From positions 1 to 36,337 of IMG/VR virus record IMGVR_UViG_3300006793_000111: a DNA stretch of 36,337 bases. One strand, written 5' to 3'. Each line of letters starts with the position of its first letter. The first letter of the stretch is position 1. The position numbers and the translations under genes are program-made. Shown one piece after another: positions 1 through 36,337 of this stretch. Below the pieces are notes generated by a model. The model saw only the letters and a list, made by a program, of their open reading frames with translations, searched no databases and was not told where the DNA came from. This DNA is from a virus.

Positions 1-1
1 A

Positions 2-592
2 GATGAACGCAATCCAGAGGTAGAAGAGATCCTATTCGAAGAAGAGAGTAGTAGCGGGGAAGATGAGGTTGCGGAGCCAGTAGTTATAGAGGATCCAATA
101 CTGGTTGACGAGAGAGTTGATGAAGTTATCCCAGATGAAGACGAAATAGAGATTGTTGGACAGGAAAAGGAGCTGGGAAGACCTAGTAAATTAGACGAGG
201 AAACAATCAAAAAGCTTAATGCTGCTTTACGAGTTGGATTATCACAAAAAAAGTCTGCTATTTACGCTGGTATAGGAGAAACGACCTTTTATAGGTGGCA
301 AAGACGCTTTAATGAGATAGATGAGGCTTGTCAAGGGGATCCAGATAACATTGGAAATGTTGAGGATTTGGAATTGTGGGATTTTTGGCAGTCTATAAAA
401 AAAGCAAAAGTAACTGGTGAGATTTCTCACCTCGGTGTGATCTCGAAAGCAGCTGAAAATGGCGTTTGGCAAGCTTCTGCTTGGTTTTTAGAGAGATCTA
501 ACCCTGAAGAGTGGGGTAAACGAGATCGTAATCAATTAGAAGACGGACAAAGTGAAGATACTGTAAAAGTTATCATTAAATACAGCTCTTGA
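2..592 (+). CDS. Terminase small subunit-like HTH protein (5' partial)
   Basis: The frame is open from the left edge with no in-frame ATG before 368, so the start lies outside the window. The visible part begins with a long acidic stretch. It is followed by a basic GRPSKLDEET segment and a helix-turn-helix of the homeodomain-like kind (LSQKKSAIYAGIGETTFYRW), then a C-terminal region with ASAWFLERSNPEEWGKRD. That order (HTH, then a W-A-x-x-W-F-L-E-R-x-x-P-x-x-W-G motif) is what I know from phage small-terminase and related DNA-recognition proteins that bind the packaging start site. Unusually, it sits 5.3 kb upstream of the large terminase, separated by methyltransferases and small genes. A generic HTH DNA-binding protein is the alternative. 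A strong terminator follows directly. Confidence 0.6.
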   Translation, partial: DERNPEVEEILFEEESSSGEDEVAEPVVIEDPILVDERVDEVIPDEDEIEIVGQEKELGRPSKLDEETIKKLNAALRVGLSQKKSAIYAGIGETTFYRWQRRFNEIDEACQGDPDNIGNVEDLELWDFWQSIKKAKVTGEISHLGVISKAAENGVWQASAWFLERSNPEEWGKRDRNQLEDGQSEDTVKVIIKYSS

Positions 593-620
593 TATAATTA
601 AATTACTAATAAATTAAGAT

Positions 621-658
621 TAAACCGTGTTGCCAAGACAATGCGGTTTTTTCTTTTT
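621..658 (+). terminator. Rho-independent terminator after the HTH gene
   Basis: An 11-bp stem (622-632 with 639-649, two G-U pairs) encloses a 6-base loop, followed by a T-rich run to 658. It closes the transcription unit of the terminase-small-like gene. Confidence 0.8.
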
Positions 659-824
659 ACAGAACAAAAGCAAAACCCCTACTGTTGCCAGTAAGGGCTT
701 ACTTAGTATTTGACAAACAAAAGGAGTCGTCCTTTGATCTAAAAGACCGAAGCAGGACTCTTTATGTGTAATTAAATGTTAGCATGTATTGACTTTAATG
801 CAAATTTATTGTAAGCTTGTAAGC
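659..824 (+). other. Intergenic leader with several hairpins before the methyltransferase genes
   Basis: No gene is seen here. A bulged hairpin lies at about 676-694 (CCCTACTG/CAGTAAGGG, loop TTGC). From 720 to 763 there are competing foldings. AAAGGA (720-725) can pair with TCCTTT (730-735). Alternatively GAGTC (724-728) can pair with GACTC (756-760). The first pairing would hide the AGGAG purine tract. TTGACT at 789-794 looks like a -35 box, but I see no convincing -10. A regulated leader is possible; the evidence is only pairing potential. Confidence 0.3.
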
Positions 825-1505
825 ATGCAGGTTTTAGAAATTATTGAAGGTGATTGTCTAAAAGTTTTAGAAACCTTTGCTGACAACTCAGTAGATCATG
901 TTATAACAAGTCCGCCATACAACATAGGTAGATCAAACAAAACTAAATCAAAACAAAAAGCTAAGTATGTTGGGTTTAAAGATAATAAAAAAAACTATTT
1001 CGATTGGTCTATAAAAGTTATTGATGAATTAATAAGAGTTTCAAGAGGTCATGTATTTTATAATGTCCAAGCTAATTACTACAATAAAAAAGATATCTAC
1101 AAATTGATTGGTCATTACCATAAAGATATTATACAAACTTTTATTTGGACTAAAGGTCATTCTTCCCCAGGATCAGAACCAGGTTCAATAAGCAATTTTT
1201 ACGAATATATCTTTGCTTTTTCTAATGACACAAGAATAAAAAGCAATAATAAGTTTACAACCAATACTATACACACACCTATTGGCGGAAGGTATCCTGG
1301 TTTCCACGCTGTAATGCACCAAGACATTTCCGATTTTCTGTTAGAAAACTTTACACAAGAAAAAGATTTAATACTTGATCCATTTCTAGGATCAGGCACA
1401 ACAGCTATAAGCTGCAAAAAAAAGAACAGAGATTTTATAGGAATAGAACTTGTACCAGAGTATATAAAATTAGCACAACAAAGAATAGAAGAAAGTGTTT
1501 TTTAA
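825..1505 (+). CDS. Beta-class DNA amino-methyltransferase (N4-cytosine or N6-adenine)
   Basis: SAM-dependent methyltransferase acting on the exocyclic amino group of cytosine or adenine. The catalytic motif TSPPYN (residues 28-33) comes before the SAM-binding motif DPFLGSGTT (185-193), which is the permuted order of the beta class. The TSPPY form is common among N4-cytosine enzymes, but adenine cannot be excluded. The C-terminal IELVPEYIKLAQQRI helix is typical of the family. I chose ATG 825 because the protein then begins MQVLEIIEGDCLKVL, the usual start of this family. ATG 798 and TTG 789 are in-frame alternatives, and none has a strong Shine-Dalgarno sequence. The stop overlaps the next ATG (TAATG at 1503-1507), so the two methyltransferases are probably translationally coupled. 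No restriction endonuclease is nearby, so protection of phage DNA is the likely role. Confidence 0.85.
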   Translation: MQVLEIIEGDCLKVLETFADNSVDHVITSPPYNIGRSNKTKSKQKAKYVGFKDNKKNYFDWSIKVIDELIRVSRGHVFYNVQANYYNKKDIYKLIGHYHKDIIQTFIWTKGHSSPGSEPGSISNFYEYIFAFSNDTRIKSNNKFTTNTIHTPIGGRYPGFHAVMHQDISDFLLENFTQEKDLILDPFLGSGTTAISCKKKNRDFIGIELVPEYIKLAQQRIEESVF

Positions 1506-3115
1506 TGAAGTTAGGTAGTATGTTCTCTGGCATAGGGGGTATAGAGCTTGGTTTGATGAGATCTGGTTTGGTTTCGGAAGTCGCTTGGCAAATAGATACA
1601 GATGAATACTGTACACAGGTTCTAGATAAAAAGTTTCCAAATTCTTTAGTACTAAATAAAAAAGTAGAAGACATAAACACTAAATATCTACCAGATGTAG
1701 ATATCATAACAGCAGGCTTTCCTTGTCAACCAGTAAGTGTTGCAGGGAATCAGAAAGGAATATTAGATGAAAGATGGTTATGGGATGAAGTTGAAAGATT
1801 TATTAATGAAATACGACCTCCAATCTTCGTCTTGGAAAATGTCCCAAACATCCTCAGAGCAAGCAATGGAGAAGCCATTAACCGTGTCTTCAAAGGTGTG
1901 GCCGAAATGCGGTATTATCGATTTGAATGGCAACTTATATCAGCAAAATTCGTTGGAGCAAGGCACAAAAGACAAAGATGGGTGGGAGTTGGAATCGTGG
2001 GAGACCCCAAACACTATGGATTACTTAGAGCCAAGGTCAGGGGAGGCTTTGGAGAGAGCGCTTTATCGTGGAGATCCAGAGAGGAAGAGCAAAAGAAAAG
2101 GTACTGGCAACTTACGAGAGAATCCCAAACTATGGCTAACTCCAACAACAATGGACAAGAAGGACGACTCACTGAAACATGCAACCAAACTGATGCAGGG
2201 GAAAAATATAAGATCAACAGGTCACAGAGTACAGAGAACATTGTCGGATCAAGTGTGGATGGATATGATAGAGAAAGATCCATCAATAATGAAGATTTAC
2301 CAAGATCACGAAATGGTGAGCAGACCTCTACTTCCCAAACAACAGGACTGGGTAGAATATCTGAGGAGTCAGACCTCAGCAACAAAACTACAAAAACTGA
2401 CAGGCATAAAGAAATCGACAGTAGATCACTGGTTCAGGAGGGACGACAAGGGGTTCAGTTATCCGAGTCTAGAGGACTGGGCGAAGATAAAACCTCACCT
2501 CAGAGATCTACAGTTCGACAAAGAAATGACGACAGTGGAAGTGACAGAGTGGACATCTCAAAAAGAGATGTGGCCGACACCCTCAACACAGGACAACGAA
2601 CACCTGAATATGAAACTGAACGACAAGGGACGGAGGGAAGCGAAAAATGGGGGACAGGATCGATCTCTGAACCTAGCAGACAAAGTACAAGTGAGGGAAC
2701 AGTTCTCAACACCAAGAGCGAGTCAGGCAACAAAGCCAGTGAACAAACAAGCTCCATCAGTGAAGAGTGGATCTCACGGATCTACTCTGGAACAGGATGT
2801 TGGGGAACGGAATCCAGAACTGATTGGTCAAAGGCTGAATCCAGAATGGGTAACCAGACTTATGGGATTTCCAGATGGTTGGCTGAACTAGGACTAGTTA
2901 ACAGCTGGGGTATAGATGATCAGTGGGAAAACAATCTATCTAGAGTCCGAAAAAGAAAAGATAACGATATTGATCGTTTAAAAGCACTTGGCAATGCTGT
3001 TGTTCCTCAATTTATGGAGCTGGTAGGAAGATTAATTATCAAATCTTTGGTAGAAGATACACTTGTTTTTGACGAAAATATTATAAAAAAACCAAAAAAA
3101 AATGAAAAAAAGTGA
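1505..3115 (+). CDS. C5-cytosine DNA methyltransferase (Dcm-like) with oversized variable region
   Basis: Methylates carbon 5 of cytosine using SAM. Motif I FSGIGGIE is at residues 7-14, the PCQPVS loop with catalytic C74 at 73-78, and ENV at 111-113. A motif VIII-like GARHKRQRW is near 151-159, and the motif X segment RLKALGNAVVPQ ends at 502. Between about 165 and 485, where the target-recognition domain belongs, there are some 320 residues rich in S, T, R, E, Q and G with few hydrophobics. This is far longer and less protein-like than a normal recognition domain. That stretch overlaps a second gene in the +1 frame (1767-2891), which shows better protein character there. The ends of this protein are clearly a real C5 methyltransferase. 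Whether the middle folds is uncertain. A low-complexity Lys/Asn tail ends the protein. Confidence 0.85.
   Translation: MKLGSMFSGIGGIELGLMRSGLVSEVAWQIDTDEYCTQVLDKKFPNSLVLNKKVEDINTKYLPDVDIITAGFPCQPVSVAGNQKGILDERWLWDEVERFINEIRPPIFVLENVPNILRASNGEAINRVFKGVAEMRYYRFEWQLISAKFVGARHKRQRWVGVGIVGDPKHYGLLRAKVRGGFGESALSWRSREEEQKKRYWQLTRESQTMANSNNNGQEGRLTETCNQTDAGEKYKINRSQSTENIVGSSVDGYDRERSINNEDLPRSRNGEQTSTSQTTGLGRISEESDLSNKTTKTDRHKEIDSRSLVQEGRQGVQLSESRGLGEDKTSPQRSTVRQRNDDSGSDRVDISKRDVADTLNTGQRTPEYETERQGTEGSEKWGTGSISEPSRQSTSEGTVLNTKSESGNKASEQTSSISEEWISRIYSGTGCWGTESRTDWSKAESRMGNQTYGISRWLAELGLVNSWGIDDQWENNLSRVRKRKDNDIDRLKALGNAVVPQFMELVGRLIIKSLVEDTLVFDENIIKKPKKNEKK
1767..2891 (+). CDS. Gene overprinted inside the C5 methyltransferase, +1 frame (WxTPxTxD / LMGFPDGW family)
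   Basis: A 374-codon frame lies wholly inside the C5-methyltransferase gene. Its ATG has its own Shine-Dalgarno tract AAAGGAA (1754-1760) six bases upstream. It reads as a normal tryptophan-rich protein. The N-terminal part has SSSWKMSQTS and WPKCGIIDLNGNLYQ. Three spaced W-x-TP-x-T motifs follow (WETPNTMDYLEPRS, LWLTPTTMD, MWPTPSTQD), then SLNLADKVQ, and the end is LNPEWVTRLMGFPDGWLN. From memory, these are hallmarks of a phage protein of unknown function found beside C5 methyltransferases; I cannot verify this here. From 1767 to about 2010 both frames carry family-like motifs, so the DNA looks truly dual-coding. One sampled 60-base block (2581-2640) is 50% GC, against 23% at 961-1020 in the neighbouring gene. 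Function unknown; a partner or specificity factor of the methyltransferase is a guess. Confidence 0.72.
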   Translation: MKDGYGMKLKDLLMKYDLQSSSWKMSQTSSEQAMEKPLTVSSKVWPKCGIIDLNGNLYQQNSLEQGTKDKDGWELESWETPNTMDYLEPRSGEALERALYRGDPERKSKRKGTGNLRENPKLWLTPTTMDKKDDSLKHATKLMQGKNIRSTGHRVQRTLSDQVWMDMIEKDPSIMKIYQDHEMVSRPLLPKQQDWVEYLRSQTSATKLQKLTGIKKSTVDHWFRRDDKGFSYPSLEDWAKIKPHLRDLQFDKEMTTVEVTEWTSQKEMWPTPSTQDNEHLNMKLNDKGRREAKNGGQDRSLNLADKVQVREQFSTPRASQATKPVNKQAPSVKSGSHGSTLEQDVGERNPELIGQRLNPEWVTRLMGFPDGWLN

Positions 3116-3181
3116 AAAAATTTACTAAAATCCAAGTACCATTATGTTAAAAAAAGCGATACTGGTCGACAAGAAATTTTG

Positions 3182-3215
3182 TAAAAGCCTAATTTCATTG
3201 ACTTTAGCTTTTTTT
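3182..3215 (+). terminator. Probable terminator after the methyltransferase pair
   Basis: AAAAGC (3183-3188) pairs with GCTTTT downstream, with weak extension, and is followed by a run of seven T. The stem is weak and AU-rich, so confidence is moderate. Confidence 0.45.
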
Positions 3216-3231
3216 ATGTCACATGTGACAT
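3216..3231. promoter_or_regulatory. Perfect 16-bp palindrome, candidate operator
   Basis: ATGTCACATGTGACAT is its own reverse complement. A second inverted repeat, GTGAC-T-GTCAC, follows at 3234-3244. A TTGACT (-35-like) lies at 3198-3203, so the palindromes would cover the expected -10 region of a promoter for the 3325 gene group. This fits a repressor or activator site, but the binding protein is unknown. Confidence 0.45.
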
Positions 3232-3248
3232 TTGTGACTGTCACGCCC

Positions 3249-3308
3249 TAGAGTAGAGTAGAGTAGAGAAGAGTAGACTAGAGAAGAGTAGAGTAGACTA
3301 GAGTAGAA
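3249..3308 (+). repeat. Twelve tandem 5-bp units of the TAGAG type
   Basis: Units in order: four TAGAG, then AAGAG, TAGAC, TAGAG, AAGAG, TAGAG, TAGAC, TAGAG, TAGAA. The array lies in the 5' leader just before the Shine-Dalgarno of the 3325 gene. The variant units recur in a loose 15-20 bp pattern. Purine-rich on the + strand. Confidence 0.85.
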
Positions 3309-3324
3309 ATTTAAAGGAGAAAAA

Positions 3325-3525
3325 ATGGATAAATATTTAGTATCAAGACTAGTAAGGGAAGATTATATCATTCCTGCTGAAACACAAAAACAAGCAATAA
3401 AAACTTTTAAAGATATAACTGTTTTTAAAGATAGTTCTATTAGCGACATGGTGTCTCAACATAATATTCAGTTATACACAGATATCATCAACGATGCACC
3501 TATACTAGAAATAGAAGAACAATGA
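3325..3525 (+). CDS. Small protein of unknown function (66 aa)
   Basis: I do not recognise this protein. It begins MDKYLVSRLVREDYIIPAET and has mixed polarity with no membrane segment, so it is probably a small soluble protein. A strong Shine-Dalgarno (AAAGGAG, 3312-3318) lies six bases before the ATG. The gene is first of three tightly overlapping small genes (3325, 3522, 3695), read downstream of a palindrome and a pentanucleotide repeat that probably control the group. The stop overlaps the next start in an ATGA arrangement (3522-3525). Confidence 0.7.
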   Translation: MDKYLVSRLVREDYIIPAETQKQAIKTFKDITVFKDSSISDMVSQHNIQLYTDIINDAPILEIEEQ

Positions 3526-3695
3526 TAAATTTTGTAGTTGCGTTTGAAGTAGAAGCTGATGATCCTGATGAAGCTTTTCAAAAGTTTCAGGATATGATTT
3601 CAGGTAAAACTGATTATATAGTTCCAACAGTAACACCACTCAAAGACGAAAGCTATGAAGCTTATACAGGTATTAAACCAGAAGGGACAATCTAA
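3522..3695 (+). CDS. Small acidic protein of unknown function (57 aa)
   Basis: Not recognised. The ATG overlaps the previous stop (ATGA) and the TAA overlaps the next ATG (TAATG, 3693-3697), so the gene is held in place on both sides, which is good evidence that it is translated. It begins MINFVVAFEVEADDPDEAF, a beta-strand followed by an acidic helix start, as seen in small ferredoxin-like or ACT-like folds. Any function would be a guess. Confidence 0.65.
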   Translation: MINFVVAFEVEADDPDEAFQKFQDMISGKTDYIVPTVTPLKDESYEAYTGIKPEGTI

Positions 3696-3889
3696 TGGCA
3701 GAATTTAATTTTCCACCAGGAACAAAAAGACAAGATGCTATTGACGAGTTGATTAGCGATGGTGATCTTAAAGAAGTTGTGTTGAAGCAATTTAATTATA
3801 TGAGAATCAAAGGTATTAATTTAGTACAAGACGCAGATGATTTAGTAAATTTATATTTAAGTATTTGCAAAGCTTTTGAAGAGAAGTAG
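3695..3889 (+). CDS. Small protein of unknown function (64 aa)
   Basis: Not recognised. It begins MAEFNFPPGTKRQDAIDELI and has predicted helices ending in a charged tail. The start overlaps the stop of the 57-codon gene by one base, and it is the last gene before the terminator at 3934-3970. Soluble, with no cysteine-rich or membrane region beyond a single Cys near the end. Confidence 0.65.
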   Translation: MAEFNFPPGTKRQDAIDELISDGDLKEVVLKQFNYMRIKGINLVQDADDLVNLYLSICKAFEEK

Positions 3890-3933
3890 AATACAAGTAT
3901 TATATTCATCTATGGCAATGCTGTAGTAAGATC

Positions 3934-3970
3934 AAAAAGAGGATTGATGGGACAGTCGATCCTTTTTTTG
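3934..3970 (+). terminator. Rho-independent terminator of the 3325-3889 gene group
   Basis: An 8-bp stem (3940-3947 with 3956-3963, one G-U pair) with an 8-base loop, an A-rich run before it and seven T after it. Confidence 0.8.
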
Positions 3971-4018
3971 TGTTCAATTTAAATCCCTGAACTTCAAAAC
4001 AGATAGTCTAATATGGTT

Positions 4019-4085
4019 AGGTCGGCTACTAAACCGACTTCCTCCCATCATCGGCTGAATCTAACGGTTCAGCCTTTTCTTTTTT
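4019..4085 (+). terminator. Two adjacent hairpins, the second a good terminator
   Basis: Hairpin one is GTCGG (4021-4025) with CCGAC (4034-4038). Hairpin two is GGCTGAA (4053-4059) with TTCAGCC (4068-4074), followed by TTTTCTTTTTT. They back up the terminator at 3934 and lie inside the 3' end of a minus-strand small gene. Confidence 0.7.
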
Positions 4086-4199
4086 AAGTAGGGATTTTTC
4101 TAAAGAAAGATCTTTTCTGATTTTTGCAGCTAAAGCTCTTCTTTCTTTTCTGTTTAAATTTTGTGCATGTTTCTTTGCAACAGTAAATATTTTTTCCAT
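4029..4199 (-). CDS. Small basic protein on the minus strand (56 aa)
   Basis: Reading from 4199 down, the frame begins MEKIFTVAKKHAQNLNRKER and continues R-A-L-A-A-K-I-R-K-D, then an acidic end. The NRKERRALA stretch resembles short basic peptides common in phages (MNRxQRRAxxK type). It fills a 370-base stretch that has no + strand gene. I see no Shine-Dalgarno; the start is preceded by AT-rich sequence. The + strand terminator hairpin lies within its last third, so it converges with the upstream genes. Function unknown, and it could be a chance frame. Confidence 0.42.
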   Translation of the reverse strand: MEKIFTVAKKHAQNLNRKERRALAAKIRKDLSLEKSLLKKEKAEPLDSADDGRKSV

Positions 4200-4220
4200 T
4201 ATTTAATTTTATCTAGTTTA

Positions 4221-4262
4221 TTGCAACTTATAAGTTTTGTTTTGTGATAATGTATATACACT
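4221..4262 (+). promoter_or_regulatory. Promoter for the thioredoxin gene, near-leaderless
   Basis: Extended -10 box TGTGATAAT (GATAAT at 4246-4251) with TTGCAA at 4221-4226 as a weak -35 (19-base spacer). Transcription would begin near 4258, only about 5 bases before ATG 4263, and no Shine-Dalgarno is present. Confidence 0.55.
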
Positions 4263-4580
4263 ATGGTAAGACAAATTCAACAAAGTGAATTCACGGAAAC
4301 AATTAATCGAGGCATTACAACAATTGTTAAATTCGAAGCTGATTGGTGTGGTCCATGCAAAGCGATCAAGCCAGCGGTAGAATCACTTTCAGATGAATGG
4401 TCAGATAAAGAAGTCGAGTTTGTTTCTTTGGATGTTGACGGAGCTGCAAATATAGCAACACTTCACAGTGTTGTTTCTGTTCCAACCTTTATTGCTTTTA
4501 GAAATGGTCAACCAGTTTCTGAAGTTAGGGCGCAGATCAATGAACCAAACATTAGAAAAACTTTTGAAAAACACCTTTAA
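4263..4580 (+). CDS. trxA: Thioredoxin
   Basis: A 105-residue cytoplasmic dithiol oxidoreductase, the normal length for thioredoxin. The active site WCGPC is at residues 28-32 and the cis-proline loop SVPTF has P74. The order of beta-strands and helices (VKFEADWCGPCK..., VEFVSLDVDG..., VPTFIAFRNG) matches the classical fold. In phages, thioredoxin can serve redox balance or nucleotide reduction, or assist a DNA polymerase as in T7; no polymerase or ribonucleotide reductase is visible here. The gene stands alone between a promoter and a terminator, so it is expressed independently. The start lacks a Shine-Dalgarno and sits just after a -10 box. Confidence 0.93.
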   Translation: MVRQIQQSEFTETINRGITTIVKFEADWCGPCKAIKPAVESLSDEWSDKEVEFVSLDVDGAANIATLHSVVSVPTFIAFRNGQPVSEVRAQINEPNIRKTFEKHL

Positions 4581-4592
4581 GTTAAAAAGTAG

Positions 4593-4630
4593 AACCCTGA
4601 GTTATTCTTAGGGTTTTATTTTTTTTATTT
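4593..4630 (+). terminator. Rho-independent terminator of the thioredoxin gene
   Basis: A 9-bp stem (4593-4601 with 4607-4615, one G-U) with loop TTATT and a long T-rich tail. Confidence 0.85.
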
Positions 4631-4647
4631 CCTTAAACCTCTTTTTG

Positions 4648-4662
4648 TATTAAAATGTATAT
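4648..4662 (+). promoter_or_regulatory. -10 box placed for a leaderless mRNA
   Basis: TATTAAAAT spans 4648-4656. TAAAAT (4651-4656) ends 6 bases before ATG 4663, so the predicted transcription start coincides with the start codon. There is no upstream Shine-Dalgarno and the -35 is weak. Confidence 0.5.
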
Positions 4663-4860
4663 ATGGAGGATGTAGACATAGCAGCGAGAAAAACTGTTCT
4701 AAACTTAGAACAACTTATGGCTAGAGTCGATTATAAATACAACAGAGAACAAAGGTGTCTTGTTTGTAATTATCAATATAGAAGACACGAAGATGGATTA
4801 CCTTGTGTAGCCGATGATGAGAAAAAAAAGATAGTGATGGTGAATTATGGAACAGATTGA
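4663..4860 (+). CDS. Small protein with a zinc-site-like Cys/His cluster (65 aa)
   Basis: Not recognised as a named family. After a helical N-terminal half it has C32-x2-C35, H42 and C48 (RCLVCNYQYRRHEDGLPC), a spacing able to hold one zinc ion, so a small nucleic-acid- or protein-binding zinc protein is plausible. Expression appears to start from a -10 box six bases before the ATG. Its last 14 bases overlap the following gene, which suggests coupled translation with the HTH/methyltransferase-like protein. Confidence 0.65.
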   Translation: MEDVDIAARKTVLNLEQLMARVDYKYNREQRCLVCNYQYRRHEDGLPCVADDEKKKIVMVNYGTD

Positions 4861-5917
4861 ATTAGCTAAAATGCAATCTATAAGTTTAAATTTAAGAGAT
4901 GATCTTGAATACGAAGAGTGGGTAGAAATAGGTGAAGCTTTAACTAATCAGGCAAAACACATTATGTGGTGGCTTGGTGATTGGTGGAACTATGGAGATC
5001 GTAAGTATGGCGAGTTGGCTTCTCAAGCTTTAGACTTTGGCATTCCTTACTCTACTTTTAGTAACGCTGCTTATGTTTCCAATAAAATACCTTTAGAAAG
5101 AAGGGTTGCAGAGTTGTCTTGGACTCATCATCACGAAGTTGCTTATTTAGAAGATAACGAAAAAATAGACAAATTGCTTTTAAATGCGTATGAAGATTCC
5201 CTATCAGTTAGAGAGTTGAGAGCAGAAGTAAAAAAAGAAAAGTTTAAATCTGTTAATCAAAATAATGAAAGTTATGACTTGATAGAACAAGCTGGTGTTA
5301 ATTTAAAAACATCAAATGTATGGAGCTTTGGTAAACCAGATGAGAAGTACGGTACAGAAAGTCCATACAAGACACCACCTCAAATGATCGCTAACTTGCT
5401 TTACTGGTTTACAGATGAAAGTGACAGCAAAATTGTAGATATTACAGATAAATACCAAGTTACCTATGATTTAGGAACTGCACTGGGTTATGAAGTAGAA
5501 AGTTTTGATCTTAATCCAGGTTTAACAACTACAAGAGTAATGCCTCAAGACTTATCTGTTGGCCAGTTGCCTAAAGTCCTCACAGAAGCAGACATTATTG
5601 TTTTTAATATGCTAGATTTTATGGATAACCCTGAAGATCTTGATCCAGCATCTTTTCAAAGACAAATAATTATTGACCTAGGTGTGATGATGAAAAGAGG
5701 ATCTAAATTATTTTTGATTACACAAGACTTTGAAGATATGAAGCTAGAAAATTTATTTTCTCTAATTTATGGAGAAGATGACTTTGCTGTGAACGAGTTC
5801 ATCTCTACTACTAATAAAAAAATGTACAACAAAGATGAACAAGCGATCGCTATTAAGAATAAAATGCTTTTAAACAAGCTAGCTTATATATTAGTTTTAG
5901 AAAACCAATCAGAATAG
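4847..5917 (+). CDS. Helical DNA-binding-type domain fused to a degenerate methyltransferase-like domain
   Basis: 356 residues. The N-terminal third (about 24-130) has WWLGDWWNYGDRKYGE, PYSTFSNAAYVSNKIP and LSWTHHHEVAYL, then SVRELRAEV. I know this arrangement from phage and plasmid proteins that join a helical DNA-binding-type domain to methyltransferases. The C-terminal half (about 170-350) follows the layout of a DNA methyltransferase: TPPQMIANLLYWF, then KIVDITDKYQVTYDLGTALGYEVESFDLNPG where the SAM loop should be. The position of the catalytic D/N-PP-Y motif instead reads DIIVFNMLDF (249-258). Both the glycine-rich SAM loop and the catalytic tetrad are lost. It may be an inactive regulator or DNA-binding protein derived from a methyltransferase. 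It starts within the previous gene. Confidence 0.6.
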   Translation: MEQIELAKMQSISLNLRDDLEYEEWVEIGEALTNQAKHIMWWLGDWWNYGDRKYGELASQALDFGIPYSTFSNAAYVSNKIPLERRVAELSWTHHHEVAYLEDNEKIDKLLLNAYEDSLSVRELRAEVKKEKFKSVNQNNESYDLIEQAGVNLKTSNVWSFGKPDEKYGTESPYKTPPQMIANLLYWFTDESDSKIVDITDKYQVTYDLGTALGYEVESFDLNPGLTTTRVMPQDLSVGQLPKVLTEADIIVFNMLDFMDNPEDLDPASFQRQIIIDLGVMMKRGSKLFLITQDFEDMKLENLFSLIYGEDDFAVNEFISTTNKKMYNKDEQAIAIKNKMLLNKLAYILVLENQSE

Positions 5918-5927
5918 CATAATTGTT

Positions 5928-5943
5928 TGCTACACTCTAAGTG
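5928..5943 (+). promoter_or_regulatory. Extended -10 promoter directly before the large terminase gene
   Basis: TGCTACACT (TACACT at 5931-5936) lies 7 bases before ATG 5944, with no Shine-Dalgarno between. Transcription would start at or next to the start codon. Confidence 0.5.
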
Positions 5944-7167
5944 ATGGCAGAATTATTTTTAGAAACAGAATTTCCAGATCTACATGAAGCACAGCTCTCT
6001 GTAGCAGAATCTGAAGCAAGATGGAAAATTTTATGTGCAGGTAGACGATTTGGAAAAACTCGTTTAGGTGTACAACTTTGTTTGCAGACAGCTCTAGCAG
6101 GGAAAAGAGCATGGTGGGTAGCACCTACTTATACAATAGCAAGAGTAGGTTGGCGTGACATACAAGAAGCAGCCAGATCTTTTCCAGAAGCATGGCAACC
6201 AACAATATCTTTAGTGAATATGGAAGTTAAATTTCCTTGGTCAGGTGGATCTATTGCAGTAAGGTCAGCAGATAGTCCACATAGATTAAGAGGTGAGGGT
6301 CTTGACTTTCTTGTTATGGACGAGGCTGCGTTTACTAAGCCTGATGTTTGGCATCAGGTACTAAGACCTACTCTCACTGAAAGAAAAGGTGGAGCTTTAT
6401 TTATAAGTACTCCTATGGGTATGAATAACTGGTTTTATGAATTATGGGAATTTGCTGATGGTAAACCTGACTGGGAAAGGTTTCAGTTTGCTACTTATGA
6501 TAATCCAGCCATTGATAGAAAAGAAGTAGACTCTGCCAAAGAGGAAGTCGGATCAATTGTTTTTGCACAAGAGTATCTAGCAGAGTTTGTTGAAGCAGGA
6601 CAAGGACTTTTAAAACCTGATTGGTTAAGATATTATAAAGAAAAAGGGGGTACCTTTTTTGCTGCTGGTGAAAATGTACAATTATACGACTGTATGAGAT
6701 TTTGCACAGTTGACCTCGCTACCTCAATTCAAGAAGGAGCTGACTATACTGTTATAGCAAGTTTTGCAATTACTCCGCAAGGCAAAGTTTTGGTGTTAGA
6801 TGTAGTTCGTGAACGCATGGAAGCTCCAGATATAATACCTCGGATAAGACAAAAAATGGCTCAATATGATTTACAATGGGTTGGTATGGAAAGAGCTGGT
6901 TTTCAGCTTTCTCTTATACAGTTTGCAAAAAGAGATGGTTTAGCTGTGAAAGAACTTAAAGCAGATAAAGATAAAGTTTCAAGAGCTATGCCACTAGCTG
7001 CTCGCATGGAAGCAGGAGATGTCTTTTTCAAACAAGGTGCGCCGTGGTTAATAGAAGTAGAAAGAGAACTTATGAGTTTTCCTGTAGGTCATCATGACGA
7101 TATTGTTGACGCAATAGGTTATGGTGTTATAAGCGCACAAGCTAAAAGAGAATGGACAGCTTACTAA
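5944..7167 (+). CDS. terL: Terminase large subunit
   Basis: The DNA-packaging motor: an N-terminal ATPase pumps DNA into the prohead and a C-terminal RNase H-fold nuclease cuts it. Visible motifs are Walker A AGRRFGKT (32-39), Walker B LDFLVMDEAAF with D126-E127, coupling motif STPMG (155-159), nuclease aspartate D257 in FCTVDLATS, and the final acidic site HHDDIVDAIGYG (D385, D386, D389). The 407 residues are a usual length. ATG 5944 is preferred over GTG 5941; both lie just after an extended -10 box, so this mRNA may be leaderless. The stop (7165-7167) abuts the portal ATG. Confidence 0.95.
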   Translation: MAELFLETEFPDLHEAQLSVAESEARWKILCAGRRFGKTRLGVQLCLQTALAGKRAWWVAPTYTIARVGWRDIQEAARSFPEAWQPTISLVNMEVKFPWSGGSIAVRSADSPHRLRGEGLDFLVMDEAAFTKPDVWHQVLRPTLTERKGGALFISTPMGMNNWFYELWEFADGKPDWERFQFATYDNPAIDRKEVDSAKEEVGSIVFAQEYLAEFVEAGQGLLKPDWLRYYKEKGGTFFAAGENVQLYDCMRFCTVDLATSIQEGADYTVIASFAITPQGKVLVLDVVRERMEAPDIIPRIRQKMAQYDLQWVGMERAGFQLSLIQFAKRDGLAVKELKADKDKVSRAMPLAARMEAGDVFFKQGAPWLIEVERELMSFPVGHHDDIVDAIGYGVISAQAKREWTAY

Positions 7168-9849
7168 ATGGCAAATGAAAAATCAAGATTTCGTAGGGCA
7201 GTAGATTATTTAAACGCTCCTACCCAGAGACAACAACAAAAAGCTAGCAGATACAATCAAAGCAGTTCTTTAGACCGTGCTGTATATGGATACAATACTG
7301 AATCTGGATATTTTCCTTCAAGTATGTTAGATGATGTTGGTGACGGATCAAATAACTCAGCAGTTGTAGCTTGTTTAAATGTTTTAGCAACATCATTTGC
7401 GGAACCAAAGATCAAGATCTGTTATGAGTCTGAAGATGGCGACACAGAGTTTGTTAATAAACACCCAGTATCTTTACTTTTAGAAAGACCAAATCCTTTT
7501 ACTTCTGGTAACTTGTTAGCGCATTATATAGTTACTTCTTTATCAGCACATGGCGATGCTTTCTTGTATAAAAACCGTAATTCAGATGGAAATGTGGTAG
7601 AGCTTGTACCCTTAATGCCAGACATGGTAGAACCTAAAGGAAATCAAAACCAACTAATAACAGAATTTAAATATAGTCCTTATGGTGGGCTTGGGTCTGA
7701 CAGTATAACACTAAAGACTGAAGATGTTGTGCATATACGAAATGGTATTGATCCTAATAACCATAGGCGTGGATTTGCTCCTCTAAAATCAGTATTAAGA
7801 GAAATCTTAGGTGATGAGGCTGCAGGACAATATGCAGCAGCGCTCTTACATAACATGGCTGTACCAGGTGTCATCCTCTCACCTAAAGATGATAATATGG
7901 GTGGACCTTCGAAAGAAGAAGCAGAGGCTATCTCTGCTATGTACAAACAAAAGTTTGGTGGTAAAAACAGAGGTGCGCCTATGATCTTATCAGGTGCAAT
8001 GAATGTAGAAGTTGTTTCTTTTTCACCAGATCAAATGAACCTTAGCGAACTGAGAAAAATTCCTGAAGAAAGAGTATCAGCTGTACTTGGTGTGCCTGCT
8101 ATTTTAGCTGGATTAGGAGCTGGTCTAGACGCAGCAACCTACAACAACACTAGAGAATTAAGAGAATTTTTTACTGAACAGAAATTAGTACCTTTATGGA
8201 AAGCAGTTGCTTCGGAACTTACTCATCAACTACTAAGGGTTGATTACCCAGCTGATGATTATTATGTGCAGTATAATTTAGAAGATGTCAGGGCTTTGTC
8301 TCAAGATAAAGATGACATTTACAAAAGAATGAATACAGCAGTTCAAGGTGGTTGGATCACAGTCTCAGAAGCTAGAAAACAAGCTGGTCTGAAAACTGAT
8401 GAAACACATGATTTATATTTACGACCAATGAATATGGTTGAGCGTCCAGTCGATGGTTCAAGCGCACCAACAACTGAAGAAGACGAAACAAGTAAAGAGA
8501 TCAACGATCTGAAAAATATGATTGTGGAACTTCAAGAGAAAGTACTAACCTCTACAGCAGCAGCTGTAGATAGCGTTAGAGAAAGTATAATAAAACCAAC
8601 AGCAACTCCTTTGAATGAAGAAAAGTATGTTGCAGAAATGCCTAACGGTGCATGGTGCATACTTGATCATGAATCCAATAAAGTTATAAAATGCTACGAA
8701 TCAGAATCAGCTGCTAGAACAGCCCTTTCTAATATGAAGAAAACGACTGAAGAAGCAATAGAAGAAAAAAAGAAAACAAATTTTCCAAGTTCTGGTGACG
8801 ATCAAACTATCTCAATTTCCAATTCAAGATTCAAACAGTTTCCTGACTACAATTATGTAAAAGATTTAAAAGAAAACTGGCCAGAAATATGGCGTAGAGC
8901 AGGTACTGGAGGTAATCCCCCTACTTCATTTACAGGTAACGATGCTTTCAACAGATGGACTAAATACAGAGCTGGTGAAAGGTCAGGTTCTGTTCTTAAT
9001 TGGGTAAAGAGAAGAGAAAGTTTTATGGCTAGACATTCAGGTAACACTAAACTTAATGGTTACATTGCTGTCATGAAATGGGGTGGCGTTACCAAGACAG
9101 GCGCTTCTGCAATGAAAAAAACAGTTAATGATTACAAAAAAGTAATTCGTGAAAGAAGAAAGATTCAAGAAGACCTGTTAGCTGAAATAGAATCGAAAGC
9201 ATTAAGTGAAGCTACTAAAACCTCTCTAAAGAAAAAAGTTGCAGAGCATAACGCAAAAAATCCTAAGTACCGAGCTACAACAAGAATGTTAACAGCATGT
9301 TACAACAGAGGTTTGGCTGCTTATCAAAACAATCCAGGTTCAGTAAGAGGGAATGTCAGTGGACCACAGCAGTGGGCAATGGCCAGAGTCAACGGACTAT
9401 TAAGGGCTTTGCGAACAGGTAAGTTCAAAAGAACAGCTTACGATACAGATCTTTTGCCTAGTAATCATCCCTTAAGTAGCAAAAAAAATTCCCCTGAATT
9501 AATCGAAAATATTAAAGTTTCAACAGAAGAAGCTGAAGTACTATCAGCAGTAGAAATGCACTCAGCTAGATCTGAAAAAGCACCAGCAGGCAGCGTCAAA
9601 AAAGGTGATACTGTATCTTGGATGATTAATAAAGACCCTCAACCAGCTTCTACAGCTCATGGTGTAGTGACCAGTGTTGCTACAAGCGGTAAGGTTAGTG
9701 TCGGACAAGAAACCCAGGAAGCAACACAAAAAAGTCCTATAGCAAGGATTAAAGTTTGGTCGATTAATGAAGATGGGTCACATACTGAAACTGATCGAAC
9801 AGTTATTCAGCCAGTGTCTAAACTTCGAAAAATCGGCGATTTTCGTTAG
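7168..9849 (+). CDS. Portal protein (HK97 type) with a large C-terminal extension
   Basis: Residues 1 to about 430 are an HK97-family portal, the dodecameric ring at the capsid vertex: SAVVACLNVLATSFAEPKI, HPVSLLLERPNP, DVVHIRNGIDPNNHRRGFAP, and RVSAVLGVPAILAGLGAGLD before the C-terminal helices. Portals are normally 400-500 residues; this one has 893. The extension holds a coiled-coil-like linker (about 432-465) and a short YVAEMPNGAWCILD segment near 486. A basic helical domain follows from about 558 (GSVLNWVKRRESFMARH, IAVMKWGG). Then come CYNRGLAAYQ at about 711 with QQWAMARVNGLLRAL and DTDLLPSNHPL, and a C-terminal SH3-like module from about 810 (VKKGDTVSWM...TVIQPVSKLRKI) that resembles the DUF2945/XkdF-type end. 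I see no stop codon or frameshift in the fusion. Confidence 0.85.
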   Translation: MANEKSRFRRAVDYLNAPTQRQQQKASRYNQSSSLDRAVYGYNTESGYFPSSMLDDVGDGSNNSAVVACLNVLATSFAEPKIKICYESEDGDTEFVNKHPVSLLLERPNPFTSGNLLAHYIVTSLSAHGDAFLYKNRNSDGNVVELVPLMPDMVEPKGNQNQLITEFKYSPYGGLGSDSITLKTEDVVHIRNGIDPNNHRRGFAPLKSVLREILGDEAAGQYAAALLHNMAVPGVILSPKDDNMGGPSKEEAEAISAMYKQKFGGKNRGAPMILSGAMNVEVVSFSPDQMNLSELRKIPEERVSAVLGVPAILAGLGAGLDAATYNNTRELREFFTEQKLVPLWKAVASELTHQLLRVDYPADDYYVQYNLEDVRALSQDKDDIYKRMNTAVQGGWITVSEARKQAGLKTDETHDLYLRPMNMVERPVDGSSAPTTEEDETSKEINDLKNMIVELQEKVLTSTAAAVDSVRESIIKPTATPLNEEKYVAEMPNGAWCILDHESNKVIKCYESESAARTALSNMKKTTEEAIEEKKKTNFPSSGDDQTISISNSRFKQFPDYNYVKDLKENWPEIWRRAGTGGNPPTSFTGNDAFNRWTKYRAGERSGSVLNWVKRRESFMARHSGNTKLNGYIAVMKWGGVTKTGASAMKKTVNDYKKVIRERRKIQEDLLAEIESKALSEATKTSLKKKVAEHNAKNPKYRATTRMLTACYNRGLAAYQNNPGSVRGNVSGPQQWAMARVNGLLRALRTGKFKRTAYDTDLLPSNHPLSSKKNSPELIENIKVSTEEAEVLSAVEMHSARSEKAPAGSVKKGDTVSWMINKDPQPASTAHGVVTSVATSGKVSVGQETQEATQKSPIARIKVWSINEDGSHTETDRTVIQPVSKLRKIGDFR

Positions 9850-10024
9850 GGATATACTCAATACCTCTAGTTTTCAACTTATTAATAAGTCTAGTTTGAT
9901 CATCTGCACTTAAAAACAACAACCAGTCGGTTATTATTTTATTCCTATTTGGTTTAGGACTTATTGACAATTGATCCATAAAAGTATTGAACTCACCGTC
10001 TACGCTAGTTCTTTTTTCAACCAT
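9818..10024 (-). CDS. Small protein of unknown function, minus strand (68 aa)
   Basis: Not recognised. It begins MVEKRTSVDGEFNTFMDQLS and is predicted helical (IITDWLLFLSADDQTRLINKL). It overlaps the end of the preceding minus-strand gene by 25 bases and runs 32 bases into the 3' end of the portal gene, so it converges with it. The gap between portal and protease is otherwise empty, and the upstream gene has a near-consensus promoter, which supports both minus-strand frames being real. Confidence 0.55.
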   Translation of the reverse strand: MVEKRTSVDGEFNTFMDQLSISPKPNRNKIITDWLLFLSADDQTRLINKLKTRGIEYIPNENRRFFEV

Positions 10025-10230
10025 TTGTATAAATAATCTCTCTCTTCGGCTCCACCGCTGAAATCTTTTGCAGCTAATGTAGCTTCTAACTTAAGTTTAT
10101 TCTTTTCTATTTTTATGGGATATAAATTATTAAAAATTTCTACTAGACCTGTTTTGTCAGAGTAAACCTCAAGAGGGAAACTCCCAGATCCAATATGCAA
10201 AGTCGAAATTTTAATAATCTCATTTTCCAT
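10000..10230 (-). CDS. Small protein of unknown function, minus strand (76 aa)
   Basis: Not recognised. It begins MENEIIKISTLHIGSGSFPL and appears to be a beta-strand-rich N-terminal half followed by a helical, basic end (YLYKWLKKELA). A TGGTATAAT extended -10 lies six bases before the ATG, so the message would be leaderless. The first of a two-gene minus-strand unit embedded in the head module, and divergent from the promoter of the capsid operon. A regulator of head-gene expression or a moron-type gene is possible but unproven. Confidence 0.6.
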   Translation of the reverse strand: MENEIIKISTLHIGSGSFPLEVYSDKTGLVEIFNNLYPIKIEKNKLKLEATLAAKDFSGGAEERDYLYKWLKKELA

Positions 10231-10236
10231 GTAAAT

Positions 10237-10245
10237 ATTATACCA
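10237..10245 (-). promoter_or_regulatory. Extended consensus -10 promoter, minus strand, leaderless
   Basis: On the minus strand this reads TGGTATAAT, a perfect TATAAT with the extended TG. It lies 6 bases from the ATG at 10230, so the transcription start would fall on the A of the start codon. Confidence 0.65.
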
Positions 10246-10270
10246 CAGATATGCAAAAATGTTTTTATTA

Positions 10271-10300
10271 TTGGCAACGATAAATACGCTAAACTATAAA
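10271..10300 (+). promoter_or_regulatory. Promoter of the protease-capsid operon
   Basis: TTGGCA (10271-10276), an 18-base spacer and TATAAA (10295-10300). The predicted start near 10307 leaves a leader of about 75 bases before the protease gene. It diverges from the minus-strand promoter 26 bases away. Confidence 0.55.
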
Positions 10301-10381
10301 TTAGTTTGTTATTCTTATTTAGTAAGAAATTACAAGCGCACTAATAATTAAATATTTAATACGAGGAGTAGGTAGTGCTAT

Positions 10382-11887
10382 ATGTCTGAAGAAAAAGAAG
10401 TCAAAAATATTGAGTTTGAACTCAAAGCTGATGGGGAATCCAAAGGTCAAGTAAAAGCTGTATTTTCAGTTTTTAACAGCCTTGACAGTGACGGTGATGT
10501 TGTATTGCCAGACGCTGTGAAATCAGGTTTTAAATCAGGTGATGTACCAATGGTTTGGTCACACAAATGGGATATGCCAATCGGCAAAGGTAAAATTGTA
10601 AAAGACAAAGACAAAGCTACTTTTGAAGGCAACTTTTTTATGGATACTGAATCAGGAAAAGAAGCATATAATCTTGTTAAAGGAATGGGAGATCTGCAAC
10701 AATGGTCTTTTGGTTTTAGAGTGAATGACTCCGAGTTTGGAAAATTTAAAAAAGATGCAAGTCAAGATGAACAAGATGTTAGGTATCTTAAAGACTTATC
10801 AGTTTATGAAGTTAGCCCAGTCTTAGTTGGTGCTAACCAAGAAACTTTTACGATGGCGATCAAGAGTGATAAGGAAACAGAAGAAAAAATAGTGCAATCG
10901 ATATCCTTATCTGAAGAAGATAATTCTGAAGTAAAGGAAGAAGAAAAAGCTGCATTAGCAAAAGATACTTTTGATAATCCAGGTGAAGCAATGGAAAGGT
11001 CTAAAGATCTTTCTTGTGCAATAGGTGTGCATACACATAAATTGGATGATGGCAAAGAAGTATTTATGCCATGTAAAACACACACTGAATATGAAGCTAC
11101 TTTAGAAAATGCAAAAGGTCATACGCCACAACACACATCTATGCAAGCTTTAGGTCAAATAGCCGAAGATCTTAAACAGATTTTAGGCAACATGCCAAAA
11201 GATGAAAATGCAGAAATGCCAAGTTGGTGGGTTGACAAACTAACAGATGTAGCAAAAGAAATAAATGAAATTAGAGATTTACTACTTGATCCAAAAGCAA
11301 AAGCTGATGATCAAGAAAAGGTTTCAGAAAAGAGTGCCAGCGTGCAAGGTAAACGCTTTTCTGATGAGGTAAAAGATGTTCTTGCAGCATTAAATAACCT
11401 CGTTGCCAGGGTTCAATCTATAGGAGAACTCAGGAAAAAGAATGGTAGGAAGTTGGGAGCGTCAGCGACAGAGGCTCTCAGACAAGTTCAAGAAAGCGTC
11501 TCTGATGCTTTTGATGAACTAGATAAATTCGTAGACGAATTTGGAACGGAGGGTGCATTGGAAACCGATGTAGTAGAAGAAGCTGAAGCTCAACTTAATG
11601 TTGATGCAGAGGCAGAAGTCGAAGCTCCAGCGGAAGCTGAAGTTGAAATAGAGGAAACAGTTGCAGAAGTTCCTGTTGAGGAAACTCAAGAAGAAACAGA
11701 AGCAGTAGTTGAATCAGATCCAACTGAAGTAGAAGAGGGTGTTTTAGCGGAAGCTTTAACAGAAGCTGAAGCTACAGAAGTCGAAGTTGACAATGAGCTT
11801 GACGATCTATGGTTAGAAAGCCAACAGATTGTTACTGACTCAATATTAACCGACATAGAAATAGAAGAAGAAAACGAGAATATTTAG
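10382..11887 (+). CDS. Prohead protease (S78 family) fused to a scaffold-like region
   Basis: Self-assembling maturation protease that cuts the capsid protein's delta domain. Residues 1-155 match the HK97 protease: the start FELKADGESKGQVKAVFSVFN, catalytic His61 in MVWSHKWDMPIG, Ser109 in QQWSFGFR, and Glu143 in SVYEVSPV. The following 345 residues are unusual. They include a Cys/His cluster at 212-234 (C212, H217, H219, C231, H234) that could bind zinc, a helical section (about 250-390) likely to act as scaffold, and a very acidic Ala/Glu-rich tail. No separate scaffold gene is present, so a protease-scaffold fusion is the best reading. GAGGAG lies about 14 bases upstream of the ATG, farther than usual. 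Confidence 0.85.
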   Translation: MSEEKEVKNIEFELKADGESKGQVKAVFSVFNSLDSDGDVVLPDAVKSGFKSGDVPMVWSHKWDMPIGKGKIVKDKDKATFEGNFFMDTESGKEAYNLVKGMGDLQQWSFGFRVNDSEFGKFKKDASQDEQDVRYLKDLSVYEVSPVLVGANQETFTMAIKSDKETEEKIVQSISLSEEDNSEVKEEEKAALAKDTFDNPGEAMERSKDLSCAIGVHTHKLDDGKEVFMPCKTHTEYEATLENAKGHTPQHTSMQALGQIAEDLKQILGNMPKDENAEMPSWWVDKLTDVAKEINEIRDLLLDPKAKADDQEKVSEKSASVQGKRFSDEVKDVLAALNNLVARVQSIGELRKKNGRKLGASATEALRQVQESVSDAFDELDKFVDEFGTEGALETDVVEEAEAQLNVDAEAEVEAPAEAEVEIEETVAEVPVEETQEETEAVVESDPTEVEEGVLAEALTEAEATEVEVDNELDDLWLESQQIVTDSILTDIEIEEENENI

Positions 11888-11896
11888 GAGAAACGA

Positions 11897-13135
11897 ATGG
11901 AAGTAAAAAAAGTTCGTGAGCAAATAGTTGCAAAGTCCGAAGAACTCAAAGGTCTCTTTACAGAGATTGAGGGTCAAGAAGGACCATCTACTCCAGAGCA
12001 AAAGCAAGCAGTCATTGAAAGAAATGGCGAACTTGCTTCTTTAAGAGATGATCTTAAAGTAGCTGAAGCTAAGTCTAAACTAGACGCTTCAGGTGGAGCA
12101 GTTGCAAGTATCCCTACCCCATCAGGAAATGAAGCACCAGCTTCTTTCGGAGCAGAGGTACTCAAATCAGCAGCTTACAAAGCTTACACAGAAAACGGCG
12201 CTAAGAACATACAGTCAACAGTGCCATTTGAGTTAAAGACAAACTTAACAACTACAGGATATCCACCAGAGTCCTTGAGACAACCTGGAATGTTGGAAAC
12301 AGCATTAAGAAATCCTGATTCAGTTATTAATTTGTTCGATCAAATACAAACTGATCAAAATGCATTCGTGTATCTTGAGGAAACTACTTTCACTAACAAC
12401 GCAGCTGAAGCCGCAGAGGCAGCAGCAGTTGGTGAAGCAGCTCTCGCATTTACCGAAAAAACTGCAACAGTATCAAAACTAGGTGTTAATATCCCAGTTA
12501 CTGATGAGTTGATGCAGGATGTTTCTGGTCTTGAGGGATACTTAAACTCACGACTACAAACAATGATCAAATTAAGATTAGACAGCCAGTTAATAGCTGG
12601 TAATGGTACTTCACCAAACCTTGAAGGTATCTTAGATGCAGGAAAATCCAGTGTTGGATCGACTGCTTTTGGATCCTACTCAGGTGGTTTGGGAAGAATT
12701 GGTGCTATCTATGGAGCAATCACAGATATTAGAGTGAACGCTTTCACAGAACCAGATGCAATAGTAATTCATCCAAATGATTGGGCGCAAATCGTCCTTC
12801 AACTAGATGATGACTTTGCTGGTGACGCTACAGCAGGATATGCAGCTAAATCACCTGTATTTATGAGTGCAGGCGGATTTGGTGGCGGTGTCGCTAACCA
12901 ACTTTGGGGATTAAATGTTGTTCCATCAACAGCAATCGCTGAAGGTACTATCTTAGTTGGTAAGTTCGGTGGCGGAGAAGCAGCACATGTCGTAGTAAGA
13001 CAAGGAATGGACATCGCAGTTAGTGATAGTCATGGTGATAACTTTACGAAGAATATCATGGTGATCAGAGCTACTATGAGAGTCGGTTTCCCTGTTTACA
13101 GGCAAGCAGCTTTCCACAAGATCACAAGCGCTTAA
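11897..13135 (+). CDS. Major capsid protein (HK97 fold)
   Basis: A 412-residue shell subunit. The first 60 or so residues are a charged coiled-coil delta domain (VREQIVAKSEELKGLFTEIE...). An Ala/Ser/Pro-rich linker follows, where the prohead protease should cut. The mature part shows the family's features: FDQIQTDQNAFVYLEET (N-arm and E-loop area), VSKLGVNIPVTDELMQD, SRLQTMIKLRLDSQLIAGNG, IVIHPNDWAQIV, and a C-terminal FRA-like region ending MRVGFPVYRQAAFHKI. Shine-Dalgarno AGGAG (11886-11890) lies six bases before the ATG. It directly follows the protease and is followed by a strong hairpin, as expected for a highly expressed gene. Confidence 0.93.
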   Translation: MEVKKVREQIVAKSEELKGLFTEIEGQEGPSTPEQKQAVIERNGELASLRDDLKVAEAKSKLDASGGAVASIPTPSGNEAPASFGAEVLKSAAYKAYTENGAKNIQSTVPFELKTNLTTTGYPPESLRQPGMLETALRNPDSVINLFDQIQTDQNAFVYLEETTFTNNAAEAAEAAAVGEAALAFTEKTATVSKLGVNIPVTDELMQDVSGLEGYLNSRLQTMIKLRLDSQLIAGNGTSPNLEGILDAGKSSVGSTAFGSYSGGLGRIGAIYGAITDIRVNAFTEPDAIVIHPNDWAQIVLQLDDDFAGDATAGYAAKSPVFMSAGGFGGGVANQLWGLNVVPSTAIAEGTILVGKFGGGEAAHVVVRQGMDIAVSDSHGDNFTKNIMVIRATMRVGFPVYRQAAFHKITSA

Positions 13136-13153
13136 TAGCGTAACGATTTCGAG

Positions 13154-13179
13154 TATGGGGGCTTTTAGCCCCCATATTT
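13154..13179 (+). terminator. Strong GC-rich hairpin after the capsid gene
   Basis: A perfect 9-bp stem TATGGGGGC/GCCCCCATA (13154-13162 with 13168-13176) with loop TTTTA and only three T after it. It is probably a partial terminator or a 3' stabiliser of the capsid message. Confidence 0.7.
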
Positions 13180-13197
13180 GTAGGAATAGGAGAAATA

Positions 13198-13260
13198 ATG
13201 GGCTACGGTTATAACAAAAAACCTAAGAAAAAGAAAAAACCTAAAAGAACAAAAAAATAA
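13198..13260 (+). CDS. Twenty-residue lysine-rich peptide
   Basis: ATG to TAA gives 20 codons: an aromatic start MGYGYN followed by almost only Lys, Pro and Arg. It has one of the best ribosome binding sites in the window (AGGAG at 13188-13192, five bases before the ATG) and sits between the capsid hairpin and the next gene. I recall similar MGYG plus poly-Lys peptides next to capsid genes in aquatic phages, but cannot confirm it. The charge suggests binding to DNA, RNA or the acidic inside of the capsid. It is short enough that a leader peptide is an alternative. Confidence 0.55.
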   Translation: MGYGYNKKPKKKKKPKRTKK

Positions 13261-13276
13261 GTTAGGATTAATTATT

Positions 13277-13531
13277 ATGGACGAAAAATATATAAAACCA
13301 GAAAAAAATATTTGGAAATTACAAGACGGAACAATCTTTGAAGGTGCTGTCTCAGAGCTTCCAAAAGCTAACGCTGATCTTATTGCAAAAGCAGGTTGGG
13401 AATATCCAGAATCTTTCTTAAAAGAACAAGGATGGGGATCTAAACCTAAGAAACAAGCTCCTGCAAAAAAGAAAGCAGCACCAAAGAAAAAAGTAGAAAC
13501 TAAAGCAGTTAAACCATCTGAAAATAAGTAA
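13277..13531 (+). CDS. Small head-region protein with a basic AK-rich tail (84 aa)
   Basis: Not recognised. Residues 1-55 are a compact domain (IWKLQDGTIFEGAVSELP, AKAGWEYPESFLKEQGW). The last 30 residues are a Lys/Ala/Pro-rich tail (KKQAPAKKKAAPKKK) like histone H1 tails, so contact with packaged DNA or a flexible tether is plausible. It lies between the capsid and first connector genes, a position often held by head decoration or completion proteins. It is 9 bases from the next gene. Confidence 0.7.
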   Translation: MDEKYIKPEKNIWKLQDGTIFEGAVSELPKANADLIAKAGWEYPESFLKEQGWGSKPKKQAPAKKKAAPKKKVETKAVKPSENK

Positions 13532-13540
13532 GGAGTTGTA

Positions 13541-14179
13541 ATGGCTCTTTGTTCTTATTCTGATGTTGAAGCTATAGTCGGAATTGACTTTAGTTCTACA
13601 GTACAAACATCAATCACAAATAATTTTATTGCGTACTCTGATAGGGTAATCAAAACTTATATTGGATACGATATAGAACAGTCAAATCAAACTGAAGTTC
13701 TTTTCGGAAATAATATGAGAGAACTTAGTTTAAAACATCTACCAGTAAATTCTATTACCTCTGTAACTGAAGATGGCAATGTCTTGACAGAGGGAAATGA
13801 TAATGAATATGTATTTCATGAAAATGGTCGACTAGAAAGAGTACTTGGAAGATGGTCAGGATCTAAACCTAGAAACATTACAATAGTTTACAATGCTGGT
13901 TACTCAACAATTCCTGAAGATATAAGGTTTACAAGTGCAAGAATTTCTGCCAGAATGGTCTTGTCGGCATTAAATTTAGGAAGCCAAGCCAAGCCAGGTG
14001 CGGTTGACACACATTTATCCGACTCAACAGATGGGGCTGACATGTCAGTAGTACTACAAGAGCGAATTGGGGATTTAACTGTTCAATTTGCTGATCCTCT
14101 AGCTTACTTTGATGGCGATCTTTTAAAGTCATCAGATAAGTTATTACTATCACCTTATAAGAAACAGGTATTAGTTTAA
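13541..14179 (+). CDS. Head-tail connector (adaptor) protein
   Basis: 212 residues. It begins MALCSYSDVEAIVGIDFSS and contains IAYSDRVIKTYIGYDIEQ, a pattern known from phage adaptors that dock under the portal (HK97 gp6/SPP1 gp15 group). A central beta section (ELSLKHLPVNSITSVTEDG, RNITIVYNAGYSTIPEDI) and C-terminal helices follow. It has AAGGAG (13530-13535) as ribosome binding site. The stop overlaps the ATG of the small 14179 gene (TAATG). Position directly after the capsid group supports the assignment. Confidence 0.75.
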   Translation: MALCSYSDVEAIVGIDFSSTVQTSITNNFIAYSDRVIKTYIGYDIEQSNQTEVLFGNNMRELSLKHLPVNSITSVTEDGNVLTEGNDNEYVFHENGRLERVLGRWSGSKPRNITIVYNAGYSTIPEDIRFTSARISARMVLSALNLGSQAKPGAVDTHLSDSTDGADMSVVLQERIGDLTVQFADPLAYFDGDLLKSSDKLLLSPYKKQVLV

Positions 14180-14349
14180 TGGATCTTGTATCCTACACAT
14201 ATCTCATCGGTTTTCTAAATTACCATGGTCTATTATCCGCTCACCTAAACGAGTATGCGCAAAAGCGTGTATTTCAAGAGGAACTAGTTAACGCTAAATT
14301 TAGCGAAATTATAAAAGGTGAAACATGGAATACAAGGAAGAATCTTTAA
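14179..14349 (+). CDS. Small protein of unknown function (56 aa)
   Basis: Not recognised. It begins MDLVSYTYLIGFLNYHGLLS, then a charged helical part. Its start overlaps the connector stop by one base, and its last 25 bases overlap the WhiB gene, so it is locked between two genes. The moderately hydrophobic N-terminus is too short for a clear membrane helix. Confidence 0.6.
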   Translation: MDLVSYTYLIGFLNYHGLLSAHLNEYAQKRVFQEELVNAKFSEIIKGETWNTRKNL

Positions 14350-14612
14350 GTAATCTTTTAAGGTTACAAGAACTTTGGTGGCAAGTAGACGCAAACTGTA
14401 ACGACAAGGACGCTGATCTATTTTTTCCAAATCGTGGAGCTTCAACAAGAGAAGCTAAGAAAATTTGTTCTGAATGTACTGTTAAGGAGCATTGTTTAGA
14501 GTATGCTATAGTGAACGCCGAAAAGTTCGGTATTTGGGGTGGACTTTCCGAAAGAGAACGCCGTAAAATAAGAAAAGACCGAGGACTTACAAGGAAACGA
14601 TCTAGTGCCTAG
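14325..14612 (+). CDS. WhiB-family iron-sulfur transcription regulator
   Basis: A 95-residue protein with the complete WhiB signature: C25, then C48-x2-C51-x5-C57, able to hold a [4Fe-4S] cluster. The conserved ELWWQVDANC, DLFFP and AKKICSECTVKEHCLEYA segments are present, followed by the turn GIWGG (69-73) and a basic C-terminus (ERERRKIRKDR) that contacts DNA. WhiB proteins bind sigma factor region 4 and alter promoter choice, sometimes in answer to redox. Phage copies can mimic or block host WhiB proteins. It is placed inside the head-tail connector module, overlapping its neighbours on both sides, with AAGGTG as ribosome binding site. It marks an actinobacterial host. Confidence 0.93.
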   Translation: MEYKEESLSNLLRLQELWWQVDANCNDKDADLFFPNRGASTREAKKICSECTVKEHCLEYAIVNAEKFGIWGGLSERERRKIRKDRGLTRKRSSA

Positions 14613-15138
14613 TAGAAAAATACCATCAGTAGAACAAGCATACGAACTCTTCGATGCAGATCCTTGGCGACCATTATCTGAGTGGGCTGAAGAGTGGGAC
14701 TGTTCACATGAAAGAGTAAGACAACTTAGAGAACAAGCAGGTTTTGATCCTATTTCTAAAATAGATAAAGGTATAGCTATGACTGTTGTAAACAGAATTC
14801 GTAATGGTGAATATTCACTTACAGTTCGTGAACTTTATAAAGATCTACCAATTGGCCTAGAAAAGTTTTTGACATGGATGAAACAAGAACCGTCTATTTA
14901 CTTAGCTGTACTTGAAGCTCAACAATGGGTAGAAAAAGAATCTTGGAACCCACCATCAAAACAATGTGCCAAATGCGGAAATATATTAGCACCCAAAAGT
15001 TTTAACAAAACACAAAAGTATAAAGATGGTTTACAAAAGGTGTGTAAGTACTGTATGAGTAATCCCTCTGAAAAATTGCAAAAAATTAAAGAAAAGCAAA
15101 AAAAGTTACAAGAACTCAAGAACAAGCTAGATAACTGA
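14605..15138 (+). CDS. HTH and zinc-ribbon protein, likely transcription regulator
   Basis: 177 residues starting at GTG 14605, overlapping the WhiB stop by 8 bases. Residues 22-46 (RPLSEWAEEWDCSHERVRQLREQAG) form a helix-turn-helix close to sigma-70 region 4. Residues 121-150 carry C121-x2-C124 and C147-x2-C150 around KSFNKTQKYKDGLQKV, a zinc ribbon as found at the N-terminus of phage HNH/endonuclease VII-like proteins. I do not see the HNH catalytic residues. The end is a charged coiled coil (KIKEKQKKLQELKNKLDN). A WhiB-like protein and a sigma-4-like protein translated together suggest joint control of host RNA polymerase. Confidence 0.65.
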   Translation: MPSRKIPSVEQAYELFDADPWRPLSEWAEEWDCSHERVRQLREQAGFDPISKIDKGIAMTVVNRIRNGEYSLTVRELYKDLPIGLEKFLTWMKQEPSIYLAVLEAQQWVEKESWNPPSKQCAKCGNILAPKSFNKTQKYKDGLQKVCKYCMSNPSEKLQKIKEKQKKLQELKNKLDN

Positions 15139-15168
15139 TTTCACAAATTTTTCTACTAAAGTATTAGT

Positions 15169-15504
15169 ATGTCCTACGATTATCAAGCATATTTAAAAGA
15201 AGATATAACCGTTCAAACAATGTCAACAGGTAGTGTTGATGATAGAGGTTTATATAATTCTGATTGGAGCACTAGTAGTACCGTTAAAGGTCGTCTAGCT
15301 TCTCGTAGTGATTTAGAACAAGAAGGCGAAACTGATCTACAAGTAGGTGAATTCTTTTTATATATACCAGGTAGTACAGTTATAAAAACATCAGATAGAG
15401 TTGCTAAAGGATCAAACTATTTTGACATAATAGGAATAGAAGAAATAAAAGACAGGTACGGAACAGTACCAATTAAAAGACTTAGTCTAAGAAAGAGTTT
15501 CTAG
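15169..15504 (+). CDS. Head closure (stopper) protein
   Basis: A 111-residue, beta-rich protein (ITVQTMSTGSVDDRGLYNSDW, VKGRLASRSDLE, DRVAKGSNYFDIIGIEEIKD) of the size and pattern of SPP1 gp16/HK97 gp7-type head closure proteins that seal the DNA exit. The TAG stop overlaps GTG of the next gene by one base. No Shine-Dalgarno is visible. Assignment rests on pattern, length and gene order. Confidence 0.65.
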   Translation: MSYDYQAYLKEDITVQTMSTGSVDDRGLYNSDWSTSSTVKGRLASRSDLEQEGETDLQVGEFFLYIPGSTVIKTSDRVAKGSNYFDIIGIEEIKDRYGTVPIKRLSLRKSF

Positions 15505-16481
15505 TGGCTTCTTCAGTGGGAAATAAATTTAGAAACATTCTTTACAGTTCTTCTGCTAAAACATTTGCTACAGGTGACTTAATTTCTTTAGACATAATGA
15601 AGTCACCAGCCAATGCTATTCGTCAACCAGCTTTAGCAACAGCAAAAGTTCTAGGTGATATAAGATCAGTTAGACCAGGTGGTCAGGGTTTACCTATGAG
15701 ATTTAGAAGAAGAGTCTCAGGTAGGATTGCAGGTAGAATGGGTCACATCCTAATTCCACAGGGCATGGGTTTTGCTTCTCGTTTGATGAACAAATACTAC
15801 GGTAGATTCTTAACTAAGAAGTTAAACAATTATTTTAATCAAAAAGTAACTTACACATTAAAACTAGACGGTAACAAAATGACTCAAACAACAAAAGCAC
15901 AATTAGCAAAAAATATTAATAGAAATATAAAAACACAAAGTATGAAAGGCAAGCAAGATTTAAAAAATATGGGTGTTAATTTAGAACATTTTAACCCACA
16001 AGAGATACTTACTAAAATACAAAGACAAATGATGGGTGCCTCTGGAAATACAGGTGTTCCAATAGTTACTGGTAATTTAAGGGATTCCATAATAAGTAGA
16101 GGATTTAAGTTTTATGGAAGTGAAGAAGCCATAATTGAAGGTAACTTGACTATAGGTGGTTCCAAAGGTTCCGAAATAGGGGGTAAAGCAGATAAAGCAC
16201 CATACTGGTGGAAAACTGTTTATGGTGGTTATTATGACTTTGCACCAGACAGATTCATACCTGCAAGAAATTTTGCTTGGTTTGGTCTTTCTGTTACTAA
16301 AGGATTGTCACTAGTACCAGCTCTCAAAGGCAAAAAAATACTTGTTGACAATACAAATTTCTCACAAGTTGTGACTGTTACTAAGGGTGCTATGCCTTAT
16401 ATGAACTTTCAACCACCAAGACCTCCAAATGGTTCATTTGAAATAAGTGCTGAGAATAAATTAGAAAGTGAAGGTGAATAA
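15504..16481 (+). CDS. Tail completion / HK97 gp10-like neck protein
   Basis: A 325-residue protein from GTG 15504 (TAGTG overlap with the preceding gene). The C-terminal half has the family pattern: VTGNLRDSIISRG, GSEEAIIEGNLTIG, APYWWKTVYGG and a final FQPPRPP. The N-terminal 130 residues are basic (RFRRRVSGRIAGRMG) and extra compared with ordinary gp10-like proteins of about 150 residues. Position between the stopper and tail terminator agrees with a role in joining the tail. Confidence 0.6.
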   Translation: MASSVGNKFRNILYSSSAKTFATGDLISLDIMKSPANAIRQPALATAKVLGDIRSVRPGGQGLPMRFRRRVSGRIAGRMGHILIPQGMGFASRLMNKYYGRFLTKKLNNYFNQKVTYTLKLDGNKMTQTTKAQLAKNINRNIKTQSMKGKQDLKNMGVNLEHFNPQEILTKIQRQMMGASGNTGVPIVTGNLRDSIISRGFKFYGSEEAIIEGNLTIGGSKGSEIGGKADKAPYWWKTVYGGYYDFAPDRFIPARNFAWFGLSVTKGLSLVPALKGKKILVDNTNFSQVVTVTKGAMPYMNFQPPRPPNGSFEISAENKLESEGE

Positions 16482-16483
16482 CA

Positions 16484-16960
16484 ATGACAGGTTTAGCAAG
16501 TAATAGTAACCTACCACCTGATCCTGAAATTATAGCGAGGGCATGGTGTTTAGAAAAAACTGCTATAACAGATATAGTGGGTACAAGAATAGCAACAAGA
16601 TTACCTCAAAATCCGACTTTACCATTTTTAGTAATTACTAACGGTGGCGGTAATTTATTAGATGCAAGTTCACAAGCAGCTATTAGTCAACAGTCAATGA
16701 TTTTTAATTGCTATGCAGGAAGATGGGGTGGATCAGGATCTAAAGGGGAACCTGATTACACTACAGCAAGTAATTTAGCTCAAGTAGTTTTTAAGGAACT
16801 CTTTATAGAATCTAACGAAAAAGTTACTACTGCTAGCGGTGTAGATGGTTGGATTTATGGTTTTGAAATTCAAACAACGCCTACACGAGTAGAGGAAGCT
16901 GAGACTATGGTTGCTAATTTTGAAGTTGTAGCTCTTATGACTTACAGAGCTTCTGGTTAG
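16484..16960 (+). CDS. Tail terminator protein
   Basis: 158 residues with an alternating helix/strand pattern typical of tail terminators: a start helix (PEIIARAWCLEKTAITDIVG), RIATRLPQNPTLPFLVITNGGG, SMIFNCYAGRW, ASNLAQVVFKELF, and final strands GWIYGFEIQTTPTR and ANFEVVALMTYRA. These proteins cap the tail tube at its correct length and provide the head-binding face. It begins two bases after the previous stop. Gene order (neck, terminator, tube) supports it. Confidence 0.72.
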   Translation: MTGLASNSNLPPDPEIIARAWCLEKTAITDIVGTRIATRLPQNPTLPFLVITNGGGNLLDASSQAAISQQSMIFNCYAGRWGGSGSKGEPDYTTASNLAQVVFKELFIESNEKVTTASGVDGWIYGFEIQTTPTRVEEAETMVANFEVVALMTYRASG

Positions 16961-17017
16961 TTCTTGAATAACACTAATTTGCAAAATAATCATCTAATAT
17001 TATCTTTGAGGTAATTT

Positions 17018-17323
17018 ATGAAAATAAAAGTTAAAGTTAATCCTAATTATCCAGCTGACGCAGTCGGCGATGAGATATTGGGGCTAACCTTTACCAAAAA
17101 TGAATGGACGGAAGTTAATGGGACTGACTGGAAAAGACTCAAAGAATCAACTGGTCGTATGTGGAATGGTGAGCTATCTATACCAATGCTCATCAAAGAA
17201 GGATCAGATTGGGAGATTAAGCCAGTCATTCAGACCGATATTGAGGAAGACAATTCTTCAGTAAACGGCGATGAGGGAGCTGACGACTCTTCAGAAGACT
17301 GGTATAAGTCAGAAGAAGAATAA
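17018..17323 (+). CDS. Small acidic-tailed protein of unknown function (101 aa)
   Basis: Not recognised. It begins MKIKVKVNPNYPADAVGDEI, a beta-rich domain including WTEVNGTDWKRLKESTGRMWNG. The last 35 residues are strongly acidic (EEDNSSVNGDEGADDSSED). A GAGG ribosome binding site lies six bases before the ATG. Placed between tail terminator and tail tube, it may be a minor structural or assembly protein. Confidence 0.65.
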   Translation: MKIKVKVNPNYPADAVGDEILGLTFTKNEWTEVNGTDWKRLKESTGRMWNGELSIPMLIKEGSDWEIKPVIQTDIEEDNSSVNGDEGADDSSEDWYKSEEE

Positions 17324-17335
17324 CTGATCAAAATG

Positions 17336-17353
17336 ATTAGTTGTACAACTAAT
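17336..17353. promoter_or_regulatory. Perfect 18-bp palindrome before the tail tube gene
   Basis: ATTAGTTGTACAACTAAT equals its reverse complement and lies in the 52-base gap before the tail tube gene. It could be an operator or a short hairpin. About 0.1-0.3 such palindromes would be expected by chance in a window of this size and composition, so position is the main support. Confidence 0.4.
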
Positions 17354-17375
17354 AGTAAGTAAGTTAGGAGAATAT

Positions 17376-18020
17376 ATGCCAACGACATATAATACAGCAG
17401 GTACAGTATCGGATGTGCTTATCGGCACAGGCGTACTTTATGTTGCTGCAAAAGGAACAGCTTTTCCTGGTAATTCAGGATCTGACTGGGAAGACAACCC
17501 AAGCGGTTGGTCTGATGTTGGTTTCTCAGAAGACGGCTGGACCCTAGAGTATGATAAAACTTTCGAAGATATCATGGTTGCAGAAGAAATTGATCCAATA
17601 AAATCAGTTAAATCTGCACAAGAGATCAGATTAACTGGTACTCTTGCACAAGCAAGTTTAGCTAATATTAAAGAAGCTTTTGGAGGTGGAACGATCACAG
17701 AAGATCAAACCACTAACTTTGCAGCTGGTTTTGACACATTAGTGCCACCATCAACTGATGGCTTCGTAGAGAAATCACTATTACTAGTAACTGAAGGACC
17801 AGGAGGTTCAATCAGACACCTAGAAATTCCTAGAGCTATAAATGTTGGAGCTTTCTCTATGGCGCAACAAAAAGCACCTCAAAAAGTGCTTCTTGCCACA
17901 GAGTTTAAGATCCTTGCCCCTGATAGTGTTGCTACATCTGTAGGAACAACAGGCGGTAAAAAGAACATTTTTAGAATTGTTGATAACACTAATGCAACAA
18001 CAGAAGGAAGTGTAAACTAA
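17376..18020 (+). CDS. Major tail tube protein
   Basis: 214 residues. It opens GTVSDVLIGTGVLYVAAKGTAFP, then GWSDVGFSEDGWTLEYDKTFEDIMVAEEIDPIKSV, the classical tail-tube pattern in which a strand plus acidic loop interlocks with the next ring. EIRLTGTLAQASLANIKEAFGG and LEIPRAINVG follow. Polymer rings of this protein form the non-contractile tube. It has AGGAG just before the ATG and sits immediately upstream of the tail assembly chaperones, the usual siphovirus order. Confidence 0.82.
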   Translation: MPTTYNTAGTVSDVLIGTGVLYVAAKGTAFPGNSGSDWEDNPSGWSDVGFSEDGWTLEYDKTFEDIMVAEEIDPIKSVKSAQEIRLTGTLAQASLANIKEAFGGGTITEDQTTNFAAGFDTLVPPSTDGFVEKSLLLVTEGPGGSIRHLEIPRAINVGAFSMAQQKAPQKVLLATEFKILAPDSVATSVGTTGGKKNIFRIVDNTNATTEGSVN

Positions 18021-18049
18021 ATTAACTCATAACGATCGGAGGAATAATA

Positions 18050-18400
18050 ATGAGTAAACGATTTAAAGATTTTGATGCTGCACAGGACTCAAAAAACCCT
18101 GAGCCAATCAAGATAAAAGTAAATGGAAATGAATATGAGTTTCCACCATTTTTATCAGCGTCAGTTGTTTTAGAACAATTAACATGGATTGGGGACGATG
18201 GTGCTGTAGCAGCTTCAAATCTTCCAAGATGGTTTGTAACTGTTTTTGGAAAAGAAAATTATAACAAAATCTCAAAAGATGTCCCTTTTCAAAAGCTACA
18301 AGAAATATCACAATGGCTAATGGAACAGTATGGACTTTCTGATACAAATCAAGAATTAGCAGGTGGACTAACTGAGGATGAGGGTGATACCCCAAAATAA
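18050..18400 (+). CDS. Tail assembly chaperone, short form (gpG-like)
   Basis: 116 residues made by normal termination at TAA 18398-18400. It opens with a basic/acidic start, then IKIKVNGNEYEFPPFLSASVVLEQLTWIG, and an acidic C-terminal part. It keeps the tape measure soluble and recruits tube subunits during tail assembly. A GGAGG site precedes the ATG. The last two sense codons lie in a CCCAAAA slippery heptamer, so a minority of ribosomes should continue into the longer form. Confidence 0.78.
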   Translation: MSKRFKDFDAAQDSKNPEPIKIKVNGNEYEFPPFLSASVVLEQLTWIGDDGAVAASNLPRWFVTVFGKENYNKISKDVPFQKLQEISQWLMEQYGLSDTNQELAGGLTEDEGDTPK

Positions 18401-18729
18401 CTTTTAAGGTCACCGATGTCGTTGAGCGGTGGTCTTATGTAGAGTCCGACTTCAACAAAATATATAATATTATTGAGCCTCTTGATCTTGAATGGCGCAA
18501 ATTTTACAGATTACTGAGTACAATGCCTATAGAGAGTTCTTTATTTTTCGCTCCTTATTCAAATGAATATGCAGAGCAACAAGAAGGTCTATCCGAAAAA
18601 TCTGATGATCGAAATTGGTATAAAGAAGAACTTGATACAAAGATGGGCAGAAAGCCTAAACAAAGAACTGCCACATCTATAGAAGAATTAATACAAGACC
18701 AGAATAGGTACGGTATAGGCAAGGAGTAA
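18050..18729 (+). CDS. Tail assembly chaperone, -1 frameshift product (gpGT-like)
   Basis: The -1 frame is open from the slippery site CCCAAAA (18391-18397) to TAA 18727-18729, giving 226 residues. After the shift the protein continues ITFKVTDVVERWSYVESDFN, then KIYNIIEPLDLEWRKFYRLL and a charged tail. The text downstream of the shift has no good start before ATG 18523, and ATG 18523 would leave the conserved-looking first 42 residues untranslated. Frameshifted G/GT chaperones between tail tube and tape measure are a general rule in long-tailed phages. The longer form carries the T domain that binds the tube protein. Confidence 0.82.
18391..18397 (+). promoter_or_regulatory. -1 ribosomal frameshift site CCCAAAA
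   Basis: The zero frame reads C-CCA-AAA followed at once by TAA. Slipping back one base re-pairs both tRNAs (CCC, AAA). It fits the X-XXY-YYZ rule. Confidence 0.82.
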
Positions 18730-18730
18730 A

Positions 18731-21700
18731 ATGGCTTTTGGTAAATCTTTACAAGGTGTAGTAAAGCTAATGATCGGCGCTTCGCCTGATCTATCTCAAC
18801 TAAAAATAGATGCTGATAAAGGCGTAGGTGAGGCTGCAAATCAAATAAAAAAGATGACAGCAATGCACGCTTCAATTGCAGCAGGTGCTTTGATAGGTAT
18901 GGGTACCATTTCTGTAGGTCTTATAAAAGCAGCACAGTCTGCTATAGCTTTTGAAGAATCTTTTGCTGGTATTAGAAAAACTGTTGAAGCTTCTGACGCA
19001 GAATTTGCTAGATTATCAAGTCAAATAAAAGAATTAAGCACAGTTATACCAGTAGGCACAGACGAATTAAACAGAATCGGCGAACTAGGTGGTCAGTTAG
19101 GTATAGCTACTCAAAGTCTTCCTGAATTTATTAAAACAGTTTCCACACTTGCAACGACAACTAACTTAACTGTCGATAATGCTGCCCTTGGTCTTGCTAG
19201 ATTAGATGCTATAGCTCAAACTAACGGTCAAACCTTTGAAAATATGTCTTCTGTAATAGTTGATCTTGGTAACAACTTCGCAGCCACTGAATCAGAGATT
19301 ATGACTACAGTATTAAGAATTGCTCAGGCTGCAGCCCAGGTTGGCGCAACAACAGAAGATGCACTAGCCTTTGCTGCTGCTTTACAAGCTATTGGTGTAC
19401 CAGCTCAAGCTGGTGGTACAGCTGTAGCTCGTGTTTTTCAAGCAATTAATGAAGCTGTTATAACAGGCGGAGAAAGTTTAGAAAAATTTGCAACAATAGC
19501 AGAAGCCTCTGGAAGAGTTACAGCAGATAATTTTGCAGATTCTTTTGGCGCTGATCCAGCTATGGCGGTTGTATCATTTATTGAAGGATTAAATGAACTT
19601 AACAAAGAGGGTGTAAATATAATTCAGTTTTTAGATGATTTAGATCTAAAACAAAGAAGAACAATGCTTTCTATATTAGGTCTTGCAGAAGCAGAAGGCG
19701 TTTTAGCTGATGCTGTAAATACAGCAAGAAATGCTTTTGAAGAAAATAATGCTGCTCTTGATGAAGCCGTAAAAAGATATACTACTACAGCTTCACAGAT
19801 AGAAATAACAAAAAATACTTTTAGTGAATTAGGTATTCAAATTGGTGAGAATCTTATACCAGCATTTAGAGGAATATTAGATACAGTTCAAGAAACAATA
19901 CTTGCTTTTTCTGAAAGTGAAACAGTAGGAAAAAGATTAGCTCAATTATTTATTACTTTAGGCACTGTAGCATCACTTGCCGTAATACAAATTATGAGAT
20001 TAAATGGTGTTTTGACAACCTTAAAAGCTCATCCTATTATGCTCGGTATTACAGCTCTAACTACAGTGTTTACGGCATTCGCAGTATCAGTAGCAAAAGC
20101 AGAAGGTGAAATGATACAGCTACGCAGAAACTTAGATGCGTTTGCTCAAGATGGTAAAGTAACTGAAAATACTATAAAAGCTATATTAGATACAACACTA
20201 GAGTTTGACAAAGTACTATCTGGTTTAAGTTTTGAAGATCGTTTCAATACTGAAAATATGATAGCTGAAGCTATTGTTGGTGGACCTAGCGAACAAAAAG
20301 CTCTTATAGAACATCTCAATACTGTAATTGAATCAAATGAACTAATACTTGAACAAAATAGAATGTATGGAGACCAAGAAGCTGTAATGCAAGCAGCAGT
20401 TGCAATAAAAAGTGCTAAAGATGTTTTAGGAATTATGGAAGAAATCAATGTTGCTATAATTGCTAGAGAAAAATTACAACATCAAAATCTTAGAACGCAA
20501 GCTATGGAAGCGTTAGGTATTAAAAGACTTGCTGAAGAAGGCACTAGAGCTAGAGCTATGCAGGAACAATCAATTATTTTGCATATGCAGCATCAAAAAG
20601 CTGTAGAAGCTGACAAAGAAGCTATGGCTGCATTAAGTGAAGAAATGACAGGTTTAAAATCCATGTTTGAAGCAATTGATGAGGCTGTAGTAGATTCTAC
20701 TGACAGTTTTGTTAGAAGTTTTCAAGCCTTACCTGAAGCTGTAATCCTATCTGCTGATCAAATGGTTGAAAACTTTAGAACAAGGTTTTTACTAACTGAA
20801 ATATTTAAAGCGCAAATTGATGAACTTAAAGCTTTGGGTAATGATGATTTAGCGTTATTTTTTGCTCAGTTAGGTCCTGAATCAGCACCAAACTTGGCGA
20901 ACTTACTTGCAAGTCCAGAAGCCATGGCAGAACTAGAAGCTGGTTTAGAGGCTACTGAAAACACAGTCGTTAAAGGTCTCAAAGATCAGTCAACAAGAAT
21001 TGCAGAAATATTAGGAAACGAATTTGGTTTACGAGGTACGGAATCAGGCATTCAATATATGGATGGTCTTACAGAGGGCTTTAAAGCTGGTGCGCCAAAA
21101 ACAGAAGGTGAACTTTCTAAGAAATTGGAGGGTATCGCTAATATAGCTGACATAATATTTGATACTGGATCACCATCTAAAAGAATGAAAAAACTTGGTA
21201 ACTTCATCATGCTTGGTTTTACTCAAGGTATTCAGCAAGGTTATCCAACTTTAGAAAGAGAATTTAAAGGACAAATGATTGATCTTGTAGATATGATAGA
21301 AAGTAGCGTCAATGACGCAGTTTCTGCTATCTCAGGATCGTTTAGTGATCAGTTTGGTGCTTTTGGTTCTATGAATAATATTACCAAAATGAATAAAGAT
21401 TTAAATAAATTATTAGCAGAACAAACAAAACTGTATCAAGGTAATACAGCAGCTCAAACTAAAGCAATTTTTGAAGCTCAGGAAAGAGTAGATTTTCTTA
21501 CTTTGGCTGTGTCTGAGGGTACAGCTCCTTTATTTGAATTACAAATTGCAGAAGAGGAACTTGCAAAAGCTAAAAGAGCTAATGCTGATGAACAAATAAA
21601 AGTTGCTGAAGATATAGAGTCAATACAAACAAGAATAGCTTCAGGAACATTTAGTGCCGCTAAAGAAGGCTTTGGTTTACTGCAAGCAGGACCTGAAGCT

Positions 21701-22312
21701 GTAACTCAATTTGAAGAAGTAGCAAGAATATTAGGAATTGATGAACAACTTATAAGCAAGATTACTACTAAGTCTTCAGAGCTAGCAAATACTTTAGGAA
21801 CAGACTTTGCTGGTGTTATTAATGATATTTCCCAAGATTATTTTGATTTTAATTTAAAAGTCGAACAAGAAAAAATTACCTTGAATCTTGACACTACTGA
21901 TGCAACTATGACTATGACAGATTGGTTAGAATGGTACACATCTACTATAAATAGTACCAACAATGCTGTAAGTCCATCAGTCTCTACTGGTGGAGGAAGT
22001 CCTAATATACAAATGTATGCAGGTGGTGGAAGAATACCTATGTATGCTAAAGGTGGAACTCTTGGTTCTGGATATGGAATAGTAGGCGAAGCAGGACCAG
22101 AATTAATTCGAGCAATACCAGGTGGCGGTGTGGATATAACACCTATAGGTTCTAAGAGTGCGTCTAGTATTACTATTAGTAATCTAAATGTAAATGTTAC
22201 TGGTGTTCCATCTGATCCAATGCAAGCTAGAAAAGCAGCCATTGCTATAAAGAAAGAACTTTCAAGATTAGATAAAGAAGGACACATAGGAACAGGTATT
22301 AGAGGTAGATAG
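18731..22312 (+). CDS. Tape measure protein
   Basis: 1193 residues, setting tail length by spanning the tube; at about 0.15 nm per residue the tail would be near 180 nm. The N-terminal region (about 70-380) matches the TP901-type tape measure domain (ELSTVIPVGTDELNRIGELGGQLG, LGLARLDAIAQTNG, VGATTEDALAFAAALQAIGVPAQAGGTA). Hydrophobic segments lie near 46-66, 400-425 and 434-457, the kind that may enter the host membrane during DNA entry. Long helical stretches fill the middle. The Gly-rich end (GGGRIPMYAKGGTLGSGYGIVGEAGPELI) is typical of the C-terminus in this family. AAGGAG lies four bases before the ATG, inside the chaperone gene end. Confidence 0.93.
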   Translation: MAFGKSLQGVVKLMIGASPDLSQLKIDADKGVGEAANQIKKMTAMHASIAAGALIGMGTISVGLIKAAQSAIAFEESFAGIRKTVEASDAEFARLSSQIKELSTVIPVGTDELNRIGELGGQLGIATQSLPEFIKTVSTLATTTNLTVDNAALGLARLDAIAQTNGQTFENMSSVIVDLGNNFAATESEIMTTVLRIAQAAAQVGATTEDALAFAAALQAIGVPAQAGGTAVARVFQAINEAVITGGESLEKFATIAEASGRVTADNFADSFGADPAMAVVSFIEGLNELNKEGVNIIQFLDDLDLKQRRTMLSILGLAEAEGVLADAVNTARNAFEENNAALDEAVKRYTTTASQIEITKNTFSELGIQIGENLIPAFRGILDTVQETILAFSESETVGKRLAQLFITLGTVASLAVIQIMRLNGVLTTLKAHPIMLGITALTTVFTAFAVSVAKAEGEMIQLRRNLDAFAQDGKVTENTIKAILDTTLEFDKVLSGLSFEDRFNTENMIAEAIVGGPSEQKALIEHLNTVIESNELILEQNRMYGDQEAVMQAAVAIKSAKDVLGIMEEINVAIIAREKLQHQNLRTQAMEALGIKRLAEEGTRARAMQEQSIILHMQHQKAVEADKEAMAALSEEMTGLKSMFEAIDEAVVDSTDSFVRSFQALPEAVILSADQMVENFRTRFLLTEIFKAQIDELKALGNDDLALFFAQLGPESAPNLANLLASPEAMAELEAGLEATENTVVKGLKDQSTRIAEILGNEFGLRGTESGIQYMDGLTEGFKAGAPKTEGELSKKLEGIANIADIIFDTGSPSKRMKKLGNFIMLGFTQGIQQGYPTLEREFKGQMIDLVDMIESSVNDAVSAISGSFSDQFGAFGSMNNITKMNKDLNKLLAEQTKLYQGNTAAQTKAIFEAQERVDFLTLAVSEGTAPLFELQIAEEELAKAKRANADEQIKVAEDIESIQTRIASGTFSAAKEGFGLLQAGPEAVTQFEEVARILGIDEQLISKITTKSSELANTLGTDFAGVINDISQDYFDFNLKVEQEKITLNLDTTDATMTMTDWLEWYTSTINSTNNAVSPSVSTGGGSPNIQMYAGGGRIPMYAKGGTLGSGYGIVGEAGPELIRAIPGGGVDITPIGSKSASSITISNLNVNVTGVPSDPMQARKAAIAIKKELSRLDKEGHIGTGIRGR

Positions 22313-22440
22313 TGAACAATATTGATAATAAAGAAAAGAATTACTTAAAATCTTGTAAATCAGATTTTAAATGTGGTAATTATTTTTATCATAGTACTTT
22401 TAGATATTGTGAACAATGTAGAGCAAAGGATATGTGTTAA
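22312..22440 (+). CDS. Tiny cysteine-rich protein, zinc-finger-like (42 aa)
   Basis: GTG 22312 overlaps the tape measure stop (TAGTG), and the TAA overlaps the next ATG (TAATG), so the frame is fixed on both sides. Five cysteines (C15, C21, C33, C36, C42) plus H27 in a short basic peptide (SCKSDFKC, YCEQCRAKDMC) suggest one zinc site. I know no family for it. Its position between tape measure and distal tail protein is unusual. Confidence 0.55.
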   Translation: MNNIDNKEKNYLKSCKSDFKCGNYFYHSTFRYCEQCRAKDMC

Positions 22441-23675
22441 TGGCTTTTACTATAACAATTGGAAGGTTGACATTTACTTCACCAGCAAATTTATCTGATA
22501 GTAGATCAGGATCAACTCACACTATAAGTATTACTGGTACTTTAGCTCCAGATAGCTTAGATGAAGCGAAGTATATAAGAGACGAATTATTAGCTTGTGC
22601 TAATGGTTATTATGTAGTTCCATTTATCTGGCAAGGGGATACTTCTATTACTGGTTATGTCAAAGTTACAGGAGCTTCTGTCAACACTACTAGAGTACAA
22701 ATAGGTGGATACCAGTATTCTATAGAATTAGAGTTTTTAGGAAATATGGGTGAAGTTGAATTTGAGAGTCAGCTGTCAGGTGGGATTATACAAAATGATC
22801 ACAGTATAACTTCTACTACAAGTCAGTTTTATGCACCACCAGTAAACTCGTATTCACATGATCATGGATCTATTCCAGGTACCTTTTCTAGAGTAGGTGA
22901 AGATGGTACAACTTATATAAGGTTTGGATCTTCTCTAAAAGACTACAACGCAAAATACTTGTGCGACCCAGAGGATTATTATAAGAATGCATGTGAGGTT
23001 TATACAGATGGTATTGATGATGTCACAAGACTAAGATGTGGCTTAGAGTCACCCAATAACTCACCATCCTCTACAAAAATTCAGAATGGTTTAGTACAAA
23101 TGACTTTTGTCAACAATACAGCACAATCTAGATTCATTATTAAAGCCTATGATGGCTCTGATTATTTGTCTTCAACAGAATTTGCTGTTTCTCGTGGTGC
23201 AAGTGCAAACGAGTGGCAGGGTTGGAGATCTGTACAGATACTAAAAAATGATCCTGAAATATGTACAGTTAGACTAGGTAGTTATTACGAAGCAACCACT
23301 AAAGATAAAAGGCTAACTCTTGATGTTTCTTTAAGAAGAGGTGCTAGGCATTTTTCTATAGTGGCTACACAATACTCATCAGCACAGTTTAACATTAGAC
23401 CAACTACTACAACCGCTTATGTTGACAATACTAGTTATGGCATAACTTCTAGTAATGATATCGATGGTAATAAAATTTTATTGGGTAGTCCGCAAAACTT
23501 TGATGTAGATACAACAAATGGTGGTATTAATTCAACAGCTTCTACTGCAACTTTAAAAGCGTTTATAGGTTATGAATATAATGGGAGTTCGGCTACTTCA
23601 GAAGATCAAGCTACTAAAGTTAGAGATCAGTATCTTGATAATATATTTGAGGTTGTCCGATTAGTTAAATCATGA
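22440..23675 (+). CDS. Distal tail protein (Dit-like)
   Basis: 411 residues. I place the start at ATG 22440 (coupled TAATG); GTG 22434 is a weaker alternative. The N-terminal 110 residues (FTITIGRLTFTSPANLSDSR, HTISITGTLAPDSLDEAKYIRDELLACANGYYVVPFIWQGD, TGYVKVTGASVN) have the strand order of distal tail proteins that form the ring at the tube tip. The rest is beta-rich, with a likely carbohydrate-binding-type or lectin-like sandwich (FSRVGEDGTTYIRFG, RLTLDVSLRRGARHFSIVA). The end overlaps the hub gene by four bases (ATGA). Dit is my best reading; a generic minor tail protein is the alternative. Confidence 0.65.
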   Translation: MAFTITIGRLTFTSPANLSDSRSGSTHTISITGTLAPDSLDEAKYIRDELLACANGYYVVPFIWQGDTSITGYVKVTGASVNTTRVQIGGYQYSIELEFLGNMGEVEFESQLSGGIIQNDHSITSTTSQFYAPPVNSYSHDHGSIPGTFSRVGEDGTTYIRFGSSLKDYNAKYLCDPEDYYKNACEVYTDGIDDVTRLRCGLESPNNSPSSTKIQNGLVQMTFVNNTAQSRFIIKAYDGSDYLSSTEFAVSRGASANEWQGWRSVQILKNDPEICTVRLGSYYEATTKDKRLTLDVSLRRGARHFSIVATQYSSAQFNIRPTTTTAYVDNTSYGITSSNDIDGNKILLGSPQNFDVDTTNGGINSTASTATLKAFIGYEYNGSSATSEDQATKVRDQYLDNIFEVVRLVKS

Positions 23676-26600
23676 GCGTAACAGAAAAACTTATGGCACC
23701 AGGACAGTTTACTGTCCAACTAGACAAAAAAATAATACCAAATACAATAATTAATCAACTTGACGCTTGGGGAAATATAGTTATAGTTCCAGCAGATCTA
23801 AATGTACTTGAATTTTCAGATTCAACACTTCTGACAGCAGCTAGTTATGTAGGAATTCTCTACAGTCTGGAAATAGGTGATGAGGAAAATGTTGTTTTGA
23901 CAGGTCAAGGTATGGTTGCTTACTTAGGAGATGGTGACTCTAAAGGTATGCCAATCGCCGAGACTGGTGGTCCTACTGGTGTTAGGTCTTACACCAATGC
24001 AACTTTAGTCAATACACTAGATGGAACTGGAACTCCTAAAGGGTTGCTAAGAGATGAATCAGGTAATCAGGGTCCTATAAGAAAAGGTACTATTACTGAA
24101 ACTGGTACAAATTATACAGGCACTCATTATACAGAATCAGCTTTAAAAGCAATAAAATATGTATGTCAAGAAGTAGGCGCAGAATTCAAAATAAGTACTA
24201 ATGGTTTTCTAAGTGCTGGATCATCCTCTGATATTTTTTCAGGTCACGACAGTAATCCAACATCTATAATAGTTAGAAATCAAAGTGGTGAAGATCCCAA
24301 CATAACAGGTTTGAGTACAACTAGTTTAGTAGCTCAGTATGACGCTTCTGAGTTTGTAAACAAAGTAGAACTCGTTGCTAGTAAGTATGGTTTTGAAGCA
24401 AACTACGGACAAGCTACAACTTCATCTAATCCTTATAAAGATATTTTTGGAAATGCTCTAAAAAGAACTCAATATGTTTCAGATCCGCAAACACCTGCTA
24501 CTAGTAAAACGACCAGAGCTACAGCTTATTTAAACGAGCTAAATGAAGTTAAAAAAACTTTAAATGTATCTTTAGAGGAATATGATATAGCTGGTGATTT
24601 TCAAGTCGGTGACAAGATATTTATTCATGATCCAGATATTGGATTTGTTGATACAGAAGCAGATAGGTTGTCTGAAAGTAGAAGTTCTCTCTTTGAGACA
24701 ACATACCAAGGACAAATTTTAAACCCAACAAAAATAAGAATATTGGGTCTTACTTGGCCAGTGAAAAACGGATATGGTGTCTTTTACAGAAAATCTAATG
24801 GTTCATATATAGAACTTACAGATTATATGTTATGGGAAACTGGAGATGTTCAATTAGAGATAGGTGATGTAGCCCCATCTTTAACTGAAAGTCTAAGTTT
24901 TAGCGGATATACACTAGATGCTGTTGGTGGGGAAGATAAGACAGTTCCTAATACACCATCAAGTCTTACCCAAGTTGCAGGTACTTACTCAGATGGTAAT
25001 GGCGTTTCAAAAGCATTTATAAAATTATCTTGGACAGCTCCTACTAATACAGATGGATCAACTATAACAGATGGTGCTTATTACAGAGTTAGATATAAAG
25101 CTATAGCTGACTCAGGAAGCAATAATATCAACACTTCTGGTGGTTCTCAAGTAACTGAGTTTACTTATCAAACTGTACAGTTTAATGATACTGATTTTGT
25201 GATATACGATTTATCACCCAATACTTTCTACGAAGTAGGTGTTCAAGCTGTAGATCAATCAGGATTTGATAGTGCTTTTGCTGCTATATCTTCTGTACAA
25301 ACCCCTAGAGACGCAGGCGCACCAAATAAACCAGCTGGCTTTACTACTATTGCATCAAACCCTCTAAGGGTACAATTCATACACAATTTAGGACAAGCAA
25401 AAGATGATTCAGGAAATAATGTAAGTCCTGTTGTTAACTTTACTTTAGCTAAAGATATTGATCACATAAATATATACGCTTCCACAACACAAGGTTTTAA
25501 TCTTAATTATGACTCGACAAATAAAAAAGTTCAAAACTCTGGATTTAAAATTGGAGAATTAAAAGCTACACATGCACACATTACTAATGGAATTGCTACT
25601 GTCGGATATGTTGATATAGATAACGCAACTACACATTATTTTAGATGTACTGCTGTTGATAGTTCTGGTAATGAATCGGAACCATCAGATGAACAGACAG
25701 GTAATGCAGAACTAGTTAATACAGCTCATATATCAAACTTAGCAGTTACAGAAGCTCTTATTGGAAATGCGGCAGTCACGACACTAAAAGTTGCTGATGC
25801 TGCGATAACAAACGCAAAAATTACTAACTTAAATGCAACTAAAATTGACGCAGGTACTATTAGTGCTGATCGTATTGGTGCAGGAACTATTAATACATCT
25901 AAGTTAAACTTTACACCTGTTAGTACTTCTAATATTGTTGCAAGTATTAACTCTTCTTCTGAAGGTCTAGAAATAAATGCTGCAAGAGTTGACTTTTCTG
26001 ATCTAGTATCTGTCGGCGGTGCTTTAGATGTCGGAGGTTCTGATACTTCTAGTTTTCATGTAGATACTGATGGTAATATGTTTTTAGGTGCTGGAACACT
26101 AAGTGCTGCCCCATTTAAAGTTACTAAAGAGGGTGTTTTGACTGCAACCTCAGTTACAGCCTCAAGTGTATTTGTTAATGGTGTCTCAATTACACCTTCT
26201 TCTGTAACATCAGCAGTTAATATGGATGCTGCTTCAACTTTGACTGATAACTTTACATTGTCTGGATCTGGAAAAATAAGGACAGCTTCAACTGGTTCAA
26301 GAATAGAAATGTTTGAAAGTTCTAATGTTGGTATCTTGAACTTCTATGGTGATGGTGGCGAACTTACTATGTCTATGCAAGCTGGTAACGATGAGTTTCA
26401 ACTTGTTGGTGGAACAGATGATAATGTTAAATTAAGTACGGTAGCTGGCAAGGAATTTGAAATAAGTGCAGGACACATAAAACTCAATGCTTATGGAACA
26501 TCAAGTGGCGGAGATATATATTTAGGTAGTTCAAATAGCAGTGTGAGACTCCTTATTGGAACTAATCCTGGAACAGCAGGACAGGTACTAACAAGTAATG

Positions 26601-27421
26601 CTAATGGTATTTCTTGGACAACCACTTCAGGACATTCCCATAATGGATATAGTTTTCCTAATAGTGGTACATTGCTTTCAACAAATAATCACTCTCATGG
26701 AAATAGCATGACACCTAATACTCATGGGAATGAAAATCACAATGTTTCATTTGGAACTGGTAATGGTAATTCCAATCTATCGATAGGTAACAGTTCTAAT
26801 AATGCAGCACCTGGTTCTCACCCTAATAGTGGTCATCATAGTCACAGTGGAACAGTTTTAACTACAGCAGGTGCTGATAACCTATACGCTTCAGCTCATA
26901 ACCACCCTTATGCTTCATCTAATCACAGTAACAGTTCACATAATGTTGACTTTGCTACGGAAACTTATGTAAACGGACAAATTACAAGTCACAGGTTTAG
27001 TGTAAGTCATTCGGATGAAAGGTTAAAAGAAGATATAGCTCCTATAACTTTAGGTCTAGATTTTCTGAATAGGTTAACGCCAAGAGATTTTAATTGGAAA
27101 TCTTCTCACTTAGATACTTTATATAGTTCTGATGATTCTATGGATTTGAAGTATAAAGGAATGACAAGTAACTTACAGCAGGGATTTGTTGCTCAAGAAG
27201 TTAAACAAGCAGTGTTTGATGAAACAGGTAGCAATACAGCTTTTTCTGGTTTAAAAATTGGGGACATTACAGATTATGACTCAAGTATAACTAGTGATGC
27301 AGATGACATGGGTAGGATAGAACTTGAAAACTTTATACCTCCGTTAGTTAAAGCAGTCCAGCAACTATCGGCTAAGATAGAAGTATTAGAAGCTAGAGTA
27401 GACGAGTTAGAGGGAACATAA
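23672..27421 (+). CDS. Tail hub / adhesion protein with FN3 domains and S74 self-cleaving chaperone
   Basis: 1249 residues. The first 420 are hub-like. Two fibronectin type III domains follow (about 424-545, PNTPSSLTQVAG...WTAPTN; about 550-680). A stalk of repeated A-I-x-N-A-x-I-T segments begins near 685, as in lambda gpJ-type fibres. From about 985 there is a His-rich HxH section (HSHNG, HSHG, HHSHSG) of the kind that coordinates metal in fibre tips. The C-terminus is an S74 intramolecular chaperone with the Ser-Lys pair S1114 and K1119 (SDERLKEDI), the same five-residue spacing as endosialidase, then GFVAQEVKQAVF. Autocleavage before S1114 is expected after trimerisation. It ends in a coiled coil and overlaps the next ATG. 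Confidence 0.82.
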   Translation: MSVTEKLMAPGQFTVQLDKKIIPNTIINQLDAWGNIVIVPADLNVLEFSDSTLLTAASYVGILYSLEIGDEENVVLTGQGMVAYLGDGDSKGMPIAETGGPTGVRSYTNATLVNTLDGTGTPKGLLRDESGNQGPIRKGTITETGTNYTGTHYTESALKAIKYVCQEVGAEFKISTNGFLSAGSSSDIFSGHDSNPTSIIVRNQSGEDPNITGLSTTSLVAQYDASEFVNKVELVASKYGFEANYGQATTSSNPYKDIFGNALKRTQYVSDPQTPATSKTTRATAYLNELNEVKKTLNVSLEEYDIAGDFQVGDKIFIHDPDIGFVDTEADRLSESRSSLFETTYQGQILNPTKIRILGLTWPVKNGYGVFYRKSNGSYIELTDYMLWETGDVQLEIGDVAPSLTESLSFSGYTLDAVGGEDKTVPNTPSSLTQVAGTYSDGNGVSKAFIKLSWTAPTNTDGSTITDGAYYRVRYKAIADSGSNNINTSGGSQVTEFTYQTVQFNDTDFVIYDLSPNTFYEVGVQAVDQSGFDSAFAAISSVQTPRDAGAPNKPAGFTTIASNPLRVQFIHNLGQAKDDSGNNVSPVVNFTLAKDIDHINIYASTTQGFNLNYDSTNKKVQNSGFKIGELKATHAHITNGIATVGYVDIDNATTHYFRCTAVDSSGNESEPSDEQTGNAELVNTAHISNLAVTEALIGNAAVTTLKVADAAITNAKITNLNATKIDAGTISADRIGAGTINTSKLNFTPVSTSNIVASINSSSEGLEINAARVDFSDLVSVGGALDVGGSDTSSFHVDTDGNMFLGAGTLSAAPFKVTKEGVLTATSVTASSVFVNGVSITPSSVTSAVNMDAASTLTDNFTLSGSGKIRTASTGSRIEMFESSNVGILNFYGDGGELTMSMQAGNDEFQLVGGTDDNVKLSTVAGKEFEISAGHIKLNAYGTSSGGDIYLGSSNSSVRLLIGTNPGTAGQVLTSNANGISWTTTSGHSHNGYSFPNSGTLLSTNNHSHGNSMTPNTHGNENHNVSFGTGNGNSNLSIGNSSNNAAPGSHPNSGHHSHSGTVLTTAGADNLYASAHNHPYASSNHSNSSHNVDFATETYVNGQITSHRFSVSHSDERLKEDIAPITLGLDFLNRLTPRDFNWKSSHLDTLYSSDDSMDLKYKGMTSNLQQGFVAQEVKQAVFDETGSNTAFSGLKIGDITDYDSSITSDADDMGRIELENFIPPLVKAVQQLSAKIEVLEARVDELEGT

Positions 27422-27627
27422 TGGCATTTGAATACAAATATGATGCAAAAACTATAAGCAATGAAGAGAAGCTTGAAGAATTAAAAGATTATATGAAAGC
27501 TCTTGAAGAAGTGCATCGTTCAGAATCTTCAAAAGACTCCCCAGATGCAGATAGATTGTCAAAACTTGAAACAGAAATTACAGCTAGAAGAACTGAATAT
27601 GAAAATTTAGGGGGATCATACGATTGA
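27421..27627 (+). CDS. Small coiled-coil protein ending in LGGSYD (68 aa)
   Basis: Not recognised. Mostly charged helix (EEKLEELKDYMKALEEVHRS, LSKLETEITARRTEYEN), so probably a coiled coil. The final YENLGGSYD resembles YEGLGGDYD near the end of the 28420 gene product. The start overlaps the hub stop by one base and the TGA overlaps TTG of the next gene (TTGA). It may be a fibre-assembly or linker protein of the tail tip. Confidence 0.65.
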   Translation: MAFEYKYDAKTISNEEKLEELKDYMKALEEVHRSESSKDSPDADRLSKLETEITARRTEYENLGGSYD

Positions 27628-28379
27628 AATTTGATTTAGGGGGAAAACAATCTATAGAGTTTAAAACAGATGTAAAAGGTCTTGAAAGCATAGCTCCAGT
27701 AAAAACAGCAAGTTATTTTTTACCTAAATGGTTTAAGAACATGTCTGATTCGATAGAGCAACCAGCAGTACACGAAAAAGGAAAGCCAAATTATTTTGGA
27801 AAAAAAGGTGATACAGCTAAAAAGCATACATCTGGCACAGTCAAAAGATGTCCAGCTATTGTTGATCTCATAACTGAAGGTTTTATAATACCTCTATGGT
27901 CTGACTTTTTAGTACAAAGAGATATGGAAACATTGGAATGGGATAATAAAAACTTTAAGTATGGAATTGAGTTTCACAGCAAAGAACAAATAAAAGGTTG
28001 GGATTTAAAAAAAACAGACTTTCCAGAAGGTGTTAAATTTATAAATCCATGGCGTATTTACACACCAAAAGGGTACTCGGTGATGTTTATGACACCAACC
28101 TATCAGTTCGAAAAAAGATTTACGGTGTTACCTGGGATAGTAGAAACTGATAGTTATCATCATGTAAATTTTCCTACTGTTTGGCACACAACAAAAGATA
28201 CCTTTATTGAAAGAGGAACACCTTTTATACAAGTTATACCATTCAAAAGAGATAGATGGAATCTGTCAGTAGATCAAATGAGTGATCAGGATCTAGCTAA
28301 TGAAGAAATAGAAAAAGTACGACTTTCGACAAAGTTTAAAAATTCTTATAGAGATCTGGTTGCAAAGAGTAAGAACTAA
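27624..28379 (+). CDS. Conserved-looking phage protein of unknown function (251 aa)
   Basis: Starts at TTG 27624, coupled to the previous stop. Features are LPKWFKNM, HTSGTVKRCPAIVDLITEGFIIPLWSDF, GVKFINPWRIYTPKGYSVMFMTP, a GIVETDSY turn, and GTPFIQVIPFKRDRW. I recall this pattern from proteins of unknown function in cyanophages and other marine phages, possibly related to DUF6065. It is a compact soluble domain with no signal peptide. Placement inside the adhesion region suggests a virion or host-interaction role, but nothing visible fixes the function. Confidence 0.7.
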   Translation: MKFDLGGKQSIEFKTDVKGLESIAPVKTASYFLPKWFKNMSDSIEQPAVHEKGKPNYFGKKGDTAKKHTSGTVKRCPAIVDLITEGFIIPLWSDFLVQRDMETLEWDNKNFKYGIEFHSKEQIKGWDLKKTDFPEGVKFINPWRIYTPKGYSVMFMTPTYQFEKRFTVLPGIVETDSYHHVNFPTVWHTTKDTFIERGTPFIQVIPFKRDRWNLSVDQMSDQDLANEEIEKVRLSTKFKNSYRDLVAKSKN

Positions 28380-28419
28380 AATTTAATTTTTCTGTGGTAA
28401 TGTGATTACTGGAGGACAA

Positions 28420-28680
28420 ATGGCTAAATCATACGAATTTAAAGTATTCGATGACAATATGAAGAGACAATTTCTTTTAAATCAAATACTTGAACAGGAA
28501 GTACAGTTGTTTAGTTTAATGATTGCGCCATTAGCTGATAATGATCCACAGTATGATGAGTGGCTATATAGTTTTGAAGAGATAAAGAAGTCTACTTCAA
28601 AATTGATGGAGGTATACGAAGGTCTTGGTGGGGATTACGATCTACAGGAGATAAAGCGTGTCATTAACAACTCACAGTAA
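28420..28680 (+). CDS. Small helical protein with YEGLGGDYD motif (86 aa)
   Basis: I use ATG 28420 with GGAGG at 28411-28415, rather than the upstream GTG 28402. The product is helical (MKRQFLLNQILEQEVQLFSLM, EWLYSFEEIKKSTSKLMEVYEG) and near its end has YEGLGGDYD, matching the C-terminus of the 27421 product. The two may be distant duplicates flanking the 27624 gene. The last 23 bases overlap the next gene, whose ribosome binding site lies inside this one. Confidence 0.68.
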   Translation: MAKSYEFKVFDDNMKRQFLLNQILEQEVQLFSLMIAPLADNDPQYDEWLYSFEEIKKSTSKLMEVYEGLGGDYDLQEIKRVINNSQ

Positions 28681-29839
28681 CAGTACAACAGAGATTGCTA
28701 ATCTCAGTACTCAAGACAACTTTTTTGACACTTCAGACTCTGGTGAGGGTTATACACTATCTCAAGCAACTCTTAAGTTAGTTTCTTTAAATCATAATCT
28801 ACATTTAGACGGTAGAACTATTGTCTCAGACGGTAATCTTTCGATAGGAACAACAGCAACTAATACAGAAATTGTTTTTGGTACAGCTTCAACAGCTGCT
28901 TTTAAAATAGACGGAACAGGCAGATTAGATATTCTATCTGGCAAGCTTTTAATCGATGGATCTGATGGCGATAGTGGACAGGTTTTGACAACAGATGGTT
29001 TAGGTAACATTTCTTGGACTACACCTGCCACAGCACAGTATGCTTTTGCTAAATTTTCTGTAACTGGTCAAACTACACTACAAGCTTCATCTACTTCTGA
29101 AACTGTAGAGTTTGAGGCAGGATCTGGAATATCTTTATCGACTAACTCTTCTTCTAATCCTAAAAAAATTACTATTGCTAATACAAACACAGCAGCAAAT
29201 GCTTTTTCAACATTTTCTGTCTCTGCAAACGGCGGTTCTGCTAGTGGATCAAGTGCCGTAGCAGATGGGGAAACTGATACTCTGACACTTGTAGCAGGTA
29301 GCAACATAACTTTAACTTCAGATTCTAATAATGATCAAATAACTATCTCTAGTTCAGGTTCTGGCGGTGGTTCTCAAAATCTTTTTAGTTCTATTTCTTC
29401 AGCAAACCAAACAACAATCTCGGCGACCAGCGATACGGATACACTAGCTATAGAGTCTGAATCTGATCCGAGTGGTATTGTTACTAGAGATGGGAATGTA
29501 GACATAGTTACAGACTCGTCACAAAGAAAAGTTACTCTAAAAGCTAAGATACCGATAACTCACAGTCATAGTGGTAAAATGCCTGTAGTAGCTTCTGATG
29601 GATCTACTACTGGAGTTCCGTTAAAAAACCACTTTATACCAGTTACTACGACAGCAACTGTTAATGGTGGGGGTACAACAGTTGGTATGAGTACAAGAGC
29701 TGTAGAAGTTTTACAAGCTGACGGTAGTACATTACAAAGATTAATTATGCCACCAAGCAGTAACAGTACAACACTTATATTTACAGCAACTCAATCTGAC
29801 GGAAGCACTACGACTAAAGAATTGGATATGGGTGAATAA
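28658..29839 (+). CDS. Tail fibre protein with repeated beta modules (393 aa)
   Basis: GTG 28658 has AGGAG (28646-28650) seven bases upstream. The protein is Ser/Thr/Gly-rich and strand-forming, with modules such as FSTFSVSANGG...ADGETDTLTLVAGSNITLTSDS that also appear in the giant fibre (AFSTLAVAGQSNVVADAETDTLTLAAGTG). GQVLTTDGLGNISWTT also matches GQVLTSNANGISWTT in the hub protein. It probably forms part of the tail fibre assembly with the next gene, which follows with no gap. An HSHSGK motif is present near 305. Confidence 0.75.
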   Translation: MSLTTHSNSTTEIANLSTQDNFFDTSDSGEGYTLSQATLKLVSLNHNLHLDGRTIVSDGNLSIGTTATNTEIVFGTASTAAFKIDGTGRLDILSGKLLIDGSDGDSGQVLTTDGLGNISWTTPATAQYAFAKFSVTGQTTLQASSTSETVEFEAGSGISLSTNSSSNPKKITIANTNTAANAFSTFSVSANGGSASGSSAVADGETDTLTLVAGSNITLTSDSNNDQITISSSGSGGGSQNLFSSISSANQTTISATSDTDTLAIESESDPSGIVTRDGNVDIVTDSSQRKVTLKAKIPITHSHSGKMPVVASDGSTTGVPLKNHFIPVTTTATVNGGGTTVGMSTRAVEVLQADGSTLQRLIMPPSSNSTTLIFTATQSDGSTTTKELDMGE

Positions 29840-32800
29840 ATGTCACAAAAAACACCAGTAAGGTTAAATTATGACTCATCAGGTAATCTTGATGGCTTTG
29901 CTGAATTTCAATCTACTGAGTTTGTAAGTTTAGCTGATGGTGGTACAGGTGCTTCTTATGGTTCACTTGCTGCTTTAAGAACAGGGATAGGGTTATCTAT
30001 AGGAACAAATGTACAAGCATTTGATTCAGATTTAACAACTCTTTCAAACTTAACACATGCTGATGGTTCTTTTATAGTTTCAGATGGTACACAGTATGTT
30101 TTAGAAAGTGGATCTACTGCAAGAACTTCCCTAGGTCTCGGTACAGGAGACAGTCCACAATTTACAAGTCTAACTCTTACTGGCAACTTAGATGTCAGAG
30201 GTGAAGTAGTAAGTACTGTTTCAGAAGTAATAACAATCGATGACGCTTTTATAAAATTAAACACAGGAAACTCAGAAGTTGATTCTGGAATAATAGTAGA
30301 AACAACCGATACGAATGATGCTAGATTGTTTTATGATGTATCTAACAATAGATGGGTACTAGGAGAAAACAATACTTATGACGAAATAATAACACAGACT
30401 TCTACTGATACACTCACAAACAAAACTATAAGTGGATCTTCCAATACTATAACAAATGTTGGAAACAGCGCTTTATCTAATTCAACGATTTCTATTACTG
30501 ACGGTTCCACAACTACTGCAATAAACTTAGGAGAAACAGTTACCTTTACAGGTGGAGCTGGTGTAGATATTGCTGAAAGCTCAGGAACACTAACATTTAC
30601 TGCTGATCTTTCAGAAATAACCACCGATCTCAATGAAAGAATTGATGATCAAGTTTCTACACTTTTAGTAGATTCTAATACTTCTGGTATAGATATCAGT
30701 TATGACGATACTAATGGGCAACTGACTATAAGCTCAGACCTTTCAGAAATTGTAGAAGCTTTACAAGATAATGTACAAGGATTATTTGTTGGCGGTACAG
30801 GTGTTACAACTGCTTACAATGACGCAAGTAATTCTTTAACACTATCTTTAGATTTTAGTGAGTTTGACACAGATAATGTAGTAGAGGGTACAACAAATCT
30901 TTTCTTTACTAATGAAAGAGTTGATGACAGGGTTGATTCTTTACTTACAGCAGGAACTAATGTTACTTTAACTTATGACGATACAGCAGGTACTTTAACG
31001 GTAGCTTCTACAGACACAAACACACAATTATCACAAGAAGAAGTAGAGGATTATGTAGCTGGAGTTATAACAGCTGGTACAAATGTATCCGCAACTTATG
31101 ATGATGCTGCTGGGACTCTTACTATTGCTTCTACTGACACAAACACTCAACTCACTCAAGAACAGGTCGAAGACTTTGTTGGAGGTATGGTCAGCAGTAA
31201 TACTGAAACATTAATCAGTGTTACTTATGACGATACAAATGGAAAACTTAATTTTGTTGTAGATAATGATCTAGCTAATTACGACAACTCAACATCAGCG
31301 TTTATAAATTTAACAGACCTATCTGTAACAGATAGCGGTGGCGATGGTTCATTAAGTTATAACAACTCAACAGGTGTACTAACATATACAGGTCCATCAC
31401 AAGCTGAAGTATTAGCTCATATATCCGCAGGCACAGGAATTACAATATCTGGTGCTGGATCTATAGCTACAACTATAACTCAATATGCTGATGCAGATGT
31501 TCAGTCTTATTTATCTGGAGGAACTGGTGTTACTCTATCTAATGCTGGTGAATTCAGCATAGGACAGGCAGTAGCTACAACTGACAATGTAACTTTTAAT
31601 AATGTAACTGTAGATGGAGTACTTAACTCTAACGATATCACAGCTGCAAATATTTCAATTGACGGAAATGCGACAATAACTGGTAACTTAACAGTTGAGG
31701 GTACTTCTACACAAGTTGACTCTACTACTGTAACAGTTGCCGACCCACTCTTTAAATATGCAAAAGACAATACAGGTAACTCTGTTGATATAGGTTTCTA
31801 TGGTAAGTATGTACAATCTTCGACTACTAAGTATGCAGGTTTAGCTTGGGATGCTTCACAATCAGATAAGTTTAGATTATTTCACGGTAACCAAACAGAA
31901 CCTACAACAACCGTAGATATCACTGGTACTGGTCACACAACTGGTACTTTGATTGCAAATTTAGAAGGAAATGTAACAGGCGATATAACTGGTACGGTTT
32001 CAAGTATTGCTAACTTCGACACTGATGACTTAACAGAGGGTACAACAAATCTCTACTATACGGATGCAAGAGCTAGAGGTGCAATATCAGGCGGTACTGG
32101 AATTACGGTTTCTGGTGCAGGAGTCATTGCTACAACAATTACGCAATACGCTGACTCCGATGTTCAGTCCTACTTATCAGCAGGTACTGGAATAACATTA
32201 TCTGGATCTGGCCAGATTGCAACAACTATTACTCAGTACGCAGATTCTGATGTAGAAAGTTACATCAGTGGTGGTACAGGTATAGACTTTTCTTCTGGAT
32301 CAATATCTATAGACTCAACTGTTTTAACAGAAACTTCTACAGATACATTAACTAATAAAACAATAAACTTTGAAAACAATACAGTGATTGTTGAATATGC
32401 TGTAACAGTAGCAAGTGTCGGTGGTAGTAATAAATTCTTAATAGATGGTGAAGCTCAAGCTACTATATCATTCAACCCAGGCATAACATATAGATTTGAC
32501 TTATCTGACAACTCGTTATCTGGGCATCCATTTAAATTATCAACAACTGATAATGGTTCTCATAATAGTGGTAGTGAATACACAACAGGAAAAACAACAA
32601 ACGGTTCTCAAGGTAGTTCTGGGGCGTATGTGGAGTATACAGTCAATGGGGCTACTTCAGATATTCTTTATTACTACTGTTCCTCACACTCTGGTATGGG
32701 TGGAACTATTACAGTATTCGGCTCATCTTATGGTGATGCCGATGTACAGTCTTATCTTTCAGCTGGAACAGGAATAACTCTTTCTGGCTCTGGAGTTATA

Positions 32801-35107
32801 GCTACAACAATCACACAGTATGCTGACTCAGATGTACAAGCGTATATCTCAGCTGGAACTGGTATATCTATAAATGGTAGTGGTGAAATATCTACAAGTA
32901 TTACACAATACGCTGATTCTGATGTTCAAAGTTATATCTCAGCTGGTTCTGGAATAGCTATAAATGGTTCTGGACAAATATCATCAACTATAACTCAGTA
33001 TGCAGATAGCGATGTCCAAAGTTATATATCTGCTGGATCAGGAATTACAATATCAGGATCTGGACAGATTGCTTCTTCAATAACACAGTATGCAGATTCA
33101 GATGTAGCTTCTTACTTAACAGCTAATAGTTATGCAACACAATCTTATGTAACAACACAAGTAAATAATGTAATAGACTCAGCACCAGGCGCTTTAGACA
33201 CTCTTAATGAACTAGCAGCAGCTTTAGGTGATGATGCTAACTTCTCTACAACTGTTACTAACTCTATTGCTACAAAATTAGCCACATCAGATTTTACAAG
33301 TACAGCTAACACTTGGATAGCAACAAAAGATACAGCTGACTTATCCGAAGGTACAAACTTATACTTTACTAATGCGAGAGCAGATGCACGAATTGCTGCT
33401 GCTAACTTAGAAGACTTAGCTAATGTTGGTTTCTCAGCACCAGGTGCTTCAGAAGATGACAAAGTTGTATTTTGGGATAATACAGCAGGTGCTTTTGGAT
33501 TATCAACAGTAGCTGGACTTGCTGGACAAGGAGAAGTCAACACAGCTTCTAACATTGGTACAGCAGGTGTAGGAATCTTTGATGGTAAAGTCGGAGAAGA
33601 CTTACAGTTCAAAAAACTAAATCCAGGTTCTTCAAAGATAACAATTACTGATGATACAGGTAACAATGAAGTAGATATTGACTTAGGTACAGTATCAGTA
33701 GGAGATTTATCAGATGTAGATATAACAACTTCAGCTCCTTCTAATGGACAAGCACTTGTTTGGAATGCTTCAAACAGCGAGTTTGAGCCAGGAACAGTAG
33801 CTTCCTCAACAAACTACTTCCAAAACATTGCAGTATCTGGACAAACAACTGTAGCTCCAGATAGTACAACTGATACTCTAAACTTTGCAGCTGGTGCGAA
33901 TATTACTCTTACAACTGATGCATCAACAGACACGATCACAATCTCTTCAGCTGATACAAACACACAACTTACACAAGAACAAATAGAAGACTTTGCAGCT
34001 AATGTAGTAGTCGCTGGTACAAACATAACTAAAACTTATGATGATGCCGCAGGAACTCTTACAATAGCCGCAACTGGTGGTGCAGCAAACGCTTTCTCAA
34101 CATTAGCCGTTGCTGGACAATCAAATGTCGTAGCTGATGCTGAAACAGATACATTAACCCTTGCAGCTGGTACAGGTATAACACTTACTACAGATGCAAG
34201 TACAGATACAATTACTTTTACTTCTTCTGGCGGCAGTTCTGGAAGTATGCCATTTACAGAATTTGATGGAACAACAGATAACATAGTCTTAAGTTCTGCA
34301 ACAACAGGTGGTGCTTTACCAGTAACACTTGCAGGTGGTTCATCGGATCCAATAGCAATGACAGCTACTCAGCAAGTATTAACATCTTATGCTGATGCTG
34401 ATGATGATACGAAGATTGAAGTAGAAAGAACAACTGATAACGATACAGTCTTTATAAAAGCTGGTGGTACAGATGTTATAACTGCTACAAGCTCTGGTGT
34501 AACAATAACTAACTTAACTGTTAGCGGTACAACTACACAAGCTAACGAATTAAAGATCACGGATACTTTATTTGAATTAAACGCTGATGGCGGTTCATTA
34601 ACTACTGATGCTGGAATGATTGTAGAGCGAGGTTCTACAGGAGATAACGCAGCATTTATATGGGATGAATCAGCAGACTCTTGGGTTGCAGGTACAACTG
34701 CTACTGATGGTTCTTCTGCAAGTAACTTAACTGTTACTGAAGGTGACCTTAAAGCCAAGACACAGAACCAAAGTGATAACTCAACTAAAGTAGCTACTAC
34801 AGCTTATGTAGATACTGCAACTGCTGGAATTAGTTCAGACAGTATTAAAGATGCAGATAACGATACAAAGATAGAAGCAGAAGCTTCTTCTGACGCAGAT
34901 GAAATAGTAATTACAACTGCTGGTCAAGAAAGAGCTAAAGTTGATAACAATGTTTCTATGTCAGCTAGAGGTGGTTTCTTTACACATAACTTAGCTATGC
35001 ACGCTTCAGAGACATTTACTATTGCCTCAACAGAAGGAACAGTCGCTGCAGGTCCTTTAGATGTGCAAGGAACAGTAGATGTTCAAGGAAGTTTGGTGAT
35101 CTTATGA
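29840..35107 (+). CDS. Giant repetitive tail fibre (1755 aa) with a cupredoxin-like domain
   Basis: A fibre protein built from Thr/Ser/Gly-rich beta repeats, probably a trimeric rod reaching the host surface. The N-terminus (VRLNYDSSGNLDGFAEFQS) looks like an attachment segment. Repeats include VEGTTNLFFTNERVDDRV-type (at least three), STDTNTQLTQEQVEDF-type (three or more), and eight ADSDVQSYLSAGTGITLSGS-type units at about residues 545-1095. Between units three and four lies a different domain (about 850-965) with H896, C947, H950 and M953 in GHPF and YYYCSSHSGMGG, the ligand set of type 1 copper proteins. The C-terminal third has alternate-frame-free repeats ending LDVQGTVDVQGSLVIL. The end overlaps the next ATG (ATGA). 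Confidence 0.85.
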   Translation: MSQKTPVRLNYDSSGNLDGFAEFQSTEFVSLADGGTGASYGSLAALRTGIGLSIGTNVQAFDSDLTTLSNLTHADGSFIVSDGTQYVLESGSTARTSLGLGTGDSPQFTSLTLTGNLDVRGEVVSTVSEVITIDDAFIKLNTGNSEVDSGIIVETTDTNDARLFYDVSNNRWVLGENNTYDEIITQTSTDTLTNKTISGSSNTITNVGNSALSNSTISITDGSTTTAINLGETVTFTGGAGVDIAESSGTLTFTADLSEITTDLNERIDDQVSTLLVDSNTSGIDISYDDTNGQLTISSDLSEIVEALQDNVQGLFVGGTGVTTAYNDASNSLTLSLDFSEFDTDNVVEGTTNLFFTNERVDDRVDSLLTAGTNVTLTYDDTAGTLTVASTDTNTQLSQEEVEDYVAGVITAGTNVSATYDDAAGTLTIASTDTNTQLTQEQVEDFVGGMVSSNTETLISVTYDDTNGKLNFVVDNDLANYDNSTSAFINLTDLSVTDSGGDGSLSYNNSTGVLTYTGPSQAEVLAHISAGTGITISGAGSIATTITQYADADVQSYLSGGTGVTLSNAGEFSIGQAVATTDNVTFNNVTVDGVLNSNDITAANISIDGNATITGNLTVEGTSTQVDSTTVTVADPLFKYAKDNTGNSVDIGFYGKYVQSSTTKYAGLAWDASQSDKFRLFHGNQTEPTTTVDITGTGHTTGTLIANLEGNVTGDITGTVSSIANFDTDDLTEGTTNLYYTDARARGAISGGTGITVSGAGVIATTITQYADSDVQSYLSAGTGITLSGSGQIATTITQYADSDVESYISGGTGIDFSSGSISIDSTVLTETSTDTLTNKTINFENNTVIVEYAVTVASVGGSNKFLIDGEAQATISFNPGITYRFDLSDNSLSGHPFKLSTTDNGSHNSGSEYTTGKTTNGSQGSSGAYVEYTVNGATSDILYYYCSSHSGMGGTITVFGSSYGDADVQSYLSAGTGITLSGSGVIATTITQYADSDVQAYISAGTGISINGSGEISTSITQYADSDVQSYISAGSGIAINGSGQISSTITQYADSDVQSYISAGSGITISGSGQIASSITQYADSDVASYLTANSYATQSYVTTQVNNVIDSAPGALDTLNELAAALGDDANFSTTVTNSIATKLATSDFTSTANTWIATKDTADLSEGTNLYFTNARADARIAAANLEDLANVGFSAPGASEDDKVVFWDNTAGAFGLSTVAGLAGQGEVNTASNIGTAGVGIFDGKVGEDLQFKKLNPGSSKITITDDTGNNEVDIDLGTVSVGDLSDVDITTSAPSNGQALVWNASNSEFEPGTVASSTNYFQNIAVSGQTTVAPDSTTDTLNFAAGANITLTTDASTDTITISSADTNTQLTQEQIEDFAANVVVAGTNITKTYDDAAGTLTIAATGGAANAFSTLAVAGQSNVVADAETDTLTLAAGTGITLTTDASTDTITFTSSGGSSGSMPFTEFDGTTDNIVLSSATTGGALPVTLAGGSSDPIAMTATQQVLTSYADADDDTKIEVERTTDNDTVFIKAGGTDVITATSSGVTITNLTVSGTTTQANELKITDTLFELNADGGSLTTDAGMIVERGSTGDNAAFIWDESADSWVAGTTATDGSSASNLTVTEGDLKAKTQNQSDNSTKVATTAYVDTATAGISSDSIKDADNDTKIEAEASSDADEIVITTAGQERAKVDNNVSMSARGGFFTHNLAMHASETFTIASTEGTVAAGPLDVQGTVDVQGSLVIL
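31469..33123 (+). repeat. Eight ~90-bp coding repeats in the giant fibre, interrupted by the cupredoxin-like domain
   Basis: Translated units follow I-T-Q-Y-A-D-S-D-V-Q-S-Y-[LI]-S-[AG]-G-[TS]-G-I. Three units lie before the insert (about 32330-32730) and five after. DNA identity is partial because codons vary, so the repeats are not recent perfect copies. Confidence 0.8.
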
Positions 35108-35232
35108 TCGAGTTCTTCTACGGTATTATGGTTGGTTATTTATCAGTCGCTTTGATTCTTGTCGCCAAGAAAGTTGCAGAAAACGATTTTACAATGCTCA
35201 AAGATCTAAAAAGTAGCGATTATGATATATAA
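35104..35232 (+). CDS. Small single-pass membrane protein (42 aa)
   Basis: ATG 35104 overlaps the giant fibre stop (ATGA). The product has one hydrophobic helix (about residues 4-21, FFYGIMVGYLSVALILVA) and then a charged tail with KK directly after it, so the C-terminus is probably cytoplasmic. A holin-like or other small membrane role is possible by size and position near the end of the late genes. I see no second membrane segment, and no lysin gene lies in the window. Confidence 0.6.
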   Translation: MIEFFYGIMVGYLSVALILVAKKVAENDFTMLKDLKSSDYDI

Positions 35233-35248
35233 AGGGAGATCATAAATT

Positions 35249-35884
35249 ATGAGTACAGTACAAGTAGATGCAATCAACGAATCCACCACTAATGCTGGTG
35301 TAACTGTTGATGGAGTATTAATAAAAGATAGTAAAATTGGTGGAACAATAACAGTACCCAGTTCTACAGGAACTATGGCTTTAACATCTGATATTAGTGC
35401 AGGTGGTTTAGAAGAAGTAGATGTATGGCATCTAACTACTGACTTTACAGGAGATGCTAATCCTATAGCTTCTAATCTAAGTAGATGGGCTTCTGGTTGG
35501 GAAAAAATTGGTACAGGTATGACAGAAAGTTCTGGAGTATTTACTTTTCCTTCTACAGGAAAATGGAATGTAGAATTTAATGTAGCATATACAACTCACC
35601 CTGCTTACAACGCAGAAAGAAATGTTATAAATCATATATCATACAGTAATGATGGTGGCTCTACTTGGGATGTATATCAAGCAAAAGCAAATGCACAAAT
35701 GTATAGTACTGCAACAGCTATAGATAGTAGTGCTTATGCACAATTAAAACTAGATGTTACAAACACTTCAAATGACCAAGTTAGATTTAGAATTGATACA
35801 CAGGCTAGTGGAACTAAAACTGTTGCAGCTACAGCAACACAGTTAACTACTTATATGACATTTTCTAAACTAGGAGCTACATAA
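35249..35884 (+). CDS. Fibre protein with C1q/TNF-like jelly-roll tip
   Basis: 211 residues with AAAGGGAG upstream. The start STVQVDAINESTTNAGVTVDGVLIKDSKIGG is a fibre adaptor segment frequent in aquatic phages. Residues about 60-205 form a jelly-roll of the C1q/TNF kind (WHLTTDFTGDANPI, SGVFTFPSTGKWNVEFNV, ISYSNDGGSTWDVYQA, QLKLDVTNTSNDQVRFRI), a trimeric receptor-binding head. It is a likely host-recognition protein. The stop overlaps the next ATG (TAATG). Confidence 0.72.
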   Translation: MSTVQVDAINESTTNAGVTVDGVLIKDSKIGGTITVPSSTGTMALTSDISAGGLEEVDVWHLTTDFTGDANPIASNLSRWASGWEKIGTGMTESSGVFTFPSTGKWNVEFNVAYTTHPAYNAERNVINHISYSNDGGSTWDVYQAKANAQMYSTATAIDSSAYAQLKLDVTNTSNDQVRFRIDTQASGTKTVAATATQLTTYMTFSKLGAT

Positions 35885-36219
35885 TGTATGAAACTATAGA
35901 AGATGTATTAGTAACATTACATACTGGTCAATGGTTTGGATTTGATGGAGATAAAGTTTATGCAAATCTTTGGGTTGCAGATGGATATGATAAGCCAACA
36001 GAAGAAGAATTAAATACTTTACTTGCTACTAAACAGACAGAGTATGATGCTAAAGAATATGCTAGAGATAGAGCATTAGCTTATCCTCAGATTGCAGAAC
36101 AATTAGACAAACTATTCCACGATATAGATGGTGGACTTTTAGGAGAAGATGCTAAGACAGGTTCTTTGTATCTTGCCTTAAAAGAAGTAAAAGACGACAA
36201 TCCGAAACCGAGTGAATAA
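35884..36219 (+). CDS. Fibre-associated small protein (111 aa)
   Basis: It begins MYETIEDVLVTLHTGQWFGF. The second half has ARDRALAYPQIAEQLDKLFHDIDGG...ALKEVKDDNPKP, a pattern (R-x3-YP-x3-EQLD-x-L-x-HDI) I know from many phage tail-tip and fibre clusters (DUF4376/XkdW-like). It probably acts as a fibre accessory or assembly protein. Both ends overlap neighbours by one base, so it is co-translated with the fibres around it. Confidence 0.65.
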   Translation: MYETIEDVLVTLHTGQWFGFDGDKVYANLWVADGYDKPTEEELNTLLATKQTEYDAKEYARDRALAYPQIAEQLDKLFHDIDGGLLGEDAKTGSLYLALKEVKDDNPKPSE

Positions 36220-36337
36220 TGGTAAGTAAAATAAAAGTAGATGAAATAGAATCCAGCCAATCTGGTGGTGAAATAACTGTTAACTCAACAGTTAAAGTGG
36301 ACGCATTAGAAGCTAAAACTTCTGGTGCAAATATAGA
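36219..36337 (+). CDS. Fibre protein, N-terminal part only (cut by window edge)
   Basis: ATG 36219 overlaps the preceding stop (TAATG). The 39 visible codons begin MVSKIKVDEIESSQSGGEIT and contain VKVDALEAKTSGANI. The K-V-D-x-I-x-S start is the same adaptor type as the 35249 gene, so this is probably another fibre or receptor-binding protein that continues beyond the window. Confidence 0.6.
   Translation, partial: MVSKIKVDEIESSQSGGEITVNSTVKVDALEAKTSGANI

Follow-up and report, generated by a model that had tools for sequence, protein, structure and literature searches.

A gene nested in the +1 frame of a phage C5-cytosine methyltransferase gene probably supplies motif IX and target recognition

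The locus described here raises the question of whether one stretch of phage DNA encodes two real proteins in overlapping frames of the same strand and, if it does, what the inner protein contributes. It lies in a 36.3-kb viral contig from a marine phage (36,337 nt, hereafter called the window) in which terminase, portal, capsid and tape-measure genes are present. Comparison of the locus with named phages by blastn gave no match. The outer gene, which we call alpha, matched the profiles PF00145 (1.6e-44) and phrog_363 (3.2e-49). The inner gene, beta, matched phrog_1008 (‘DNA methyltransferase’) at 3e-11 and two further PHROGs weakly, and no family in Pfam or NCBIfam matched it. The original prediction, made from the letters of the DNA, had foreseen recognizable families for both translations and an unrelated one for beta; the searches agreed for alpha, whereas the only strong match of beta carried a methyltransferase name. 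The features of the locus are as follows.

1505..3115, + strand: outer gene (alpha), C5-cytosine methyltransferase catalytic chain, 536 aa, with motifs I, IV, VI, VIII and X and without IX
1523..1540, + strand: alpha motif I, FSGIGG
1715..1732, + strand: alpha motif IV, GFPCQP, with the catalytic Cys
1754..1760, + strand: Shine-Dalgarno AAAGGAA of beta, ending 6 nt 5' of the ATG at 1767
1767..2891, + strand: inner gene (beta), +1 frame, 374 aa, with TP cassettes, helix-turn-helix module and motif IX
1832..1846, + strand: alpha motif VI, LENVP, whose +1 reading is part of the beta sequence SSWKMSQ
1955..1981, + strand: alpha motif VIII, GARHKRQRW
1998..2021, + strand: TP cassette motif 1, WETPNTMD, inner frame
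2001..2890, + strand: alpha linker, the outer-frame reading of the beta gene, with drifting amino acids and stop-free
2133..2156, + strand: TP cassette motif 2, WLTPTTMD, inner frame
2322..2501, + strand: helix-turn-helix module, inner frame (outer frame in L024-L036 and L043-L047)
2571..2594, + strand: TP cassette motif 3, WPTPSTQD, inner frame
2703..2726, + strand: TP cassette motif 4, a degenerate fourth copy, FSTPRASQ, inner frame
2835..2882, + strand: motif IX, LNPEWVTRLMGFPDGW, inner frame, at the C-terminus of beta
2987..3010, + strand: core of motif X, LGNAVVPQ, read in the outer frame; its L-G-N and P do not vary among 34 relatives

The methyltransferase frame had been described as open and as keeping motifs I, IV, VI, VIII and X; all of these (with PC for motif IV and ENV for motif VI) were located, and they were invariant in 34 relatives. 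An N4/N6-type DNA methyltransferase gene (789-1505) lies immediately 5' of alpha, and its stop overlaps the alpha start (TAATG), suggesting that the two methyltransferases are translationally coupled. Near-perfect short direct repeats (gagta/gacta units) were seen at 3249-3306, just 5' of an ORF at 3325, and a 356-aa ORF at 4847-5917, preceding the terminase gene, had no PHROG match.

The +1 ORF at 1767-2891 within alpha is a true gene. We compared alpha four-fold sites within clade A (14 distinct close relatives) and within its sister clade B (12 sequences), with the first 78 inner codons as the region inside the overlap. In clade A, differences at these sites were 0.415 before the beta start, 0.084 inside and 0.525 past the beta stop, and the corresponding values in clade B were 0.379, 0.087 and 0.385. 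Alpha-synonymous change thus fell about five-fold at the beta start and recovered past the beta stop. When the sites were examined in eight-codon blocks, the fall was placed at alpha codons 81-89, which correspond to the beta Shine-Dalgarno and start, with the step at alpha codon 88/89. The contrast was significant in single pairs of sequences (Fisher P from 0.009 to 0.00016 in five pairs), while the most distant pair tried, which reached across clades, gave P 0.2. A small Paenibacillus set showed similar synonymous-site behaviour.

Over the remaining overlap, differences piled up at inner third positions (0.141, 0.090 and 0.349 for positions 1, 2 and 3), and inner-frame omega was 0.05-0.15 in close pairs. 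The beta ORF was open in all close relatives, and its Shine-Dalgarno read AAAGGAG or AAAGGAA in 16 of 16 of them and was kept in related clades too. With the alpha protein held fixed and synonymous codons assigned at random, 19.3 stops were expected in the inner frame and the minimum in 20,000 draws was 6; none was seen. The coordinates, the stop statistics and the substitution tests bear out the original prediction of a full gene of 374 codons overprinted in the +1 frame of a C5-cytosine methyltransferase gene, with its own Shine-Dalgarno ending six bases 5' of the ATG. The outcomes that had been named as refuting this prediction did not occur: relatives have homologues of beta with uninterrupted frames, and the inner frame is under selection.

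Motif resemblance alone was no evidence for beta, and we therefore relied on the substitution tests. A weak N-terminal +1 similarity in distant methyltransferases was considered as proof of beta and was rejected, as it arises mechanically when alpha motifs VI and VIII are read in +1. Because the inner N-terminal likeness across distant phages consists of +1 readings of conserved alpha motifs, it is not independent evidence. SSWKMSQ is the +1 reading of the alpha motif VI sequence FVLENVP, and TP motifs are +1 readings of ‘ADTD’-like repeats. It had been proposed that family-like sequence in both frames marks two real proteins; the two proteins stand, through the substitution tests, whereas part of the likeness is mechanical +1 reading.

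Alpha-frame omega was 0.13 over inner codons 1-50, 0.66 over codons 51-100 and above 1.8 beyond about codon 100; alpha is constrained up to motif VIII, and past about inner codon 100 its amino acids are without constraint. We rejected the linker omega above 1 as a sign of positive selection, since it follows from the tighter constraint on inner second positions than on first positions. With the beta protein fixed and codons drawn according to phage codon usage, 33.1 outer-frame stops were expected past motif VIII, with a minimum of 17, and none was seen. T was present at 0 of 107 wobble positions preceding AA/AG/GA codons, versus 39% in other genes. Alpha is open throughout the overlap and motif X follows in the same frame, so the simplest reading of alpha is a single chain with a linker kept free of stops. 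The low-complexity S/T/R/E/Q region, described in the original prediction as the recognition region, is this linker. In one locus (L023, 2274-2276) a linker stop breaks the outer frame, and a separate ORF further downstream, still in that frame, encodes motif X.

In a C5-methyltransferase, motif IX is expected to follow the recognition domain and to precede motif X; at this locus motif IX was present in the inner frame only. The C-terminus of beta, LNPEWVTRLMGFPDGW, resembles motif IX of M.HhaI, LHPRECARVMGYPDSY, in form and lies just 5' of motif X in the DNA. Placed through collinearity and intermediates, it is, as judged from sequence, the C5-methyltransferase motif IX that is missing from alpha. 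Variation at motif IX in 83 diverse nested loci was concentrated at inner-frame wobble positions, with G (0,.02,.67), P (0, 0,.66) and G (0,.17,.62), and because it falls there the inner frame is the selected one at this motif. In the M. abscessus prophage prophiT46-2 and in mycobacteriophage relatives, the motif IX block shares a single frame with motif VIII before it and motif X after it, and in one such single chain (L278) it reads ‘...ERLNPDWVEWLMGYPISWTD...LMALGNSVVP’, in frame with motifs I-VIII and X. A profile built from nested loci only matched the single-chain motif IX block at 1e-12 to 1e-5 and the stretch RRLTPVECERLMGFPDGWTD of an ordinary C5-methyltransferase at 1.6e-8. The motif IX of M.HhaI, which served as a yardstick, did not match the nested-locus profile significantly (E 0.2). 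In a further locus, L069, motif IX seemed to be fused in frame to motifs I-VIII; it was rejected as a natural fusion because a one-base shift displaces both frames together. Beta carries motif IX and recognition-like cassettes of the C5-methyltransferase itself, and its assignment to an unrelated family did not survive.

The motif WxTPxTxD had been reported three times in beta, and we found it at 1998, 2133 and 2571, along with the degenerate fourth copy. Among 154 distinct inner proteins there were mostly one to four TP units per protein. The spacing of the W/L-x-T/S-P units had a median of 44 residues (10-90%, 30-116), and the last unit stood a median of 44 residues ahead of motif IX. The pattern P[STCA]PT gave 114 matches in inner proteins versus 4 in shuffles. 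The recognition domain of C5-methyltransferases contains a TL motif, (YFW)x(RK)x5P(STCA)PT(ILV)(TASV), located 10-50 residues before motif IX (PMC2413257). The P[STCA]PT of the cassettes resembles this published motif, and its position and spacing before motif IX fit. The strict TL core consensus was found in 2 cassettes only, and because of this we do no more than suggest that the TP cassettes are recognition units; by analogy, they may be likened to the multi-specific phage enzymes studied by Trautner. Single-chain mycobacteriophage enzymes (L158, 2998-4740, and L159, 2998-4524) contain up to five TP cassettes, and near-identical cassettes recur across phages in differing number and order, as if shuffled.

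AlphaFold modelled the single-chain form with an M.HhaI-like fold and the motif IX-X part above pLDDT 90; for its cassette region (residues 188-248) a fold was not predicted. The model of beta alone had a mean pLDDT of 55.5, with low confidence except in the helix-turn-helix module, and this poor fold might reflect a dependent subunit or equally a poor model. A fold search with the beta model returned weak helix-turn-helix matches only, and an inner-family sequence profile had no meaningful match in the PDB.

The helix-turn-helix module of beta (residues 113-276) was found in the outer frame, after the beta stop, in loci L024-L036 and L043-L047, with 48-65% identity between inner and outer placements in the sequences aligned. 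The outer chains of this clade have TP repeats in their own frame too. With the module in either frame and TP repeats in either chain, the two chains therefore share modules, and the placement of the module on one chain or the other is evidence of joint action within one complex. Twort-like phages also have the module, inserted into their N4/N6 methyltransferases. In Staphylococcus phage Alsa_4 (L083, 1922-3064), an N4/N6-type DNA methyltransferase has the insert at about 41% identity, such that one recognition-like module is common to two methyltransferase classes.

We consider it likely that the locus encodes one C5-cytosine methyltransferase as two polypeptides from overlapping frames, a catalytic alpha and a nested beta with motif IX and target recognition. 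Both frames are selected, motif IX lies in beta and motif X in alpha, and the order of these parts is matched in single-chain relatives. Alpha would supply the AdoMet-binding and catalytic core (motifs I-VIII) plus motif X. Beta, made from its own Shine-Dalgarno, would supply the small domain, consisting of motif IX and the target-recognition cassettes; its recognition part would comprise the WxTPxTxD units, which in the family usually follow one another at 35-50 aa, and here the helix-turn-helix module as well. From these findings we infer that the two chains form a complex and act jointly, giving an active, site-specific enzyme that would mark the phage genome, probably in an anti-restriction role against the host. 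The alpha stretch that spells beta would be a tolerant linker, kept stop-free so that motif X stays in line with motifs I-VIII. The suggestion that beta has taken over the recognition role is probably correct, with the cassettes and motif IX in beta and the alpha region unconstrained.

Other functions for beta can be imagined. If alpha, which retains the catalytic motifs and motif X, were a complete enzyme, beta could be an accessory specificity or stimulating factor. This is unlikely, because alpha is without motif IX and without a conserved recognition region, its frame drifting there, and because the motif IX block of single-chain relatives is held by beta. Less probable still is that beta is a separate phage protein, an anti-restriction protein or a regulator, whose gene just happens to overlap that of the methyltransferase. 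The helix-turn-helix module and the separate start of beta would suit such a protein, and it also counts in its favour that the PHROG name is by association only. Against it stand the homology and position of motif IX, the occurrence of modules in either frame, single-chain versions in other phages and the pairing of beta with alpha wherever the contig lets it be seen.

Programmed ribosomal frameshifting would join the frames, from alpha to inner and back, into one chain, and the motif order along the DNA is indeed that of a single-chain enzyme. We regard this as very improbable, as two shifts would be required, beta has its own conserved Shine-Dalgarno and start, and alpha is open across the whole linker, which would be unneeded with a shift. 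Least credible of all is that the inner ORF is no gene and only the shadow of a conserved methyltransferase, open through codon bias. As a shadow would predict, several beta motifs arise from reading alpha motifs VI and VIII in +1, and almost all C5-methyltransferases tested showed, in their +1 frame, weak likeness to the N-terminal region of beta. However, the five-fold fall in alpha-synonymous change runs exactly from the beta start, the inner frame is conserved past motif VIII where alpha is not, and both the wobble pattern at motif IX and the conserved beta Shine-Dalgarno speak for a gene. The shadow reading is already refuted by the substitution data.

The nested form of the two-polypeptide methyltransferase is not confined to the window phage. 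A scan that used only the alpha N-terminal profile, and so took no account of the inner frame, yielded 80 viral loci. Motif IX was in the +1 ORF in 73 of them, in the alpha ORF in the same style in 3 and canonical in 1, and none was found in 3; the 73 of 80 speaks for this subfamily alone, because the seed alignment came from nested loci. In the sample taken, more loci of this phage methyltransferase family are nested than have any other architecture. Usually left unannotated in phages, it was found in Paenibacillus phages Harrison and Diva, Salmonella SEN4, Acinetobacter ABMM1, Lacticaseibacillus R9.1, Stenotrophomonas SOVA965, Microcystis Mwe-JY08 and phage C72C1. A +1 ORF of like kind is present in Erwinia EhrS_59, although the motif IX profile did not score it. 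In the Streptomyces/Mycobacterium phages phiBT1, Sebastisaurus, Inventum, Smooch and Noelle, it is the 3' end of alpha that the +1 ORF overlaps, and motif X is encoded in this ORF as well. Our searches of the literature outside subscription journals returned no earlier description of the nested arrangement across phages.

Several individual loci deserve mention. In phage phiBT1 (L084, 1684-2616), gp9.1 is annotated ‘DNA methylase may be inactive’. It lacks TP cassettes and motifs IX and X, all of which are encoded in an unannotated +1 ORF that overlaps it; with these parts supplied by the +1 ORF, the pair may well be active. A Bacteroides finegoldii plasmid record (L108, 1705-2766) has a long, partly annotated ORF of inner type with TP cassettes and motif IX, which adjoins a short ‘DNA cytosine methyltransferase’, and a Hachiman defence gene is nearby. 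In 39 mycobacteriophage-type enzymes (L132-L182), single-chain forms too, there was a local loss of synonymous variation at alpha codons about 135-180, hinting that a short +1 product may persist in mycobacteriophage-type single-chain enzymes.

More broadly, we lean towards the view that many of the C5-methyltransferases of phages consist of two subunits, with the recognition subunit in a second frame of the catalytic gene. Specificity would lie in an array of exchangeable, multi-specific cassettes, modules could move between frames over evolution, and the catalytic chain would tolerate a long shadow linker under selection for nothing but the absence of stops. If this is true, many phage methyltransferase annotations miss their specificity subunit. 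The two-polypeptide reading would explain a ‘phage protein of unknown function’ as half of an enzyme. It predicts that specificity is misassigned when the methyltransferase ORF is cloned or annotated by itself, and that ‘synonymous’ recoding would break the enzyme. The locus is also an unusually clear long same-strand overlap, in which two conserved genes share about 1.1 kb with selection on both.

Among known proteins, phrog_1008 is named ‘DNA methyltransferase’ without a role, and we read it here as the motif IX/recognition subunit. Paenibacillus phage Diva gp49/gp50 is likewise a nested +1 gene, annotated ‘g49 internal gene’, but it is only distantly similar and is without the helix-turn-helix module. 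Single-chain phage C5-methyltransferases (L132-L161, L278 and prophiT46-2) have the same motif IX block and order, all in one frame, and their mycobacteriophage forms have the same TP cassettes as beta.

The small gene of M.EcoHK31I (YGGCCR, E. coli) reportedly lies inside the large gene in another frame (Lee et al. 1995). By its published description, M.EcoHK31I is likewise a two-polypeptide C5-methyltransferase with motifs I-VIII and X in the large chain and motif IX in the small chain. Motif IX alone is in its small chain and the rest in the large chain, in which its predicted recognition domain has also been placed (PMC3404938). In the window, by contrast, the cassettes are in the inner chain, the outer frame is unconstrained there and there is an extra helix-turn-helix module. 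Because the recognition region lies elsewhere, we do not file the window locus as a member with M.EcoHK31I and say only that it would work alike. M.AquI (CYCGRG) is also a two-chain C5-methyltransferase, split in the variable region (PMC3404938). Its small chain contains part of the variable region with motifs IX and X, whereas motif X of the window is in the large chain; the Mycobacterium/Streptomyces phage pairs (L084-L087 and L095) have an AquI-like motif distribution. Single chain, AquI-like split and nested gene would thus form a natural series for dividing a protein between frames.
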